Assembly: GCF_900156625.1 (NCBI RefSeq)
Contig: NZ_FTOB01000004.1
Coordinates: 1 to 64,000, forward strand
Origin: Zobellia uliginosa
GTDB taxonomy: Bacteria > Bacteroidota > Bacteroidia > Flavobacteriales > Flavobacteriaceae
Reading direction: 5' to 3'
Length of the DNA: 64,000 nt
The position numbers were made by a program, and so were the translations under genes. The notes below the pieces were generated by a model. It did not search any database. It was not told the origin of the DNA and saw only the letters and a program-made list of their open reading frames with translations. Numbering within the stretch: the first letter of the stretch is position 1; each line of letters starts with the position of its first letter. Of the stretch, positions 1 to 64,000 are shown one piece after another.

Positions 1-314
1 TTTGGCTATAGATGATAGTGAATCTGAAAGCATTTAACTTTTTGGATTCAAAGATCGGCCAATTTTAACCTCTCCACAACTTTTTGTGTTGAGCCGGTTT
101 ATGGGCAAGGGATGCGCCATTCTTGGATATTTGAAAGAAAACCGTAGCTGTCCCCTTCATTCGTATATAATCTATTCGGCTTCCCACCGTGCCTACTACA
201 GGGGGCATTGAACCACCACCAAAGTAGAAACTCAATCTTTATCCGTAACTCCTATGTCGTTGGCTGTATTCGGTATAGGATTATTTTTCTTAGTACTGAC
301 CACTATCTCCTTCT
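1..314. other. No recognisable gene at left edge
   Basis: No gene is recognised here. The minus strand is open for about 57 codons between 235 and 65 from a TTG and contains the string GGGSMPP, but no family is recognised, so at most this is a decayed or tiny gene. A lone TCCGTAA half-site lies at 243-249 without its partner arm. The stretch ends in the promoter of the gene that begins at 381. Confidence 0.4.
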
Positions 315-359
315 TTACAGATTTCCGTAAACTTAAAAGCGGGACTTTATCTAGATTTG
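315..359 (+). promoter_or_regulatory. Palindromic operator plus -7 element (site 1)
   Basis: An imperfect 16-bp palindrome, TTACAGATTTCCGTAA, lies at 315-330 and is followed by TAGATTTG at 352-359, a full match to the Bacteroidetes -7 consensus TAnnTTTG. The palindrome centre is 29.5 bp before the -7 element, which places it near -42 from the predicted transcription start at about 366. That is a class II activator position. The same arrangement recurs at four other places in the first 10 kb. It should drive the nuclease-fold gene starting at 381. Confidence 0.7.
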
Positions 360-380
360 TAGTTCACCAAAACTCGTCCC

Positions 381-1193
381 GTGTTTAGAAAAATCATAAT
401 TTTTGCCATATGCTTCCTTTCGCTGACGGTCGTTGCACAAAAAAGTGAGATCAAACTGGTGTCATGGAACATTCAAGACTTTGGTAAGACCAAGAGTAGT
501 GAAGAGCTAGAGCAAATGGCCGAGCTGGTCAGGGAATATGATATTCTCGCTATTCAAGAGGTAGTTGCGGGTTATGGCGGTGCCCAAGCCGTAGCCAAAC
601 TATCGGATATCCTGAACCGAAAGGGCGCTAAATGGGACTACCTTATCAGCAATCCTACCAACAGTCCTAAATACGTCACGGAGCGCTATGCCTTTATTTG
701 GAAGACGAAACACATTAAGATCAAAAACCGGGGGAAACTCATTCAGGAATTGGATAGCCTTGTCGATAGGGAGCCTTTTTTGGTAGACTTTTTTATTGGG
801 GACAAAAAGTTGAGCCTGATCAATTTTCATTCTAGGCCCTATAATAAAAGACCGGAGGGGGAAATAAAGGCCCTGACCCATTACATCAGCGAAAATTTTA
901 CGAACCCTACCATTCTAGCAGGGGATTTTAACGTTAACGAGGCCATGTCGGTTTTTGACACTTTTAAAGAAAACGGCTACCGCGCCTGCATTTCCGATAC
1001 GAAGACCACCCTGAAAAGGGTGTGTAATGGGTATGACTACCTCAATCACCCTATTGATAATATGTTTTATTCCGAAGACATCCTAAAAACCGATAGCGGG
1101 GTACTCGATTTTATACGTATTTGCGACAACCTTGAAATGGCAAGACGATTATCGGATCATTTGCCTGTTTTTTTGAGGTTTCGATTGGAGTAG
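381..1193 (+). CDS. Secreted endonuclease/exonuclease/phosphatase-fold protein
   Basis: A 270-aa protein of the DNase I-like superfamily, predicted to cut DNA or hydrolyse phosphoesters outside the cytoplasm. The start is a GTG followed directly by a signal peptide of about 19 residues ending in VVAQ. Hallmark motifs appear in order: SWNIQDFG with the metal-side Asn, AIQEV with the catalytic Glu, GDFNVN, and a C-terminal SDHLPV with the Asp-His pair. Length fits a minimal single-domain member. It is monocistronic, convergent with the gene ending at 1194, and controlled by the palindrome promoter just upstream. The substrate cannot be told from sequence. Extracellular DNA or nutrient scavenging is an inference. 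Confidence 0.85.
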   Translation: MFRKIIIFAICFLSLTVVAQKSEIKLVSWNIQDFGKTKSSEELEQMAELVREYDILAIQEVVAGYGGAQAVAKLSDILNRKGAKWDYLISNPTNSPKYVTERYAFIWKTKHIKIKNRGKLIQELDSLVDREPFLVDFFIGDKKLSLINFHSRPYNKRPEGEIKALTHYISENFTNPTILAGDFNVNEAMSVFDTFKENGYRACISDTKTTLKRVCNGYDYLNHPIDNMFYSEDILKTDSGVLDFIRICDNLEMARRLSDHLPVFLRFRLE

Positions 1194-1727
1194 TTAACCG
1201 CACTTACACCCCTTGCCAACTATCCATTTACAACAAGGGTCCGCTTGACATGGAGCTTTGTTCTTGTTAGAACAACCACAATTTGATGTCGTAGCGCAGT
1301 TTTTTATGCTATTGCCGGGCTCTTCACATGCCATACCGTCCTTGTCTGCATCTAGGTCATTCCTGCATTCGGGATCCGCATCATAGGCAGCCTGTGCCGC
1401 AGCTTGAGAGGTGTAATTGGCACAATTTGTATCCCTACAGTCATTCGTGCTGCTGCTGATGTTGTCAATTTTTTCGCTATCGCTGCTCGTACAGGAAATC
1501 AAGGTGAGAACCAATGAAGATATAAATATAACAACCAAGCATCCACTGCTTTTTGTTTTACTGAATGTCTTTCGATAGGTTAAGCCTGGTATTCCTGTTC
1601 TTATGGAATATCCTTTGGAGCTAAGGCTTCCCCTTTTGGTCCTGTAACTTGGTGTAATTCCGGACTTACTGACATTAATTCCCAATCCTTTTATCAATTT
1701 TATCCTTTTGTTGAACCTGAAGGCCAT
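1194..1727 (-). CDS. DUF4236 and Excalibur domain membrane protein
   Basis: A 177-aa protein with an N-terminal DUF4236-type segment (residues 1-55, FRFNKRIKLIKGLGINVSKS and PGLTYR), one membrane segment around residues 62-80, and an Excalibur-type calcium-binding motif near residues 95-135 with the ligand string DADKDGMACE. A Cys-rich tail follows (CGCSN, CQADPCCKW). Excalibur domains are often found on extracellular proteins, so the C-terminal half is probably outside. It is last in a tight four-gene operon, 2 bp after the vWA-like lipoprotein gene. No function is assigned. The Cys density at the tail suggests disulfides or metal binding. Confidence 0.7.
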   Translation of the reverse strand: MAFRFNKRIKLIKGLGINVSKSGITPSYRTKRGSLSSKGYSIRTGIPGLTYRKTFSKTKSSGCLVVIFISSLVLTLISCTSSDSEKIDNISSSTNDCRDTNCANYTSQAAAQAAYDADPECRNDLDADKDGMACEEPGNSIKNCATTSNCGCSNKNKAPCQADPCCKWIVGKGCKCG

Positions 1728-1729
1728 AA

Positions 1730-2638
1730 CTATTCCTTTAAAATAAATCCTTGTATCACTTTTTCCATATTCGAAGGCAAATCGGCCTGTTTGATCTCGA
1801 AATTTTTAACATTCATTTCGTTGAGCCATTTGGACCAATATGCCCTGATGATGTCTTCTTCGTAAGGGTTTTTGTCATCGGGATTGATACCTAAAACCAA
1901 CACTTCTAAATTGGATAAATCTTTATTTGGGACTATAAAACCAAAGTCTTGTTGTTCAAATTTGTCTTTCCATCCAGGTTTATTAAATCCAAAACGCTTT
2001 ACATCTTGAGGGGTCAGGTAGGTTGTTCTGTTCCCTTCCTTGATTTTAGTGTCCTTATGATAGATATAACCATCGGTCAAAACCACTAGTATATTTCTGT
2101 GATTATCTTCAATACAATAGTCGTTCACCTTGTTTTTGAAGAAACGCCATGTATCGGATCCAACATAATGGTCATCGTTGATGGCTGCTTCATAAATAAG
2201 GGTTGAAATACTATCGTATTTTTTGCAAGTCATTAGTATATCCTCTTTTGTAACATTATTTCTGTTGAAAGAAATTTTAAGGGCTCCGAGCTTTTTATTT
2301 AGGGTCTTATCGGAAGGTTCTGGGTCTATAAAAACTTGGATTTTGTCATCTATTTTTATCATTCTTTTATTCATGATATGAGCTTCGAAATTCTCAGCAA
2401 TAGATTTTAAGTAACCAACATCCCTCAGGTAGAACTCCATTGCGGGAGAAGGATATTTTTTTGGATTTATTCGGTCTGATAAATCTAAAAGTACACTAAT
2501 GTTTAAGTTCTTATTCGCAGTAACTTTTGGAAATTCGTGGTCGTGCATGGGCTCTTCTGACTTGGGGTCCTCTTTGCAAGAACTAAGGACAACAGGTATT
2601 AGTGCCAATATCGTAAGGGTTAGGAAATATTTTTTCAT
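1730..2638 (-). CDS. vWA-like lipoprotein
   Basis: A 302-aa predicted lipoprotein with lipobox LSSC at about residue 20. Residues 47-200 look like a von Willebrand A fold: a hydrophobic strand ending in the MIDAS-like DLSDR, and later a strand ending VVLTDGY. The usual DxSxS is DxSxR here, so metal binding may be changed. It sits between the coiled-coil membrane protein gene (4 bp upstream) and the DUF4236-Excalibur gene (2 bp downstream). Its role is unknown. The operon partners suggest it belongs to a small envelope complex. Confidence 0.65.
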   Translation of the reverse strand: MKKYFLTLTILALIPVVLSSCKEDPKSEEPMHDHEFPKVTANKNLNISVLLDLSDRINPKKYPSPAMEFYLRDVGYLKSIAENFEAHIMNKRMIKIDDKIQVFIDPEPSDKTLNKKLGALKISFNRNNVTKEDILMTCKKYDSISTLIYEAAINDDHYVGSDTWRFFKNKVNDYCIEDNHRNILVVLTDGYIYHKDTKIKEGNRTTYLTPQDVKRFGFNKPGWKDKFEQQDFGFIVPNKDLSNLEVLVLGINPDDKNPYEEDIIRAYWSKWLNEMNVKNFEIKQADLPSNMEKVIQGFILKE

Positions 2639-2642
2639 CTTG

Positions 2643-3905
2643 TTAATTTATTAGTTTATATAATCGTCCTTCGTAACTTTCATCGGCTATATCGTGCTCC
2701 TCTAAGTGCTTTTTTTCTTCAATAGAGCAAAGGGACAATAGTTGATCCCTCCTTTTTAAATCATCAAAATTATCTGCTATGCCCAAGAACCATCCTTTTA
2801 CGTATTCGGCATGATAGGTGAGGTAATGTTTATTGGAAAACACAAAACCATCGATTGTACGTTGCAGGTCATTTATTTTGCCTTCGATTCCTGAGATTTC
2901 CTCCTTTATTGGGCTTAGCTTCTCTGTTTGGTTCAATATCTCTTGTTCGTGGTTTTTTATATCTTCTCTTTTGGACCTAATGAAGGTTTTTATTTTGTCG
3001 AAATTGTCATATTCTTTCATAATGAAATCAAATACCAACCCCCAAATAATGTATACCACAAAACCTGCGAATATTATGCCCCAAAATTCCGCCTTGATAA
3101 AAGCTATTTGTACGTTGAAATCTGGAGAATTCAGGGTTTTTTCTATGTCATATATCTTCTTTTCTATTTGATAGGCAAGTATTGCGTCAAAAATAAAAGT
3201 GATTATAAACAGCGTTCCTATTTTTACATAAGACAGCCAATTTTTGTGTTTCTGAAACATATGAATGAGATATCCTAACCCCATAAATGCGAAGGGAATC
3301 GTAGCTACAAAAACCCCTTCAAGCCAACCATCTTTGATGGCTTTGGTAAGGGCGTTGGCATCGAAAATGGCGTTGGTGAGTTGTTCCGTGTCAAATGTTT
3401 TGAAAAATGCGGAATAGGAAGCCGAGATATAGAAAACTAATAGGTAAAACGTAATTGGAATGATGACAATCAGACCTAGGTAAAATTGCGCCTTGGGTTT
3501 TTTGTCGGCATCTTCCACATATTTTTCGGGGTTGTGTTTGACATCGGCTATTTCGTTTTTAAAGATTGAAATTTTGTTTTCCAAACTAGTGATGCCTTCT
3601 TCTATAATGCCCTTGACGGTCTTTCTTTTTTTTAGTTCAATTTCGAATTTGCTCTTCTCTTGAACGTAGGGTTCTTTCAATTCTTTTTGGAGCTTTTCGT
3701 CTTCCCTACATTTACCTTTATAATCCATATAAACATCTTGCAAACACGCCTTAAATATCATGTGGTTGCCCGCTGCTTGTTTTGATGAACCGTAGCCGCT
3801 TTCAAAAAAAGTAAGTTTGATTTTTTTTGAGTCTTCCTCTTTCGGTTTCTCTATTTTTTGAGGGGCAGTCTTTTTTACGGAGAATATTTTTTTTATTGCG
3901 CTCAT
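2643..3905 (-). CDS. Coiled-coil integral membrane protein
   Basis: A 420-aa protein of no recognised family. Residues 60-125 and 305-355 are charged and heptad-like, predicted coiled coils, flanking about four membrane segments near residues 142-163, 193-213, 228-247 and 272-295. The N and C termini are therefore probably both cytoplasmic. The N-terminal 30 residues are Lys-rich and the protein ends in a mixed alpha-helical tail. It starts one base after the stop of the TerB-like gene and is followed 4 bp later by the vWA-like lipoprotein gene, so the genes are surely co-transcribed. Confidence 0.6.
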   Translation of the reverse strand: MSAIKKIFSVKKTAPQKIEKPKEEDSKKIKLTFFESGYGSSKQAAGNHMIFKACLQDVYMDYKGKCREDEKLQKELKEPYVQEKSKFEIELKKRKTVKGIIEEGITSLENKISIFKNEIADVKHNPEKYVEDADKKPKAQFYLGLIVIIPITFYLLVFYISASYSAFFKTFDTEQLTNAIFDANALTKAIKDGWLEGVFVATIPFAFMGLGYLIHMFQKHKNWLSYVKIGTLFIITFIFDAILAYQIEKKIYDIEKTLNSPDFNVQIAFIKAEFWGIIFAGFVVYIIWGLVFDFIMKEYDNFDKIKTFIRSKREDIKNHEQEILNQTEKLSPIKEEISGIEGKINDLQRTIDGFVFSNKHYLTYHAEYVKGWFLGIADNFDDLKRRDQLLSLCSIEEKKHLEEHDIADESYEGRLYKLIN

Positions 3906-3906
3906 A

Positions 3907-4311
3907 TCAGTCTTGCATTTTAGCGATTAATTCTTTTTTGGAAATTTTTGCCTTTGCATTCTCAAGAAGAAATTCACATATGTCATCAATATTCTCCTCT
4001 AAAAATTCAAATTTTAGACAATACTTTTTTAAGGTATTTGTCTCGTCTTCAGTTGCGATGCCATCTGCCCAGATCATTAATGCCAAATCATAGAGGTATT
4101 CTATTTTTTCTTCTAAAGATTCTGGAATTGCCGAGTTTTGGGAAGGATTTAGCAGTATCTCGTTTAATTGATCTTTGCTGAGCCCTCTTTCTTCTGCAAA
4201 ATTGTAAAGCATTTTTAATTCTTGAATATCAAAATTATCGTCGGCAAATGCCATTTGATAAAGCCTTAGGAAATGACTTTTTAGTACGGTCGATACATTT
4301 AATTTATCCAT
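3907..4311 (-). CDS. TerB-like small helical protein
   Basis: A 134-aa all-helical acidic protein resembling the TerB/tellurite-resistance fold. It has repeated Asp/Glu-rich loops typical of TerB metal sites (FADDNFDIQE near residue 20, and WADGIATEDE near residue 82). I chose the internal Met that begins MDKLNV. The extra upstream 24 residues are Arg/Lys/Cys-rich, unlike the family, and would overlap the neighbouring small gene. First gene of the four-gene operon running to 1194. TerB proteins are linked to envelope-associated metal and phage stress systems. A similar job here is inference. Confidence 0.6.
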   Translation of the reverse strand: MDKLNVSTVLKSHFLRLYQMAFADDNFDIQELKMLYNFAEERGLSKDQLNEILLNPSQNSAIPESLEEKIEYLYDLALMIWADGIATEDETNTLKKYCLKFEFLEENIDDICEFLLENAKAKISKKELIAKMQD

Positions 4312-4366
4312 AGTTTTAATATTGGTTTTTTTTGATTTGATATATGGTTTCCTTTGTCTAGAACAA

Positions 4367-4543
4367 CTAGCATAATAGTTCAAGGTAAATTGTGCCTGAA
4401 ATTGTTATTAGCAGGAGTACAAATTTTAGGCAACCCTGACGCTTATTGCTAGGTGTTGATTTTTTGTTTTTTGAACTTTTGTTTACAAAATGGCCTTGAA
4501 CGTAAGTGCCATCTTTTTTGTAGTATCCTTTTCTGTAGCCCAT
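4367..4543 (-). CDS. Small basic protein with C-terminal membrane helix
   Basis: A 58-aa protein beginning MGYRKGYYKKDGTYVQGHF, a basic, Tyr/Gly-rich motif I have seen in small bacterial proteins of unknown role. A hydrophobic C-terminal helix follows near residues 39-56. A longer reading from a TTG at 4597 is unlikely, because the -7 element TAGGTTTG (4580-4573) lies inside it. Transcription should begin near 4566, leaving about 23 nt of leader before the ATG at 4543. It is controlled by palindrome site 2 and its 3' end reaches into the leader of the TerB-like gene. Confidence 0.55.
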   Translation of the reverse strand: MGYRKGYYKKDGTYVQGHFVNKSSKNKKSTPSNKRQGCLKFVLLLITISGTIYLELLC

Positions 4544-4572
4544 CGGTTTGTGGTTGGATGTTCTTGGTTTTT

Positions 4573-4617
4573 CAAACCTAATACCATTGGCGGACAATTC
4601 CTTACGGATATCCGTAA
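4573..4617 (-). promoter_or_regulatory. Palindromic operator plus -7 element (site 2)
   Basis: The perfect palindrome TTACGGATATCCGTAA lies at 4602-4617. On the minus strand TAGGTTTG (4580-4573) follows at exactly the same spacing as in site 1 (29.5 bp from the palindrome centre). A TTG resembling a -33 element lies between them. The spacer is nearly identical to that of sites 3 and 4, sharing GACAATTCCTTACG or close variants on the plus strand. It drives the small gene starting at 4543. Confidence 0.75.
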
Positions 4618-4620
4618 TGC

Positions 4621-4650
4621 AAAAAAGAACGGCACGGGGCCGTTCTTTTA
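4621..4650 (-). terminator. Rho-independent terminator
   Basis: The stem AAGAACGGC / GCCGTTCTT with a 5-nt loop is followed by a run of T on the minus strand. It lies 20 bp after the stop of the small secreted protein gene at 4670 and insulates the palindrome promoter next to it. Confidence 0.8.
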
Positions 4651-4669
4651 AGAAAGGTCGGTATGGTGT

Positions 4670-4888
4670 TTAATCTTCCCAGCCGCATAAGCCTCGCCCT
4701 ATTTCCTTGGCTTGGTGGAGCGGTACTTCGTAAATACGTGTGGAACAGCGTGACAATCCGCGGCAGTTTTTTACGTAATGGTATTTTTTGCTTCCCTTTC
4801 CCTTGCAGATATAGACGGTGGTTTCGCTTGGCGTAGAGGGCCCGAAAGACAAAAGCAATAGTGCTAAAAGAACTTTATTCATTTTCAT
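4670..4888 (-). CDS. Small secreted Cys-rich protein
   Basis: A 72-aa protein with an N-terminal signal peptide (about residues 1-20) and a mature part carrying YICKGKGSKKYHY, then NCRGLSRCS and a final GLCGW. Four conserved-looking Cys and a His in the mature part suggest disulfides or a metal site. It overlaps the upstream restriction-fragment gene by 14 bp, and a second start (MNKVLL, 4882) is equally possible. Similar small proteins occur in many Bacteroidetes but I know no function. A terminator follows 20 bp downstream. Confidence 0.6.
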   Translation of the reverse strand: MKMNKVLLALLLLSFGPSTPSETTVYICKGKGSKKYHYVKNCRGLSRCSTRIYEVPLHQAKEIGRGLCGWED

Positions 4889-5099
4889 AAAAATCTACGG
4901 TTTGCCATAGGGCTTCTTCAAATTGATATAGGTCTTCCAAGGCGCCTAGGGCCTGCCTGGTTTCGCTCTTGTCTTCATTGATCAGGCCCAAGTATTTGGT
5001 GGTGCCGTTAAAATGAAGTCTACAAAGCGGTTTTCTATTGTTGTCGTCCAATAAGATGCCAAAGTATGATTGGGTGTCCCTGTGGGCGATTTGTATCAA
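4875..5099 (-). CDS. Restriction-endonuclease C-terminal fragment-like protein
   Basis: A 74-aa reading frame with no internal Met. The start used is a TTG next to the stop of the preceding gene. The string YFGILLDDNNRKPLCRLHFN strongly recalls the C-terminal segment of HsdR-N/type IV restriction-like proteins of Bacteroidetes, where it precedes a helical tail similar to the one here. The nuclease core is absent. It may be a stand-alone antitoxin-like or accessory piece, or the relic of a larger gene lost by deletion. The repressor-like gene upstream and the overlap with the gene downstream show it is within a compact transcript. Confidence 0.45.
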   Translation of the reverse strand: MIQIAHRDTQSYFGILLDDNNRKPLCRLHFNGTTKYLGLINEDKSETRQALGALEDLYQFEEALWQTVDFYENE

Positions 5100-5100
5100 C

Positions 5101-5445
5101 TTAATCCTTTTTCTTTTTTTGATTTTCTAGAATCTCACCAACATCAAGTACTAGTCTAGCTAGTGCTTTTTCTATTCTGTCAAACTCCTTAGTATAGTCA
5201 ACAATAACCGGAACATCTTGCTTGTTGTTCCTTCTTAGCATCTTACCCTCACCAGTTAACAGCCACACAGGGTCTACTTCTGGGAACACCTCAAACACCT
5301 TATTGAGCACCGTATCCTTTACTGAGGCTTTATTTTTTTTAGCGGCAACCAAAGTCATATTTGACAGCCCTAACTTCTTTTCAAACGCGCTAATAGCATG
5401 GTTGTAATGCTCTGCAACCTCGAACACTCTTTCTATCGTAGTCAT
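5101..5445 (-). CDS. Phage-repressor-like HTH protein
   Basis: A 114-aa protein matching the N-terminal half of Bacteroidetes prophage repressors: an HTH-like first 60 residues (NHAISAFEKKLGLSNMTL, then VLNKVFEVFPEVDPVWLLTGEG) and a short charged tail with a leucine-rich helix instead of a peptidase domain. It probably binds DNA and could regulate this cluster of small genes. It is first in a three-gene overlapping set ending at 4670. No other phage gene is nearby. Confidence 0.6.
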   Translation of the reverse strand: MTTIERVFEVAEHYNHAISAFEKKLGLSNMTLVAAKKNKASVKDTVLNKVFEVFPEVDPVWLLTGEGKMLRRNNKQDVPVIVDYTKEFDRIEKALARLVLDVGEILENQKKKKD

Positions 5446-5557
5446 TGATTTGTTTTTTTTTGATAAAGTGAAAAGTTTTCTTGTTTACGTTTATCGACTT
5501 CCTTCCTTAAAATTTTCAAATGGTTTTTCACCTTCCATTTTTGAGGCTTATAAAAGG

Positions 5558-5707
5558 CTAGTTTTTACAGCCGTTTTTGCTACAGGTGATAGGTTTGCTC
5601 GTATTTGTCCAATGACTGGGGCGCTCGGTCGTATCAAAACCGCATCCCGTAGTTCCTCCTTTTAATCCTTGGTGGATCTCTCCTGTGGCTATGTGCTTTA
5701 CTGGCAT
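5558..5707 (-). CDS. Unannotated 49-aa small Cys protein
   Basis: This short frame begins at an ATG at 5707 and encodes 49 residues ending ITCSKNGCKN, with an internal GTTGCGF. The closing pattern (SKPITCxxxxC) resembles small zinc-ribbon-like phage or plasmid proteins. Support comes from context: palindrome site 4 and a -7 element lie upstream with the same geometry as at sites 1-3, giving a leader of about 22 nt. The opposite-strand frame over the same bases looks like non-coding translation. Function unknown. Confidence 0.5.
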   Translation of the reverse strand: MPVKHIATGEIHQGLKGGTTGCGFDTTERPSHWTNTSKPITCSKNGCKN

Positions 5708-5735
5708 GGTATTTTTGGTTTTACTTAGTGATGTT

Positions 5736-5780
5736 TAAATGTAAAACCGTTGGTAGACAATTCCTTACGTAAAACCGTAA
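5736..5780 (-). promoter_or_regulatory. Palindromic operator plus -7 element (site 4)
   Basis: TTACGTAAAACCGTAA at 5765-5780 is a diverged copy of the palindrome. On the minus strand TACATTTA (5743-5736) matches seven of eight bases of TAnnTTTG at the standard 29.5-bp spacing. The flank GACAATTCCTTACG is identical to site 2. It predicts transcription of the 49-aa gene starting at 5707. Confidence 0.6.
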
Positions 5781-5967
5781 AGGGCGAAAATTGTTTCGTA
5801 TAAATTGTAAAAAGGGTGGGGCTCCCTTCTGTCGGATCCCTGCTATAACAAGGGGTTAACCATGTTTTGGCTGTCCCTATGGACGAGGGGTTTTCTTATA
5901 TTATTAAAGACCGAACCCGCAAATTTGATGATCCCCCAACCACCTCATAGGCGGGCCGGCCTTATGT

Positions 5968-6171
5968 TTAATTATGGCATTCTTTGCAACAACGGATACA
6001 GGCGCTGGTTTTTTGGTACATTTTGCCGGCTTCCATGACCGCCCCCTGACAGGTAGGGTGAAAGCCTAGGTCGGTCTTGCTTAAGATAAAGGCAAGCAGA
6101 TTACAGTCGTGTTTGTGTACTTCGTAATTGCCGTTGCTTTGTCTGGTGTTGTTTACGTAATATTTGATCAT
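5968..6171 (-). CDS. Small Cys/His-rich protein
   Basis: A 67-aa protein starting MIKYYVNN. It contains YEVHKHDCNLL, HPTCQGAV and the closing CIRCCKECHN, a spacing of Cys and His that suggests zinc binding. It belongs to a type of tiny hypothetical proteins seen in Bacteroidetes (YEVHK, then a Cys-Cys pair near the end). A longer reading from TTG at 6189 is excluded because that TTG is part of the -7 element of palindrome site 3. The leader is short, about 10 nt. No signal peptide, so it is cytoplasmic. Confidence 0.6.
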   Translation of the reverse strand: MIKYYVNNTRQSNGNYEVHKHDCNLLAFILSKTDLGFHPTCQGAVMEAGKMYQKTSACIRCCKECHN

Positions 6172-6186
6172 CGGGTAATTTTCGGC

Positions 6187-6236
6187 CAAACTAATACCAT
6201 TAATAGATAATCCCTTACGGATTTCCGTAAGGGATT
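6187..6236 (-). promoter_or_regulatory. Extended palindromic operator plus -7 element (site 3)
   Basis: TTACGGATTTCCGTAA at 6215-6230 is embedded in a longer inverted repeat at 6209-6236 with perfect 13-bp arms. On the minus strand TTTG at 6190-6187, preceded by TAG, gives a -7-like element with a gap one base shorter than at sites 1 and 2. It drives the Cys/His-rich gene starting at 6171. Confidence 0.7.
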
Positions 6237-6278
6237 AAAAAATTGGTCGGGCGGTTAGAAATTTATGATACAGTCGTG

Positions 6279-6944
6279 CTATATCCTGCCTTCCTTGATC
6301 AGTTTGGCTATAAGGTGTTGGATGTTTTTGGCCCCGAAGGCGTCAAATAAGCGGCTTACTTTTTTGTCGATGGTACTTTCGCTATTGGGCGAAATATTTT
6401 GACGTTTGAGTTTTTCCGAGATTTCTTTTTTGGTCAAGCCTTCGGCAAGGTCTTGCAAGATCATACGGTCGTACTTGTCCAGTTCAAAAATAGTGTTGGC
6501 ACTATTCAGGTTGATCTGGGGGGAAACATAGGTCCTGTTCTGATAGGCCTCTTGTATGGCGGTCACCAGTTCGTTGAGTCCGTTACGGCCTTTACAGACA
6601 TAGGCGTTTATCTTCAGATCGGTAAAAAGCGGGTTGATCTCGACCGGATTGTCTATCATGGAATTGACAATGACCTTTATGTTCGGGTCGATGTCCCTGA
6701 CCGCCTTGATAAGGGCTTGGCCTGAAGTCAGTTTACGGGCCGCTGGCCCTTCTTTGAACGAAAGGTCGGTTATTAAAAGCTCATAGGGCTCCCCTTCGTT
6801 AAAGGCTAACTTAAACCTGTTGTACGCTTTGTCGCAATAAAGTTCTTCTTGTATTTCTTCAATCTGCAGTCGATTTTCAAGGGCGTTAACGATGCCTTTG
6901 TTCGTGTCTTGGAAGTCTTCTGCAATCAGTATTTTTTTGAACAT
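6279..6944 (-). CDS. NarL/LuxR-type response regulator
   Basis: A 221-aa DNA-binding response regulator. The receiver domain (residues 1-125) has the acidic pair AEDF and the phosphoacceptor Asp60 in LLITDLSF. The C-terminal helix-turn-helix (about residues 150-221) carries the LTKKEISEKL motif. I took the ATG at 6944 rather than the GTG at 6953. It follows the TPR histidine kinase gene by 12 bp and is presumably its phosphorylation partner. Such regulators usually bind palindromic DNA, so it is one candidate for the TTACGGATWTCCGTAA sites, though nothing in the sequence proves this. Its own operon has no copy of the site. Confidence 0.85.
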   Translation of the reverse strand: MFKKILIAEDFQDTNKGIVNALENRLQIEEIQEELYCDKAYNRFKLAFNEGEPYELLITDLSFKEGPAARKLTSGQALIKAVRDIDPNIKVIVNSMIDNPVEINPLFTDLKINAYVCKGRNGLNELVTAIQEAYQNRTYVSPQINLNSANTIFELDKYDRMILQDLAEGLTKKEISEKLKRQNISPNSESTIDKKVSRLFDAFGAKNIQHLIAKLIKEGRI

Positions 6945-6956
6945 AGTCTGCACTAT

Positions 6957-8888
6957 TTAATTCGGAATTTCAATTTGGGCGCTAAAACCATCACCCTTTT
7001 CTGAATCAAAAGTAAGACTTCCATTGATGGCTAGAATACGCTTTTCCGTATTCCATAGTCCATTTTTATGATTTAAATTATTTTTTGAGGCACCTTTGCC
7101 GTTGTCGGTGTAGTTGACTTTTAGCTTTTTTTTCAAGGCTTCAAAGTGTATCGAGACCATTGTGGCTCCACTGTGCTTCTGCATATTGATCATAAGTTCC
7201 TGAAGCGCTTTGTACAAGGTTTTTTTGCTGAGTTCCGGCAGTTTGTCCCAATCGATTTCAGTACTTCCGGTGACGATCAATTGGGTGTTTCTACAGTAGC
7301 TGCTCAGCATACCGAAAAGGATTTCCTTGAACTTTGGGCCAGTGTCGATGTCGTTGATTTTCCTTGAAAAGTTCCTGCTTTGGTTGTAGAGGCCATCGAT
7401 GACGTTCAGTACCTCGGTATCGGGCGCCCCGTTTTGCAGCAATACCATGGCATGGTTTAGTTTGCCCGCGAAATCGTCGTGTAATTTTCTTGACAGTTCT
7501 GCTTCGGTGGCATAGGTGGCTTCTATTTTTGCGGTTTTATTTTCCTGTTTTAGGCGTTTGGCGCGCTGAACGGAAAAGAAGCCCGCGAAAACCGAAACGA
7601 GCACGATCAAGGCCAGGCCCGAGTAGGATATAATTTTTTGGTTGCGTTGCTTGGCCGCTTCCAATTGGTGTTCGGCACTCTCCTTTTCTAAATGGAGAAT
7701 GGATTCTTGCTTTAGCTTGTCGTCGTACCTGTATTTGGCAAATTGGGTCTTTACCTTTAATTCTTGGTCGTAAAGGCTATCCTGTAAAAACACATAGCGG
7801 TCCCTTATTCCGATAGCCTTGGGAGCGAGTTGCATCAGCTGTTTCAGGGCATCTTTTTCCGCCCGTGGTATTTTTAGCGATTTGGACAGTTGAATGACCG
7901 AATCGAGATAAGAACGGGCCTTTACGGGATTGCTTTTACTATGGAATTCCCCCAAATGGGTATAACTGGCGATCTGCCCCCTTTTGTCTTTTTCTTGAAT
8001 TCGCATGGACAAGGGTTTTTTAAAGGCCTCTTCTTCTATAGGAAGCCCTGATAACCATTGGGCATAGGCCAGATTGTCCAAGACCCGGGCGTATTCTTTT
8101 TGGTTTCGGCCCAAGGTGCTGTCCTTTACAAGTTTGTTCAAGAGTTCCATGGCCTTGTCGAAGGACTTGCTGTCGATATACGTGGCTGCCAAATTGTTCT
8201 TGTAAAGCAGGCGGTCATGGGCACTTTCTTCAATGTGTATGGCTTTTTGATAGTAGTCTATGGCATCGGAAAAGTTCAGTAGCTTTCTATGGTTGGTAGC
8301 CAAAGCGTTGTAGCAATGGGCTACTTTCTTGGGTTTTTTTAAAAATTTTAAGGCATCGGTCAGGGTTTCTTTGCTTCCGAAAAAATCATTGTTGTTTTTT
8401 TGAATGGTACCTATGTTCAGCAGGTTTATGCCAATTCTACTACTATCCTTCAACTGTGTATAGTATTCTTTTGAGAGGGAATAGTTTTCAATGGCCTTGT
8501 GGTAATCGTGTTCCACTTCTGAGAAATAATAGCCCATTAGATAGTATTGTTCTGCCAGGAGCGATACTTTCTTGATTTTCGGGGCATGGTTTGCCAGCTG
8601 ATCGTGGTATATACGTAAGCTGTCGTATTCCTTTGAAAGCAGATGGAGCAGGCTCTTTTGAAAGAGTACAGGGCCGTACAGACTGTCTTCAAGGTCGTTT
8701 TTTAAATATTGGTAGGATCGGTTGATGGCCTGGTAGCGTTCTTTTACGGAAAGTGTTTTTTCCCTGGCTCGCTTATAGTGAAATAAGGCACTGTCGATAT
8801 CCTTGCCCTCTTGGGAGAGGGGTTTATCATGCTTTGATGTGCAGCCGAAAAGCAAAAAACAGAACACAATGAGTGCAAACCTATTCAA
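6957..8888 (-). CDS. TPR-domain lipoprotein histidine kinase
   Basis: A 643-aa sensor kinase. It has a lipobox-like FGC at residue 16, a periplasmic region of tetratricopeptide repeats (about 40-340), a coiled segment, one membrane helix (419-441), the phosphoacceptor His470 in SRKLHDD, as in HisKA_3-type kinases, and an ATPase domain with ELMINMQKHS (N box) and YTDNGKG (G1). This layout is common in Flavobacteriia and pairs with NarL-type regulators such as the one encoded 12 bp downstream. The signal sensed is unknown. A tiny secreted lipoprotein gene lies just upstream behind a terminator. Confidence 0.88.
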   Translation of the reverse strand: MNRFALIVFCFLLFGCTSKHDKPLSQEGKDIDSALFHYKRAREKTLSVKERYQAINRSYQYLKNDLEDSLYGPVLFQKSLLHLLSKEYDSLRIYHDQLANHAPKIKKVSLLAEQYYLMGYYFSEVEHDYHKAIENYSLSKEYYTQLKDSSRIGINLLNIGTIQKNNNDFFGSKETLTDALKFLKKPKKVAHCYNALATNHRKLLNFSDAIDYYQKAIHIEESAHDRLLYKNNLAATYIDSKSFDKAMELLNKLVKDSTLGRNQKEYARVLDNLAYAQWLSGLPIEEEAFKKPLSMRIQEKDKRGQIASYTHLGEFHSKSNPVKARSYLDSVIQLSKSLKIPRAEKDALKQLMQLAPKAIGIRDRYVFLQDSLYDQELKVKTQFAKYRYDDKLKQESILHLEKESAEHQLEAAKQRNQKIISYSGLALIVLVSVFAGFFSVQRAKRLKQENKTAKIEATYATEAELSRKLHDDFAGKLNHAMVLLQNGAPDTEVLNVIDGLYNQSRNFSRKINDIDTGPKFKEILFGMLSSYCRNTQLIVTGSTEIDWDKLPELSKKTLYKALQELMINMQKHSGATMVSIHFEALKKKLKVNYTDNGKGASKNNLNHKNGLWNTEKRILAINGSLTFDSEKGDGFSAQIEIPN

Positions 8889-8913
8889 TGGTGGGAAGTA
8901 TTAATAATTGAAC

Positions 8914-8944
8914 ATAAAAAAAGCCATACCCGAAAGTATGGCTT
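8914..8944 (-). terminator. Rho-independent terminator
   Basis: AAGCCATAC pairs with GTATGGCTT around a short loop, and seven T follow on the minus strand. It ends the transcript of the small lipoprotein gene at 8973 before the kinase operon begins. Confidence 0.85.
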
Positions 8945-8972
8945 AAATTACTGAATTTAATCGTTATTTTCC

Positions 8973-9128
8973 TTATCCTCTTGGAGGGTCTGTTGGCGGA
9001 TCGGCATCATCCCCTTCCGTTGCTTGGATATGGTAGAGCTCATCGGTGTCTGCTGTAGATGGGCTGGAGCATGAAAATAAAAACCCGTTCATGATTACGA
9101 CCAAGGTCGCTATATACACTTTTTTCAT
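8973..9128 (-). CDS. Tiny acidic lipoprotein
   Basis: A 51-aa precursor. I used the Met beginning MKKVYIATLV, because it gives a clean lipoprotein signal with lipobox-like FSC at about residue 20. The upstream 21 residues are hydrophilic and probably untranslated. The mature part is about 30 residues, acidic, ending ATEGDDADPPTDPPRG. It lies upstream of the TPR kinase and regulator genes and is separated from them by a terminator. Small peptides with this kind of tail are found beside similar kinases in flavobacteria. A signalling or sensor-accessory role is only inference. Confidence 0.5.
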   Translation of the reverse strand: MKKVYIATLVVIMNGFLFSCSSPSTADTDELYHIQATEGDDADPPTDPPRG

Positions 9129-9299
9129 CTGTTTTGTTGTTTTTTGGACATAGCTGTGGCTGTCCAGATTAGTATTTGGTTTGATGGGCACCGGATTAAG
9201 GGTGCGGAAAAATGAAGGGGCGTCCCCCGGGTTTTTGGAAAGTGGAAATCTTATGCGGAGGTCTTAAGCCGCTTTCCATTCGACTTAATTCTTGCCGCA

Positions 9300-9344
9300 T
9301 TATAGATTTCCGTAAAAATGATTTCTATAGAAAGACTATGTTAG
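9300..9344 (+). promoter_or_regulatory. Palindromic operator plus -7 element (site 5)
   Basis: TTATAGATTTCCGTAA at 9300-9315 keeps the promoter-proximal half-site perfectly and the distal arm with two changes. TATGTTAG at 9337-9344 matches seven of eight bases of TAnnTTTG at exactly the same 29.5-bp spacing. A start near 9351 would precede the ATG at 9381, which is in frame with the membrane-anchored regulator gene. Confidence 0.55.
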
Positions 9345-9512
9345 CAAAGCATAGCGGTTATCATTCTTGGGGCAAATTAAATGGAAGCTGGGGAGGTGAT
9401 TGCAGACACGGATCGGACTTGTGTTCGACATGTTTTAGACACCAATAAAATCGGGGGTTCACAGAGGTTGGTGTTAGGGGCGGATCTATCTAAAATTTGT
9501 ATTTTTAGGATT

Positions 9513-10271
9513 ATGGACGATAATAGGATCAAGAAAATTGTTCAAGAGGCTTTTGACAAGGCAAGGGAGAAATCCGTATCACAAGCAAAATATGCCTTGG
9601 CAAAACAGATAGGGGAAGAGGTAAACCTTAGTTACAGAACTTTAGAACGGGCTTATGATCGTTATATCAATGGAAGGGAAAATCTCGGCCCGCAAAGTCA
9701 AGAAACCATTGATGAATTATGTAGATATATTGGATATAAAGATTATGCCGATTATGTGGACCGGAACTACAGTTCACGGAAAAAAAGGGAGAAAAAAAAC
9801 TTGATAATCGATGATGGAAGAAAGGGGTTTTCAAAAACATGGATGTATGGGGCCATAGCGATAATCGCTATGGGAGGCCTTGTTTGGATGGCCTACACTG
9901 TCGCTATTCCCGAAATAGGAAGCTATAAGGGCTCGAACCAGCTGTGTATGACTTGGGCCGACTCCCTATATCTTGAGGTCGATTGTAACCACATTCCGTT
10001 TTCACCAAAGGGTACCGTGGTAGAACCCTTGGACCCGGTGAGGTTGGCCACTTTCAAAAAGGTCAAGGTTACCCAATCGTACCCCTTCTTTAAAAAAGAT
10101 ACGGGCGAACCCCTGATCTGGTATTTTAAGAATAAGGACGGTAGGATGGAGTATTATACGGCCCCGGGCCTGCACCCCACCAATGGAGAGACCTTGCGTA
10201 AAATTACTCCCTATATCATTCAGAAGTACGTTCCGCTGCATAGTACCCGGGAAGATTCTTTTGTTCGGTAA
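9513..10271 (+). CDS. HTH-type membrane-anchored protein of unknown function
   Basis: A 252-aa protein. The N-terminal 90 residues begin MDDNRIKKIVQEAF and include a helix-rich segment (AKYALAKQIGEEVNLSYRTLERAYDRYI) typical of a Bacteroidetes family with a DNA-binding-like domain. A membrane helix follows at about residues 112-132, then a C-terminal extracytoplasmic domain of about 110 residues with KVTQSYPFF and IWYFKN. An in-frame ATG at 9381 would add 44 residues that look non-coding, but the palindrome promoter at 9300-9344 would fit it, so the start is uncertain. Membrane-tethered regulation is inferred from the layout. Confidence 0.65.
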   Translation: MDDNRIKKIVQEAFDKAREKSVSQAKYALAKQIGEEVNLSYRTLERAYDRYINGRENLGPQSQETIDELCRYIGYKDYADYVDRNYSSRKKREKKNLIIDDGRKGFSKTWMYGAIAIIAMGGLVWMAYTVAIPEIGSYKGSNQLCMTWADSLYLEVDCNHIPFSPKGTVVEPLDPVRLATFKKVKVTQSYPFFKKDTGEPLIWYFKNKDGRMEYYTAPGLHPTNGETLRKITPYIIQKYVPLHSTREDSFVR

Positions 10272-10295
10272 AAAGGCCGGTGTAGGCCCAAAAGT

Positions 10296-11801
10296 TTAAT
10301 GGGGCATGGCCCTGATGATCTTCTCCATCTCCACCTTTGATGGTCGGGGTCTTTTTCTGAAGGCATTCGATTTGCCGGTCTCGCGATCAAACTCGTCGGG
10401 CGTCCTAAAATCGGGTAGGCTGTCTTTTGATGCCTTTCTAATACGGTTCATCTCTGAGCGCAGTGTTTTTAGGGTCTTTTGATAATCGGGGTCTAGGGCC
10501 AGGTTTTTAAGTTCGTAAGGGTCCTTTACCACATCGTAGAGTTCCTCGCTTGGCCGCGGGCTTACAAAACAGGCCAACTGTGCCTCGTTGAGTTCGCCTC
10601 TTTTCTTTAGTTCGCGCATCGATTGAAAGGTGCCGCCAACGAAGGCATCGGCCGAAGGGGTATTGGGCAAGTCCGTATAGAAATTGCGTATGTACTTGAA
10701 TTCTTCCGTACGTACGGCCCGTGTATAGTCTTCGTAATCGTGCCAATGGTCTTCGGCATAGACCAAATCCCTGATTTTGGCCTTGGGGTCTTTTAGTAGA
10801 GGGGAGAAATCCTTCCCTTCAAAACTCGGTAAGGCTTCCAGTCCGGCAAGCTTTAGGAAGGTAGGGGCAATGTCTATCGAGCTTACCAACTTGGTGTTAA
10901 CGGAACTGGCCTTTACCTTTTTGGGCCATTTTACGATCCATGGGGTTTTTATTCCGCCGTCATAAAGGGTCGTCTTATCGCGGGGGAAGGGCCTGCCGTT
11001 ATCGCTAATGAACAAGATCATGGTGTTGTCGGAAACGCCTTGCCTGTCTAGTTCGGCCACTACTTGTCCCACATAATTGTCGAGCCGGGCAATCTCGTTG
11101 TAATAATGGACAAAATCTTCACGTACTTCCTGGGTGTCGGGAAAGTAGGGAGGGAGTACCACGTCGTTTAGGGCATGGGGGTTCGCAATGATATCATCGT
11201 CATAAGGCCTGTGTGGGTCGACCGCTGCCAACCATAAAAAGAAAGGTTGGTCTTGGGGCCTTTGTTGAAGCACGGGAACCCATTCCTCACAACCGCTGCC
11301 GTCACCCTTCTGTTTTGTTTTTTCGCCGGTGGGCGATAGTTGAAAACCGTGGGTGCCTACGTCTTTTACCAGGTCGAAGCGCGTTTTTATGGAATCGCCC
11401 AAATGCCATTTTCCCGCTTGTGCCGTCCAATATCCCGATTTTTTCAGCTGCTCGACAAAGGTGACCTTGCTTGTCGGTAAGGGCCAATGCAGTTGTTCCG
11501 CATCGGTATTGTGGGGGTAGAGACCGGTGATGATACTGGTTCTACTGGGGCTGCACGAACTGGTGGTCAAGAAGGCATTGTCAAAACGCATACCGTCTTT
11601 GGCCAGTTGGTCGATGTTGGGCGTTTGTATATTGGGGTGGCCATAGGCGCCGCTATCGTCCCAAGCCATATCATCGGCAATGATAAAAACAATGTTCGGG
11701 CGTTCTTGGGCAGGCTTTGCTTCCTCTTTTTTCTTCTCGGTACAGGAACAGACCCATAAAAGACTTGAGATCAATAAGGGCAGTATATGACTTTTGCGCA
11801 T
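10296..11801 (-). CDS. S1 sulfatase, sulfamidase-like
   Basis: A 501-aa lipoprotein-type sulfatase (lipobox VCSC, Cys20). The formylglycine signature CSPSRTSIITG puts the modified Cys at residue 83. Metal ligands show as IADDM (43-44) and ISDNGRPFP. The GLYPHN and GKWHLGD strings recall sulfamidase-type S1 members. It hydrolyses a sulfate ester or N-sulfate from a sugar in the periplasm. It ends the minus-strand group 15607-10296, 7 bp after the sulfatase-SMP-30 fusion gene, so the two are co-expressed. The exact substrate is unknown. Confidence 0.9.
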   Translation of the reverse strand: MRKSHILPLLISSLLWVCSCTEKKKEEAKPAQERPNIVFIIADDMAWDDSGAYGHPNIQTPNIDQLAKDGMRFDNAFLTTSSCSPSRTSIITGLYPHNTDAEQLHWPLPTSKVTFVEQLKKSGYWTAQAGKWHLGDSIKTRFDLVKDVGTHGFQLSPTGEKTKQKGDGSGCEEWVPVLQQRPQDQPFFLWLAAVDPHRPYDDDIIANPHALNDVVLPPYFPDTQEVREDFVHYYNEIARLDNYVGQVVAELDRQGVSDNTMILFISDNGRPFPRDKTTLYDGGIKTPWIVKWPKKVKASSVNTKLVSSIDIAPTFLKLAGLEALPSFEGKDFSPLLKDPKAKIRDLVYAEDHWHDYEDYTRAVRTEEFKYIRNFYTDLPNTPSADAFVGGTFQSMRELKKRGELNEAQLACFVSPRPSEELYDVVKDPYELKNLALDPDYQKTLKTLRSEMNRIRKASKDSLPDFRTPDEFDRETGKSNAFRKRPRPSKVEMEKIIRAMPH

Positions 11802-11808
11802 GGTGGTT

Positions 11809-14082
11809 TTATTTGGAGTAAGGTCTTAGGTTAACCCTTAAAAGGGAATCGTCGGCGGTGATGAATAAATATCTACCGTCATCACTGAATTCGCAATTGC
11901 CGGTGTTTTTGTCGGTTCTGATCGTTCCCAAATGCTTTCCCGCAGGGGAAATCACCAAAACCCCATCGGGTCCGGCCAAGAAAATATTTCCCTTTTTGTC
12001 AATCTTCATACCATCGGGCGATTGTTTGCTAATGCTTGCATCGTGAAGCGCGGTAGCATCAAAAAATATCCTCTTGTTGCTTACTTTTCCATCCCCAATA
12101 ATATCATAGGCCAGGATCTTCGGTTGTTCTTTAAAAGAATCGGCAACATAGAGGGTTTTATTGTCGTTAGATACCGCAATGCCGTTCGGGGCCTTTATCG
12201 AATCGTCTAAGAGCACCACTTCTTTGTCCTTTCCATAGAAATACACCCCGTTAAAGCCGATGGCACTTTTGCCCTTGCCCAGTCCGAAAGACGGATCGGT
12301 AAAATAGAGGTTTCCGTGAGTGTCATAATCGAGGTCATTGGGCGAATTAAAGACTTGGCCTTTATAGCCGGTTACTATAGGGGCGAACTTCGGATGTAGT
12401 GAATCGCGCAAGCTGGTAAGCTTACTGATTCTGCGGTCGCCTACTTGGCAAATCACCAAATCTCCCTGTGGATCGAGAATGAGTCCGTTAGAACCCTTTC
12501 CCGTATTGCCGTTAGGGATTCCGGTACCTCCGGAAGGCGCCATGTATAGGCTCAGCCCGTCTATATCGTGCCATTGGTAAATTTTGTTTTCGGGAACATC
12601 GGAGAAAATGAGTTTTTGCTCTTTCGGAAGCCATACGGGGCCTTCTGACCAATTGAAGCCTTCGGCCACGAGTTCAATACGGGCATGTGGCGATACCAGT
12701 GAGTCGAATTCGGGGGCCAAACGTTCGATCCATCCGTAAGTGGGATATTTTTTTAGGGAATCTAAGACGAGCTTGAATTTTTCCCTCAATCGTATTTCAT
12801 CGGGAGACAACTTGGCATCGGTCAATTCCTCTTTTTCCAATACGTCCTTCCTTGTATTGTAAAAACGCCCATCACCGTAAAGTTTATAGTTTTCGTTTAA
12901 TACAAATTCTGCGGGGGCAAATTGTTTTTTGTCCCAGCCCGGTTTGGGGTCGTAGCTCATAAATACCCAATCTCTGCGTTGTACGGGTTCTCCTTTGAGA
13001 ACGGCCAAGAAGCTTTCGCCATCGGTATGGAGGCCTTGGGGCTTTGGGGTCTGGGTCGCTTCAAGGATGGTCGGCATAAAATCGATGGCATCGATGAATT
13101 CGTTCGATGTGCTTCCTGCCTTAATGTGTCCCGGCCAGTTGGCAATAAACGGTACTTTGATGCCCGCTTCGGTGGTCAGGCCTTTTCCGCCTTGTACCGT
13201 TCGGTCTCCCATTTTTGAAAATATGGTTTGGTGGGTACCGTTATCGGAATACAGCATGAGCAGGGTGTTCTCACGAAGTCCTTTCTCCTCAAGATGGGCC
13301 ACGATGTCGCCTATAATCTTGTCCAAGTACTCCACCATATCCTTAAAATATACGGTCTCGTCGTTCAATCGCTTTTCGGCATGTTTCCAATCCGTACTGT
13401 TTGGGGTAGGATTGAATGGACCATGGGTCAATGCCATGGGGTAATACACAAAAAAGGGCTTATCGGCCTGGCGGTCAACAAAGTCATTTACGTATTTTGA
13501 GAAAATATCAGGACCGTATTTTCCTTCGGTATCCTTCAAAAACTCACCGTTTTGATAAATGGTCGGGTTGGCAAAACGAGAGCCTTTATCTTCAGTGTGG
13601 AAGGCGTGGAACATGCTGTATTCGTCAAAGCCGGCATCTTCGACCTTCATACCGATTCCTCTTCTATGTTCGCCTCCGGGATAGCCGGGCGGATCATAAC
13701 TTTGTAGTTGCCATTTGCCCACCATACAAGTGGCGTAGCCTGCATCTTGCATGATATGGCCAAAGGTTTTCTGTTTGGGGTTTAAGATCCCGAAGGCTTC
13801 CCAGTTCCGAAAGTTGTACTGCCCCGTCATAAGTTTTACACGTGTGGGGGTACAGAGGGGTTGGGCATAGGCCTGATCGAACTGCATGCCCGTTGCCGCA
13901 AGTTTATCGATGTTGGGGGTGTGGTAGGAAGTTCCACCGTAGCTGCCAATACCTTCGTAACCTAGGTCATCGACCATAATCAGAATCACGTTCGGACGTT
14001 TGTCGCCACCGCTGCCCCCTTTTTGGGCGTAACATGAAAAGGACAGGAAGAATGTGAAAAGTAAAAAATAAATGGTTTTCAT
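11809..14082 (-). CDS. S1 sulfatase fused to SMP-30/gluconolactonase domain
   Basis: A 757-aa two-domain exported enzyme. The signal peptide ends at about residue 19 (CYAQ). The sulfatase domain spans about 28-450 with CTPTR (modified Cys77), MVDDLGY and LYSDNGTH. Residues 466-757 form an SMP-30/gluconolactonase/regucalcin beta-propeller whose metal ligands are all visible: Glu480 (SEGPVW), Asn582 (SPNDLD), Asn633 (APNGIA) and Asp690 (SPDGM). This region would open a sugar lactone. It links desulfation with lactone hydrolysis and suits the GMC dehydrogenase encoded at 37620-39332. The join is clean, with no stop or frameshift. The linked reactions are inferred. Confidence 0.88.
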   Translation of the reverse strand: MKTIYFLLFTFFLSFSCYAQKGGSGGDKRPNVILIMVDDLGYEGIGSYGGTSYHTPNIDKLAATGMQFDQAYAQPLCTPTRVKLMTGQYNFRNWEAFGILNPKQKTFGHIMQDAGYATCMVGKWQLQSYDPPGYPGGEHRRGIGMKVEDAGFDEYSMFHAFHTEDKGSRFANPTIYQNGEFLKDTEGKYGPDIFSKYVNDFVDRQADKPFFVYYPMALTHGPFNPTPNSTDWKHAEKRLNDETVYFKDMVEYLDKIIGDIVAHLEEKGLRENTLLMLYSDNGTHQTIFSKMGDRTVQGGKGLTTEAGIKVPFIANWPGHIKAGSTSNEFIDAIDFMPTILEATQTPKPQGLHTDGESFLAVLKGEPVQRRDWVFMSYDPKPGWDKKQFAPAEFVLNENYKLYGDGRFYNTRKDVLEKEELTDAKLSPDEIRLREKFKLVLDSLKKYPTYGWIERLAPEFDSLVSPHARIELVAEGFNWSEGPVWLPKEQKLIFSDVPENKIYQWHDIDGLSLYMAPSGGTGIPNGNTGKGSNGLILDPQGDLVICQVGDRRISKLTSLRDSLHPKFAPIVTGYKGQVFNSPNDLDYDTHGNLYFTDPSFGLGKGKSAIGFNGVYFYGKDKEVVLLDDSIKAPNGIAVSNDNKTLYVADSFKEQPKILAYDIIGDGKVSNKRIFFDATALHDASISKQSPDGMKIDKKGNIFLAGPDGVLVISPAGKHLGTIRTDKNTGNCEFSDDGRYLFITADDSLLRVNLRPYSK

Positions 14083-14122
14083 AGGGTGGCGATGGGTGGG
14101 TTATTGCTTTATAAAATTAGGC

Positions 14123-15607
14123 TTAGAAGGGAAACAGTTCCGATTCTTCGCTGGCATTTTCCATGATCAGCTTCATTTCCGTAACGATTTCTGGGTGTTG
14201 GTCGGCAAGGTTATGGGTTTCGGCAGGGTCATCGACCAGGTTATAGAGTTCGAATGGGCCTTGCGGTTGTTTGTTGAAATTGTAGATCACACCTTTCCAA
14301 TTCCCTTTACGAACCGCTTTACGGCCGTTTTGAATGGAAAATTCCCAATAGAGGTACTGGTGTTGCTTTTGGTCATCTTGACTTAACAGTGTCGGTAAAA
14401 AGGAAATACCGTCACTATTGGCCGGAACATCTACCTTGATGATATCGGCCAAGGTAGGCATAAGGTCCCAAAATGCGGAAACATGGTCGGATATGGTGCC
14501 CGCCTTCACCTTATTAGGCCAAACTACGAGAAAAGGCGAGCGAATACCTCCTTCGTAGAGGTCCCTCTTAATGCCTCTTAGACCTCCGCCGCTATTGAAA
14601 AATTCGGGATCGGCACCTCCTTCGGCATGTGGGCCGTTGTCACTGGTGAACATTACGATGGTATTGTCGGCAATACCGAGCTCATCTAGTTTATCCAATA
14701 TCTGTCCCACATAAACATCCATACGGTATACCATTGAGGCAAAGGAAGCATGGGGTTGAAGTGTTGACGAATATTCTTGGGGCACCATATCGGGACCGTA
14801 ATCGGAGGTATAGGAGTTCTCTTCGGTATACGGGGTTTCTTCGTATTGGTCCTTAAACTTTTCGTAGATGGAATCCTTAGGGGAAATCAGTTCGGCATGG
14901 GGCAAAATAAAGGGTACGTAGGCAAAAAAGGGCTTTTCTTTGTTCGCTTCGATAAAATTCAAAGTGGCCTCCTGAATTTTGTCGGGAGCATAGGTTTCTG
15001 CCTTGGTCCAATCGTTTCCTTCAAGAAGTACCTTTTCATCGTTGTGCCATAGATGGGGCGGGTAATATCTATGCGCCATACGTTGGCAGTTGTATCCGTA
15101 GAATTCGTCAAAGCCTTGGGCTATGGGGTCTCCTTCGGTACCGATGAAGCCAAGGCCCCATTTTCCGAAGCCCCCTGTGGTATATCCGGCTTTTTTCAAC
15201 ATTTCGGCAATAGTGAGCGATTGGCCCGGTAGGGGCGTTTGACCTTCGCCTTCCAGCTCCTTGTTGCCCCTTATGGGGGTGTGACCGGTATGTTGTCCGG
15301 TCATGAGGGAAGAGCGGGCCGGGGCACAAACGGGCGCACCGCTGTAATGTTGGGTGAATTTCATGCCCCTTGTTGCCAATTCGTCTATACGGGGCGTTTC
15401 AAATTTTTTCTGGCCGTACGAACTTAAGTCGCCATAACCGAGGTCATCGGCTAGAATATAGATGATATTCGGTTTTTGTTCGGTGTTCGCCGTGGTTGCA
15501 GTTACGGTTTTGGCTTCTTCTTTGCACGCACCTAAGCTTAATAAAAGGGAAATAACAAAAAGAAAGGATAGTTTGGGGGTAAAACGTAATCTCATAGTGG
15601 TATTCAT
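14123..15607 (-). CDS. S1 sulfatase, S1_20-like lipoprotein
   Basis: A 494-aa exported sulfatase with lipobox LGAC (Cys28). The modified Cys is residue 94 in CAPARSSLMTG. The string GHTPIRGN, the YGYNCQRMAHRYYPPHLW block and FTSDNGPH match arylsulfatase-type S1_20 members that are frequent in marine PULs. Subfamily assignment is by eye. It is first of the three sulfatase genes that run to 10296. The next gene begins 41 bp downstream. A second start at residue 5 is possible. It probably removes sulfate from galactose-type units, judging by the locus. Confidence 0.88.
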   Translation of the reverse strand: MNTTMRLRFTPKLSFLFVISLLLSLGACKEEAKTVTATTANTEQKPNIIYILADDLGYGDLSSYGQKKFETPRIDELATRGMKFTQHYSGAPVCAPARSSLMTGQHTGHTPIRGNKELEGEGQTPLPGQSLTIAEMLKKAGYTTGGFGKWGLGFIGTEGDPIAQGFDEFYGYNCQRMAHRYYPPHLWHNDEKVLLEGNDWTKAETYAPDKIQEATLNFIEANKEKPFFAYVPFILPHAELISPKDSIYEKFKDQYEETPYTEENSYTSDYGPDMVPQEYSSTLQPHASFASMVYRMDVYVGQILDKLDELGIADNTIVMFTSDNGPHAEGGADPEFFNSGGGLRGIKRDLYEGGIRSPFLVVWPNKVKAGTISDHVSAFWDLMPTLADIIKVDVPANSDGISFLPTLLSQDDQKQHQYLYWEFSIQNGRKAVRKGNWKGVIYNFNKQPQGPFELYNLVDDPAETHNLADQHPEIVTEMKLIMENASEESELFPF

Positions 15608-15894
15608 TTAGGTTTTAAAATGCTATGATCAATTTTTTAGGGTCGATGACTATTGAATATAGCTATAGGGTTCGTTTTATATGCTAAAGGAAAAAGGTGC
15701 CAAGCAATGTACTGATTTTACCTCGTATAGTTCTAGACCGTGATCATATGTTGCATAATTATAGCAAATTAATCATTAGATCTATAGATTTTGTACTCCG
15801 TGATACATTTCTTGTATTCTTATGTACACCAGTTCATTTCTTTCAAATTACCTTTAGCCTTGTTCATTTCGAATTATAATTCAATAAAAATTTG

Positions 15895-18624
15895 ATGGTC
15901 AAGTTGCAATTCGGGTATGGTTTTGTGCTCGTTCTTTTCTTCTTATCGCTTACTTCAATGCAATCGCAATCCTCCGGTGCTATCTCGGGAAGGGTGCTTT
16001 CGGAGGAAAAGGAAGCCTTGGAAGCTGTAGCCGTGGTATTGCTCGGGGTAAAGGATTCCACCTATGTGGATTATACCATTACCGACGCGAATGGGAATTT
16101 CAACATAAGCGAGGTACCCAAGGGAAATTACATCCTTAATATCTCGTCCTTAGGATACCTTTCGGTATATAAGGATCTGTCGTACACAGGGGAGGCCATT
16201 GCTTTTGGCGATCTCATTTTAAGGGAAGACACTTATGAACTCGAAGGGGTGACCTTGACCGCCGTGGTGCCGGTACAAATAAAGCAAGATACCATAGCCT
16301 TTAATGCCAATTCGTTTAAGGTCGATTCCGACGATAATTTAGAGGAATTGTTGAATAAAATTCCGGGTATGGAAATCGATTCCGATGGAAAGGTCAATGC
16401 CCAAGGCAACGAGGTGACCAAAATTATGATCGATGGGAAGGAATTCTTCGGAGGTGATCCTTCCATCGTACTTAAGAACCTATCCGCAGATGCCATTGCC
16501 AATGTTGAGATCATCGATAAGAAGAGCGATGAATCGGAACTCACGGGCGTGGCGGACGGAAACAAGGAGGTGGTCATCAATTTCACCTTGAAAGAGTCGC
16601 GAAAAAATAACGGCTTCGGAAAGATCTCTGCCGGGGGCGGATTGGATAATCGGTATTTTGGGAATTTGAATTACAACAAATTTACCTCTAAAACCCAGTT
16701 TTCGGTTATCGGCAAAATCAATAACATCAATATAACTGGATCGAATATCCAAGATTTTTTAAAAAATGCCGACGGTGTGGATGGCGATGGCGACGATGAA
16801 GAAGAGCAGAACTCGGCACAAAAGACCAAAAGCCTAAGCGGATATCTGACTACGGCCGTGGCCGGGGTGAACGTGGGACACGAGTTCAAGGAAAAGGAAT
16901 CGTTGAACGGCGATTACTTCTATAACTATTCTAAGAATGATGGTAGCTCCCTTTCTAAGCGTATCACTTTTTCGAATGCCAATAACTTTGATTATGAGGC
17001 CGAAAACGAATACATCAATACCAAGAACAACCACAACCTGAACCTCGATTACAAAAACAAGTCGAACCCCAACAATAGTCTTATCGTAAAAGGCCAGTTG
17101 ATCTCAGATGAGGTCAATAGCTATTCCAACCGTATGGGGCGTTATTTCAAGGAGGAAGAACTAAGCACTAAAAACGACAACCTATCTACGGTCGATAGGG
17201 ATCGAAAAAGGGGCAATATGAGTCTTAATTTCTATCAAAAACTCGGTAAAAAGGGGCGGAGCCTAGCGACTGCACTGAAAACTTCCTTTAATCAGTCTAC
17301 GATGAAGAACGACCAAAGCACCTTGATCACAAGGCAGGTCAATACCCCTAAGGAATCGGTGAAGGAGCTGAATACCCTACGGGACCAAAAACTGAATACA
17401 TCGGTCATCAATTTCAATTTTAAATATACCGAGCCCCTTGGGGGAAACCATTATATGAAGTTGGAGTCGTATATGGGGAATAAAATCGATAGGGAAAATG
17501 TCTATCAGAATAAAACGACCATTACTTCCAATAACAAAGAAGAGATTTTACAATACGACTACGATCATAGCGAAAACAATTATCAGACCCGCTTGGCACA
17601 TAGTTATAACGTAGGGAAAATCAATACCTATGCGGCTATGGAACTGCAAGACGTCGTACGTTCTTTCGGCGTGGTCAATGAAGCGTCGATGACCACGGAC
17701 CGCTTGTTCGTCAATCCGATGGCAACGGTTCAATACATCCCAAAAAGGGGACGGAAATATAGATTGAGCTATAAAAGGAACGTCCGTAGGCCACGACCTA
17801 CCGAAAGCTCGACGGTGGTCAACGACCTAAATCCCTTTTCCATTAGAAAGGGAAACCCCGACCTGGTGGCCGAAAAGATGGATGCCCTTACCGTATCGGC
17901 CATTGTTCATGATTTTAAGTCTTCTTTGAGTTTTAATACACGGGTACAGTACCAATACACCAAAGATGCCATTATAAAAAGTGTTGATGTGGATGAAGAC
18001 TACGTTAGAACCCTCAGCTACCAAAACAACGGTATCAAACGTCGGCTGAACACTTCCTTGGGCTTTAGCCAAAAACTTAAAGGTCTGGGGCTACGATACT
18101 CCATTCGCAACCGTAACTTTTTCAATACGAACAATGCTATTATCAATTTTCAGCTCAATGAGGTGACTTCCCGAGATTTTCTGGTAAGTGCAAGCCTAGA
18201 GAACAATAATAAAAGTATGGTTGACCTTAAGGCCGGAGCTACCTATAGTGTTAACAACACCTCTTTTTCCATAGAACACGATTTGGATCGGAAGTATACC
18301 AAGCAGCAATATTTTTCAATGCTCGATTGCGATTTGGGCGAAAAAGTGAATTTCAATACCCAATTCGATTATTTTATTTATACCGATAATGCCTTTGCCT
18401 CAAACGAGAATATACCCTTGTGGAATGCCACGGTGTCGTATGCCTTTACAAAAGAGAAAAGCCATGTCTTAAAACTGTTGTTCATTGACCTGCTCGATAA
18501 AAATATAGATATCTACAGGCGCAGTACGACCAACTATTTTGAGGAAACAACCTCCGAAAGCTTGGGCCGTTACTTTATAGTGAGTTATATGCACAAGCTG
18601 AACAACCGGCCAAGAAAGGGATAA
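15895..18624 (+). CDS. Outer-membrane beta-barrel protein with carboxypeptidase-regulatory-like N domain
   Basis: A 909-aa outer-membrane protein. The start is the ATG at 15895. A TTG three bases earlier is less likely. A signal peptide (to about residue 24) is followed by an immunoglobulin-like carboxypeptidase-regulatory domain (about 25-110), a plug-like region with LEELLNKIPGMEIDSDGKV, and a long barrel. It lacks SusC features such as the DEVVVVGYG box and is of the Omp-beta-brl_3 type. It is the only plus-strand gene in the PUL and separates two sulfatase groups. Role: probably an outer-membrane transporter or envelope protein, not clearly part of glycan uptake. Confidence 0.75.
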   Translation: MVKLQFGYGFVLVLFFLSLTSMQSQSSGAISGRVLSEEKEALEAVAVVLLGVKDSTYVDYTITDANGNFNISEVPKGNYILNISSLGYLSVYKDLSYTGEAIAFGDLILREDTYELEGVTLTAVVPVQIKQDTIAFNANSFKVDSDDNLEELLNKIPGMEIDSDGKVNAQGNEVTKIMIDGKEFFGGDPSIVLKNLSADAIANVEIIDKKSDESELTGVADGNKEVVINFTLKESRKNNGFGKISAGGGLDNRYFGNLNYNKFTSKTQFSVIGKINNINITGSNIQDFLKNADGVDGDGDDEEEQNSAQKTKSLSGYLTTAVAGVNVGHEFKEKESLNGDYFYNYSKNDGSSLSKRITFSNANNFDYEAENEYINTKNNHNLNLDYKNKSNPNNSLIVKGQLISDEVNSYSNRMGRYFKEEELSTKNDNLSTVDRDRKRGNMSLNFYQKLGKKGRSLATALKTSFNQSTMKNDQSTLITRQVNTPKESVKELNTLRDQKLNTSVINFNFKYTEPLGGNHYMKLESYMGNKIDRENVYQNKTTITSNNKEEILQYDYDHSENNYQTRLAHSYNVGKINTYAAMELQDVVRSFGVVNEASMTTDRLFVNPMATVQYIPKRGRKYRLSYKRNVRRPRPTESSTVVNDLNPFSIRKGNPDLVAEKMDALTVSAIVHDFKSSLSFNTRVQYQYTKDAIIKSVDVDEDYVRTLSYQNNGIKRRLNTSLGFSQKLKGLGLRYSIRNRNFFNTNNAIINFQLNEVTSRDFLVSASLENNNKSMVDLKAGATYSVNNTSFSIEHDLDRKYTKQQYFSMLDCDLGEKVNFNTQFDYFIYTDNAFASNENIPLWNATVSYAFTKEKSHVLKLLFIDLLDKNIDIYRRSTTNYFEETTSESLGRYFIVSYMHKLNNRPRKG

Positions 18625-18630
18625 AGGAAC

Positions 18631-18664
18631 AAAAAATCCCCAGTGCAGACACTAGGGATTTTTT
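18631..18664. terminator. Bidirectional rho-independent terminator
   Basis: An inverted repeat AAAAAATCCC...GGGATTTTTT with a short AGTG/CACT extension and one mismatch lies between two convergent genes, 6 bp after the outer-membrane protein gene and 34 bp before the sulfatase stop at 18698. T runs on both strands make it bidirectional. Confidence 0.85.
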
Positions 18665-18697
18665 GAGGTAAAACCGAATTCAGTATGTTCTAGATTC

Positions 18698-20191
18698 CTA
18701 CTTAAGACTGGCCTTATAGCCTTCTACGGCTTTTTTAAAGCCAATCTCTTCCCCGTTTAACATTCTTTGGTAGTCTTCGGGCCTTTCTTTTTTTACCCAT
18801 TCGAGAACATCTACGGAAATGGGGTGTACCGGATGGTAAACCGAGCTTACGGGTTCCATTTGCCGATCAAACTCTAAGGTCTTTTGGCGCATCTTTTGAA
18901 GCACCCCGGCATATTTAGGGTCTTCGGCCAAGTTGTTCAATTCTTGGGGGTCGTTTTTTAAGTTGTACAATTCTTCTTTGTCCTTGCGGGGTGCGAAGAA
19001 CAATTTTTGGCTTTCGTTCAGCTTTCCTTCGGCTTTCAGGGCCCGCATCCGGTGTACCGCAGGGCGGTAGAATTCCAAATAGGCCTGATGGGCGTCGAAG
19101 GGTACTTCGGGCATGTCGTTGCGGATGTATTTCCATTCGCCTGAGGTAATGGCACGCGATTTCTCTTCTACCTCGTCCCAGAGGTCACGGGCGCCGTAAA
19201 CGTATTCGCGTTTGAAGTTTTTATCGAATATGGGCTTTCCGGTCATGTAGTCGGGAATTTTTACATCGGCAAAATCCAATATGGTCGCGGTGATGTCGGT
19301 AGCGGAAACGACATCTTTTCTCACTTGTCCGGCTTTTAGGTCTTTGGGGTAATACACGATTAAGGGTATGTGGAGTCCCGGATCTTGAAGATACCCCTTG
19401 CCCCGTATATTGCAACGGCCGTTGTCACCAATAAAAATGACCACGGTGTTGTCGGCCATTCCCTTGTCTTCCAATTCTTTAAAGATCATACCTACCTCGT
19501 TGTCCAAAAATTCGATTTGGTCCAGGTATTTGGCCCAATCCAAACGAATGACGGGGTCGTCTGCCATAAATTTGGGCAGCTCTACTTCGGCTGGATCCAC
19601 GGGGTGTTTGGAGTTTTCACGGACTTCGTCCCACCAATCGCCCCTGTGGCTGGCCACAAGTTGGATTTGTGCAAAGAAGGGTTGGTCTCCTTTTTCAAAG
19701 GTGTCGTATTTGTCGAAGAGGCCGAACTGCGTTTTGCCGTCCCAAGGACCGATGGCTTCGTGCTTGAAATTGGCATCGATCTTACGGCCTTTGCCCATTA
19801 CGCCGTGATGGCCCAAAATAGTGGTATAACCGGCTTTTCGTAGCCAATAGGTAAAAGGTTTAAACCCTTCGTCGAGGGGAAGGTCCCTGTTGCTCCTGTG
19901 GTGATGGGCATTGATCTTTACCTGATGCGTGCCGGTCAGCATGGCCGAACGACTGGGCGAACAGATGGGGTTGGTTACAAAGCAATTTTCGAATTTGACG
20001 CCTTCCTCGGCCATTTTGTTGAGGTTGGGGGTCTTTACACCTTTCATACCGTAGCACTCAAGGTCAAGGCTCATATCTTCGGCCATGAGCCAGATGATAT
20101 TGGGCTTTTCCTGGGCGAAGAGCATACAGCTGAACAAAAGGTAGATGCCGGCTGCAAGCGTTTTTTTTATCGTGTTTTTTTTCATCATCAT
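18698..20191 (-). CDS. S1 sulfatase, heparan-N-sulfatase-like
   Basis: A 497-aa exported sulfatase with a signal peptide ending at about residue 27 (FAQEK). The modified Cys is residue 77 in CSPSRSAMLTG, followed by the HHHRSNR block seen in sulfamidase-like members. Metal site strings are MAEDM and FIGDNGR. It resembles the sulfatase at 40886 more than others in the locus. It is last gene of the transcript that begins near 28918 and is closed by the terminator at 18631. The upstream sulfatase ends 16 bp away. Confidence 0.88.
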   Translation of the reverse strand: MMMKKNTIKKTLAAGIYLLFSCMLFAQEKPNIIWLMAEDMSLDLECYGMKGVKTPNLNKMAEEGVKFENCFVTNPICSPSRSAMLTGTHQVKINAHHHRSNRDLPLDEGFKPFTYWLRKAGYTTILGHHGVMGKGRKIDANFKHEAIGPWDGKTQFGLFDKYDTFEKGDQPFFAQIQLVASHRGDWWDEVRENSKHPVDPAEVELPKFMADDPVIRLDWAKYLDQIEFLDNEVGMIFKELEDKGMADNTVVIFIGDNGRCNIRGKGYLQDPGLHIPLIVYYPKDLKAGQVRKDVVSATDITATILDFADVKIPDYMTGKPIFDKNFKREYVYGARDLWDEVEEKSRAITSGEWKYIRNDMPEVPFDAHQAYLEFYRPAVHRMRALKAEGKLNESQKLFFAPRKDKEELYNLKNDPQELNNLAEDPKYAGVLQKMRQKTLEFDRQMEPVSSVYHPVHPISVDVLEWVKKERPEDYQRMLNGEEIGFKKAVEGYKASLK

Positions 20192-20207
20192 TGGTCTTTT
20201 TTAGGGC

Positions 20208-21548
20208 TCAAAATTCAGGTACCGCCTCTTTTTCCCATTTTTCGAGTTGCTTCTTCATCTTCTTGGCCCGATCTACCTCTATATCGATAAGGTTTTTCGA
20301 TTCGCTCCTATCCGTTCTAATATTGAATAGGTCGTGTCTGCCACTGTGGTATTTGACCATTTTCCAGTCGCCGTTCATAATGGCGGTATATTGGTCTTCA
20401 TAACTTCGGAAAAAGAACAGGTTCCGTTCTTTGAACTTTTTGCCTTGAAGCAGGGGCATCAGGCTTTTGCCTTGAATATCCTTTGTCTTTGTTTTTTTAC
20501 CCGAAGCGATCTCTACCAAAGTGGGAAAAAGGTCAATGGATTGCACCGGTACATCACATGAAATTCCTGGCATGGTCACCCCGGGATAGTGAACGATAAA
20601 CGGAACCCGTGCCCCGCCTTCACCGAGGGTATTGCCTCCTGTTTTTCCTCCCGATAAGGGGGCATTGCTAAAATAACCGCCTTGGTCCGATAGCAATATG
20701 ATAACGGTATTGTCGGCCATTCCTTTCGCTTCGATGGCCTTTCTCACCCTGCCAACCGATTCGTCCATAGCACTGACCATGGCGGCATACTCGGCGTCCT
20801 TACCGGTTAAGCCTTCCTTTTTATAGCGCTCTACCCAGTCTTTTCGACCTATATGTGGCCCGTGTACGTTATAATACCAAAGGGATAGCATAAAGGGTTG
20901 TTCTTTGTTGTATTCGCTTATGAACTTTTCAGCGCCATCGGTTAGAACGTCGGTGAGGTAGGTGCCTTCGGGGGAATCGGGTAGCGGATTTCCTTTTTTG
21001 AAGAAGGGCGCATAATAATTTCCGGGGTGGCCATGGTCTCCGGTGCCGTATTGGGCATCGAAACCTTGGTGGATGGGGTGGTACTTTTCGCTTCCTAAAT
21101 GCCATTTCCCAATAAACATATTGTAATATCCGAATTCTTTAAGTCGCTCGGCATAGGTAACTTCCTCTAGGGGCAACCAATTTCTCGAGGGCATTTGTAC
21201 CGGGTCCGTAGGCCATAGGTTGAACTCTCCTCCGGCCATATTGTTCTTTGCAGCCTTTTCCTTACTATCGATAATGTGGCGTACCATTTGAAAGCGAACG
21301 GGTTCCTTACCTGTCAATAGCGAGGCCCGACTTGGGCTGCAGGTTGGCGTGGCGATGTAGGCCCGGTTAAAATTGAAACCGTCTTTTTTAAGTTGGTCTA
21401 TATGGGGCGTGTGGAATTTAGGATTTCTAAAACCGACATCGGCCCAGCCGTAATCGTCTACAAAAAGCAATACGATGTTCGGTCGTTCTTGGGCTATACC
21501 TTTAAAAATGCTGATAAAGAGCGCCGCTAAAAGAAGGGTATTTTTCAT
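20208..21548 (-). CDS. S1 sulfatase
   Basis: A compact 446-aa sulfatase. The signal peptide ends at about residue 19 (GIAQ). The modified Cys is residue 70 in CSPSRASLLTG. FVDDYGWADVG, GKWHLGSEKYHP and LLSDQGGYF show the metal site and the substrate pocket. The last string has Gln where most carry Asn, in SDQGG instead of SDNG, so a metal-ligand-side residue differs from most relatives. It lies between the PA14-bearing sulfatase and the next sulfatase, with gaps of 16 bp on each side. Subfamily is not assigned. Confidence 0.88.
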   Translation of the reverse strand: MKNTLLLAALFISIFKGIAQERPNIVLLFVDDYGWADVGFRNPKFHTPHIDQLKKDGFNFNRAYIATPTCSPSRASLLTGKEPVRFQMVRHIIDSKEKAAKNNMAGGEFNLWPTDPVQMPSRNWLPLEEVTYAERLKEFGYYNMFIGKWHLGSEKYHPIHQGFDAQYGTGDHGHPGNYYAPFFKKGNPLPDSPEGTYLTDVLTDGAEKFISEYNKEQPFMLSLWYYNVHGPHIGRKDWVERYKKEGLTGKDAEYAAMVSAMDESVGRVRKAIEAKGMADNTVIILLSDQGGYFSNAPLSGGKTGGNTLGEGGARVPFIVHYPGVTMPGISCDVPVQSIDLFPTLVEIASGKKTKTKDIQGKSLMPLLQGKKFKERNLFFFRSYEDQYTAIMNGDWKMVKYHSGRHDLFNIRTDRSESKNLIDIEVDRAKKMKKQLEKWEKEAVPEF

Positions 21549-21564
21549 TTGACTTTGGTGCTTT

Positions 21565-23691
21565 TTAATTGATGGAGTAAAATGCCGACTCAGGGATTGG
21601 ACTCATTTCTATAGTGGGCCCGCTCCACTGTAAGTCTAAAGTATGCTTTGTTCCTGTTTTCTTTTTGTAGTAGATTCGAATAGGATGGTAACCGGCTTCT
21701 AAATTCATGCTACCCTCTTTTAAGGTGCCTGCCCGGTAGCCGTAATCGGCATCGATTACACTCGCTTCGTGAATGCGTATAAAGGCTTTGCCGGAAGAAG
21801 TCAGGGAAAAGGTGTAATTGCCGTCCGTAGGTATTTTAATAAAGCCTTCAAATAGAAAGACCTCTCCTTTTTCTTCGATGTTTTGCAATGTAGGGGTCTG
21901 CGAAGTGCCGTTGGCTATGGGGCTTAGACCATCGACTTTAGGTAGCCAGGGTGCATTGTCTTTGAATGCGGACCACTTTAGCCCCTTGCTTACCTTTTGT
22001 ACGGGAAGGGCGGAAACCATGGCCGGGTCATAAGGCCTTGCAGCGGCAGTATCGGGCATTCGCACTTGTAATGCGCGTTCTTTCATTCTTGCTTGTAGGG
22101 CCGTCATGTCGGGTTTGTCTGCTAGGTTTTCAGTTTGTTGGGTGTCTTTTGTGACATCGTAAAGTTCAAAGTCATCATCGGCACTTTGGATGTCGTACCG
22201 TAAACCGACGATATCGCCCATGCGCATCATTTGCATCTGTTTTCGTAGCCTTCCCCGGTTATTGGGGGCGAATTCTTCGTATTCAGGAGTCTTTCCGCCC
22301 TGGTTGTACTCTACATAGATAAGACTTTCCTCTTGTTCGCCCGTTCCGGTCAGGATGGGTAATAAGGAGACCCCATCGGTGTTGGCCGGTGGTGCATAGC
22401 CTGCGGCTTCCGTAAAGGTGGGAAGCCAGTCATAGGAAATACTTGGGGCGTCGATCACTTGGCCGGCAGGGATCTTGCCGGGCCACCGGGCTATTAACGG
22501 GGTGCGTTCGCCTCCTTCGAGCACATCTCTTTTTATTCCGTCGAAGGGGCCGAAACTGTTGAAAAAGTCGGCGGCATATTCTTCTTCGGGCAGATAGGAC
22601 TCTATAGATGGGCCATTATCCGAATTGAAAATGACCAAGGTGTTTTCATCAATGTTTAGATCTTTCAAGAGTTGCAGTAGATCTCCCACTTCATTGTCGA
22701 TTCTACGGGTGCTAGTCGCATAGCGTTTGTATACATCGGGCCAAGCGACTTCGGGGGTTTCCGGATCTTTATCGTGGTCATAGGTGGCATTGGCATAATC
22801 GGGGTGGATGTACGAATCGACCTGGCCTGATGCGGTGTTGATCATGTTCCCGGGTTGGCCGACCCATTGTAAACCTCCGTTCAAACCACCTCCTTTAGGG
22901 TAAGCTTGTGTAGGTAGTTCGAGGACGGCATGGGGCGTGTCGAAAGCCAAATACATGAAGAAGGGCTCTTGTTCCTTTTTGTTCTTTACTTGCTCGATGA
23001 TCCATTTTTTGGCTACGGCCGTCCATAGATCGCCCGTATAGCATTTATCCAGTCCTTCGCTCACCTCCTTTTTGTTTTCGTAAACTTCTTTTTTACCGCG
23101 GTAAATGCCTTCAACGGGATAATGCTCATGGCCATCCCTATGGCGCATATAGCCGTAATAGTAGTCAAAGCCTCTATTGTTGGGATGTGCCGGCCACGAA
23201 TCGCCATTTTCCGACCACCTGCTGGAGCCTTGGAGTCCCCATTTGCCTATAGCGGCGGTGGTATAGCCCGCCCGTTGCATAAGGTTGCCCAAAGTGTGGT
23301 TATCGGCCAGGGCCTTGTCAAATTGTCCGTTGCGGACATTGGCATGGCCTTGGCTGACCCCCAATAATAAGGAGGAACGCGAAGGGGCACATACCGGTGC
23401 CGCCGTATAATGATGGGTAAGCATGGCGCCTTCCGAGGCCATTTGGTCCAACTGGGGAGTCAAGGCCCAGGGTTCGCTACGGTCGTTTTCTTTTTGTCTC
23501 TGGTTCTGGAAAAACACACCGATATCTCCGTAGCCCAAATCATCGGTAAGAATGTAGATAATATTCGGTTTCTTTTTTGGTCCGGCCGTTTGGTCCGCTT
23601 TTTCTTGTTGCTTCTTTTCGGCACAAGAAGACAGACTTGTTGCAAAAATCAAGACCGATAGGAGTTGAACTGAAAGTTTTTGTAATAACAT
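21565..23691 (-). CDS. S1 sulfatase with C-terminal PA14-like sugar-binding domain
   Basis: A 708-aa lipoprotein (lipobox LSSC, Cys23). The sulfatase part runs to about residue 530, with modified Cys101 in CAPSRSSLLLG and SDNGPS as metal site. It is close to the S1_20 type seen at 14123. The last about 140 residues form a PA14-like beta-sandwich (FEGFIKIPTDGNYTF, FIRIHEA, YHPIRIYYKKK), a fold that binds carbohydrates and may anchor the enzyme to the polymer. This is the longest single-function sulfatase of the locus. It follows the second GH110 gene by 31 bp. Confidence 0.88.
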   Translation of the reverse strand: MLLQKLSVQLLSVLIFATSLSSCAEKKQQEKADQTAGPKKKPNIIYILTDDLGYGDIGVFFQNQRQKENDRSEPWALTPQLDQMASEGAMLTHHYTAAPVCAPSRSSLLLGVSQGHANVRNGQFDKALADNHTLGNLMQRAGYTTAAIGKWGLQGSSRWSENGDSWPAHPNNRGFDYYYGYMRHRDGHEHYPVEGIYRGKKEVYENKKEVSEGLDKCYTGDLWTAVAKKWIIEQVKNKKEQEPFFMYLAFDTPHAVLELPTQAYPKGGGLNGGLQWVGQPGNMINTASGQVDSYIHPDYANATYDHDKDPETPEVAWPDVYKRYATSTRRIDNEVGDLLQLLKDLNIDENTLVIFNSDNGPSIESYLPEEEYAADFFNSFGPFDGIKRDVLEGGERTPLIARWPGKIPAGQVIDAPSISYDWLPTFTEAAGYAPPANTDGVSLLPILTGTGEQEESLIYVEYNQGGKTPEYEEFAPNNRGRLRKQMQMMRMGDIVGLRYDIQSADDDFELYDVTKDTQQTENLADKPDMTALQARMKERALQVRMPDTAAARPYDPAMVSALPVQKVSKGLKWSAFKDNAPWLPKVDGLSPIANGTSQTPTLQNIEEKGEVFLFEGFIKIPTDGNYTFSLTSSGKAFIRIHEASVIDADYGYRAGTLKEGSMNLEAGYHPIRIYYKKKTGTKHTLDLQWSGPTIEMSPIPESAFYSIN

Positions 23692-23722
23692 GCTTTGTTC
23701 TTAATTCTATGTAAGTGTTGTT

Positions 23723-25615
23723 TTATTTGAACTTCAACTTTGGCTGGCTGTCGTCTTTTTCCAAAACAGGCTTGGCCTTGGCCTTGTAATCGTTTTTCTT
23801 GAACACGATGTTTTTTGAGGCTTTTACCTTTATCGCCGGATTCTCGGGATGTAGCATAGGGAAGGTCCCCGAATTGGTGATTCTGTTCCCTTCGAACAAT
23901 AATCCGTCTACATTTGAAATCTCAAGGATCAGATTGTCGAATTGGTTAAAGGTGTTGTTGGTGATCTCAATATTTTTAAAGGCAATGTTGTCATTGTCAT
24001 CATCGGTCACGAAACGGATAACCCCTCTATTGAAACCGCTATGTTGGTTGTCTTGAAAGATATTGTTCCTGATGACCAAATTGGCGGCATTGCCCGACTC
24101 GAACCAATGGCTGCTCTCTACGGGTACTAAGATAGCCTCCATTTCCGTACTGAAAAAGTTATTTTCTATCAAAGTATTCTTGGGGTTGGAAATCAATAAT
24201 CCACGTGCCCTGTTACGGCTAATGTTGCAATTTTGGACCAGTAGGTCGGGGTAGCCTTCCAAATTTTCGATAAGGTCGCCCACTTTAAGGTTAGCGGGAA
24301 TCTTTTCATTGAAGGTAACGACCTGATACCGTCCATTGATGTTTTCAATGGCTTTCAGGGTCATGTGGTCATAGGCAAAAAAGGAATCGGACAGGCGAAC
24401 TAGGCCTATGGTATCATTTGGGCTACCGATAGGAAAACCTTGTTGCTGTGCATGCCCCATTCTGACCCCAATGCTGTTTTCACTTAAGATATCCATTACT
24501 TCTTGATAGGTGCCGTGTACGTTCGTGGCATCGTCCAGCTGATTATTGAAGGTGCAGTTTTTTAGTACTACTTTACCGCGACATCCGACGAAATGGGTGG
24601 CATCTGCGGTGGTCGATACCATTCTTCCTTCCGAAGGCCTTACATGAAAGCCGTCTAGAATAAGGTCGGATGAATTTTCGGCGATCAAGCCCATGCCCCC
24701 GGCGTGCCGTACCGTTACATTGGTGGCGTGGAAACCGTCCGTGCCCGTTATTCGGAATGCCGGAGCCAAACGGTTAAGGCTTTGGTCTCCCTTGCAGACC
24801 AATATCATACCTATGGGCGGCAGTTTTTTTCTGTGGTTGTATATGCGTACCGTACCCGGCTTTATTTCTTCTACACGTAGGTTTTCCTCTTTCCCTCGTA
24901 CCTTTTCAACTTTAGAACGTGGGTCAATTTTGTATTTGTACTGAATTCGGTCTAGGTTATGCTGCACCTTTGATTTACGGGAGGTTACAATGGGAGTGTA
25001 GGCTTCGGTATCAAAGGCAATGGCCTTTCGTTCCGGGTCGTAGAGAATGGACTGCCCCAAAGTGTGTTCATAGTATTCCTTAACAAAAATCAACTGCCCG
25101 TTCCTGATTTCGTACGGATATTTATCTGAAAAATGGATGTCAAAAGTGTTGTTTTTTTCGTCGTTAGCTACTATGGTGCCTTCGCTGTGAAAGGGCATGG
25201 CCCAATCAATGGTAACATTTTTAACGGTAATGTTTTTTGATCCTTCGATAAGAAAGGGAATCATTCTACCGTGATAAATAAATACGGAGCCTTGGCCATC
25301 GATGGTCAGGTTTTCAAAGCCAAGAAGGGGCATGGCCGTTTTGGCCATTACGTCGTCATGGTTGGAGATACGGGTAAAGCGTTCAAAAGCCTTGTCGGGA
25401 TAAAAGTGATAGGTGCCCTTTTCAAATTTTATTTCGGAAATAGGATGGTCTTTTGCCTGGCGTATGCGGGCTAGAACGGCAGGGGTGGCATCATCGGCAA
25501 TATCGCTTTTAAAAAGTACGTTTTCGTTGAGGGATGCCGATTGTGAAAATCCCATTATACCCACAAGACATAGGGTTAGGGTGATAAGGTTTTTATACGG
25601 TGATGTATTCTTCAT
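23723..25615 (-). CDS. GH110 alpha-galactosidase (second of tandem pair)
   Basis: A 630-aa exported right-handed parallel beta-helix enzyme of family GH110, known for exo-alpha-1,3-galactosidase activity. The signal peptide ends at about residue 24. Family hallmarks: KGTYHFYPDKA, GFENLTIDGQGS, and LDDATNVHGTY with the conserved acidic pair thought to be catalytic. Residues 300-600 are repeated beta-helix rungs with asparagine ladders. Its ATG overlaps the stop of the upstream GH110 gene by 4 bp (ATGA), so they are translated together. Known marine GH110 enzymes act on alpha-1,3-galactose ends of carrageenan-type chains. That substrate is likely here but unproven. Confidence 0.9.
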   Translation of the reverse strand: MKNTSPYKNLITLTLCLVGIMGFSQSASLNENVLFKSDIADDATPAVLARIRQAKDHPISEIKFEKGTYHFYPDKAFERFTRISNHDDVMAKTAMPLLGFENLTIDGQGSVFIYHGRMIPFLIEGSKNITVKNVTIDWAMPFHSEGTIVANDEKNNTFDIHFSDKYPYEIRNGQLIFVKEYYEHTLGQSILYDPERKAIAFDTEAYTPIVTSRKSKVQHNLDRIQYKYKIDPRSKVEKVRGKEENLRVEEIKPGTVRIYNHRKKLPPIGMILVCKGDQSLNRLAPAFRITGTDGFHATNVTVRHAGGMGLIAENSSDLILDGFHVRPSEGRMVSTTADATHFVGCRGKVVLKNCTFNNQLDDATNVHGTYQEVMDILSENSIGVRMGHAQQQGFPIGSPNDTIGLVRLSDSFFAYDHMTLKAIENINGRYQVVTFNEKIPANLKVGDLIENLEGYPDLLVQNCNISRNRARGLLISNPKNTLIENNFFSTEMEAILVPVESSHWFESGNAANLVIRNNIFQDNQHSGFNRGVIRFVTDDDNDNIAFKNIEITNNTFNQFDNLILEISNVDGLLFEGNRITNSGTFPMLHPENPAIKVKASKNIVFKKNDYKAKAKPVLEKDDSQPKLKFK

Positions 25616-27417
25616 TTTTTGATTTTAAAGCCTTTATTGTTTTTTGTTTGTAGGGTTTTGGTCGAGGTCTCATCGCTTTTGATGATGTTCTTGTTCGTGC
25701 CCGAATAGCTGTTCTTTATGATTTTAGTGGCCTTGCCGTTGGTAATTTCGAACATGGGGGCGTTCGGGTATAGCTCGGGGGCATCCTTGGTTTGAATAAT
25801 GGTATTGCCCGAGACTTCCAGCCCGTCTGCCCGATCGGCCCATACGATACGGTTTCCGAAGGTCTGTATACGGTTGTTCACAAAGCGGATATTTTGGTCA
25901 TAGCGGATATTTTGGTCAAAGCCCTTGCCTAGACGTGGGGTAATATAGAGAACGGCGTGCTCCATGCCACTATAGGCGCAATACTCAAAATTGTTATTTT
26001 GGATGAGTACGTCTCGTACCGCGCCGCTTTCGAACCAGAAAAAGGTTTCTCCACGAAAGAAAACGGAAGACATCATAGAAGAGAAATTGTTGTTTTCAAT
26101 AACCGTTTTTAAAGGGGTCTTCAGTACAATATTTCGGGCCCTGTGGTCTTTGATGGTACAGCCGCGCATGGTGAAGGTAGGGTTCCATGTTTTGTTCTCG
26201 AGAATATCGCCCGCGGCCAATTCCGGGGGGAGTCCGTCGTTAAAGGTAAGGTCGGTATACTTGTCGTTTACTACCGATACCGAAGCCACGGTACGAACCG
26301 CACCTCTTTTGGGGTTCGGTTGATGTATAAACCAGATTTCATCATTGGGAGCGGCAAATTCAAAACCCATTTGCTCAAAATGTTGGAGTGCTACCCTTAC
26401 CGTGCTTTTGTCAATGATCCGGTCGACGACCACATAGGTGCCATGTACGTTCGTACCATCGTCAAGCATGTGTTTAAAGGTACAGTTTTCTATAAGGATA
26501 TCACCTTTGCAGTTGGCAAAATGGGTGGCATCGGCAATGGTTGAGACCATGCGGTCAGACCCTTCTCGTACATATACGCCGCAATTGTCGATTGTAATGT
26601 TTTCGGTTCGTTCGAACAAGAAGCCCATTCCAAGGGCATGGTGGACCTTTATGTTTTTTAGGAGAATGTTTTGTGATGAGGTCACCTGAAAGGCCGGGGC
26701 ATATCGGTTATGGTCATGGTCTCCCTTTGAATGGAGGATGGAGCCTACAGAAGGGTATTGTTTTAAATGTTCGTAAAAACGAAGCACTCCATTGGGGCGT
26801 TTTTCAACCCAACGTGGTCTACTGCTCATGTCCCAAGCGCCATGGGCCACCCGTTTGTGTTCAGGGTCAAAGGCAAGGGTGCTTCCCATTTCGGGAAAGA
26901 CGAAGTCGTCTATATCCGGAAAAAGGATCCGCCCCTTGTTCAGTTTCCATGAATAGCCCTTGGTAAAAGGTTTGATATCACGCCAGCCTTCCTTTTCGTT
27001 CACTGCAACTACTTCACCCTGAAAGGTAAAAGGGATATCCCAGTCTATGCTGAGGTCGTTTATCGTGACTTTCTTGCAGTTTTTAAACTGAAAAGGGGCC
27101 ACTTGGCCGTGGAAGATAAATTCGGAACCCTTGGCTTCGATCGTTATCGAATCAAAATCCTCCAACAGAAAAATAATATTTTTTAATCCATTGCCGTGAT
27201 TGGTGATGTACGAATATCGTTGGGTAGCATAATCGGGTAAAAAAGTATAAACTCCTGTCTCAAAAACCAAGGTCAGATTTTTATCGGTCGCATTCTCTAG
27301 GGCTTTGCGTACCAAGGGGGTCATATCTTCCGCTTCAGGTTTTAAGTGAATGGTCTGTTGTGCCGAAAGATGGAACAGCCCAAAAAGGAACAGGGCGAAC
27401 AGGGACAGTTTTTTCAT
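25612..27417 (-). CDS. GH110 alpha-galactosidase (first of tandem pair)
   Basis: A 601-aa GH110 beta-helix enzyme. The signal peptide ends at about residue 19 (LSAQ). It has TGVYTFLPDYA, SEFIFHGQV and MLDDGTNVHGTYV with the acidic pair. It is only distantly like its neighbour, so the two probably divide substrates or linkages, and this one has a local six-residue repeat (DQNIRY) from an 18-bp tandem duplication at 25884-25919. The final 20 residues are Lys/Asn-rich. It is co-transcribed with the sulfatase ending 25 bp before it (27443). Confidence 0.9.
   Translation of the reverse strand: MKKLSLFALFLFGLFHLSAQQTIHLKPEAEDMTPLVRKALENATDKNLTLVFETGVYTFLPDYATQRYSYITNHGNGLKNIIFLLEDFDSITIEAKGSEFIFHGQVAPFQFKNCKKVTINDLSIDWDIPFTFQGEVVAVNEKEGWRDIKPFTKGYSWKLNKGRILFPDIDDFVFPEMGSTLAFDPEHKRVAHGAWDMSSRPRWVEKRPNGVLRFYEHLKQYPSVGSILHSKGDHDHNRYAPAFQVTSSQNILLKNIKVHHALGMGFLFERTENITIDNCGVYVREGSDRMVSTIADATHFANCKGDILIENCTFKHMLDDGTNVHGTYVVVDRIIDKSTVRVALQHFEQMGFEFAAPNDEIWFIHQPNPKRGAVRTVASVSVVNDKYTDLTFNDGLPPELAAGDILENKTWNPTFTMRGCTIKDHRARNIVLKTPLKTVIENNNFSSMMSSVFFRGETFFWFESGAVRDVLIQNNNFEYCAYSGMEHAVLYITPRLGKGFDQNIRYDQNIRFVNNRIQTFGNRIVWADRADGLEVSGNTIIQTKDAPELYPNAPMFEITNGKATKIIKNSYSGTNKNIIKSDETSTKTLQTKNNKGFKIKK
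25884..25919. repeat. 18-bp tandem duplication inside GH110 gene
   Basis: Two adjacent 18-bp units differ at one base (last position). They add the six-residue segment DQNIRY to the first GH110 protein, in frame, in a turn between beta-helix rungs. The near-identity suggests a recent slippage event. Confidence 0.85.
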
Positions 27418-27442
27418 AGGTTTAATTTGATATGTCTTGAGC

Positions 27443-28918
27443 TTATAGGTTAACGCCGGTGCCTTGTAGGGAGTTGTCGTGGTCCCATGTTATGAGCCAA
27501 GGGTCTTTGGTCTCTTTTTGGAAAGCTTTCATTTTGGCTTTTAAGCCCTCTAGAACGTCTTTGTAGTTTTCATCATTCGCCAAATTATGGCTTTCACCGG
27601 GGTCTTTTGACAGGTCGAACAATTCAAATTCAGGCCTGAAGAGGTAGTCTTTGACCTTGCGTTTTCCAAAGTATTCTTTTTCGCTTCGGTATACTTCCTG
27701 CCAAGTAGATGCGGCCCAAAGATCCGAGGCAAAAGGATATTCTTGACGCCATGCGATATTGCGGATAAGTTTGAAGTTCTTGTCCCTGACCACCCGCATG
27801 GGGTAGTACATGGTAATCTCGTGGAAAGTGTGGGAAGCGTATATTTCATTCCATCCCTTGGGGTTTTCCTTGCCGAGTATTTTTTTGAACGATTTGCCAT
27901 GGAAGGCGTTTGAGTCGTAATCGACACCGGCCATATCCAGAATGGTAGGCGTAAGGTCCGTCCAAGAAATAAGGGCATTGTTGACGGAACCTCCTTTGAG
28001 GTTTGCAAGCGGGTCTTTGATGATACAGGGCAGCTTGATACCAGGTTCGTAAACGGTCGTTTTAGCGCCGGGAAAGGCCATGCCGTTGTCCGAAATGTAG
28101 ATGACCACGGTGTTTTTGTCCTTACCGCTCGCTTTCAGCATGTTCATAAGCTTTCCGAAACCTTGGTCGATTCTCGAGATACTTTGATAGTATTGGGCGA
28201 TTTCCTCACGGCTTTCTTTGCTGTCAGGGAGAAAGTCAGGTACAATTACATCTTTTGGGTCGTAGGTAACGGTTTCGACACCTTTATAGCCTTCCTTTTT
28301 ATTGCCAAAGCTGTTGGGAAGGTTCCAAGGTTCCGACTCAAAGGGGGCGCCACGGTGCGGATCATCGGTACAGAAATAGAGAAAGAAAGGTTTGTCGGAA
28401 TTAATGACGTCCTTGCATTTCCCGGCCATTTCTACCGTATTCCGTGGGTTGGCCTCCAAGACTTTTTGAAAGTGGTAAACCGATTCGGGGGCCACGTGGT
28501 ATTTTCCTATTCGAGCCGTTTCGTAACCTGCTTTTTCTAGTAAGACGGGCAATGATTTTACATTGTCATAGCTGCTAAAGTGATGGTAGTCGTGTACATG
28601 TCCGTACGAACCGGTAGCGTGGCCGTACAGACCGGTGAGTATGACCGATCGGCTGGCGGCACAACTTGCACTGGTGCAATAGGCATTGTTAAAGCGTACG
28701 CCTTCGGCGGCCAGTTGGTCGAGGTTGGGGGTTTTGATGACTTTGTTCCCGTAGGCGCCAATGGCATCCAAACCGTGGTCATCGGCAACAAAGAGTATGA
28801 TATTGGGCGATGTGTTTTTCGCGTCTTGTTTAGCAAGGTCTTTTGTTTTGTCTTTGGTGGTACAGCCAACAAATAGTAAAAGAAAGATAAGGGCAGGTGT
28901 GAAAAGTTTTGTGGTCAT
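27443..28918 (-). CDS. S1 sulfatase with CAASR signature
   Basis: A 491-aa lipoprotein-type sulfatase (lipobox FVGC, Cys19), taken from the Met that starts MTTKLFTPAL. Eight more residues upstream are possible. The modified Cys is residue 86 in CAASRSVILTG, a Cys-x-Ala variant of the usual Cys-x-Pro motif. FVADDHGLD and ISDNGMAFPG form the metal site. The HVHDYHHF block is unlike other members of the locus. It begins the six-gene operon sulfatase-GH110-GH110-sulfatase-sulfatase-sulfatase, downstream of the SusC/SusD transcript and its terminator. Confidence 0.88.
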   Translation of the reverse strand: MTTKLFTPALIFLLLFVGCTTKDKTKDLAKQDAKNTSPNIILFVADDHGLDAIGAYGNKVIKTPNLDQLAAEGVRFNNAYCTSASCAASRSVILTGLYGHATGSYGHVHDYHHFSSYDNVKSLPVLLEKAGYETARIGKYHVAPESVYHFQKVLEANPRNTVEMAGKCKDVINSDKPFFLYFCTDDPHRGAPFESEPWNLPNSFGNKKEGYKGVETVTYDPKDVIVPDFLPDSKESREEIAQYYQSISRIDQGFGKLMNMLKASGKDKNTVVIYISDNGMAFPGAKTTVYEPGIKLPCIIKDPLANLKGGSVNNALISWTDLTPTILDMAGVDYDSNAFHGKSFKKILGKENPKGWNEIYASHTFHEITMYYPMRVVRDKNFKLIRNIAWRQEYPFASDLWAASTWQEVYRSEKEYFGKRKVKDYLFRPEFELFDLSKDPGESHNLANDENYKDVLEGLKAKMKAFQKETKDPWLITWDHDNSLQGTGVNL

Positions 28919-29036
28919 GATATGTCTTTGATTTTGAAACATAAGGCATTGCCGTACAAAGTAGATATATATTCTTGATTTCTATGTATGCAAGGGTTTA
29001 TGAAATGTATTTGGGAGTACAAATGTGGTTATAGAG

Positions 29037-29070
29037 AAAAAGTCATTCCCGATGAAAGGAATGACTTTTT
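29037..29070 (-). terminator. Rho-independent terminator after SusD1
   Basis: AAAGTCATTCC pairs with GGAATGACTTT around an 8-nt loop, with T runs beyond. It lies 28 bp after the SusD stop at 29098 and separates that pair from the sulfatase-GH110 operon. Confidence 0.85.
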
Positions 29071-29097
29071 AGACTAAATAGGGTAAAGGCTAAGACC

Positions 29098-30636
29098 TTA
29101 GTTCAGGTTAGGGTTTAGTGTAGTTTCGGTAGCGGGAATAGGGGTAAACCATAGGTTTTTATCGGCGGGATCTCCGATTAAGGGAACCTCCCTTGCATCA
29201 CGCGAGGCATTTGCTTCCGCAACTTTTTCTAAACGGACCAAGTCTAACCAACGGTTGCCGCTAATTTCCCCTAAGAATTCATAGGCCCTTTCGTTAACGA
29301 TCGCATCGATCATCAACTGGGGAGTTGAAAGTTCGGCAAGGGTATAGTCGATGGCCGGGTCGGGAGTCATCCAAAATCCGGGTTCCAAAGCGGCTACTTC
29401 GGCTTGTTTGGTCGCTCCTTTGGCATAGGCCCTTCTCTTGACCCTGTTCAAGTCTTCCAAGGCCGTAGCTAGGTCTCCTGTATTTGCGGCGGCTTCGGCA
29501 TGCATCAATAAAACTTCCGCATACCGCATGGCAATCCGGTCATTAGAAGTTTGCCATGTATTTTCAAAAACGTGGTCTATTGGATCCGTTGAATTAGGAG
29601 CTTTGGTACCCCAAGTAAATTTAGTGACGACAGGGTTCTTAAATTCTTCAAAGTACGGATTACCTGTAGTTGCGGTAGAGAATTCTTTTCTATATCCATC
29701 AGGGAAATTATTGAAGTAGGTCCACTCCATGTACAGATCCATCCAGTTGGCCCATCTAAAGCCATAAACCCTATTTTGGGTAATTATTGGCCAAGATTCG
29801 TTAGACATTATGTGTGCATAAATTACTTCTTTATTAATTTGATGTGGGTCTTGGAAGTTATAGGCGAAGTCATCGGTCAAAGAATAAACTCCATCGGCAA
29901 TGATTTCACCAGTAAGTTGTTTTACTTGCTCCCATTTATCCGCTTCATTGTAGGGATAGCCGGTCAACTGCATATATGTTTTTGCCAAGAAGGCCTTGGC
30001 CGCAGTTTTTGAAACCCTACCATTAGAGGCTAAAGGGTTGGAGTCTCTCTCGTTAACGGCCCATTTAATGGCGAACTCAAAATCTTTGATGGCTTGGGCC
30101 ATAACCTCTCTCTTGGGAGTTAATGGAATTTCGAGGTCTGGAATTGGGTCTAGTGGCATAGGCACATCACCAAAACTTGTTGCAAGTCTAAAATAGCACA
30201 GGCCTCTAACAAAATAGGCGTTGGCATGGGCTGCGTTTATTACGGATTCTTCTACGTCTTCCGGATGGGCATCTGCGATATAACTGTTACAGGCAAGAAT
30301 GGCTTGATAGTTGCCATTGTAATCATTGGTAGCCCATGAGTTACCTGCAGTTCTTGCAAATTGGTCAGATTCAAGAACGACCCATTTGTTGCTGCCCAAT
30401 CTTGAGGTTAGGTCATCCGCTCCCGTGAAATGGGCATAATTATCTAAGCCCCAGGTGTTTCTGCGTAGGGTGCCGTAGATGCCTATTATACCGGCATCTA
30501 ATGTGTTTTCGTCCGAATAGAACGTGGATGAGGCAACTACCCCGTCCGATCCTTCGTCTAACTTTTCACAACTTCCAAATCCTAGAAGGATAATGAAGGC
30601 AAAGAGTACTGTATATATATTATAAATTCGTTTCAT
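29098..30636 (-). CDS. SusD-like outer-membrane lipoprotein (pair 1)
   Basis: A 512-aa SusD/RagB-type lipoprotein (lipobox GFGSC, near residue 23) that captures glycans at the cell surface and caps the TonB-dependent transporter. It carries the TPR-like helical scaffold (YFRLATSFGDVPMPL, MRYAEVLLMHAEAA) and a C-terminal RWLDLVRLE. Its start lies 17 bp after the stop of SusC1, the standard Bacteroidetes order. It is shorter than SusD2 and belongs to a different lineage, so the two pairs may import different oligosaccharides. Confidence 0.93.
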   Translation of the reverse strand: MKRIYNIYTVLFAFIILLGFGSCEKLDEGSDGVVASSTFYSDENTLDAGIIGIYGTLRRNTWGLDNYAHFTGADDLTSRLGSNKWVVLESDQFARTAGNSWATNDYNGNYQAILACNSYIADAHPEDVEESVINAAHANAYFVRGLCYFRLATSFGDVPMPLDPIPDLEIPLTPKREVMAQAIKDFEFAIKWAVNERDSNPLASNGRVSKTAAKAFLAKTYMQLTGYPYNEADKWEQVKQLTGEIIADGVYSLTDDFAYNFQDPHQINKEVIYAHIMSNESWPIITQNRVYGFRWANWMDLYMEWTYFNNFPDGYRKEFSTATTGNPYFEEFKNPVVTKFTWGTKAPNSTDPIDHVFENTWQTSNDRIAMRYAEVLLMHAEAAANTGDLATALEDLNRVKRRAYAKGATKQAEVAALEPGFWMTPDPAIDYTLAELSTPQLMIDAIVNERAYEFLGEISGNRWLDLVRLEKVAEANASRDAREVPLIGDPADKNLWFTPIPATETTLNPNLN

Positions 30637-30652
30637 TTTCTTTGTTTTTTGA

Positions 30653-33600
30653 TTAAAAACTTACTTTGAGTCCGAGGGAAATAGTTCTTGTTAATGGGTA
30701 TGAAAAGGCATCGACACCTGATTGGGAGTCACTGGATAGTGCCGTACTCGAACCTTCAGGGTCTAGACCGGAGTAATTGGTGATAGTCAGAATATTGTCT
30801 GAACTAGCGTATAGCCTGATACTGCTGAGCCCTAGGGCATCGGTTGTGCTATCGGGTATGTTGTACCCAAGGGTCATGTTACTGATCTTGAAGAAGGAGC
30901 CTTTTTCGATATACTGGCTTACGACATAGGTAAGGGAGTAGTCGGTTCCATATGGCATCACCTGTTGGGTAGATGAGGTGTTGGTCGGGGACCATCTATT
31001 TCTGTAATCTGTTGAAAGAATACCATAGTTCAATCTGTTGTCCGTCCAATTATAGATGTCATTACCTACGGTTCCAATACATTGAATGGACAGGTCGAGG
31101 CCTTTGTAGGCGATGCTTGTACCAAGTCCATACGTGAAATCGGGAGAAGCGTTACCGATAATTTGTCGGTCTTCGGCCGATATGGCTCCATCGTTGTCTA
31201 TGTCCTCATAGCGCACTTCACCTGGCCTAGAGCTATATGAATCGGCTTCTGCAGCTTCGTCTTCTTGCCAAATACCTATGGCCTTCAATCCGTAGAACGA
31301 GCCCATAGATTCACCTTTTCTGACAATGAATTTATTATTGCCCCCAACTAAGCTCCATATGCCTATGGGCTCTTCGTTGGCGATAAAAATTTCTTCTACG
31401 GGTTCACCTCCCGATTGGCCCAGGTTCTGAACAATGTTTTTGTTTTTTGAGAAATTGGCGTATGCACTCCATTGAAAATCATCTTTGCTCATGATATTCC
31501 AATTTAGCCCCACTTCAATACCATTGTTGTCTATATCGGCAAAATTGTCGGTAATGGAGGATTGACCGGTATATCGGGGTATGGATTTTGCGATAATGAC
31601 ATCCGTAGCCTTTTTTGAATACACGTCTATAGTACCCGTTAACCTGTTGTCTAAAATACCGAAATCGATACCTGCGTTATAGGAAGTGGTGGTTTCCCAT
31701 TTTAAATCTTTATCGGTAATGGAGCCGGGCACGACCCCTTGAACGGATTCCCCATTGTCTAATTGGTACCAACCATAATTACGGCCGTCTCCACTATCGG
31801 AAGCTGCAAATGTTTGTTGAATGGTTCCATAACCGACCGCTTGGTTCCCCACGGAACCGAAACCTAACCTAAATTTCAGGTTGCTTACGAAGTCGGAGGT
31901 TTTTAGGAAATTTTCTTCGGAAGCCCTCCATGCAAAAGCAGCTGAGGGAAAATAACCCCATCTGTTGTCGGCGTTAAATCGAGACGATCCATCTGCACGC
32001 ATAGAAGCTGTGAGTAGATAACGGTCCTTAAAACTATAATTAAGACGACCCATATACGAACGGAGTTTACCTGTACCATAGCCTGAATTAAGTGAGGAGG
32101 GAGAGCCATTGGCCAAAAGGTGCCATTCGTTGGCTAAGGTGGAAAGATTGCCGACGGTGGCCGTATTGTTTCGGTTTATCGATTTTGAAAACTCATATAC
32201 GCCCGATATCTTCAGGTTGTGATCGCCAAAGTTGTTTTCATAGGTAAGAATACTGTTGGCCAACCAGCTATTGTTTCTTCTGTAGGCTTGCTGGGCGGTA
32301 ACGTTATCTCTGCTTATATTGATAAAGTCCGGTAGGGTTCGTTGGCCATGATAGTTCATAGAGAGGCTTCCGGCGGCACTTAGCGATAAGGTCAAATGGT
32401 TGGCCACATCGATGTTAAGGTCAATGTTGGAAGTGATCTTGTCATTGAGGGTTTCTTGGTTTTGCCTCACCTGCATTTCTGGGTTTACAAGTCTTCCCAC
32501 AAGAAAAGCCCCGTTATAGCTGTTATAGGTGCTTCCATCTATAAAATCTCCATTTGCATCGCGCGACTCCCACATTTGAGGAAATATTACGGCGTTTCCG
32601 ATAGGATTACCGGTACCACCGGTACCTCTGCCATTGGCCTGTGATTCTATGTGGGTTCCATAGGTGTTAAATTTAAACTGGATGCGTTCCCCAATGTTTC
32701 CTGAAATATTGGAACGGATGGAAGTTCTTCTATAAAATGAATTTTTTATAACACCTTCATCGTTTAAATGGTTGGCGGAGAAAAAGTATTTTAAATTTTC
32801 AGAGCCGCCCGTAAGGTTCAAGGAATAGTTTTGTTTATATCCCTGACGGGTAATTAGGTCGACCCAGTCGGTTCCGCCTTTAGACCTAAAACCTGCAATG
32901 TCCGCAGCTGAAAAGTAAGGGGATTTGTTGAGTGAAGCTTGCTGCTCGTTCATAAGTTCGGCCATTTCGTCGATGGGTAAGATTTCGTATTGGTTGACCA
33001 TAGAACTCATACCGATGTTAGTGTCAAAGGTAACATTTAGCGGACCTTCCCTTGGTGCAACGGTCGTTATCAAGACCACGCCATTGGCACCTCTTGATCC
33101 ATACACGGCTGTTGCGGATGCATCTTTTAGAAAGTTGATCGTAGCGATGTCGTTGGGGTTAATGGTTGAAATATCTGCCCCTATAAAACCATCGATTACA
33201 TATAAAGGTTCGTTGCCATAGTTTATGGAACTTCCCCCTCTGATACGTATTTTCATTTTTTGTCCCGGGGCTCCAGTGGTTTGTTGAATATTTACTCCAC
33301 TGATTTTCCCCTGTAGACCTGCCCCGATTTTGGTAATGGGCGCCTTGAGTAGATCTTTGGCGGAAATAGAACCTACCGATCCGGTAAGGTCGCTTTTCTT
33401 TTGTGTACCATAACCTACTACCACTACCTCATCTAGCCCTGCAGCGTTTTCTTGCATTACTATTTTCAGGGTTTTTTGGCCTTGTGTGGCGATTTGTTGT
33501 GTTGAGAACCCTATATATGATACCGTTAATACGGCATTGGGGCTTTTAACGGTTATGGAAAAATTTCCGTCAAAATCGGCAGTTACACCGTTTGAGGTTC

Positions 33601-33772
33601 CTTGTTCCAAGATGTTGGCCCCGGGTAAGGGTAAACCGGTTTGGTCTACCACCGTACCACTAACGGTAGTGTCTTGGGCATAAATAGTTGATGTTATAAG
33701 AAATAACATCAAGAATGATACGCTTATCCTAAGCGTATGTTTCCAATTAATAAATAGTTGATCTCGCTTCAT
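30653..33772 (-). CDS. SusC-like TonB-dependent transporter (pair 1)
   Basis: A 1039-aa outer-membrane importer. The signal peptide ends at about residue 32. A carboxypeptidase-regulatory domain spans about 37-105. The TonB box and start of the plug is LDEVVVVGYG near 113-122, with IRIRGGSS and YVIDGF in the plug, then the barrel to a terminal aromatic (KVSF). It forms the entry channel with SusD1. Upstream is about 590 bp without a gene, so expression probably starts in that long AT-rich leader region, perhaps under control of the hybrid sensor encoded at 57015. Confidence 0.93.
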   Translation of the reverse strand: MKRDQLFINWKHTLRISVSFLMLFLITSTIYAQDTTVSGTVVDQTGLPLPGANILEQGTSNGVTADFDGNFSITVKSPNAVLTVSYIGFSTQQIATQGQKTLKIVMQENAAGLDEVVVVGYGTQKKSDLTGSVGSISAKDLLKAPITKIGAGLQGKISGVNIQQTTGAPGQKMKIRIRGGSSINYGNEPLYVIDGFIGADISTINPNDIATINFLKDASATAVYGSRGANGVVLITTVAPREGPLNVTFDTNIGMSSMVNQYEILPIDEMAELMNEQQASLNKSPYFSAADIAGFRSKGGTDWVDLITRQGYKQNYSLNLTGGSENLKYFFSANHLNDEGVIKNSFYRRTSIRSNISGNIGERIQFKFNTYGTHIESQANGRGTGGTGNPIGNAVIFPQMWESRDANGDFIDGSTYNSYNGAFLVGRLVNPEMQVRQNQETLNDKITSNIDLNIDVANHLTLSLSAAGSLSMNYHGQRTLPDFINISRDNVTAQQAYRRNNSWLANSILTYENNFGDHNLKISGVYEFSKSINRNNTATVGNLSTLANEWHLLANGSPSSLNSGYGTGKLRSYMGRLNYSFKDRYLLTASMRADGSSRFNADNRWGYFPSAAFAWRASEENFLKTSDFVSNLKFRLGFGSVGNQAVGYGTIQQTFAASDSGDGRNYGWYQLDNGESVQGVVPGSITDKDLKWETTTSYNAGIDFGILDNRLTGTIDVYSKKATDVIIAKSIPRYTGQSSITDNFADIDNNGIEVGLNWNIMSKDDFQWSAYANFSKNKNIVQNLGQSGGEPVEEIFIANEEPIGIWSLVGGNNKFIVRKGESMGSFYGLKAIGIWQEDEAAEADSYSSRPGEVRYEDIDNDGAISAEDRQIIGNASPDFTYGLGTSIAYKGLDLSIQCIGTVGNDIYNWTDNRLNYGILSTDYRNRWSPTNTSSTQQVMPYGTDYSLTYVVSQYIEKGSFFKISNMTLGYNIPDSTTDALGLSSIRLYASSDNILTITNYSGLDPEGSSTALSSDSQSGVDAFSYPLTRTISLGLKVSF

Positions 33773-34194
33773 AAGTGAACTTTTAAGTTGATTTTAAAAT
33801 GTTAAAATAAAGATGGATGGTTGGTTTGGTTTTTATTTTGTTTCAGAAATATCGTGATTTTATCGAATGAAAAATCTTTAGACTACGTGTTAAATATTCA
33901 ATAAAAAAGTTAAATATATGTGAAACTTAGTAAAAATATTACTAAAAAAAGAGGTTTTGTCTTTTAGAGTATATTTTTTGTATCTCTCAGTAAATCAAAT
34001 ATTTTAGAGAGGGGGTATTCCCGTTTTTTTGAGGGGGGAAATCGGTCGGTCGCAGATTCTGTATTGGGCCAAACACTTTAATATGTACGCTTTATACGTA
34101 CAAAAGAATAATGGGGTCGATTGCAATAATGAAGAAGAAAATGGAATAAAAACCCAAAGTTGAATCGGAACCGGTTAAGGGTAAACGAAAAAGA
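33773..34194. other. AT-rich leader and promoter region of SusC1
   Basis: This stretch holds no gene. It is AT-rich. TAAGTTTC on the minus strand at 33929-33922 matches seven of eight bases of TAnnTTTG and could be the SusC1 -7 element, giving a leader of about 140 nt. A 67-aa frame at 34092-34295 has no homology or upstream signals and is taken as spurious. I saw no clear inverted repeat that would mark a regulator site. Confidence 0.4.
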
Positions 34195-34218
34195 AGCTGC
34201 CGTGGCAGCCTTTTTTTA
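34195..34218 (-). terminator. Rho-independent terminator
   Basis: A GC-rich stem GGCTGCC / GGCAGC with a 2-nt loop precedes TTCTTTTT on the minus strand. It ends the single-sulfatase transcript at 34363 and separates it from SusC1. There is a T run on the plus strand too. Confidence 0.7.
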
Positions 34219-34362
34219 AGCGGGAATATTTTAAGATAGACTTGTCCTATATTTTTATAGGAATTGGTAATCATACGCTTCCATACAAAATGCATTTGAA
34301 ATTACTTTGATCCATATCGTATTGCCTCTTTCAAGGGCAATTGAACGATTAGGAAGTTTTAT

Positions 34363-35877
34363 CTAGCGTTTTACCGAATACCCTTGGTCTTTATAGGTTT
34401 TTAAAATCGTGGCCATTTCCTGGATTACATCGGGGTGCGCCTCAAAAATATTATTTCTTTGTTCAGCATCTTCTTCCATATTGAATAATAGGGCAGGTGT
34501 ATCAAAATCTTTGTAACCTCTCAACTTTTTAAAAGAATCGGGCATTTTTGAATGTTCGCCAGAAGGTTTGTTAATGTATAGCCACTTCCCTTTTCGCAAA
34601 CCCCAAATACCGTTGTATGTATTGTGTACAGTTGCTTCCCGCAATGGAGTGCTATATTTTTTGCCTTTTAGAAGGTCTAGTAAATTATAACTATCCGGTG
34701 CCGCATTTTTAGGAATTGTAGCGTTTGTAATTTCTGCCAGAGTAGCCATAATATCTACTTGTGAAATGACTTCCTTTGAAACGGTTCCAGCTTTGACCTG
34801 TTCTGGCCATTTAACGATGAAAGGCACGTGATGACCACCTTCCCAGACGTCACGTTTTAGGCCTCTAAAATCTCCCATACTATAGTGCTCGTATTTTTCG
34901 GCACGCTCAAAAGCGTATTTTTCCGGACCGTTATCCGCAGTGAAAATAACGATGGTATTTTTTTCAAGGCCTTTGTCTTTTAAGGCTTTCATGACCTGAC
35001 CGGCCACCCAATCGGTTTGAAACATATAATCGCCATAGGGGCCTGCTTTTGATTTGCCGATAAATTCTTCGTTCGGAATTATCGGGGCATGGGGGGAAGG
35101 AAGGGCCAAGTAAAGAAAGAACGGCTTGCCCGCCTTCTGCTGATTAATGTAGGCGACCGTTTTTTTGGTAAGTGTTGGAAGTACCTCGTATGGGTTCCAG
35201 CCTTTAACTTTGGGGCCCGGCCTAAATTCCCATTCGCCTTCGTTGACATCAAAGCCTACGTTATGTACATCCATTACTTCCTTTGGAAGTTCAACGAATT
35301 TATCGTTTTCAATCCATGCGTATGGGGGGAAGTTAATGGTTCCATCTCCAAAATAATAGTCGAAACCTTGATCTAGAGGCCCACCGGAAAGCGGTTCGCT
35401 CCAGTCGATATCTTCGGGTTTGTAGAACTTACGCATTTTGTTCCATTGAAAAACCTCGCCCGTAGCTTCGTTCTTGAATTTCCAGTTCCAACCCAAATGC
35501 CATTTTCCGATAGCAGCGGTTTTGTAGCCGTTGTTTTTCAGGAGTTCAGGAAGTGTGACATCCGACTCATTAAAAAATGGAGGGCCAAAAGAATTTACGA
35601 TATCATGCTGTCTTCGCCAGTGATAGGTTCCTGTAAGTAACGCATATCTACTGGGGGAGCAAATTCCCGAAGAACTGTGTGCATCGGTAAAGCGCATGCC
35701 TTCAGAGGCCAGTTGGTTTAGGTTGGGAGTAGGTATTTTAGAATCCTTGTTCTGGCACTGTAAATCTCCATAGCCCATGTCATCGGCATAAATAATAACG
35801 ATATTGGGTTTTTGGGCAGCTAAGGGAGAATTTGTAAGGCCCCATAGGGCAAGTATTAATAGGGGCAATCTTTTCAT
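34363..35877 (-). CDS. S1 sulfatase, GALNS/S1_15-like
   Basis: A 504-aa exported sulfatase, read from the Met before [10 protein letters not shown]. The signal peptide ends at about residue 22 (LAAQ). The modified Cys is residue 73 in [16 protein letters not shown], a string typical of N-acetylgalactosamine-6-sulfatase-type S1_15 members. [11 protein letters not shown] and [16 protein letters not shown] are the metal-site strings, with Ala instead of Ser before DNG. It is a stand-alone transcript with terminators on both sides. A probable 6-O-sulfatase on a galactose-like unit, by family analogy. Confidence 0.88.
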
Positions 35878-35930
35878 AGGGTCGGTCTTAAAAATAATGT
35901 TTAAAGTACTACAAATATTGGAAGTAGCAT

Positions 35931-35966
35931 AAAAGCCGGAAGACAAATGGGTTTTCCGGCTTTTTC
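35931..35966 (-). terminator. Rho-independent terminator
   Basis: AAAAGCCGGAA pairs with TTCCGGCTTTTT around a loop. It ends the operon whose last gene stops at 36086, just before the sulfatase that begins at 35877. Confidence 0.8.
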
Positions 35967-36085
35967 AAATGAACTCAACAATTAAAACAAAAATAAAATT
36001 GTGAATGCTTTACCAAGTGTAAGCTGTTTCTTGACAAAATTTACCCTACCCCAAATACTGGAGATAGGGGCAATGTTCTATAAGT

Positions 36086-37006
36086 TTAACGCGCAAAACT
36101 ATCTACGTTTTTATACGCATTTATAACAGCTTGCTCTCCCTCTTTTCCGGGTCTTGAGTTTCCGTGTTCCATTCCTAAAATGCCATTGTAGTTTTTTTCG
36201 TGAATGAACTTCAAGATATTCCAGTAATTGATTTCTCCTGTCGTAGGTTCATTTCGGCCTGGGTTGTCGCCCATTTGTATATAGGCGATTTCGTCCCAAC
36301 AGGCTTCCATATTCGGAAGGAGGTTTCCTTCCTGTATTTGTTGGTGATAGATGTCGAATAAAATTTTACACGAAGGGGAGTCTACGGCCTTGCAGATGTC
36401 ATAGGCCTGTGGCGAATCGGTCAGGAAGGCTCCCGGATGATTGAAAAAGTTAAGGGGCTCGAGCACCATGGTGAGACCGTGGGGTTCAAAAATTGCCGAG
36501 GCCTGCTTTAGGGTCTCTACTACATGGGCCTGCTGATAGCCTTTCTTTATTTTAGGGGCGAGGTTGCCGGGAACGACGGTCATCCATTTCGCATTGACCC
36601 GTTTGGCCACTTCCACCGATTCTTTACAGTGCGCTAAAAATGCCTTTCTTTTTTCCGGGTCACCGGAAGCTACATGGCCTTCCTTTAAAAAGACGGCTAC
36701 AAAAACGCCCATCTCAATACCCCTTTTTTGCATGGTTTGCGCCATTTTTTCCTGTAAGGCGACATCACGGGTGCGCATTTTATTGTCTTCAAAGGCGGTA
36801 AAACCTTGGTCGGCCATAAAATTCAATTGGTCTATGGGGTCTTTGCCCGCATGGTGTTCGAACATGCCCAAATGAGGGGCATATTTCAGCTTGAATTTAT
36901 TGGAGGCTTTTAGATGTGTTGGGGTGGAGGCATAAGATAGCCCGGAACCCATGGTAATCGCCCCTGTGGACAATGCTGCTTTTTGTATAAAATTACGTCT
37001 CTTCAT
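36086..37006 (-). CDS. Tat-exported TIM-barrel hydroxypyruvate-isomerase-like protein
   Basis: A 306-aa protein of the AP-endonuclease-2/xylose isomerase-like TIM-barrel superfamily, close to hydroxypyruvate isomerase. A twin-arginine signal (MKRRNFIQKAALS) means it is folded before export. Catalytic Glu/His candidates are MVLEPLNFF, ILFDIYHQQI and GMEHGNSRPG at the barrel C ends. Periplasmic relatives cluster with GMC dehydrogenases, suggesting action on keto-sugars or sugar acids. It is the last gene of the sulfatase-GH29-GMC-subunit 3 transcript. The reaction is not known. Confidence 0.75.
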   Translation of the reverse strand: MKRRNFIQKAALSTGAITMGSGLSYASTPTHLKASNKFKLKYAPHLGMFEHHAGKDPIDQLNFMADQGFTAFEDNKMRTRDVALQEKMAQTMQKRGIEMGVFVAVFLKEGHVASGDPEKRKAFLAHCKESVEVAKRVNAKWMTVVPGNLAPKIKKGYQQAHVVETLKQASAIFEPHGLTMVLEPLNFFNHPGAFLTDSPQAYDICKAVDSPSCKILFDIYHQQIQEGNLLPNMEACWDEIAYIQMGDNPGRNEPTTGEINYWNILKFIHEKNYNGILGMEHGNSRPGKEGEQAVINAYKNVDSFAR

Positions 37007-37056
37007 TTTGGTTTGCTTGCTATGGTGTGGGTCGGTGGTATAAGGTGTATTTTGGT

Positions 37057-37620
37057 TTAAATAGACCAGGCTTTTCCTGCCGTCAATTCTTCTAGGTCGC
37101 CGCAGGCAATATATTGTCCGGGAATGGAATCATAGGCCAGTACTTCCTCGCCTACGTACTCCGTACATTTATAGCCCCAAATGGTCAGCTCCCTTATCTT
37201 TTTGGCAAAGGGTACGTCCTTGGCTTTTTTGTCGGTAAGGGCCTTCTTCATTTCAGGGGCCAGATCAATGGCGGTAAGGTCGCCTATCTTCTCTTTTTTA
37301 GAACTTTTCAAGGCGTAGAGGGCCAATTGGTTCAGGGTGGCCTTAAATTGTTCTTGCTGCTTGGGAGGCATAACCTCCTTGGCGAAATGGTCTAAAAATA
37401 TATGGACGTTTACTTCAGAGGCCGAAAGGGTGTCCGTTTTGGGAAGTATACTATCGACCAAGCCAATTAGTATGGTGCCTTGGTCTTGGTTTAAGAATTT
37501 AGGGACCCAAATGGTTTCCTTTTTGTCGTTACAACTCTGTAAAACGCTCATGAATGTCGGTGCGGCCAATACGTAACCCATTGACATTCCTATCTGCATC
37601 AATGCTTTTCTCCTATCCAT
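37057..37620 (-). CDS. Gluconate 2-dehydrogenase subunit 3 family protein
   Basis: A 187-aa partner subunit, read from the ATG at 37620, which overlaps the stop of the GMC gene by one base (TAATG). A Tat-like start (MDRRKALMQIGMSMGY) with a Cys near residue 30 indicates export and perhaps lipid attachment. The body resembles the small subunit of periplasmic gluconate 2-dehydrogenase and glucoside 3-dehydrogenase. It should carry the signal-less GMC subunit across the membrane. A cytochrome c partner is not encoded here. Confidence 0.85.
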   Translation of the reverse strand: MDRRKALMQIGMSMGYVLAAPTFMSVLQSCNDKKETIWVPKFLNQDQGTILIGLVDSILPKTDTLSASEVNVHIFLDHFAKEVMPPKQQEQFKATLNQLALYALKSSKKEKIGDLTAIDLAPEMKKALTDKKAKDVPFAKKIRELTIWGYKCTEYVGEEVLAYDSIPGQYIACGDLEELTAGKAWSI

Positions 37621-39332
37621 TATATATTTCCTTTTTTGAGTTCTTGTGCTGCGTGATTGGCGGCCCTTGCCGAGAAGGCCATATAGGTCAATGAAGGGTT
37701 GACACAACTTGATGAGGCCATAAAGGCACCATCGGTTACGTATACGTTCGGTACTGCGTGTATTTGGTTATGGCCGTTGAGCACGGAGGTTTTGGGGTCC
37801 CTTCCCATGCGTGCCGTTCCCATTTCGTGAATACCATGTCCCATGTTATAGGCGCTGTTATGGGTGTTGATATCGCGAAAACCGGCTTTTTTTAGCATTT
37901 CGGCGGCCTGAACCACTATGTCTTCACGCATTTTTAATTCGTTGTCCCTTATTTCAGCATTGAAGGTCACGGTCGGAAGTCCCCATCCATCCAGATTGTC
38001 ATAGTCTAGGGTCATGCGGTTGTCTTGGTACGGAAGTATTTCCCCAAAACCACCTACGCCCATGGTCCATCCCCCTGGTTTTAAGATGGCTTCTTTCAAT
38101 TCTTGGCCCATGGTAAGTTCTGCTACGGCATCTTTCCAGTTTTTACGGCTTGCGCTACCTTGATACCCAAAACCGCGCAGATAGTTCGTGCTTTTCGATT
38201 TGGCATCGATGTTCTTGAAACGGGGAATGTATACGCCGCCAGGTCTTCGTCCTTTGTAATATTTGTCCTCAAAGCCATCGAATTTGCCATTGGCTCCTGC
38301 TCCTAGGTGGTGATCCATGATATTTCGGCCTACTTGGTCCGAATCGTTGCCCATTCCGTTCGGAAAACGGTCCGATTTCGATTGTAGAAGAATAGAGGCC
38401 GATGCAATGGCCGATGCGCACAAGAAAATGACCTTGGCATTAAATACCAACTCTTCTTTGGTCAAGCGATCGATGACCTTGACTCCGGTCGCTTTTTTTG
38501 TGTCGGGGTCGTATATCACTTCGGTGACGATGGAGTTGGGCCTTAGGGTCAGGTTTCCGGTGCGTTCCGCGGCCGGTAGGGTAGAAGAGTTACTGCTAAA
38601 ATATCCACCGAAAGGGCATCCTCTGGAACAACGGTTCCTGAACTGGCATTTGGTACGCCCTTCAAATTCCTTGTCGCCCGTAATATGTGCGATCCGACCT
38701 GAGGTAACCACCCTTCCGTCTAGGTTTTCATAAACTTGGTCCCTAAAGTGCTGTTCCACGCAGTTCAATTCCATCATCGGTAAAAATTGACCGTCGGGCA
38801 GTTGTCTCAGTCCCATTTTTTCACCCGATACACCAATGTAGCTTTCTACCTTATCGTACCAAGGGGCGATGTCTTTATAGCGAACGGGCCAATCGACCCC
38901 ATGGCCGTCAATTTTATTTGCTTCAAAGTCGATTTCGCTCCAGCGGTAACTATGGCGCCCCCATGTTATGGATCTTCCCCCCACGTGGTAGCCCCGCATC
39001 CAGTTGAAGGGTTTGGTTTCGTTATACGGGTGTTCAAGGTCGTTTACGAACCATTTGTACGAGTCTGCACTTCTGCCTTTGTTGGTTCGGCTTTGTTTGG
39101 GGCGCTTTGCCTTTTCGGCAATAGAAAGCTCGCCGCCAAATTCAAAGTCCCAATCGTCCATATGGGCCGTAGTGTAGTCTTTTATGTGTTCCACCATTCT
39201 GCCCCTTTCGAGCATTAAGGTCTTTAGTCCGTTTTCGCACAATTCCTTAGCGGCCCAGCCTCCGCTGATACCGGTGCCTACAACAATGGCATCATAGGAA
39301 CTTTGTTCTTCGTTAAAATAAAATTTGCTCAT
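37620..39332 (-). CDS. GMC-family FAD sugar oxidoreductase
   Basis: A 570-aa flavoprotein of the glucose-methanol-choline family. The N-terminal dinucleotide fold is VVGTGISGGWAAKELCENG, the FAD-linked stretch GGRSITWGRH lies near residue 118, and the C-terminal HEMGTARMG and NPSLTYMAF hold the likely catalytic His/Asn pair. The Cys-rich RCSRGCPFGG near residue 235 resembles large subunits of membrane-linked sugar dehydrogenases. It has no signal, so it is probably co-exported with the Tat subunit encoded next. It oxidises a sugar hydroxyl (C1, C2 or C3). Which one is open. Confidence 0.9.
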   Translation of the reverse strand: MSKFYFNEEQSSYDAIVVGTGISGGWAAKELCENGLKTLMLERGRMVEHIKDYTTAHMDDWDFEFGGELSIAEKAKRPKQSRTNKGRSADSYKWFVNDLEHPYNETKPFNWMRGYHVGGRSITWGRHSYRWSEIDFEANKIDGHGVDWPVRYKDIAPWYDKVESYIGVSGEKMGLRQLPDGQFLPMMELNCVEQHFRDQVYENLDGRVVTSGRIAHITGDKEFEGRTKCQFRNRCSRGCPFGGYFSSNSSTLPAAERTGNLTLRPNSIVTEVIYDPDTKKATGVKVIDRLTKEELVFNAKVIFLCASAIASASILLQSKSDRFPNGMGNDSDQVGRNIMDHHLGAGANGKFDGFEDKYYKGRRPGGVYIPRFKNIDAKSKSTNYLRGFGYQGSASRKNWKDAVAELTMGQELKEAILKPGGWTMGVGGFGEILPYQDNRMTLDYDNLDGWGLPTVTFNAEIRDNELKMREDIVVQAAEMLKKAGFRDINTHNSAYNMGHGIHEMGTARMGRDPKTSVLNGHNQIHAVPNVYVTDGAFMASSSCVNPSLTYMAFSARAANHAAQELKKGNI

Positions 39333-39366
39333 TTGCTATGTTTTGAAAAAGAGGTTTTGATTCGTT

Positions 39367-40869
39367 TTATTCTAAGCCGATACGAAAAACGTAGGCCGCC
39401 TCGCAAGGCTTTTGGCCATCAACGGAAATGGATAGACCTTTAGGCGTCTGCTTCCATTTAATCTTGTTTTTGCCGCTTATGAATTTTACCGATTTAATTC
39501 GTTTTGATGTATTGGGATTGTTCTTTGCTAGGGATTTGATCATGAAGGAGCCATCTTTCGGCCAGCCCAAGGCGGTGGCATATAAGGTTTTTCCTTTGGT
39601 GGTAAAGCGAAAGTCCTCCGGTCCGGATTCCTTGTTGTTCTTTTCGGAGTGATGTCCCGTTTCGACCTTAGTTGGGCCTTCGCCAAAGATGGTCCACGGT
39701 CGGGTGTCGTAAATTGCTTCGCCATTAAGACTTAACCATTCGCCCATTTCGTTCAATATTTTTTGTGCCTCATAGGGAATGGTACCATCTGCCTTCGGGC
39801 CTATGTTCAACAACAAACATCCGTTTTTGCTTACGATGTCTATCAATTCGTCAAGGAGGTAGTTTGAAGTCTTGTATTCTTCATTGGTGACATAGCCCCA
39901 AGAAATCTTTCCTATGGAGGTATCGGTCTGCCACGGATATTTGAAGATCCCGTCCATACGGCCGCGTTCAATATCTAATACAATAAGGTCTTCGGGGAAG
40001 GATTTGTTTCTCATGTTCTTGTTTTGAAAAACAACGCCCTTGTTCCATTCTTCGCCCTTGTTATAGTAATAGGCAAGTATTTTTTTATGCACGACCTCAA
40101 AACCGGGTTTGTCCAATCCGAAATCGAACCAGAGCAAATCGGGCTCATAATTGTCAATGATATCGGTGGTACGGTTCCACCACAGGTTCAGGAATTTTTT
40201 AGTGGGTAGGGTGTCATTGCCTATAGGCTCTCCATATAGGTCGTAAAATTCCGGATTATTGGTGTCCCAGGTCGGGTCGTCCTTACGGTAATAGACCCTG
40301 TGGCGAGCAAAGTGGGAAGATACCCCGAACTTCATTCCCTTGGCCTTGACCGCATCCGACAACATACGCATAACGTCTTTTTTCGGGCCTGTATCCTTAA
40401 CGTTCCAGCGCGTGTGCTTAGAAGCGTACATGGCGTAGCCGTCATGGTGTTCGGCAACAGGTACTACATAGCGTGCCCCTGCATTTTTAAATAGGGTGGC
40501 CCATTCCTCTGCGTCAAATTTCTCCGCTTTAAAATCGGGTATAAAGTCTTTATAGCCGAATTTCGAGGGGTCGCCATAATGGGCCCTATGGTAGGTGTAA
40601 GGTTTTTTGCCGCCTTTTGACCATTTTTCGTCATAAATACCTCTAGGGTATTTTTCACTGCTATAAGCGGGTACGGCGTAAGGGCCCCAATGTAAAAATA
40701 TACCGAATTTGGCATCCCTGAACCATTCGGGAATCACATATCCGGCGCGTATCGATTCCCATTCGGGCTGGAATTTTTTCGGTTTAAGTTGGGCGTGTAG
40801 TGCGGTCATCCCCATGAACATAAAAAGGGTCATGGCTACTTGGCTTACAAATTTGTTTTTTGTTGTCAT
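39367..40869 (-). CDS. GH29 alpha-L-fucosidase or alpha-L-galactosidase
   Basis: A 500-aa exported GH29 enzyme read from the ATG at 40869. The upstream TTG reading would overlap the sulfatase gene. The signal peptide ends at about residue 27 (LHAQ). Family strings: FGIFLHWGPYAVPAY, GARYVVPVAEHHDGYAMY, and the nucleophile Asp249 in LLWFDFG. Some GH29 enzymes in red-algal loci release L-galactose instead of fucose, and the galactose-rich setting makes that reasonable. It is transcribed with the sulfatase upstream (gap 16 bp) and the GMC gene downstream (gap 34 bp). Confidence 0.9.
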   Translation of the reverse strand: MTTKNKFVSQVAMTLFMFMGMTALHAQLKPKKFQPEWESIRAGYVIPEWFRDAKFGIFLHWGPYAVPAYSSEKYPRGIYDEKWSKGGKKPYTYHRAHYGDPSKFGYKDFIPDFKAEKFDAEEWATLFKNAGARYVVPVAEHHDGYAMYASKHTRWNVKDTGPKKDVMRMLSDAVKAKGMKFGVSSHFARHRVYYRKDDPTWDTNNPEFYDLYGEPIGNDTLPTKKFLNLWWNRTTDIIDNYEPDLLWFDFGLDKPGFEVVHKKILAYYYNKGEEWNKGVVFQNKNMRNKSFPEDLIVLDIERGRMDGIFKYPWQTDTSIGKISWGYVTNEEYKTSNYLLDELIDIVSKNGCLLLNIGPKADGTIPYEAQKILNEMGEWLSLNGEAIYDTRPWTIFGEGPTKVETGHHSEKNNKESGPEDFRFTTKGKTLYATALGWPKDGSFMIKSLAKNNPNTSKRIKSVKFISGKNKIKWKQTPKGLSISVDGQKPCEAAYVFRIGLE

Positions 40870-40885
40870 TCTGAATGTTTTGGCT

Positions 40886-42463
40886 TTATTTCTTTTTCTT
40901 CTTTTTGATAATGCCAATTTCAGGACGAGGTATATTTTCCGATGCCCCTCTCATAACGTAAGGCTCCCATTTTTTGCGGGCCTTTTGCCATTCTTGAAGT
41001 GTTTTCGTAGGATACCATGCAGGCCAGCCTATACGGTTAAAATCGTAGTTCGTTTGATTTTTGGCTACCCATTCGTCCACTGTTGAAAATGGATTTTTAT
41101 CAGGAAAAACGCCAATGGCCCTGAACTCTTCGCTAACACCTTGGTCTTTGATGACATTTGTGCGCCAGTTCCGTAGTTCGGCCAACAGCTCTTTTTTCAC
41201 GGAGCCATATTCGGGATTATCGGCTACATTGACTACCTCAAATGTGTCTTTTTGTAGATCATATAACTCGATTTCAGGTTTTACGGGAGCAAAGAAGGCG
41301 GCCTGCTCGGGCGTAAGTTCGCCTTTTAGGTACATGATGCTCATTTCGGCCAATACGGGGTAGGCGTTTTCCTTGTACTGGTTGTACTGTAAGTATGGTC
41401 TTTCAGGCATCAAATTGAGAATGAGCTTGTAGTCTTTTGATCGTATGGAACGCATGGCATCATGGGTTTCGTCCATTTTATCACGGGCGGCAAAAAGGTA
41501 TTTTCGTTTTTTGATGGCTTCCCCCAGAAGGTTTTTTCCGTGTAAGGGAACCTGTGGGGTAACATGGGCCGCATCGAGTATGGTGGCATCAATATCCAAA
41601 GACATGACCAGGTCGTCATTTACTTGCCCAGGTTCTACTTGGCCCGGCCAACGCATAATCATGGGGATACGGGTTCCGCCATCGTATAAAAATTGTTTAC
41701 CTCGTATGTGACAACGGCCATGATCGCCTATAAAAAATACAATGGTATTATCGGCCAATCCCTCGTCTTCAAGTCGTTTTAACAAAGCACCTACTTCCCG
41801 GTCTACCAATTGCATTTGTTCAAGGCCATTGGCCCAATCACGTCGAACAAAGGGCGTGTCGGCATAATAGGGAGGGAGTTCAACCTTTTTAATGTCGATA
41901 GGTCTTTCGGGATCGCGCTTCCAAGATCTGTGGGTGCCCCCAAAAGTGATTCTCGCAAAGAAGGGTTGTCCCGGTTGGCGGTCTGCCCAATCATTGGTAT
42001 TCATAAAGAGCTCTTCCTTGGTGTCGGGCAAAAAGTTCATGTCGGTTTTCCAACTCATTAGCGTGGTGAAATATCCGGCTTCTTCCAAGAGTTTAGGAAT
42101 GGGCTTTATACCATGGGGTAGGGGTTGTTTGTTATGCTCACGATGTTGGTTGGCTCCAATGTAATTTTGATGAAAACCGGTCATCATTGCCGAGCGTGAG
42201 GTCGAACAAACGGGAGAGGTCGTAAAGGCCTTGTTGTAGCGAATGCCCTCGGCCGCCAATTGGTCAACGTTAGGGGTGTAAATGCCTTTTGTGCCATAAC
42301 AGGAAAGATCAGGACTCCAATCCTCGATGGTAATCCATAAGATATTGGGGCGGGTGTCGTTCGTTTCCTTTTGGGCCTTTTTTGGCGTCTCTCCGCAGGA
42401 GGCGAACATAAGAAGGCAAAAAGATAAAATGGGGAACACAGTTTTTTTAAAGGAAGGAATCAT
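40886..42463 (-). CDS. S1 sulfatase with CSTSR signature
   Basis: A 525-aa lipoprotein (lipobox FASC, Cys23) of the S1 type. The modified Cys86 lies in CSTSRSAMMTG, with Thr in place of the Pro or Ala usually needed by sulfatase-maturing enzymes. The rest is intact: ITIEDWS, GDHGRCH, and the QHREHNKQP block. The last string and the C-terminal tail (KKKKKK) recall sulfamidase-like members. It heads the transcript running to 36086. Either the maturing enzyme tolerates Thr or activity is reduced. Confidence 0.85.
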   Translation of the reverse strand: MIPSFKKTVFPILSFCLLMFASCGETPKKAQKETNDTRPNILWITIEDWSPDLSCYGTKGIYTPNVDQLAAEGIRYNKAFTTSPVCSTSRSAMMTGFHQNYIGANQHREHNKQPLPHGIKPIPKLLEEAGYFTTLMSWKTDMNFLPDTKEELFMNTNDWADRQPGQPFFARITFGGTHRSWKRDPERPIDIKKVELPPYYADTPFVRRDWANGLEQMQLVDREVGALLKRLEDEGLADNTIVFFIGDHGRCHIRGKQFLYDGGTRIPMIMRWPGQVEPGQVNDDLVMSLDIDATILDAAHVTPQVPLHGKNLLGEAIKKRKYLFAARDKMDETHDAMRSIRSKDYKLILNLMPERPYLQYNQYKENAYPVLAEMSIMYLKGELTPEQAAFFAPVKPEIELYDLQKDTFEVVNVADNPEYGSVKKELLAELRNWRTNVIKDQGVSEEFRAIGVFPDKNPFSTVDEWVAKNQTNYDFNRIGWPAWYPTKTLQEWQKARKKWEPYVMRGASENIPRPEIGIIKKKKKK

Positions 42464-42567
42464 TAGCGCATATTATCTGTAAATCAAATAAAATAGAAAT
42501 AGGGCGGACTTATGTATGTATCGGTTTATCTGTTGTCTCTCTCGGTACATTCGAGGCTTTTCGGATC

Positions 42568-44010
42568 TTACGAATAAAAATCGGAAATGATGTGTTTGGC
42601 CCCTTTTTCATAATCCCATAAATAATTGCCGGTGGCCTCTACGCACTTTTGACTAATATGATGGGGAAGTACAGAAACTAAAGGATAGCCTATTTTGGAT
42701 TTGAACATTTCCAAGTGCTTTAGGTATTTTTCTTCCGTGATGTCTTTTTCGGCATTGCCACCAATATGATCTAGGTTTATACCACGACCGGGGGAAGATT
42801 TATATGAGATTTCGTAATGTGTCTTTACACGTGCGGGCCAGTCGTATTTATCGTTGAGCCACACATCGTTGGTGCGGGTGACATCGGTGAATTTGGTAAA
42901 GAAAATATCAGGGACGTGGAATTCCATTTCAATGGTAGGGTCAATGCCTTTTGCTGCTTTGTACAATTCCTTATGGATGTGTAGCATGTCTGATTTGGTG
43001 TTGTACGACATATCAATTTTAAATTTCCGTACCCCCATTTTATGAAAGCGATGAATGGTCTCCGAAGCGTATTCGAAAATGTCGGCCTTGGGGTTCAACC
43101 ATCGTACGCCTTTGTCGTATTCCGTTTTGCCTTGGGCCCGATAGGCTCCTAAGAGGTTCGGGTTGGTCTGGGCCGCAATACTGGAGGCGTGTATTTTAGG
43201 AAAGCCTATCCATAGGCCGGGCGTAAACCCTTTTTCGTTTATAAGGTCCATGGTCTTCCTGAAATCGGGAAATTTTTTGGGGTCGGGATGCCATGAGCCG
43301 TAACCGGAATTTAGACTGCCGTCGGGAAATTGGCCCCAACCGTGATCTAAGGTCATTTTTCCCTTGGGATATCCGTATTCTATGATTTTGTCTAAATACT
43401 TCGCTACAAAGTCGTGATTCAGTAGATTAAAATGCCCTTTGGGAACATTGGATTGTATCTTCTGCTCTACCCAAGTGCAATACTCCACATCGGCCCAAAA
43501 GTGAGGATACACTTTATAAGGTTGAATGTTCAGACGCTGCATCATTTGGGTATTGTACGTTTTCCAAGCTTCATCGTGCTTACCGCTTTCATCCACAAAC
43601 AGCTCCTGTCCCTCGGGAACGTTTATGGTCAGGGTTTCTTTTCCGTCGAAACTGAAGGTGGAATTTTCAAAACCGAAGGTGGTCATAAAGCCTATGAACT
43701 TACCGGCAGCGTCTAGTATAACGGGCGAACCGCTCATTCCACTAGCCGGAATGGTGAAGGGATTGTGGGTAAAGGCATCGCTTTGAAAGTAATAGGCGTC
43801 ACCGCCTTTTTGGGCTGCGGTGCCATTGCTGTTATAGGGGCAAAACAATGGTTTGGTGACTTTTATTTTTACCTGTTCTCCTTCAATCTTACCCTTTTTG
43901 TTCAAAACCTCATAGTGTGTAGTGGCAGCTTGTGCCGCTAGTGGACCTGATACTCCGGCAAGGGCAATGCCCATACCTGCTTTTTTTATAAAATCTCTTC
44001 GGTTGTCCAT
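42568..44010 (-). CDS. Tat-exported clan GH-D-like glycoside hydrolase, unassigned family
   Basis: A 480-aa protein with a Tat signal (MDNRRDFIKKAGMGIALAG). An N-terminal beta region (about 30-150) precedes a TIM barrel with GH36/GH27-like marks: LDHGWG at 222-226, FPDFRKTMDLINEKGFTPGLW at 247-267, the nucleophile-like Asp333 in FKIDMSY, and a likely acid/base Asp382 in TRTND. It fits no family I know exactly and may be a new branch of alpha-galactosidase-like enzymes. Next to the propeller protein (8 bp gap), it probably cleaves an alpha-galactosidic bond in the periplasm. Confidence 0.7.
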   Translation of the reverse strand: MDNRRDFIKKAGMGIALAGVSGPLAAQAATTHYEVLNKKGKIEGEQVKIKVTKPLFCPYNSNGTAAQKGGDAYYFQSDAFTHNPFTIPASGMSGSPVILDAAGKFIGFMTTFGFENSTFSFDGKETLTINVPEGQELFVDESGKHDEAWKTYNTQMMQRLNIQPYKVYPHFWADVEYCTWVEQKIQSNVPKGHFNLLNHDFVAKYLDKIIEYGYPKGKMTLDHGWGQFPDGSLNSGYGSWHPDPKKFPDFRKTMDLINEKGFTPGLWIGFPKIHASSIAAQTNPNLLGAYRAQGKTEYDKGVRWLNPKADIFEYASETIHRFHKMGVRKFKIDMSYNTKSDMLHIHKELYKAAKGIDPTIEMEFHVPDIFFTKFTDVTRTNDVWLNDKYDWPARVKTHYEISYKSSPGRGINLDHIGGNAEKDITEEKYLKHLEMFKSKIGYPLVSVLPHHISQKCVEATGNYLWDYEKGAKHIISDFYS

Positions 44011-44017
44011 GTTTGTG

Positions 44018-45730
44018 CTATTCTTGAAGTGTCAGGGTTTGGGTAAAAGTTTCAACGGTACGTCCGTTTGAGCTGATGGTGTTTTTTAGGGTATAGGTGG
44101 TCCCTTTTTGCAGATGGGCCTTGGTCGTGAGGCTAACTGTTGTAGATTGAAAGGGTTTTATAGGAACTAGCGCTCCTGAGGCCAACTCCGTTTCTTTTCC
44201 GTTCTCAACAAGGGTTATGGCGATATGGGCAGATGAGGATGCGACTTGCCCGAAATTTTCGACTTTTACGCTTAGGCCGTATCCTTTTGTGGTTTTTGTG
44301 AAGACCGGGGCCCGAGAAGAAAGAATGGGGGCGATGTATTCAACTTCCGGTAAGCGTGTATAGCCAAAGAGCAGCTTCCCGTTTTTGTCCTTCCCCAGTA
44401 GTTTTCCCGCAAAATTATCATCAGTAAGGCCATTGCCCTTACCATTAAAAATGAGGATGAGGTCTTTACCGTTTTTTTCGGTTCGTTTTATTTTGCTTCC
44501 TTTTCCAAAATTTACCTGTTCCGAAGCACCAAAGCGTAAGGAGCCTAAATCAATATCAGTATGAGGGTTAAAATCGTTTTCCGCTTCAATTTTAAGTTTA
44601 ATTTCCTTTGTACTTGAAGTAATTTTTTTATCATTTAAAACGGTGAGCAGTTTTTCTTTTGCCAACGGAACAACAATGAGTTTAGAACTATGATTGTCAT
44701 TGGGGAGGTCTTCATATTTTAGGGTATCTATTACGGCAAAATTGGCGGCAATGGCCCTTCCTTTTTCATCCTGTAATATTCTAATACGTTCGTATTTATG
44801 CCAATCTTCCTTGGTACCGTCCTCATGCACGGAAATACCGGGCATATAGGCTTCCCCGGGGTCTACCTTCCAGTTCACGCCATCTTTTGAACGTAGGTAC
44901 CACGCCATCCTGCCCAACCAATCGTTTACGATGAGGTGGTACTGTACATGGTCTTTCCAGACTACGGGGTCTTCATATTTGCCTTCCACGGGTGGGTAAA
45001 CCGATTTTTCGCCTACCATGTTCCAGGTGGCCAGTCCATCTTTGCTGAACCAAGGGTAGCCATGGCGGTTTACCATTAAAAAGGAGCCGTCTTCGCGTTG
45101 GGCAAAGGTGCAGTTGTGCATAAAATTGGAAGCACTTGAGGTTTTGCGGTCCCGTTTGTCAAATTCAAATTGGCCTTCTCGCCATGGACCGTTAATGTGT
45201 TGAGCCACATAATATTTATCGATTACGTAAAGTACATACCTTCCTTTTTTGGTAACGTACCATGTGGGGTTATGGCCGTGGCCCACTTCGCCAGCAATTT
45301 TAAAAGGTCCAAAAGGCGATTCCGAAACGCCGTGTACAACACGACTATCATGGTAGGCCATATGTCCTTTTTCTGCACTTTCTAGCCAACGACAAACGAA
45401 CAAGTGGTATTTTCCATCTTCCTTTTCGAGCAAGGTATTGCCTCCCCAATAAGACCAAAGCGGACTTTCAACGCCATTGTTGATGTCTCTAGGGATGACA
45501 CTGGGGGATCCCCAAGTATCGGAAGTCATTCCCCCGAGATCGGGCATGGGTAGAAACCGGTCCATAAAACGGCCGCCTAGAACAAGTTTGCCCCACTCGG
45601 CAGGGCGCTCTCTTTCTACGACCATTTCGTGGGCTTCTTTTTTTTGTTTCTTCGGTTTTGTGTTTTGTTGAGATTGAATTGACGAGAGATTAAGAAAGGC
45701 TAGGACAAGTAAAAGGTAGCTGGTTTTCAT
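44018..45730 (-). CDS. Five-bladed propeller glycosidase-like protein with C-terminal CARDB-like domain
   Basis: A 570-aa exported protein with signal to about residue 20. Residues 75-340 form a beta-propeller of the GH43/GH117 kind (GGNTLLEKEDGKYHLFVCRW, VSESPFGPF, GHNPTWYVTKKGRYVLYV, KYEDPVVWKD). Residues 440-565 form an immunoglobulin-like CARDB-type domain. Related proteins occur in marine PULs, but I cannot assign one GH family. It sits between the GH-D-like gene and the SGNH hydrolase gene. It may act on 3,6-anhydrogalactose or galactose-type ends, by analogy with GH117. Confidence 0.65.
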   Translation of the reverse strand: MKTSYLLLVLAFLNLSSIQSQQNTKPKKQKKEAHEMVVERERPAEWGKLVLGGRFMDRFLPMPDLGGMTSDTWGSPSVIPRDINNGVESPLWSYWGGNTLLEKEDGKYHLFVCRWLESAEKGHMAYHDSRVVHGVSESPFGPFKIAGEVGHGHNPTWYVTKKGRYVLYVIDKYYVAQHINGPWREGQFEFDKRDRKTSSASNFMHNCTFAQREDGSFLMVNRHGYPWFSKDGLATWNMVGEKSVYPPVEGKYEDPVVWKDHVQYHLIVNDWLGRMAWYLRSKDGVNWKVDPGEAYMPGISVHEDGTKEDWHKYERIRILQDEKGRAIAANFAVIDTLKYEDLPNDNHSSKLIVVPLAKEKLLTVLNDKKITSSTKEIKLKIEAENDFNPHTDIDLGSLRFGASEQVNFGKGSKIKRTEKNGKDLILIFNGKGNGLTDDNFAGKLLGKDKNGKLLFGYTRLPEVEYIAPILSSRAPVFTKTTKGYGLSVKVENFGQVASSSAHIAITLVENGKETELASGALVPIKPFQSTTVSLTTKAHLQKGTTYTLKNTISSNGRTVETFTQTLTLQE

Positions 45731-45743
45731 TTTAAAGGTGTTT

Positions 45744-46496
45744 CTATTCTGAAATCAATTTTTGAATGTCGGCATCAAGCGCTTCAAACATTAGTAAATG
45801 CCCTTCTGCATTGGGGTGCAGGTAATCGGGCATAAGTTCTTTGTTGACCTTTCCATTACCATCAATATATGTATGTCCAATATTGATATAGTGGATTTTT
45901 GAGTGCTTTTTTGGGAAAGTAGAAATAAGTTTATTCGTTGCTTTGTTGATGTTATCTCTGTGATTGGGTTTGTAGCCATAGTGAAGAATACCCATGAGGA
46001 GAATCTCGGTATTCGGTAGTTTTTGGTTTAACAGGCTGCATATTCTGTAAATACCATCGGCCAGTTCTTCTGGGGTGCTTATGTTCAGGTAATGGTTCCC
46101 GTCCGTGTTATTCGTACCTATGAGAACAACCGCTACTTTGGGGTTTATACCTTCTAAGGTGCCATTTTCGATGCGCCATATGACATTCTCGGTACGGTCA
46201 CCACTGATGCCCATATCTACGGTGCGGTACCGGTCCAAGTATTTGGTCCAAACCTCTTTTCTGTCCTCTTTTTCCAAAGTGTGAAAAATGGAATTGCCCA
46301 CCAAAATCAATTCAGGGTCAGATTTGAGGCGGCTTTTTATGGTCTCATGCCTTTGAATCCACCATTCACCGTCTCGTTGAACGGATTGCGCTGCGGGGTT
46401 TATCTTTTTTGGAGGTACTTTAGTGCTGGAGCATGATAAGAGTATGCCTGTAAACAAAAGGAGCAAGGTGTAACTTAGTTTGGGTGTTTTGGCCAT
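45744..46496 (-). CDS. SGNH/GDSL-type esterase lipoprotein
   Basis: A 250-aa lipoprotein (lipobox LLSC, near residue 22) of the SGNH hydrolase superfamily. Block I is LVGNSIF, with Asn where GDS normally has Asp. Block II is GISGDRTENV, block III is IGTNNTDGN and block V is PDYLHPNAEG with the Asp/His pair. The set resembles acetyl-esterase members acting on O-acetylated sugars. It lies between the propeller gene (13 bp) and a sulfatase gene (17 bp). It implies that the target glycan may be acetylated as well as sulfated. Confidence 0.8.
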   Translation of the reverse strand: MAKTPKLSYTLLLLFTGILLSCSSTKVPPKKINPAAQSVQRDGEWWIQRHETIKSRLKSDPELILVGNSIFHTLEKEDRKEVWTKYLDRYRTVDMGISGDRTENVIWRIENGTLEGINPKVAVVLIGTNNTDGNHYLNISTPEELADGIYRICSLLNQKLPNTEILLMGILHYGYKPNHRDNINKATNKLISTFPKKHSKIHYINIGHTYIDGNGKVNKELMPDYLHPNAEGHLLMFEALDADIQKLISE

Positions 46497-46513
46497 AATA
46501 CTTCAACTTGGTT

Positions 46514-48079
46514 TTAGACTCTTTTTTGTACGGGCCCTATCCCATTTTTCCAGTCTTGATTGCATTCTTTATATAGAATGGCTTTTAGTTTTTCTGTTTT
46601 TTGTGGATGGTCCTTGGCTAGATCTTTCTCTTCTTCATAATCATCTGGTAGGTAATAAAGTTGAAATACATCCTCTTTTAAATAATACCTGAGCTTCCAA
46701 CCATCTTGGGTGACCAAAGCTGGACCCATTTTTGAAGAGTAAACAGTGTAATCGCGTAATTTGGGTTTACCTCCAAAAAGAGCTTTTGCATACGAAATTC
46801 CATCTTTTTCTCTTCTTTGCGGGGTGCCCACAATTTCGGCAAGTGTATTTAAAAAGTCATAGTTGCTTACCATTTGGTCCGAAACCGTACCGGCTTTTAT
46901 GTGGTCTTTCCAGTACCAGAACAGGGGAACACGAACCCCGCCTTCCCAGTTGTCGCGTTTTTTTCCCGACATACCGTCATTACCGTCGAAAATATCACCG
47001 GCAACACGACTGTTGAAACGTGTGGTGATATTGTCAAATTCTTCTCCTTTTACATTGACGTTGTTTTTTGAGGTACGCCCTTTTTCGGGGTAATAAATTT
47101 CATGTCCGTTGTCGGAGGTAAAGACAATGATAGTGTTATCTAGAATTTCCATTTCTTCGAGTTTGGTATAAATCCGGCCCACATCGTCATCCAACATCTT
47201 TACCATAGAAGCATATTCTTTTTCCCATTGGGTCAAGTTGGGGTTATTGGCTAATTCAGGATGTACCTCGGGAACCATGGTCGGCCCGTGGGGCAACTGT
47301 GTAGGGAAATAGATAAAGAAGGGTTTGTTTGTTTTTTTGGGATGGTTGGCTTCCATAAAACCCAACATTTTTTCCATGATGATATGCTCTGAATAGACCG
47401 CTTTTCCTTCCATATTCCACCGATCCTTAAAGTTTTCGGGAGAGTCGTATTCCGTGGTTTTGGCACAATCGACATGGGTGTTTCCTGGGATGTCGACTTT
47501 TTTGCCATCCTCAAAAAGGAAAGGGGGGTAAAAACCATGACATCTAACATGATCATAGTACCCGAAATGATGGTCCCAACCATGGCGTTCCATACGTTCG
47601 GGCGTGGTGGCGAAACCCCATTCCAGTTTTCCGAACTGCCCCGTGGTATAGCCTGCCTTTTGTGCAATTTCTCCTAAGAACACTTCGTCTTTTTCGGCCG
47701 GAAGGGCCACCTTATGGATTTTAGCCTTGATTTCATCTAGGGTAAGCCCATTGTCCAGTTCCTTATAGATGCCCGCTTTTACAATGGTCATGGCGTCACC
47801 TCCATGGCAATCGTGCATTCCGGTCAATAGGCTGGCCCTTGCAGGGGCACAATACATAGCACCGTAGGCCCTTTCAAATTGCATGCCTTGTGACGCTAAC
47901 TTGTCGATATTGGGCGTGGTCAACATCTTTTGTCCGTAGGTGCCTAACATACCACGGCCGAGGTCATCGGCGTAAATTAAGACTATGTTGGGCTTTTTAT
48001 CCGATTTCTTTTGTGCCCCACATACCGATGCGATTAAAAGAATAAGGACCGTACTTATGAGAAATTTGGGGATGCGCAT
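46514..48079 (-). CDS. S1 sulfatase
   Basis: A 521-aa exported sulfatase, read from the ATG at 48079. A GTG nine bases earlier is possible. The signal peptide ends near residue 22. The modified Cys is residue 77 in CAPARASLLTG. YADDLGRGM, FTSDNGHEIYY and the long insert with SEHIIMEKMLGFME are visible. An insertion between GMHDCHGGDAM and AGYTTGQFGK of about 60 residues sets it apart. Subfamily not assigned. It follows the next sulfatase gene by 32 bp and is part of the long operon starting with SusC2. Confidence 0.87.
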   Translation of the reverse strand: MRIPKFLISTVLILLIASVCGAQKKSDKKPNIVLIYADDLGRGMLGTYGQKMLTTPNIDKLASQGMQFERAYGAMYCAPARASLLTGMHDCHGGDAMTIVKAGIYKELDNGLTLDEIKAKIHKVALPAEKDEVFLGEIAQKAGYTTGQFGKLEWGFATTPERMERHGWDHHFGYYDHVRCHGFYPPFLFEDGKKVDIPGNTHVDCAKTTEYDSPENFKDRWNMEGKAVYSEHIIMEKMLGFMEANHPKKTNKPFFIYFPTQLPHGPTMVPEVHPELANNPNLTQWEKEYASMVKMLDDDVGRIYTKLEEMEILDNTIIVFTSDNGHEIYYPEKGRTSKNNVNVKGEEFDNITTRFNSRVAGDIFDGNDGMSGKKRDNWEGGVRVPLFWYWKDHIKAGTVSDQMVSNYDFLNTLAEIVGTPQRREKDGISYAKALFGGKPKLRDYTVYSSKMGPALVTQDGWKLRYYLKEDVFQLYYLPDDYEEEKDLAKDHPQKTEKLKAILYKECNQDWKNGIGPVQKRV

Positions 48080-48111
48080 GGAAGCCACTTTTTATAAATT
48101 AGGGATTCAAA

Positions 48112-49632
48112 CTATTTTGAGAGACTGGAATTCGGAGGCAGGGGCACCCTATTTATTTTACGCCAGGCCACGAGTTCATCGAGCAGGGCCTTGGCGGTTT
48201 TTGGCTGTTCCTTGGCCAAGTTGTTCGCTTCCCTTGGATCCTTCTGTAAATCGTATAGCTCGAGCCTTCCATCGGCCAAAAATTGGATCAGTTTGTACTT
48301 GTCCTTACGGATTACCGAACAGGTACCATGCTTGTATTGGCTGGCCAAATGCCAGAACAAGGGACGTTTTTTAAAATTCTTCTTGTCTTTTTGAAATAGG
48401 GGCGTAAGGGAATTTCCGTCTAGTTGCCCGGTGTAATCTACATGGGCAACATCCATTAGTGTCGGAAAATAATCGGTAACCGAAATGGGAATCTTCGTTC
48501 TTCTGGCTTTTACCTTGCCGGGCCAATGGATCAAAGCGGGAACTTTTATTCCCCCTTCATAAATTTCCCCTTTGGAGCCCCTTAGGTTTAAATTCTCGGA
48601 AGCAATGCTGTGATAGCCATTGTCGGAGGTGATAATGATCAATGTGTTCTCTTCTAAATTATTCTTTTTAAGATACGCCATGATTCTACCGATATTCTCG
48701 TCCATAGACTGTACCATGGTGGCGTAACTGGCCATCCGTTTTTTGTTTTTGCCGATACCTTGTCCCGTTATGGGATCGCCGGCTTTGTTCATGTATTTAT
48801 CAAAAAGCTCATCGTTTCTGTTCTTTATGGGGCGATGTACCGCATAGAAATGAAGGTTGACCAAGAACGGGGCGTTTTTATGGTTGTTCATAAATTCAAT
48901 GGCATCGCTGGCTAGTCGGTCCGTGAGCCATTCGTCATCGGGTTTTGGAGATATAAACGGATTGCTGAACGGGGCACGATATCCTCCACGTTCACTTTTG
49001 TATCCCCCTTCTTCTAGGGCCGGGTCCCCACGAAATGTGCCGCCGACGTTTTTGATAAAGCCCCTGCCTTCGGGGTAGTATTTTTTTACGGCTGGCGTCT
49101 TATGGTTTTCTACCCAAGTGAAATCCCCGGGGCGAGGTTGATTCAATTTTTGCTGTATGGGCCAGTCCATGGCCAGTTCTTTTTCAGGATAGGGCCCCAC
49201 AATATGCCATTTCCCTAAGTGAATGGATTTGTAGCCTGCGGCAGCAAGGGGTTCTGCATAGATGGGGTGTTCCTTTCCGACCGTCCAACGAGAGAAGATG
49301 TTCTCTTGGGCATCACCTTTCTCCAATACGGGAACGGTGTACACCCCGGTCCGGAATGATTGTTTTCCTGTAAAAAGGGCGGCCCTTGAAGGCGAGCAGG
49401 TAGGATACATATAGGCATTATCGAATACCAAGCTCTCTTTGGCCAAGGCATCTAGTGCAGGGGTCTCGAAATAGGTGGAGCCGTTAAAGCCCACATCGGC
49501 GTAACCTAGGTCATCAACAAGAACAAAAATGATATTGGGTCGTTTTTCTTGGGCCCAGTTGAACCCAAACGACATTAGAAATAGCGATAAAATATAAAAA
49601 GAGCCCTTTTTTAGAAGCATGGTGCCAAACAT
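48112..49632 (-). CDS. S1 sulfatase
   Basis: A 506-aa exported sulfatase. The ATG at 49632 directly abuts the stop of the upstream sulfatase, and a second Met at residue 5 is also possible. The signal peptide ends near residue 27 (WAQE). The modified Cys is residue 79 in CSPSRAALFTG. LVDDLGYADVGFNGS, GKWHIVGPYPE and ITSDNGYHSIA define the active site. The WPIQQKLNQPRPGDFTW block is probably a substrate loop. Likely exo-acting. Subfamily not assigned. Confidence 0.88.
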   Translation of the reverse strand: MFGTMLLKKGSFYILSLFLMSFGFNWAQEKRPNIIFVLVDDLGYADVGFNGSTYFETPALDALAKESLVFDNAYMYPTCSPSRAALFTGKQSFRTGVYTVPVLEKGDAQENIFSRWTVGKEHPIYAEPLAAAGYKSIHLGKWHIVGPYPEKELAMDWPIQQKLNQPRPGDFTWVENHKTPAVKKYYPEGRGFIKNVGGTFRGDPALEEGGYKSERGGYRAPFSNPFISPKPDDEWLTDRLASDAIEFMNNHKNAPFLVNLHFYAVHRPIKNRNDELFDKYMNKAGDPITGQGIGKNKKRMASYATMVQSMDENIGRIMAYLKKNNLEENTLIIITSDNGYHSIASENLNLRGSKGEIYEGGIKVPALIHWPGKVKARRTKIPISVTDYFPTLMDVAHVDYTGQLDGNSLTPLFQKDKKNFKKRPLFWHLASQYKHGTCSVIRKDKYKLIQFLADGRLELYDLQKDPREANNLAKEQPKTAKALLDELVAWRKINRVPLPPNSSLSK

Positions 49633-51177
49633 TTATTCGGTTTTTTTAATGTACTTGAGCGGGGCGATACGTTTGCCTGTTTTGTAGTCCAGTCGCTTAC
49701 CATAATAGATGTAGTGGTCAAAGATATCTCCTTGCCCCAGTGTTCTGGGGTCTCCCTGTGCTATGAGTTCAGTTTCCATTTGGGTACGAAGCTTTGTAAT
49801 GACCTCTGCATTTTCTGGTCGGTCGGCCAGGTTATCGATGCAATGGGGGTCTCTTTGAATATTGTAAAGTTCGTGCTCCGGTCTCTTATCAAAATTCATC
49901 TCAAAAAAGTGATATTCGTTATCGTCCGGTTTTAGGGAAGTGATATAACTCTTGGTAGGGGAGCCGTCGGTATTCATAAAACCGTATTCCGGATTGCCAA
50001 CGGGCCATCTTTCGGGTTTGATGTTGTGAACGTATAAGAGAGAGTCGTTTCTAATGGCCCTAACGGGATAGGCAAGGTCGGTGCCATCTTCATTGGCCCG
50101 GCCCACATCGTGGCGTTCCTTACCTAAAAGAACGTGGTCTCTACTAGAATCGATCCGACCGGATCGAGAATCGAAAAGTTGTTTTGCAATACTGCTTCCC
50201 GTCATTTGCGGATGGGGCCTTTCCCCGGCCACTTCCATAAAGGTAGGGGCCAAATCTGAAAAGCTGACGAAATCGCTTACTGTACGCCCGGAAATAATCT
50301 TGCCCTTCCAATACGCGATGAGTGGAACATGGAAACCTTCTTCGTAAATCTGGCCTTTTACCCTTGGAAAGGGCATGCCGTGATCAGAGGTGATAAGAAC
50401 CAAGGTGTTTTTTAAGAGTCCTTTTTCCTCTAGGATCTTTATGGCCTTCCCTACATGGGTGTCGAACCATTCCACTTCATTGGCGTAATCGAGGAGGTCG
50501 CCGCGAATAATTTCGTTGTCAGGGTAAAAAGGGGGAACGTCGGCTTCCTCTAGTTTGCGGCCGGCTTTTTTCCAAGAATCCAATTCGTAAAAACGATGGG
50601 GCTCTTTGGTTCCCAACCAAAAACAAAAGGGAACGTTCTTAGGGTTTTCGTTAAGGAAGGCCTCGAAATTTGAGGCATAGTCAACATTGGTGATTCCCTT
50701 ATAGGGCGGCTCGAGTTTGATGGTGTTGTATTCCGGTCCGGCGGGGTTGTCTTTGGTGTCGTAAACGCCGGGTCCCCAGCCTTTACCCGTATACCCTACG
50801 CGATAGCCTTTTTGGGCCAGCAACTGCGGATAGGTTTTGAATTCCAGCGGAAAACGCCCGTTGTGATCCGCGGCCTCTTTCAGCTGCCAACTGTACTTGC
50901 CCGTTAAAATACAGGCCCGCGCCGGCGAACATTTGGGATTGCCGTTATATGCATTTTCAAAAACCGCACCCTCTTTGGCCAAGCGGTCAATGGCCGGGGT
51001 GTTGATGAAGGTGTCGCCATAGGCGCCAAAACTCTTCATGGAGGCATCGTCAGCAATACAGAATAAGATGTTAGGACGTTCTGGCGGTGTACTTGGCGGA
51101 TTCGCGCTAAGTGAGAGCATCCCGACAACACCGAATTTGAAGATCGATTGCAAAAATTGAAAAGTATATGTTATCAT
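49633..51177 (-). CDS. S1 sulfatase
   Basis: A 514-aa sulfatase with a weak signal peptide (about residues 1-25). The modified Cys is residue 83 in CSPARACILTG. FCIADDASMK and ITSDHGMPFPR form the metal site, His replacing Asn after the Asp. The sequence GKYSWQLKEAADHNGRFPLEF recalls sulfamidase-like or S1_8-type members. The last residues (GKRIAPLKYIKKTE) are basic. It is the first sulfatase after the surface lipoprotein gene, 60 bp downstream of it. Confidence 0.87.
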   Translation of the reverse strand: MITYTFQFLQSIFKFGVVGMLSLSANPPSTPPERPNILFCIADDASMKSFGAYGDTFINTPAIDRLAKEGAVFENAYNGNPKCSPARACILTGKYSWQLKEAADHNGRFPLEFKTYPQLLAQKGYRVGYTGKGWGPGVYDTKDNPAGPEYNTIKLEPPYKGITNVDYASNFEAFLNENPKNVPFCFWLGTKEPHRFYELDSWKKAGRKLEEADVPPFYPDNEIIRGDLLDYANEVEWFDTHVGKAIKILEEKGLLKNTLVLITSDHGMPFPRVKGQIYEEGFHVPLIAYWKGKIISGRTVSDFVSFSDLAPTFMEVAGERPHPQMTGSSIAKQLFDSRSGRIDSSRDHVLLGKERHDVGRANEDGTDLAYPVRAIRNDSLLYVHNIKPERWPVGNPEYGFMNTDGSPTKSYITSLKPDDNEYHFFEMNFDKRPEHELYNIQRDPHCIDNLADRPENAEVITKLRTQMETELIAQGDPRTLGQGDIFDHYIYYGKRLDYKTGKRIAPLKYIKKTE

Positions 51178-51237
51178 GGGCCCGTTTTTTACAGGTAAGT
51201 TACAAATTGTTTACAGCGATTGGATTCAATGGGTTAA

Positions 51238-51702
51238 CTACTTATTGAATTCCGAAATGATCAAACTCCAGATGGCCTTGGTGCCGTCCGCTGCGGTAAC
51301 TTCGTAGTTCATGTCGCCTTTGCTGAAATCGGCTATTTCACCGAGGGCGGGGGCACTATTTGAAGGGGCCAATGTAGCCGCAGTGGATATGTCGGCATAA
51401 CCGACAATGGACGATAGGCTTACTTGCGAACGGATTTCCTCTGGGAAATCGCCATTGGCAGGGGGAACCGATATAATACAGGCGATTTTTTGATTGACGG
51501 TGTCTATGGTCGCTTCCGTATCAAGTTGAACCACTTGGAGGCGATTGTAGTCTTGGGTGTCATCGATCCATCTATATTCAAATCTGAAATTGGTGATTTC
51601 GGCTTCGCTGAATGCAGGTAGCTCCTCTAGATCGGATTTCAGGCAAGAGGTCATTGTAAGACCTACAAACAGGAACATCAAGTATTGTATATGTTTTTTC
51701 AT
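51238..51702 (-). CDS. DUF5018-like surface lipoprotein
   Basis: A 154-aa lipoprotein (lipobox MTSC, Cys20) of one beta-sandwich-like domain. It ends in YEVTAADGTKAIWSLII and carries DISTAATLAPSNSAPALGE, the pattern of DUF5018-type repeats found in surface glycan-binding proteins. It directly follows SusD2 (28 bp gap), the position usually taken by SusE/SGBP genes, so a glycan-binding role is likely. It is short, with a single domain. Confidence 0.7.
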   Translation of the reverse strand: MKKHIQYLMFLFVGLTMTSCLKSDLEELPAFSEAEITNFRFEYRWIDDTQDYNRLQVVQLDTEATIDTVNQKIACIISVPPANGDFPEEIRSQVSLSSIVGYADISTAATLAPSNSAPALGEIADFSKGDMNYEVTAADGTKAIWSLIISEFNK

Positions 51703-51730
51703 CGTATGTGATTTTGTATTGTGCGTTAAT

Positions 51731-53533
51731 TTACCAACCTGGGTTCTGGTCTAGTTTTTCGTTGAGTACCCGTTCGTTTTCCGGTACGGGAAATAGATAG
51801 CGTCTTGTGGAAAAACGTTTCTTTTGGTTACCAGGTTTGAGGACAACGGGCTTGCTTTCAAAGCTTTTTCCATCTGCGGAAATTTCAAAGAAGGTATATT
51901 CTTTGTCGTTCAGTTCAGGGATAACACCGCCGCCTGCTTCTTTACCCCATCGCAGTAGGGACCAGTAGCGGTCGTTTTCAAAAAATAATTCTACGCGACG
52001 CTCTATTTTATACCAATCCCAAACTTGATCTAGGGTCATACCCGCCATAAGTTCGGGGAGTTTACCGTGTTGTGCCCGTGTTTTGTTGATGTACTGCACG
52101 GCCGTTTCGGCATCGTTCATACGGAGCATGACTTCGGCATAGTTCAAATAGGCGCGGCCCAATCTGGTGATGACCTGATGGTAATTGGTGAAGTTTACGG
52201 CCTTGTACCCTTCAATGTCGTAGATGCCCTTTCTTATAAAATAGCCCGATATGGTAGAAGCCTCGGTTCCCTTTGTACTTTGGGCGTAATGCATGTTGCC
52301 CCCTATTCTTGTCGTTACGGTATTCGTGAAGAGTTGAGAAGAGTCTTGTACGATGGAAGCGAAGAAGCGGGCATCGCGATGCTCGTTATAGATGGCGTCG
52401 GAAAGAAAACCGCCGCTCGTTTCAAAATCTTGGTAATACGAGGTTTCATTCCACCTTTTGGCCACGCCGTCGGTATCCGTAACCAAGTAATCATCGACGA
52501 GGTCTGTTGAGGGCATTGCCGTTGTCCAACCTAGGAACGATTCGTTGAGCTTGGGGGTACCTTCGGTTTTGGCCACCTCCATATTGGGTACAATACGTTG
52601 CATTGGGGTCAGCACACAAAGGGTGGCATCTATATTGGTGTATAGCCCTAATATGATTTCCGAAGAGCTCAAGGCACGATCGTAATCGTTGAATAGTTCA
52701 CCGTAATTGGGGTCTAGGGCATAGCCTAGGGCAAATAGGTCTTCACTGGCTTTCTTTGAGATGTTGTAATAGTCTTGTTTTCCGCTTTCTATATATGCGG
52801 CACCGTGCAAGGCAATTTCGGCCAACATGGCGTAGGCCGCCCCTTTGGTAAGTTCGCCGACCTCTGCATTATTGGCAACAGGTAGGTCAAGGGCCGCTTC
52901 CTGCAAATCTTTGATGATGAAATCATAGGTCTCTCTAATCGTTTCGGTTCGAGGAAGCTTTAAATCGTCTTGAGGGGTAAGCACTCTATCGACAATGACG
53001 TATTTGCCGAACAAACGCGCTTTTGAATAATAGATCAATGCCCGTAACATCTTGCCCTGTGCAATCAATTTGGGCTTGATGTTCTCAGGAATGCCTTCTG
53101 AGGCAGCGACTTTTTCAATGATCAAGTTACAGTCCCTGATAACTTCAAAGGAATTTTTCTTGATAGGGGCTTTAAGTCCTAGTGGGGCCTTGCCATAGAA
53201 GTAATAAGAATTGTTCTTGGCCCAACCCGCATCATAAAACTGGTCAATAAGGTCTAGGGCCACTTTGTTGGCATTTACCAAGACCGTGTTATCGGTAAAG
53301 TCATCGTTACCGGCACCACCGCCTTTTGGGTCTGGGTCTTCGGGGTTGACCAATAATTCAGGTAAGACCGAATTATAGGTGTTGAAGATAAAACCTTGGG
53401 CAAGATTGGCATCGCTCCATACATCTTGTTCGGTGTATTTATCTAGGGGTTTGGTATCTAATAGGTCGTCGCTACATGAGAAACTCATGAGGGCGATCGA
53501 AATGGAAAATAAGCTTATATATATGTTCTTCAT
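51731..53533 (-). CDS. SusD-like outer-membrane lipoprotein (pair 2)
   Basis: A 600-aa SusD-type lipoprotein (lipobox SFSC, near residue 20). The SDDLLDTKPLDKYTEQDVWSD start, the FIFNTYNSVLP helix and the C-terminal RRYLFPVPENERVLNEKLDQNPGW are classic. It is about 90 residues longer than SusD1, suggesting a bigger ligand pocket. It lies 17 bp after SusC2. With SusC2 it should bring the main oligosaccharide through the outer membrane. Confidence 0.93.
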   Translation of the reverse strand: MKNIYISLFSISIALMSFSCSDDLLDTKPLDKYTEQDVWSDANLAQGFIFNTYNSVLPELLVNPEDPDPKGGGAGNDDFTDNTVLVNANKVALDLIDQFYDAGWAKNNSYYFYGKAPLGLKAPIKKNSFEVIRDCNLIIEKVAASEGIPENIKPKLIAQGKMLRALIYYSKARLFGKYVIVDRVLTPQDDLKLPRTETIRETYDFIIKDLQEAALDLPVANNAEVGELTKGAAYAMLAEIALHGAAYIESGKQDYYNISKKASEDLFALGYALDPNYGELFNDYDRALSSSEIILGLYTNIDATLCVLTPMQRIVPNMEVAKTEGTPKLNESFLGWTTAMPSTDLVDDYLVTDTDGVAKRWNETSYYQDFETSGGFLSDAIYNEHRDARFFASIVQDSSQLFTNTVTTRIGGNMHYAQSTKGTEASTISGYFIRKGIYDIEGYKAVNFTNYHQVITRLGRAYLNYAEVMLRMNDAETAVQYINKTRAQHGKLPELMAGMTLDQVWDWYKIERRVELFFENDRYWSLLRWGKEAGGGVIPELNDKEYTFFEISADGKSFESKPVVLKPGNQKKRFSTRRYLFPVPENERVLNEKLDQNPGW

Positions 53534-53550
53534 TGCTAACTTTTTTTGAA

Positions 53551-56500
53551 TTAAAATCCAAGGTTTACACCAAATGAATAGGTGCGTTGAACAGGGTAGC
53601 CGTAGCTGTTGATCCCATTGTTGTCGGCCTGTACTTGTTCGGGATCAAAAAAGTCTTTCACGGGGGAAATGGTGAACAAGTTGGTGCCACTTGCAAATAT
53701 TTTGCAGGAAGAAATCCAGTTGTTTTCGGCCAAAATCGATTTTTTAAGATCGTAGCCCAGTTGAATGTTCTTCAACCTGAAGTATTTGGCGTTCTTTAAG
53801 AAGTAATCCGAAGGATTGCTAACAATATCGTTATTGCCTCCATTTACGGCTACAGAGGTAACCGGTCTTGGATATGTGGCATCGGGATTTGTTGGGGACC
53901 AGTAGTCCAATTGATACACATAGGTGAGGCGTTTGGCTTCCGCGGCAATAAAACGGTCAAAACCAATATATCGGTTTCCGGCACCTTGAAAGAGGCCGTT
54001 CATGAACCATCCTTTGTAACTCATGTTAAAATCGATACCGTAGGTCAGGTGGGGTTGGGAAGGAAGGCCTACCAAACGTTTGTCTTGCTCGTCTATTTTT
54101 CCATCTCCGTTAGAGTCGACATAGCGGATATCACCGCCTTGTGTTTCGGTAGAACTTAGTAGACGGGGCGTATTCAAGATATCTTCGTCATTTTGGTACA
54201 ATCCGTCGGTGACAAAAATCTTCCCACCTTGCCAGTAATCGGTCCTATGGGTTTCCCTTGTGTATGGGTTTTTGAGGGTTGCCTCGTCTTCGGTGTCTAA
54301 TTGTTCCCATAATTGATTGAAATAAGAGACGTTTCCGCCCAATCCGAATTTGAACTCGTTGATATGGCTCTTGTAGCGAAGCGAAACTTCGTATCCCGCC
54401 CTGCGCTGTTTTGATCCGGAACGGATTTGTGGCAAGGGTTTGCCTAAAGCTTGGGAATATACATTTTGCGGACTCACCAAAAATCCGGAGGTGAGATAGT
54501 AGAAATATTCCAAGGTACCGCTGAACTTATCGCCAAAGGTAGAGAAGTCCAATCCGTAGTTGAACGATTCCCTATTGTACCAAGTGAGCTCGTCGGGGTT
54601 GACCAAGTTGCCTTCCGAATAGCCGTTCACCAAGGAATTGCCAATAGTATAAACGCCCGATTCAAGGTTGTAGACTGGAATATAGCCGAATCGGTTTACT
54701 CCTTCGGAAACCCCGGTTTTACCATAAGAGCTTCGTAGTTTTAAGGAGTTGACGATGTTGTCTTCCTTTAGCTTTTGCATAAAATTCTCCTCGGCAATAT
54801 TCCAGGCGAATGACATGGCCGGAAAGAAACCCCATCTTTTTTTAGGGGCAAAGTTGTCGTTGCCATCGTATCGGCCACTTAGCTCAATAATGTATTTGTA
54901 ATCAAAGTCGTATTTCAAGCGGAAAACATAACCCGCATTGGCGGCTTCACGTTCGCTGCCATCATTGTCTTTTCCTACGGCCGGGCCGGCAAAAAGTTGA
55001 TCGACCGCACCCGATAGGTAGTTTCTTCTCGAGGCTGCTAAATTGGCATAGTTGCTGGTGGTCTGATTGTAAACAAAGGTAGCGTCAAGACCATGCATGC
55101 CGAAGGTTCTGGAGTACGAAGCACTAGATTCAAAATACAATCTGTTGCTGTAGTAAGAACTTAAGCTTAGTGCCGGGGGTGTTTGTGCCATGAGCGAACC
55201 GTCTTGCATATAGAGGGGCACGTTGTATTCCCACAATTTCCCCCAACCGTCACCATCGCGGTAATTGGCCATCATGCCTAGTTTTAGGCCTTCTACGTTC
55301 GGAACTTGCCATTTTAGGTCTAATTGGGCATTGATAAACTTATCCCTTGTTTTGTTGTAACCGGCGTCTTTGTCGGTTAGGGCGAGCGGGTTGTCGCCGT
55401 TGCCGCCTCCTGCCAAGGTGCCGTCTAGGTTATACCCCCTGTAAAGTGGGTCGGTATTTTGGTTTACGGCACGCCATACGCCGTACATTCCTGATGATGG
55501 TTCTTGGTAGTTTTCAATACTCGAGTTGAGGTTGATACCTACGTCAAGACCTATTTTTTCAAATTTGGTGGTAACGTTACTCCTAACATTGAACCGGTCA
55601 TAATTCACTACGTCTGCCTTTAATAGGCTGCCTTCGTCAATATATCCGAGGGAAACGAAATAGTTGGTCTTTTTATCACCGCCCGACAGCGAAAGGTTAT
55701 GGCGTTGTTCGGGGGCAAATTCCTTTAAGGTCAGGTCTGGCCAGTTATTATCGGGATAGGTATCGAGGTCGGCATGCGTCCTGATGGTCTCCAATTGGTC
55801 TGGGGAGTAGGGAACCGGTATACCTTCATAAGCACTGGCCGCATTCTGAACTTGGGCGAATTCATAAGAATTCATCATTTCAGGAAGGATGGTAGGCTGA
55901 CTCATTTGGTAGTTGTACGAATAGTTGACATTGATTTTTCCATCCTTTCCGCGTTTGGTGGTGACTAAGACAATACCGTTTCCTGCCCTTGAGCCGTATA
56001 CGGCCGTAGCGGCCGCATCTTTAAGGAAGCTTATGCTTTCAATATCGTTGGAATTGATGGTGTTAAAATCTTGCTGTTCCGTAATGACCCCGTCAATAAC
56101 GTATAAAGGAGCGCCACCGCCACGAATGGAAATAGCCGGCGAACTACCGGGAGCACCGCCACTGTTTTCGACGATCAGACCTGAAACTTGCCCTTGAAGC
56201 GCTTCGCCCACGTTGTTAAAGGGAGTCTGTTCCAATTTTTCGGGTGCTAGGGTCGTTACGGCCCCTACCATTTTTCGTTTGGTAGAGGTTCCGTAACCGA
56301 TGACTACCACCTCGTCTAACTTGGCGGAGTCGGTATCTAGGGAAATGTCTATAGTTGTTTTTCCATCGATAGCTACTTCTTGTGTGCTATAACCGATATA
56401 GCTAAAGATCAAAATATTGGAACCTTCGGGTACTTCAATGGAATAATTTCCGTCAAAATCGGTGACGATACCCACTGTAGTGCCCTTTACGAGTACGTTT

Positions 56501-56646
56501 GCACCGGGTAGGGGCATGCCGTCTTCCGTGCTAATTACCGTTCCGTTCACTGTGGTTTGTGCATATGCGGCACCGCATATGAGCATGTTGAGAATGCATA
56601 GTGGAAAGAGCCACCGCCTGAAAAGTTTAGGTTTGTCTTTTTTCAT
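53551..56646 (-). CDS. SusC-like TonB-dependent transporter (pair 2)
   Basis: A 1031-aa outer-membrane importer read from the Met beginning MKKDKPKLFRR. The extra 29 residues upstream lie over the promoter leader. The signal peptide ends at about residue 30. A carboxypeptidase-regulatory domain spans about 32-105, the TonB/plug start is KLDEVVVIGYGT near 109-120, with ISIRGGGAP and YVIDGV in the plug, and the barrel ends in GVNLGF. It is first in a long operon (SusC2-SusD2-lipoprotein-sulfatases-...), just upstream of which lies the regulator gene at 57015. Confidence 0.93.
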   Translation of the reverse strand: MKKDKPKLFRRWLFPLCILNMLICGAAYAQTTVNGTVISTEDGMPLPGANVLVKGTTVGIVTDFDGNYSIEVPEGSNILIFSYIGYSTQEVAIDGKTTIDISLDTDSAKLDEVVVIGYGTSTKRKMVGAVTTLAPEKLEQTPFNNVGEALQGQVSGLIVENSGGAPGSSPAISIRGGGAPLYVIDGVITEQQDFNTINSNDIESISFLKDAAATAVYGSRAGNGIVLVTTKRGKDGKINVNYSYNYQMSQPTILPEMMNSYEFAQVQNAASAYEGIPVPYSPDQLETIRTHADLDTYPDNNWPDLTLKEFAPEQRHNLSLSGGDKKTNYFVSLGYIDEGSLLKADVVNYDRFNVRSNVTTKFEKIGLDVGINLNSSIENYQEPSSGMYGVWRAVNQNTDPLYRGYNLDGTLAGGGNGDNPLALTDKDAGYNKTRDKFINAQLDLKWQVPNVEGLKLGMMANYRDGDGWGKLWEYNVPLYMQDGSLMAQTPPALSLSSYYSNRLYFESSASYSRTFGMHGLDATFVYNQTTSNYANLAASRRNYLSGAVDQLFAGPAVGKDNDGSEREAANAGYVFRLKYDFDYKYIIELSGRYDGNDNFAPKKRWGFFPAMSFAWNIAEENFMQKLKEDNIVNSLKLRSSYGKTGVSEGVNRFGYIPVYNLESGVYTIGNSLVNGYSEGNLVNPDELTWYNRESFNYGLDFSTFGDKFSGTLEYFYYLTSGFLVSPQNVYSQALGKPLPQIRSGSKQRRAGYEVSLRYKSHINEFKFGLGGNVSYFNQLWEQLDTEDEATLKNPYTRETHRTDYWQGGKIFVTDGLYQNDEDILNTPRLLSSTETQGGDIRYVDSNGDGKIDEQDKRLVGLPSQPHLTYGIDFNMSYKGWFMNGLFQGAGNRYIGFDRFIAAEAKRLTYVYQLDYWSPTNPDATYPRPVTSVAVNGGNNDIVSNPSDYFLKNAKYFRLKNIQLGYDLKKSILAENNWISSCKIFASGTNLFTISPVKDFFDPEQVQADNNGINSYGYPVQRTYSFGVNLGF

Positions 56647-57014
56647 GGTTTGAGTTAAGTTATTAGATACTTGTGTGTGAGTTTCGAATGAAAAAAAGTG
56701 TTCTATGGGCTTTTTCGACATTCGCGGAATCAAAGGTATTTTTCAGGATAGTAAAGGTGTAGCTGTAGGTAAATTTTATGTATTTATAGATCAATACGCC
56801 TAGCCTGTAACACTTTGTTACTGATGTGAGGAGCATGTAGTTGGTAGGGAAAAAGGGGGCCGAGCGAAGTGGTTTGATGGTTTTTTCCCAATAGAAAAAT
56901 AAATGGGCGTCGTGCTTTTTTTGTTCGGGAAATCAGGACGAAGGGGCTGACTTCTTTAGGGCATAAAAACCTATTCGTATGCCGAGGATATTCGGGGTCT
57001 GGAAGGGGGTATGC
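56647..57014 (-). promoter_or_regulatory. SusC2 promoter region
   Basis: The 368-bp gap between SusC2 and the hybrid sensor gene holds a full -7 match, TACCTTTG on the minus strand at 56738-56731, giving a leader of about 78 nt before the ATG at 56646. A possible -33-like CTTTAC lies near 56756-56751. The hybrid regulator most likely binds here, but I found no obvious direct repeat. No gene is seen. Confidence 0.6.
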
Positions 57015-60000
57015 TTATTTTGAGCCTTTGTACTTGCCCGGTGAAACACCGTACATTTCTTTAAAGAGCTTGCTAAAGTGGGTTCGGCTTTTAAAACCGG
57101 TCATGGTATAGACCTCGTTTACCGATAGTTCGGGTTGGTGCGCCAATAGTTCGGCGGCCTTCTTTAAACGGTACATTTTTAGCAGTTCAAAGGGGGTTTT
57201 GTCCGTTAGGGCCTTTACTTTTTGGTAGAAATGGGTGCGGTTAAGATAGAGTTGACGCGCAAATTGGTCCATATCCAAGTTTTGGTTGTCTAGATTTTCG
57301 GCCATAAGGTGGTACAGTTTTTCCAGAAAGGCATTATCGTTTCTATTGTTGGCGTTGTTGTCCTTGGTCAGGGCTATGCCGATTTCAAAACGCTCCCTTA
57401 GGCGCTTTCTGTTTTCGAGCAAGGCCTCGGTTCGAGCGACTAATTGACGGGCGTCAAAGGGCTTTTTGATATAGGCGTCGGCACCATCCTTTATACCTTG
57501 GATCTGGTTTTCTATATCGGCCAAGGCCGTTAGTAAGATGACTGGAATATGGCTTGTTTTTATGTCGGCCTTTATGCGCTTACATAGCTCTAGGCCGTTC
57601 ATTATGGGCATTTGAATATCGCTAATGACCAAGTCGGGCCATTGGTCTTCCATGGCATCTAGGCACTCCCGGCCGTTAGTAAAGGTTTTTACCTTAAAGA
57701 ACTTAAACAGTACCTTGCTAACATAGAGCCGCATGTCTAGATCATCTTCTACATAAAAGATAAGGCTCTCGGAATAATCGCCGCTGGCCTTGATTTTTGA
57801 AATTTCGGTCTTTTCAATCGTGGTTTCGGCCTTTGAAAACTCTTTTTCGGCGGTTATAATGGCCTTTTCTTTTGTGGCTTGGTCGTCTGCCGATTCTTTC
57901 TTGACCACGGGCAAGCGCACACTGATTGTAGTACCTACTCCTATTTCACTTGCAGCTTCTAAGTAGCCATAGTGCATTTCGACCATCTTTTTTGAAAAGG
58001 CGAGGCCTATTCCCGAACCTGTGGAATGGACGTTTTCCCTTTTTCGAGACTGGTAGAACCTTTCGAAAATATGCGGTAGGTCGTCGTCATCGATGCCCCT
58101 TCCCGTATCCGTTACCGAAACCATTAGGTCTTTGTCGTCACTTTCATAGGTAATGGTAATGACATCGTTTTTACCGGTGTATTTGAACGCATTGCTCAAT
58201 AGGTTGTTGAAGACTTTCTCTAGCTTGTCGCGATCCGCCGATACCACAATATTTTTGTTCTTGGCAATGATCTCCAGCTTTTTATCACTGTTGTAGGCCA
58301 AGAAGTGAAAGTCGGGTACAAGCTTGTCTAAAAACTCATCAAAGTAGAACCTTGAGTAGTCCATCTCCATCAAATTGGCATCGACCCGTTCAAAATCATG
58401 GATCTGGTCGATGAGCTGGCTTATTTTTTTGGACTGACGCGCGACAATATGGAGTTTTTCTTGGGAATCAGGATTGTCTCTATAGCGTTCTGACAGTTGC
58501 TTTATGGGGCTTGCGATGAGGTTGAGGGGTGTCTTTAGTTCATGCGATATGTTGGCAAAGAAGCGTAATTTTGCGGCATTGACTTCCTTTACCTTGTCTT
58601 TTTCAATTTGTTCCAGTTGAATGTTATAGCGTAACGATTGTACCTTTATGATATAGAACAGTACGGTTCCCAAGATAAGAAGCACTAACAAGGCATATAG
58701 TAAATAGGCCCAAGGTGTTTTCCAAAACGGAGGGGAGATGACAAAGTGCAAGGTCTTGGGTGGGGTCCATTCACCAATAGAGTTCGATGCGGCCACTTCT
58801 AGGCTATATTCCCCAGGTTGAAGACGGTTATAGTTTATCAGGCGTTGATCGGAAGTGGTCTCGAACCAGTTTTGGTCTACGGGGAGTAAACGGTATTTTA
58901 AAAAGTGGTTTTTCGGTGATGCAAAATGCAGGGATAGGGCTTCTACACTAAATACGTTCTCATTGTATTTTAGATTAAGGGTCTGCCCGTTATGTAAGCG
59001 TTCGTTCAGTAAGACCCTACCGGCTACCGTGTCGTTCGGACGTATGGTTTGGTTAAAAATCTTGAAATCGCCAAATCGCAATATGGGCAGTACCTCTGAA
59101 TCGGTTATCGATTTCGGGCTGAAAAAAGAGAAACCTTCAAGGCCCGCCAAAATGAGGGAACCGTTCTTAAGATGGGCTGAAGCGTACCAGAAATCTTCAA
59201 AAGGTAGGCCGTCTTGTTTTCCGAATTTCCTGAATTTTTTCTCTTTTGGGTAGAATTTGTTCAGTCCGATATTCGTGGCGACCCATAGGTTGCCTAGCTC
59301 GTCTATATTGATACTTTTGACCACATTGTTCGATAGTCCGTCCTTCTCTGAAAAAGAAACGAAGCTAGGGACGCTTTCACTGTATTTCACCTTACAGATA
59401 CCCGAACCTTCGGTACCTATCCATAAGTCGCCTTCAGGACTTCGGGTTATGGCCGAAACAAAATTGTTCGGAAGTCCGTTTTTCTCTTTATTGGCCCTGA
59501 AATGGGTGATTTTGGCCTTTGATAAGCTGGGGGTGTTTTTTGTGTCTACCCTAAATAGACCGTCTTCCGCCGTTCCCACCCATATGAATTGGTGTAGGGG
59601 GTCGGCATAAACATAGCGGGCCAAGGTTATTTTAGAGTTTTCGAAATAGGGGTTGTCATTTAAGGCTTCGATCCGAAGGACTTTTCCTTCTTCGCCGACC
59701 GTTACCTTGAACACACCCTGTTTGCAACCTAACCATAGGTTCCCGTTCTGGTCTTCCGTTATTTTATAGGGGTCTACTTGTGAAAACTCGGGATAGGTGC
59801 TTATATCTATGCGTTGGGGTTCGGTCTCTCCCGGTTTTAAAAGAAAGTAACCCTCTTGGGCCACTTTTAGCCAAGTTCTTTTTTGGGCATCGACATATAC
59901 CGATGAGATTCGGGAACCGTATTGCTGGTCAAAAGAAAAGGGTAGGGGGTCGAATTCTTGTTGCTCCGTATTGAACAGGGCGAGTCCTCCTCTATTTTTC

Positions 60001-61130
60001 GTCAAATACACCCGATGGTCGTCTAAAGGTGAAATATTGATCAGGTGTCTGTCACTTACACCAAATTCGAAGGGGCTACTTCCTTTAAATTCTTTAAAAG
60101 GGTTTTTCTTTAAATCAAACCTGTAAAGCCCTTTGTCAAAGGATCCTACCCAAAAACCATGGTCTTTGGTACTCTCGAAACAACTCATTCGAAGTTGTTT
60201 GTTCTCAAAACTAAAGGGGGTGTACTGGGTCTGGGAACCGTGTCGTAATGCGTTGATGTCGTCTATACGCATGGCCCCACTGTTCAGGGTGCCCAACCAC
60301 AGGTGGTTTTCACGGTCAAAGGCCGAGCTGTTAAAATTGTGTTCCGGTAAAATTCCATCTTGTACCAAGGTATAATCATAGCCCTCTCCCTTTACTCTAT
60401 AAGAAAATATAAGAACGCCCGATTTAAGGGTGACCAAAAAGGTAGAAGGGTCAATGCGTAAAAGTGATTGGCAATAGCGGATTTCTTCTGGTAAAACCCT
60501 TGAGAATTGATGATTTTTCAGGTCGAGTGAAAGTAGGCCGACCGAAGTGGCATATAGATAGGTACTGTCATCTATTAGGGTAGAGCCGTAAAATTCGGCG
60601 GCTCCGTTTCTGTAAAAAGCCGTAGGTGAATATTCGTCTTTGAAGGTGTAGTCGTCGCTAAAAATCAATACGCCGTACTTTTCGGTAGCGCATAGAATGA
60701 TTCCTAAATTTTCATTAACGACAATATCTCTGACAACCGGGCCTTTAACGGCTTTCTTGACGAGCTGGTTCGAATAGACATTGGTGAACCTTTGTGTGGT
60801 GTAGTCGTATACGGATATGCCTTCGTCGGTACCGATCCAAATATTGCCTTTGCTGTCTTCCTGTAGCGAACGAATGCGGTTGCTTACAAAAAGATCATGG
60901 TCTACCGTGTTTTTAAAAGTCTTGAATTCATATCCATCAAATAGGTTCAGACCTTCATAGGTGCCGACCCATATAAAGCCTCGAGAGTCTTCTAGGATAG
61001 AGGTGACCCCGTTGTGCGCCAGTCCGTTTGAAATAGTATAGTTTTGGGAATACCGAGGTTGGCTCTCTTGTGCTAGGGCACATAGAAAGAAAAGTAGGCA
61101 GATGAATGTGGAGTAAATGTTTTTGGACAT
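57015..61130 (-). CDS. Hybrid two-component system sensor/regulator
   Basis: A 1371-aa one-protein signalling system of the PUL-typical kind. The signal peptide ends near residue 20. Periplasmic two-propeller region (Reg_prop repeats such as GFIWVGTYEGLNLF) spans about 30-670, then a Y_Y_Y-type domain (about 720-800), a membrane helix (807-828), a HisKA domain with His863 (SHELKTPLN), an ATPase domain (NNLLSNAFKYTG, VTDTGRGI), a receiver with phosphoacceptor Asp1171 (DIQMPIMNG), and an AraC HTH at about 1270-1371. It senses an oligosaccharide in the periplasm and switches on the adjacent SusC2 operon, and perhaps the SusC1 part too. A key control point of the whole locus. Confidence 0.95.
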   Translation of the reverse strand: MSKNIYSTFICLLFFLCALAQESQPRYSQNYTISNGLAHNGVTSILEDSRGFIWVGTYEGLNLFDGYEFKTFKNTVDHDLFVSNRIRSLQEDSKGNIWIGTDEGISVYDYTTQRFTNVYSNQLVKKAVKGPVVRDIVVNENLGIILCATEKYGVLIFSDDYTFKDEYSPTAFYRNGAAEFYGSTLIDDSTYLYATSVGLLSLDLKNHQFSRVLPEEIRYCQSLLRIDPSTFLVTLKSGVLIFSYRVKGEGYDYTLVQDGILPEHNFNSSAFDRENHLWLGTLNSGAMRIDDINALRHGSQTQYTPFSFENKQLRMSCFESTKDHGFWVGSFDKGLYRFDLKKNPFKEFKGSSPFEFGVSDRHLINISPLDDHRVYLTKNRGGLALFNTEQQEFDPLPFSFDQQYGSRISSVYVDAQKRTWLKVAQEGYFLLKPGETEPQRIDISTYPEFSQVDPYKITEDQNGNLWLGCKQGVFKVTVGEEGKVLRIEALNDNPYFENSKITLARYVYADPLHQFIWVGTAEDGLFRVDTKNTPSLSKAKITHFRANKEKNGLPNNFVSAITRSPEGDLWIGTEGSGICKVKYSESVPSFVSFSEKDGLSNNVVKSINIDELGNLWVATNIGLNKFYPKEKKFRKFGKQDGLPFEDFWYASAHLKNGSLILAGLEGFSFFSPKSITDSEVLPILRFGDFKIFNQTIRPNDTVAGRVLLNERLHNGQTLNLKYNENVFSVEALSLHFASPKNHFLKYRLLPVDQNWFETTSDQRLINYNRLQPGEYSLEVAASNSIGEWTPPKTLHFVISPPFWKTPWAYLLYALLVLLILGTVLFYIIKVQSLRYNIQLEQIEKDKVKEVNAAKLRFFANISHELKTPLNLIASPIKQLSERYRDNPDSQEKLHIVARQSKKISQLIDQIHDFERVDANLMEMDYSRFYFDEFLDKLVPDFHFLAYNSDKKLEIIAKNKNIVVSADRDKLEKVFNNLLSNAFKYTGKNDVITITYESDDKDLMVSVTDTGRGIDDDDLPHIFERFYQSRKRENVHSTGSGIGLAFSKKMVEMHYGYLEAASEIGVGTTISVRLPVVKKESADDQATKEKAIITAEKEFSKAETTIEKTEISKIKASGDYSESLIFYVEDDLDMRLYVSKVLFKFFKVKTFTNGRECLDAMEDQWPDLVISDIQMPIMNGLELCKRIKADIKTSHIPVILLTALADIENQIQGIKDGADAYIKKPFDARQLVARTEALLENRKRLRERFEIGIALTKDNNANNRNDNAFLEKLYHLMAENLDNQNLDMDQFARQLYLNRTHFYQKVKALTDKTPFELLKMYRLKKAAELLAHQPELSVNEVYTMTGFKSRTHFSKLFKEMYGVSPGKYKGSK

Positions 61131-61275
61131 ACCGCCAGAAACCAGGTGGTTGATTTAGAAACTAAATTTCAAGATACTAAAAATACAATAGTTCAAGCTT
61201 AGTAACGAAGTTAAATGAGCTTTATTTTTTGCAGTGGTTACTTCACGAAAGAACTTTTTTATAGGATGGGTTTTC

Positions 61276-62343
61276 CTATTTTTTTAATTTTTCATCCAGA
61301 ACCTTTTCCATATAACCGATACGGTCAAGGGCCTTTTGGGTAAAGTTATAAAGGCTAAGGCCGCGGTCTAAATTCTGGTTTTCATAAGCCACTTTATAGT
61401 AGATGTTGTTGTTGAGGAAATCGGTCAAAGCCCGTATGCCGTGTAAAAAAGGCATAAGTACGGCTCCCCAAGGAAGCAGTTCGATCTCTTTTTGGGTCAA
61501 GAAAGCACCGTTCTCGGCCAAGCCGTCAACAAAAGCTTCGAACAAGGTCTCGTCAAAAACAATTTTACCGTGGTCTTGTTCGTCTTCGGCCGCCGTATTG
61601 GCTATAGTGCGTATGGCATCACCGAAATCAAAAAGAAAATAGCCTTTCATAAGGGTGTCCAAGTCGATCAAGCAAAGGGCCTTTTCGGTTACTTTTGAGA
61701 ACAGGATGTTGTTGAGCTTGGTGTCGTTATGGCAGACCCTAAGGGGTAGTTGGCTTAGGTCGAGGGCCATCAGGATTTCTAAGACCTTATACGTAAAATC
61801 GACGGCTTTTTCCGCGGTCTTCAGCTTTTCGGGGTTGGCACTTGCGATGGCGGATTCAAATTGGGCTTTGCGCAAGCTGATATCATGAAATCGAGGTATG
61901 GTGTCGATATAATCGTCAAGATGGGCTTGTTGAAGCAGTGAATTGAACTTTCCGATTATCTTTCCCGCTTCATAGGCTATATTTGGGTTTTCGGTAGTGT
62001 TAAACGCCGTACTTCCGTCAATATAAGTCATCACCCGCCAATAATCTCCGGTCTCGGTGCGGTGGTAACTATTGTCCTTATTCGATTTGACCAAGGTAAT
62101 TTTAGTGTAATCGGTATCGTGCAAATAACGAAAGGCGTGATGGATGTTGTTCATTAGGCCGTCCACATCGGTAAAGACAAGATGGTTTACCCGTTGTAAT
62201 ATGTATAAGGGTGTGGAAGCGTCAAAAACCAAAAAAGTATCATTGATCAAACCGTCGGTCAACGGTTTGATCAAATAATTCTTTTTGGGCACCGAAAAAT
62301 GCCCTAATAGGGTGTTAAGCTTTTCCTGGGAATAGCTGTCCAT
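61276..62343 (-). CDS. Aminoglycoside-phosphotransferase-fold sugar kinase, NahK-like
   Basis: A 355-aa soluble kinase read from the ATG at 62343, which overlaps the stop of the nucleotidyltransferase gene by one base (TAATG). The TTG above it is not needed. Kinase marks: HNDTKLNNILF (catalytic loop, Asp acting as base) and LIDLDTLMKGYFLFDFGDAIR (metal loop). Similar proteins are N-acetylhexosamine 1-kinases, so it probably phosphorylates a sugar at C1, then the partner enzyme makes the nucleotide sugar. The paired genes could feed sugars released from the PUL, or simply recycle hexosamine. Confidence 0.8.
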   Translation of the reverse strand: MDSYSQEKLNTLLGHFSVPKKNYLIKPLTDGLINDTFLVFDASTPLYILQRVNHLVFTDVDGLMNNIHHAFRYLHDTDYTKITLVKSNKDNSYHRTETGDYWRVMTYIDGSTAFNTTENPNIAYEAGKIIGKFNSLLQQAHLDDYIDTIPRFHDISLRKAQFESAIASANPEKLKTAEKAVDFTYKVLEILMALDLSQLPLRVCHNDTKLNNILFSKVTEKALCLIDLDTLMKGYFLFDFGDAIRTIANTAAEDEQDHGKIVFDETLFEAFVDGLAENGAFLTQKEIELLPWGAVLMPFLHGIRALTDFLNNNIYYKVAYENQNLDRGLSLYNFTQKALDRIGYMEKVLDEKLKK

Positions 62344-63233
62344 TATTGTTTTGGCCAAAGTGGGGAAGGATACTTGCCGGCATCGGTTTTTTCTTGGAGG
62401 TTTGCCACGGCCTTTTCACGGTCGCTGGCATAGGTGACTCCAAACCAGTCACCACCGGACGGTACAACTTTTACCTTTATTTCGCCGGCCTGCAACATTT
62501 CTTGAACGGTCTTTGGAATATAAAGCTCACTTGTTGTGGCCAGGTTTTCATCGGCAAGAAAATTTCTGAACTCGCTTTCTATTTTTTCGAAAATCGATGG
62601 CTGACATACCCAAAAGTTCATGCTCACCTGCTCGTCTCCCGTGTATTCGTTCCCAGAATCAAGGTCTAATACTTTGCCGTCCTTGGGTTCAAGTTTTAGG
62701 CGTTCGTCAACAGAGACCAAATCGTCTCCGTTTACTTGGCAAACCCCTCTTGAAACGGAACCGTGTTCCGACAAGGTATCCTTTAAGGTGTATCCTACAA
62801 GGGCAAACGTATTATCGTTATTGTGCTCACGTGCAAAATTTGCAGCATTGGCGTAGGCTGATTGTCCATAGAAATCATCGGCATTCAAAACGGCAAAAGG
62901 TCCGTTGATTACGTTTCTGGCGGTCCAAACGGCATGGGCGGTACCCCAAGGTTTTTTACGCTCACCCGAAAAAGAACATCCTTCCGGTAAATCGGTAATT
63001 TCCTGTGCCAAGACATCTAGCTTGATGTTGGCGGGAATTCTTGGTCTTAAGTGGTCTTCTGCCAAAGAAACATTTTCCTTCTTAGTAATAAGTACTATAT
63101 GGTCAAAACCGTTTTTAAGGGCATCGTAAATGCCGAACTCCATTAAGAATTCCCCGTTAGGGCCTAAATCGTCAAATTGTTTTAGTTTTCCGTATCGACT
63201 ACCGCTACCAGCGGCCATTAATAATAAGGTCAT
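62343..63233 (-). CDS. Sugar-1-phosphate nucleotidyltransferase
   Basis: A 296-aa cytoplasmic enzyme of the GlmU/RfbA-type nucleotidyltransferase fold. It has MAAGSGSRYGKLKQFDDLGPNGEFLMEF (activation loop), GTAHAVWTA and LNADDFYG (metal-binding Asp). It is expected to join a nucleotide to a sugar 1-phosphate made by the kinase gene that overlaps it by one base. It lacks the acetyltransferase half of GlmU. It is the first gene of a two-gene transcript. The gap to the WYL-type regulator gene is 199 bp and contains no gene. Confidence 0.85.
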   Translation of the reverse strand: MTLLLMAAGSGSRYGKLKQFDDLGPNGEFLMEFGIYDALKNGFDHIVLITKKENVSLAEDHLRPRIPANIKLDVLAQEITDLPEGCSFSGERKKPWGTAHAVWTARNVINGPFAVLNADDFYGQSAYANAANFAREHNNDNTFALVGYTLKDTLSEHGSVSRGVCQVNGDDLVSVDERLKLEPKDGKVLDLDSGNEYTGDEQVSMNFWVCQPSIFEKIESEFRNFLADENLATTSELYIPKTVQEMLQAGEIKVKVVPSGGDWFGVTYASDREKAVANLQEKTDAGKYPSPLWPKQ

Positions 63234-63432
63234 GTTTTTCTTTTTTTAGAGAGCCGCTAAAATAAGGTTTTCACATGAAAACTTGTAGGTCATTTCTATT
63301 TACATAACAATTTTTTGACATCTTGTGGGTTGCCGAGCTCTGGTGGTTCTATCGATCGAGGAGTGCTTGCCTTTGATGTTATATTTGAAAGGAGGGGCGA
63401 TACAGGACGCTTTGGCGTTATGGAAATTAAGC

Positions 63433-64000
63433 CTATTTTTTACGGGAAAGTCGTTTTTGGGCTTCCTCGAGAATTTCCATGACCCGCGTTTTTAGGCTTT
63501 CGGGCTCGAGAATTTCGGCATAATCGGCAAACATCAGATACCAACGGGGGAAACCGTGCTGCAGATCGGAAGTCATAAAGGTCATTACGACCTTGTCGGC
63601 CTTCCTTTCTTGGGAAACGAAACCATATTGTTTGCTTCCAACGGAAATATAACGGGCGATATCTTTATCTATGGAAATTACGATTTTGGTCTTTTCTTTT
63701 TCCGGATTTGTGTTCAGGTGCTCGTCGAGCGAGCCGTGTTCTAAGGTAAAGACTTGTTCGGTCCTTTGGATCTTGAGCATCCTGTCGGTTCTGAACTGTC
63801 GGTAATCAGACCTAAAATGACAATAGCCGAGCACATACCAAAAATTGTTTTCATGAAAAAGTCCTACCGGTTCAATAAACCGTTCCGTAGGATGTTCGGC
63901 ATTGAGCGAGTGGTACTTTAAAAAAACCTTTCTTTTTTCGGCTATACTTTCAAATAGGATTTCTAAGGCGTTCGGAATGTTTTCGTCAAAAGGTTTTTGT
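63433..64000 (-). CDS. WYL-domain transcriptional regulator (partial, 5' end outside window)
   Basis: The frame stays open to the window edge, giving about 188 residues from QKPFDEN to the stop. It contains YHSLN, ERFIEPVGLFHENNFWYVLGYCH and DYRQFRTDRM, the classic WYL signature, so a DeoR-type HTH should lie beyond position 64000. The apparent start at 63834 is an internal GTG. WYL proteins sense ligands such as nucleic acid or nucleotides and regulate DNA-related genes. Its neighbour relation to the kinase/nucleotidyltransferase pair is only proximity. Confidence 0.85.
   Translation of the reverse strand, partial: QKPFDENIPNALEILFESIAEKRKVFLKYHSLNAEHPTERFIEPVGLFHENNFWYVLGYCHFRSDYRQFRTDRMLKIQRTEQVFTLEHGSLDEHLNTNPEKEKTKIVISIDKDIARYISVGSKQYGFVSQERKADKVVMTFMTSDLQHGFPRWYLMFADYAEILEPESLKTRVMEILEEAQKRLSRKK

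Follow-up and report, generated by a model that had tools for sequence, protein, structure and literature searches.

The window, i.e. the whole 64-kb stretch of Zobellia uliginosa DNA that was analysed, carries an operon for a lipoprotein-like peptide, a sensor kinase and a response regulator (RR), together with the neighbouring genes given below. A tRNA scan of the whole window found none.

381..1193, plus strand: endonuclease/exonuclease/phosphatase family protein (Pfam PF03372, 7e-11), GTG start; under site 1
1194..1727, minus strand: DUF4236 plus Excalibur-like protein (PF14020, 1.9e-7); site 2 run
1730..2638, minus strand: 302-aa lipoprotein-like protein; site 2 run
2643..3905, minus strand: 420-aa protein, membrane segments by eye; site 2 run
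3907..4311, minus strand: 134-aa protein, TerB-like by eye; site 2 run
4367..4543, minus strand: 58-aa protein MGYRKGYYKKDGTYVQG, gene 1 under site 2
4670-4888, 4875-5099 and 5101-5445, minus strand: three more small genes after site 3
5558..5707, minus strand: 49-aa protein MPVKHIATGEIHQGLKGGTTGCG, under site 3
5968..6171, minus strand: small protein MIKYYVNNTRQSNG, under site 4
6279..6944, minus strand: RR with receiver domain and LuxR-type HTH, candidate binder
6957..8888, minus strand: sensor kinase with lipobox-like N terminus, TPR region, LHDDF box (H470) and HATPase
8973..9128, minus strand: lipoprotein-like peptide of 51 aa, encoded upstream of the kinase; its tail is acidic/proline-rich
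9513..10271, plus strand: protein with HTH and one membrane segment by eye; under site 5

Judged from its residues and its predicted fold, the product of 6279..6944 is a NarL/FixJ-type RR. The receiver residues D10, D60, S95 and K118 are invariant in 20/20 aligned sequences, the predicted structure (pLDDT 87) places the HTH helices at 157-167, 172-181, 189-203 and 208-217, and the best fold matches are RcsB, spr1814, LiaR and DesR, with full-length matches to RcsB, LiaR, DesR and VraR. With these five proteins it has the two-domain fold, the phospho-acceptor Asp, the Lys and the LuxR-type HTH in common. However, its sequence is so distant from the NarL/FixJ family that both Pfam domains stay below their cut-offs (Response_reg 16.3 of 30.2 bits, GerE 18.6 of 23.5); the best PDB sequence match has an E value of 0.008. 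Such a cut-off is a curated threshold and not a defining property, and the fold evidence outweighs this shortfall. The kinase has a single membrane-length hydrophobic stretch, with a helix within residues 417-443. The peptide gene precedes the kinase gene in at least 52/81 loci (strict filter); its product is a candidate signal or sensor part.

Palindromic sites and their -7 boxes

The earlier note on this DNA had reported a palindrome at five places, and all five sites are present:

Site 1, 315..330, plus strand: TTACAGATTTCCGTAA; -7 box at 352-359, plus strand, TAGATTTG, 6/6 letters
Site 2, 4602..4617, minus strand: TTACGGATATCCGTAA, perfect palindrome; -7 box at 4573-4580, minus strand, TAGGTTTG, 6/6 letters
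Site 3, 5765..5780, minus strand: TTACGGTTTTACGTAA; -7 box at 5736-5743, minus strand, TACATTTA, 5/6 letters
Site 4, 6215..6230, minus strand: TTACGGAAATCCGTAA, perfect, begins 49 bp past the end of the RR gene; -7 box at 6186-6193, minus strand, TAGTTTGG, 5/6 letters, with a rival box TTAGTTTG one base nearer and of equal score
Site 5, 9300..9315, plus strand: TTATAGATTTCCGTAA, 2 mismatches; -7 box at 9337-9344, plus strand, TATGTTAG, 5/6 letters

When up to three mismatches are allowed, the palindrome matches the window 11 times over both strands; ten of these matches belong to the five sites, and one is at 48305. In 100 shuffles the mean was 1.6 and the maximum 6. Both orientations occur, as had been claimed, with sites 1 and 5 on the plus and sites 2-4 on the minus strand. 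At 5/5 sites a TA lies 21 nt past the palindrome end, i.e. 29.5 bp from the centre; the geometry proposed earlier thus applies throughout, but the exception made for site 3, whose box was said to be one base closer, does not by this scoring, the ambiguous case being site 4. The conservation of the spacer between sites 2, 3 and 4 is borne out by a common 47-nt block with 77-79% identity. According to PMC9723704, the F. psychrophilum sigma-A -7 box spans -12 to -5, which puts the palindrome centre at approximately -41.5, close to the -42 suggested before. A TAnnTTTG -7 box combined with an activator-type site near -42, as in a class II promoter of Bacteroidota sigma-A, is hence what is found here.

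The boxes also bear on the starts of two small genes, and the argument made for them in the earlier note holds. For the 58-aa gene, two things fix the start at 4543: where the -7 box lies, and the N terminus MGYRRGYYKKDG of the homologue at locus L091, which fits this start downstream of the box. Likewise, the N termini MKKYYVN or MTKYYVN of relatives (L189, L058) fit a start of the site 4 gene at 6171, again downstream of its box.

Many genes behind the sites have counterparts elsewhere. The site 1 product has a signal-peptide-like N terminus and, by eye, homologues at RR loci L059, L062, L200, L220 and L224. In the site 2 run, homologues were found for the 134-aa protein (L061, L064, L091), for which no tool hit backed the TerB-like reading, and for the 420-aa protein (L061 and others), and the 1194..1727 protein also matched PF05901 below cut-off (0.0017). 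In L211 and L413 an exact motif is followed immediately by a homologue of the site 3 gene, and homologues of the site 4 gene lie behind motifs in L058, L189, L191 and L206. The gene 4670-4888 has a homologue in L079, and the product of 5101-5445 looks XRE-like by eye. A counterpart of site 5 (up to 2 mismatches) occurs at the same place in 7/12 close relatives; for its gene, a Pfam scan from 9525 gave HTH_28 below cut-off (0.0073), and a similar gene exists in L076 (by eye). Most sites in the window do point toward a small or secreted gene, as had been stated for all of them, but site 5 with its HTH/membrane protein does not, and the rule fails in the wider regulon, of which anti-phage operons are a part.

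In the own genome, the palindrome with up to two mismatches occurs at 37 places compared to 21 for the reversed control, and the whole motif (exact form TTACGG-N4-CCGTAA-N21-TAnnTTTG) with up to three mismatches 18 times compared to 12. With up to two mismatches there are 8 places; 4 of these belong to the window, the other 4 to repeats of contigs 12, 13 and 15, and site 2 is the sole exact match. Good sites are thus nearly absent from the rest of the genome, a point against the operator reading. The own-genome enrichment was too weak to be kept as main proof, and the case for enrichment rests on the relatives. The weak signal would be expected if the sites reflected chance plus selection by the reader; that explanation is refuted by the 51 exact motifs against 0 for the reversed control in a family sample of 199 genomes, and by 194 against 0 matches in an order sample of 395 genomes, and we regard its probability as negligible.

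The repeats of contigs 12, 13 and 15 contain a palindrome variant within approximately 130-150 bp between unrelated genes, as would suit a mobile or repeated element, such as a cassette boundary or a stem-loop, in place of an operator. As source of the window sites the repeats were discarded, because only the palindrome region is common (85% over 32 bp with site 4, E 0.04). Moreover, palindrome, 21-nt spacing and -7 box are common across relatives while the spacers differ, the RR-operon sites recur at the same places, and the long conserved flanks that such an element would need at most sites are not seen, which makes this explanation very improbable. Two other site-like words were rejected by eye as coding sequence: ATACGGAAAACCGTAT, approximately 90 bp before the RR start, represents codons for NTENRI in the kinase ATPase domain, and TTACGGTTTTCCTCAA, approximately 1830 bp before it, codons of the signal sequence of the peptide.

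The motif follows the regulator in relatives

A search of the family genomes for the RR gave 84 matches in 75 genomes, from which 80 stretches besides the window were taken as RR loci (two matches were left out and one lay inside the stretch of another). In two slots beside the operon these loci contain 76 sites (up to 1 of 12 mismatches) in 134,816 positions, a slight overcount as a few lie in signal-sequence codons of the peptide (L105, L132, 1 mismatch), compared to 38 sites in 1,410,672 positions outside the slots; L065 and L106 have 6.4 kb in common, so that a little DNA is counted twice. Eight rearranged control palindromes gave 0-1 sites in the same slots, and twenty arbitrary loci of family genomes gave 0 sites in 398,020 bases. 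No site with up to one mismatch was found within 700 bp past the RR stop in 33/80 RR loci, and none with up to two mismatches within 4.5 kb in 9/80. When both flanks of 85 sites were considered, offset 21 had 49 perfect and 78 near (at least 5/6) -7 boxes, and any other offset 0-2 perfect and 0-6 near ones. Such a fixed position argues for the class II activator-type operator that had been proposed, from which we infer activation.

Presence and absence of the motif point to the same partner. In the family sample, 36 of the 38 motif genomes belong to the 75 with the RR (p 3e-16, a value that overstates independence as the genomes are related); in one exception, G112 (64% complete), the motif is present and the RR has no match at threshold. 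The RR was found in 93/94 exact-motif genomes of the order sample compared to 17/301 without the motif, i.e. 17/110 RR genomes there have no exact motif, and the exception G010 has the motif and no RR at threshold. A scan of 84,980 species genomes gave at least 119 stretches compared to approximately 7.5 expected at 50% G+C; among the matches listed, 78/80 titles are Bacteroidota and 28/80 loci have an RR homologue. Flavobacterium johnsoniae strain CI04 (L200) has both motif and regulator. Since motif presence and position track the RR, the binder is very probably this NarL/FixJ-type protein, and the palindrome very probably the docking site of the neighbouring sensor-regulator pair, as far as sequence comparison can tell.

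A close parallel is the ComX-ComP-ComA system. In Bacillus, the genes are ordered comX-comP-comA, ComP is a polytopic membrane kinase, and the isoprenyl transferase ComQ is found next to the ComX peptide gene. The window operon has the same order of peptide, kinase and regulator, and a small peptide gene adjoins kinase and regulator in those at least 52/81 loci, a likeness seen at the level of genes. In contrast, the window kinase, with its TPR region and single membrane helix, is not polytopic, and phylum and target set are different. ComA, a helix-turn-helix RR, recognizes TTGCGG hexamers that form an inverted repeat and are 4 nt apart (PMC4797271); the site described here is likewise an inverted hexamer repeat with 4-nt spacer, with TTACGG as hexamer. 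However, that paper reports that ComA is a poor activator when an inverted repeat takes the class II place, for which it needs a direct repeat, whereas here the inverted repeat itself occupies this place.

Alternatively, another protein of the locus could bind the site, for example the product of 5101-5445 or of 9513-10271, perhaps as a repressor over the -33 region. Each of the two genes adjoins a site, with site 5 in front of the HTH membrane gene, and from -42 a palindrome could equally keep the polymerase out. Yet the almost perfect tracking of the regulator in the order sample, and half-sites laid out as for ComA, a dimer of the NarL/FixJ type (PMC4797271), render this improbable.

The operator had been presented as lacking a published name, and none was found in the literature searched. 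Operator, regulon and peptide were not described in that literature, where subscription journals were thinly covered, nor in the available parts of PMC7807042, PMC4797271 and PMC9723704.

With good confidence we read the palindrome as the operator of a two-component system that would act by class II activation on a local and an anti-phage regulon. The small lipoprotein-like peptide (8973-9128) probably gates the kinase (6957-8888) with its periplasmic TPR region, which would phosphorylate the NarL/FixJ-type regulator (6279-6944). A regulator dimer would then bind TTACGG-N4-CCGTAA with each protomer on one half-site and the centre at -41.5, replace the -33 element and recruit sigma-A RNA polymerase to TAnnTTTG. 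Locally, the sites at operon ends would drive the small proteins, the nuclease and the five-gene run; in relatives, the regulon would reach unlinked anti-phage systems, with switchable immunity as presumable purpose.

Anti-phage systems behind distal sites

Behind a minority of RR-distal motifs, one that still exceeds the control, whole anti-phage systems were found, i.e. Hachiman, Gabija, Wadjet, Shango, Kiwa and IetAS, as well as CRISPR-Cas9 and restriction types I-III. At least nine kinds of defence system have their own motif before the first gene.

The distal targets came from two sets. Set 1 comprised 100 loci, with 72 sites that have a gene and no RR in the stretch (among the matches listed); 64 were scanned (30 + 35, one protein in both), leaving out the 83-aa gene of L208 and seven proteins shorter than 60 aa. 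Set 2 comprised 60 stretches with 61 sites from the order-sample matches listed, chosen by place and spacer before the genes were seen, and RR-proximal-looking spacers were skipped. Nine of its sites had an RR in the stretch and two had no gene; 50 remained, and 45 were scanned (all except L376, L377, L401, L422 and L428). For L378, L385, L409 and L427 the gene scanned was not the first but the largest with a start inside 600 bp, while the control set had first genes throughout. The two sets may share some genomes, and L221 and L422 are one site.

At E up to 1e-50, PADLOC matched 20/109 distal targets (among the matches listed) compared to probably 3-4/90 control genes, the latter from 20 own-family stretches at arbitrary round coordinates, whereas set 2 is mostly from other genera. 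The control count was taken from a family table with 8 rows and 4 names (DpdF, PsyrT, RT, mREase_IV); the control genes include a RecQ-like helicase and a reverse transcriptase, one of each, which makes 3-4 likely, with 8 as ceiling. Fisher's test, run once with 110 and once with 109 targets, gave p 0.002 with 4 control members and 0.04 if the 8 family rows are separate proteins. By this general measure the immune enrichment is moderate.

Operator and regulator could also be as described and serve a general envelope, starvation or density regulon, with defence as a chance minority. At 1e-10, no PADLOC hit was obtained for 82/109 distal targets (among the matches listed), many targets are lipoprotein-like and small, and defence genes cluster in islands and can carry a promoter along. 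But repeated gain or retention would then be required, as no fewer than nine defence kinds each come with a separate motif, and we consider such a general regulon rather unlikely.

In Proteobacteria, quorum sensing controls CRISPR-Cas. The anti-phage regulon would resemble this in that a signal system would set the expression of immune genes; it differs in that one operator stands before many unrelated systems, and in Bacteroidota. A peptide-gated immunity switch, in which a secreted lipopeptide, the TPR kinase and the regulator turn on acquired anti-phage systems, is possible and put forward tentatively. If true, defence cassettes bearing the promoter code would plug into the switch of their host, immunity in Bacteroidota would be set by density or by signals of dying neighbours, and the code could guide the discovery of new defence genes.

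The operator code bears on the question of how bacteria time the expression of immune systems, which are costly, and the palindrome may indicate a common immunity switch in bacteria. One code stands before the at least nine defence kinds in Flavobacteriaceae, Chryseobacterium, Elizabethkingia, Pedobacter, Sphingobacterium and others, and the motif-bearing groups include ones with laboratory strains and genetics. The control motif had no hit in the 395 genomes, and a code of such specificity can serve for searches, which may reveal defence genes not recognized so far, for example among the small proteins and the five-gene run of the window. Hence, the promoter code offers a direct test of regulated immunity.

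The palindrome and its promoter geometry

An earlier note on this DNA had claimed five 16-bp palindromes at a fixed distance from a promoter box, and a pattern scan of the window found all of them, packed within 9 kb around a two-component system:

315-330, + strand: site 1, TTACGG-N4-CCGTAA or variant (as sites 2 to 5)
4602-4617, - strand: site 2
5765-5780, - strand: site 3
6215-6230, - strand: site 4
6279-6944, - strand: LuxR-type response regulator gene
6957-8888, - strand: sensor kinase gene
8973-9128, - strand: 51-aa peptide ORF
9300-9315, + strand: site 5

With up to three mismatches, and with the strands counted separately, the pattern matched 11 times in the 64-kb window; 10 of these matches fall on the five sites. 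In 100 shuffles the mean was 1.6 and the maximum 6. The fixed distance holds as well, because the TA of the -7 box (TAnnTTTG) lies exactly 21 nt past the palindrome end at all five sites, and each box keeps at least 5 of its 6 fixed letters. Since the sigma-A TAnnTTTG box of F. psychrophilum spans -12 to -5 (PMC9723704), the palindrome centre falls at about -41.5. The similarity seen among sites 2, 3 and 4 amounts to a common 47-nt block. Next to site 2 on the + strand (4620-4650), an inverted repeat rich in G+C and accompanied by a T run looks like a terminator by eye.

The genome-wide enrichment expected by the note was weak in the own genome (5.30 Mb, 27 contigs), where the window makes up the initial 64 kb of contig 6, and evident in relatives. 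In the former, the palindrome with up to two mismatches occurred 37 times compared with 21 for the reversed control, and the whole motif with up to three mismatches 18 times compared with 12; taken alone, these counts would not prove a regulon. In contrast, the exact motif (TTACGG-N4-CCGTAA-N21-TAnnTTTG, 18 fixed letters) was found 51 times in 38 of 199 genomes of the family, in which the reversed motif had zero matches and about 0.03 chance matches are expected (assuming 640 Mb and 35% G+C).

The regulator and the sites beside it in relatives

A regulator homologue (E 1e-30 or better) is encoded in 75 of the 199 family genomes. We scanned 80 regulator loci besides the window for TTACGG-N4-CCGTAA, counting mismatches over 12 letters. 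With at most one mismatch, 76 sites fell in two slots flanking the kinase-regulator operon (134,816 positions), compared with 38 in the remainder of the loci (1,410,672 positions); eight rearranged palindromes gave 0 or 1 match each in the slots, and 20 arbitrary loci (398,020 bases) contained no site. In 47 of the 80 loci a site follows the regulator stop by no more than 700 bp; at this level 33 lack one, and 9 had no site within 4.5 kb even at two mismatches. When both flanks of 85 regulator-near sites were read, a perfect box stood 21 nt past the palindrome in 49 and a 5/6 or better match in 78; other offsets from 0 to 71 reached at most 2 and 6, respectively. The offset rule was thus recovered independently of the window sites that suggested it, and the palindrome is nearly certainly a real operator with fixed promoter geometry.

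Motif and regulator also occur together. Among the family motif genomes, 36 of 38 belong to the 75 with regulator (p 3e-16), and in the own family within an order sample the motif was found in 37 of 51 genomes with the regulator and 1 of 25 without it (p 5e-9); because the genomes are related, these p-values should be read with caution. The whole order sample gave 194 exact motifs (table sum) in 94 of 395 genomes, confined to 2 of 16 families, and zero control motifs; 93 of these 94 are among the 110 genomes with a regulator at E 1e-25 or better. Across 84,980 species genomes at least 119 stretches matched the exact motif, where about 7.5 chance matches would be expected for the entire set at 50% G+C. 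Among the matches listed, 78 of 80 titles name Bacteroidota (Flavobacterium, Chryseobacterium, Elizabethkingia, Kaistella, Pedobacter, Sphingobacterium, Mucilaginibacter, Winogradskyella and others), and 28 of the 80 loci encode a homologue of the regulator, which in most cases is closely followed by a site. The remaining two (contigs L157 and L187) come from a MAG with the label Bifidobacterium breve and are probably Bacteroidota sequences binned in error; L187 also carries the regulator. Genomes of one family (f5; G216, G281, G294, G419, G433, G460, others) often encode the regulator twice, the copies being separated by about 0.8-1.1 kb.

The kinase and the upstream peptide

The regulator, encoded with a TPR-containing sensor kinase between sites 4 and 5, is of a known class. 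Its Pfam scores fall below the cut-offs; D10, D60, S95 and K118 are kept in 20/20 aligned sequences, and the predicted structure (pLDDT 87) matches full-length RcsB, spr1814, LiaR and DesR. It very likely binds the palindrome and is likely to act there as an activator. The kinase combines a lipobox-like N terminus, the TPR region, one membrane helix, an LHDDF box and an ATPase domain, a layout that would place the TPR part on the periplasmic side. Upstream of it, 52 of 81 loci, window included, encode a candidate signal, a peptide of about 50-60 residues that combines MKK, a hydrophobic stretch, a lipobox similar to FSC and a tail that is either acidic or rich in proline. The strict filter behind this count is too narrow, as among the 29 loci that it passed over at least L091 has such an ORF.

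In gene order (peptide, kinase, regulator) and in the layout of its sites, the system resembles ComX-ComP-ComA; ComA recognises an inverted repeat of TTGCGG, for which a 4-nt spacer is optimal. However, the kinase architecture differs, and ComA works badly when the repeat at the class II position is an inverted one (PMC4797271 for both ComA statements); on these grounds, membership in that system was ruled out.

Genes behind the operator

Regulator-near sites precede small conserved proteins, DUF4236-like proteins, endonuclease/exonuclease/phosphatase and secreted proteins, and several such targets of relatives have counterparts in the window. Away from the regulator, 20 of 109 scanned targets (9/64 and 11/45 in two sets) had PADLOC hits at E 1e-50 or better, and 27 at 1e-10. 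Control genes probably gave 3-4 hits of 90 at 1e-50 (RecQ-like helicase, reverse transcriptase, type IV enzyme model), with a ceiling of 8, so that p is 0.002 with 4 control hits and 0.04 with 8. Motifs stand ahead of whole defence systems.

Table. PADLOC systems behind the motif (L, locus; E-values)
Hachiman, L160: HamA 2e-87, HamB 2e-261
IetAS, L190: 2e-133, 0
Gabija, L390: 4e-198, 9e-263
Wadjet, L425: JetA 1e-213, JetC 1e-296
Shango, L431: SngA 6e-36, SngC 7e-207
Kiwa, L416: 7e-75, 6e-111
Cas9 and Cas1, L181: 7e-73, 4e-115
Restriction type III, L421: 7e-190, 1e-137
Restriction type I: L313, L378
Type II methylases: L174, L222, L418, L419
Lamassu-type LmuB, L429: 2e-92 (first gene without hit)
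Candidate systems: L157, L314, L318, L382, L409

At L181 (7794-7867) a single palindrome is flanked by two perfect -7 boxes, each at offset 21, and could therefore drive cas9 and something divergent together.

In the own genome, eight places match the whole motif with up to two mismatches; half of them are in the window and the other four on contigs 12, 13 and 15. Both contig-15 sites are one base off the core and have the box TAAATTAG; one precedes the candidate PDC-S02 (4e-154), the other a gene without hit and then an Avs4-like gene (2.5e-35). A repeat of about 130-150 bp lies between unrelated genes on these contigs (L006, L007, L009, L434; 12 BLAST pieces in this genome). It holds the variant TTACGTAAATCCGTAA-N21-TAAATTAG, and after the repeat come GTTGTTRGGC-like letters, which resemble integron attC sites; this may be a cassette array with defence genes. 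In G069, contigs 1 and 13 (L316-L318) carry four copies of the exact motif that have much the same spacer (AAAAACC...CCCTAT) but precede different genes, one matching PDC-S28, and may reflect a spreading promoter cassette.

Other targets include a secreted-looking family of about 180 aa ([ST]E/STR[KQ]FI...I.KDW) directly behind the motif at L165, L306, L311, L391 and L393, one of them in G010, the sole order-sample motif genome without regulator. At L375 (671-1838), an ATP-grasp-like protein and a 66-aa ORF, as read from sequence, look like a peptide natural-product pair.

A search of mainly open-access literature found no description in print of the operator, its link to many immune systems or the peptide partner. 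Although rival explanations exist, immunity is likely a main purpose of the regulon.
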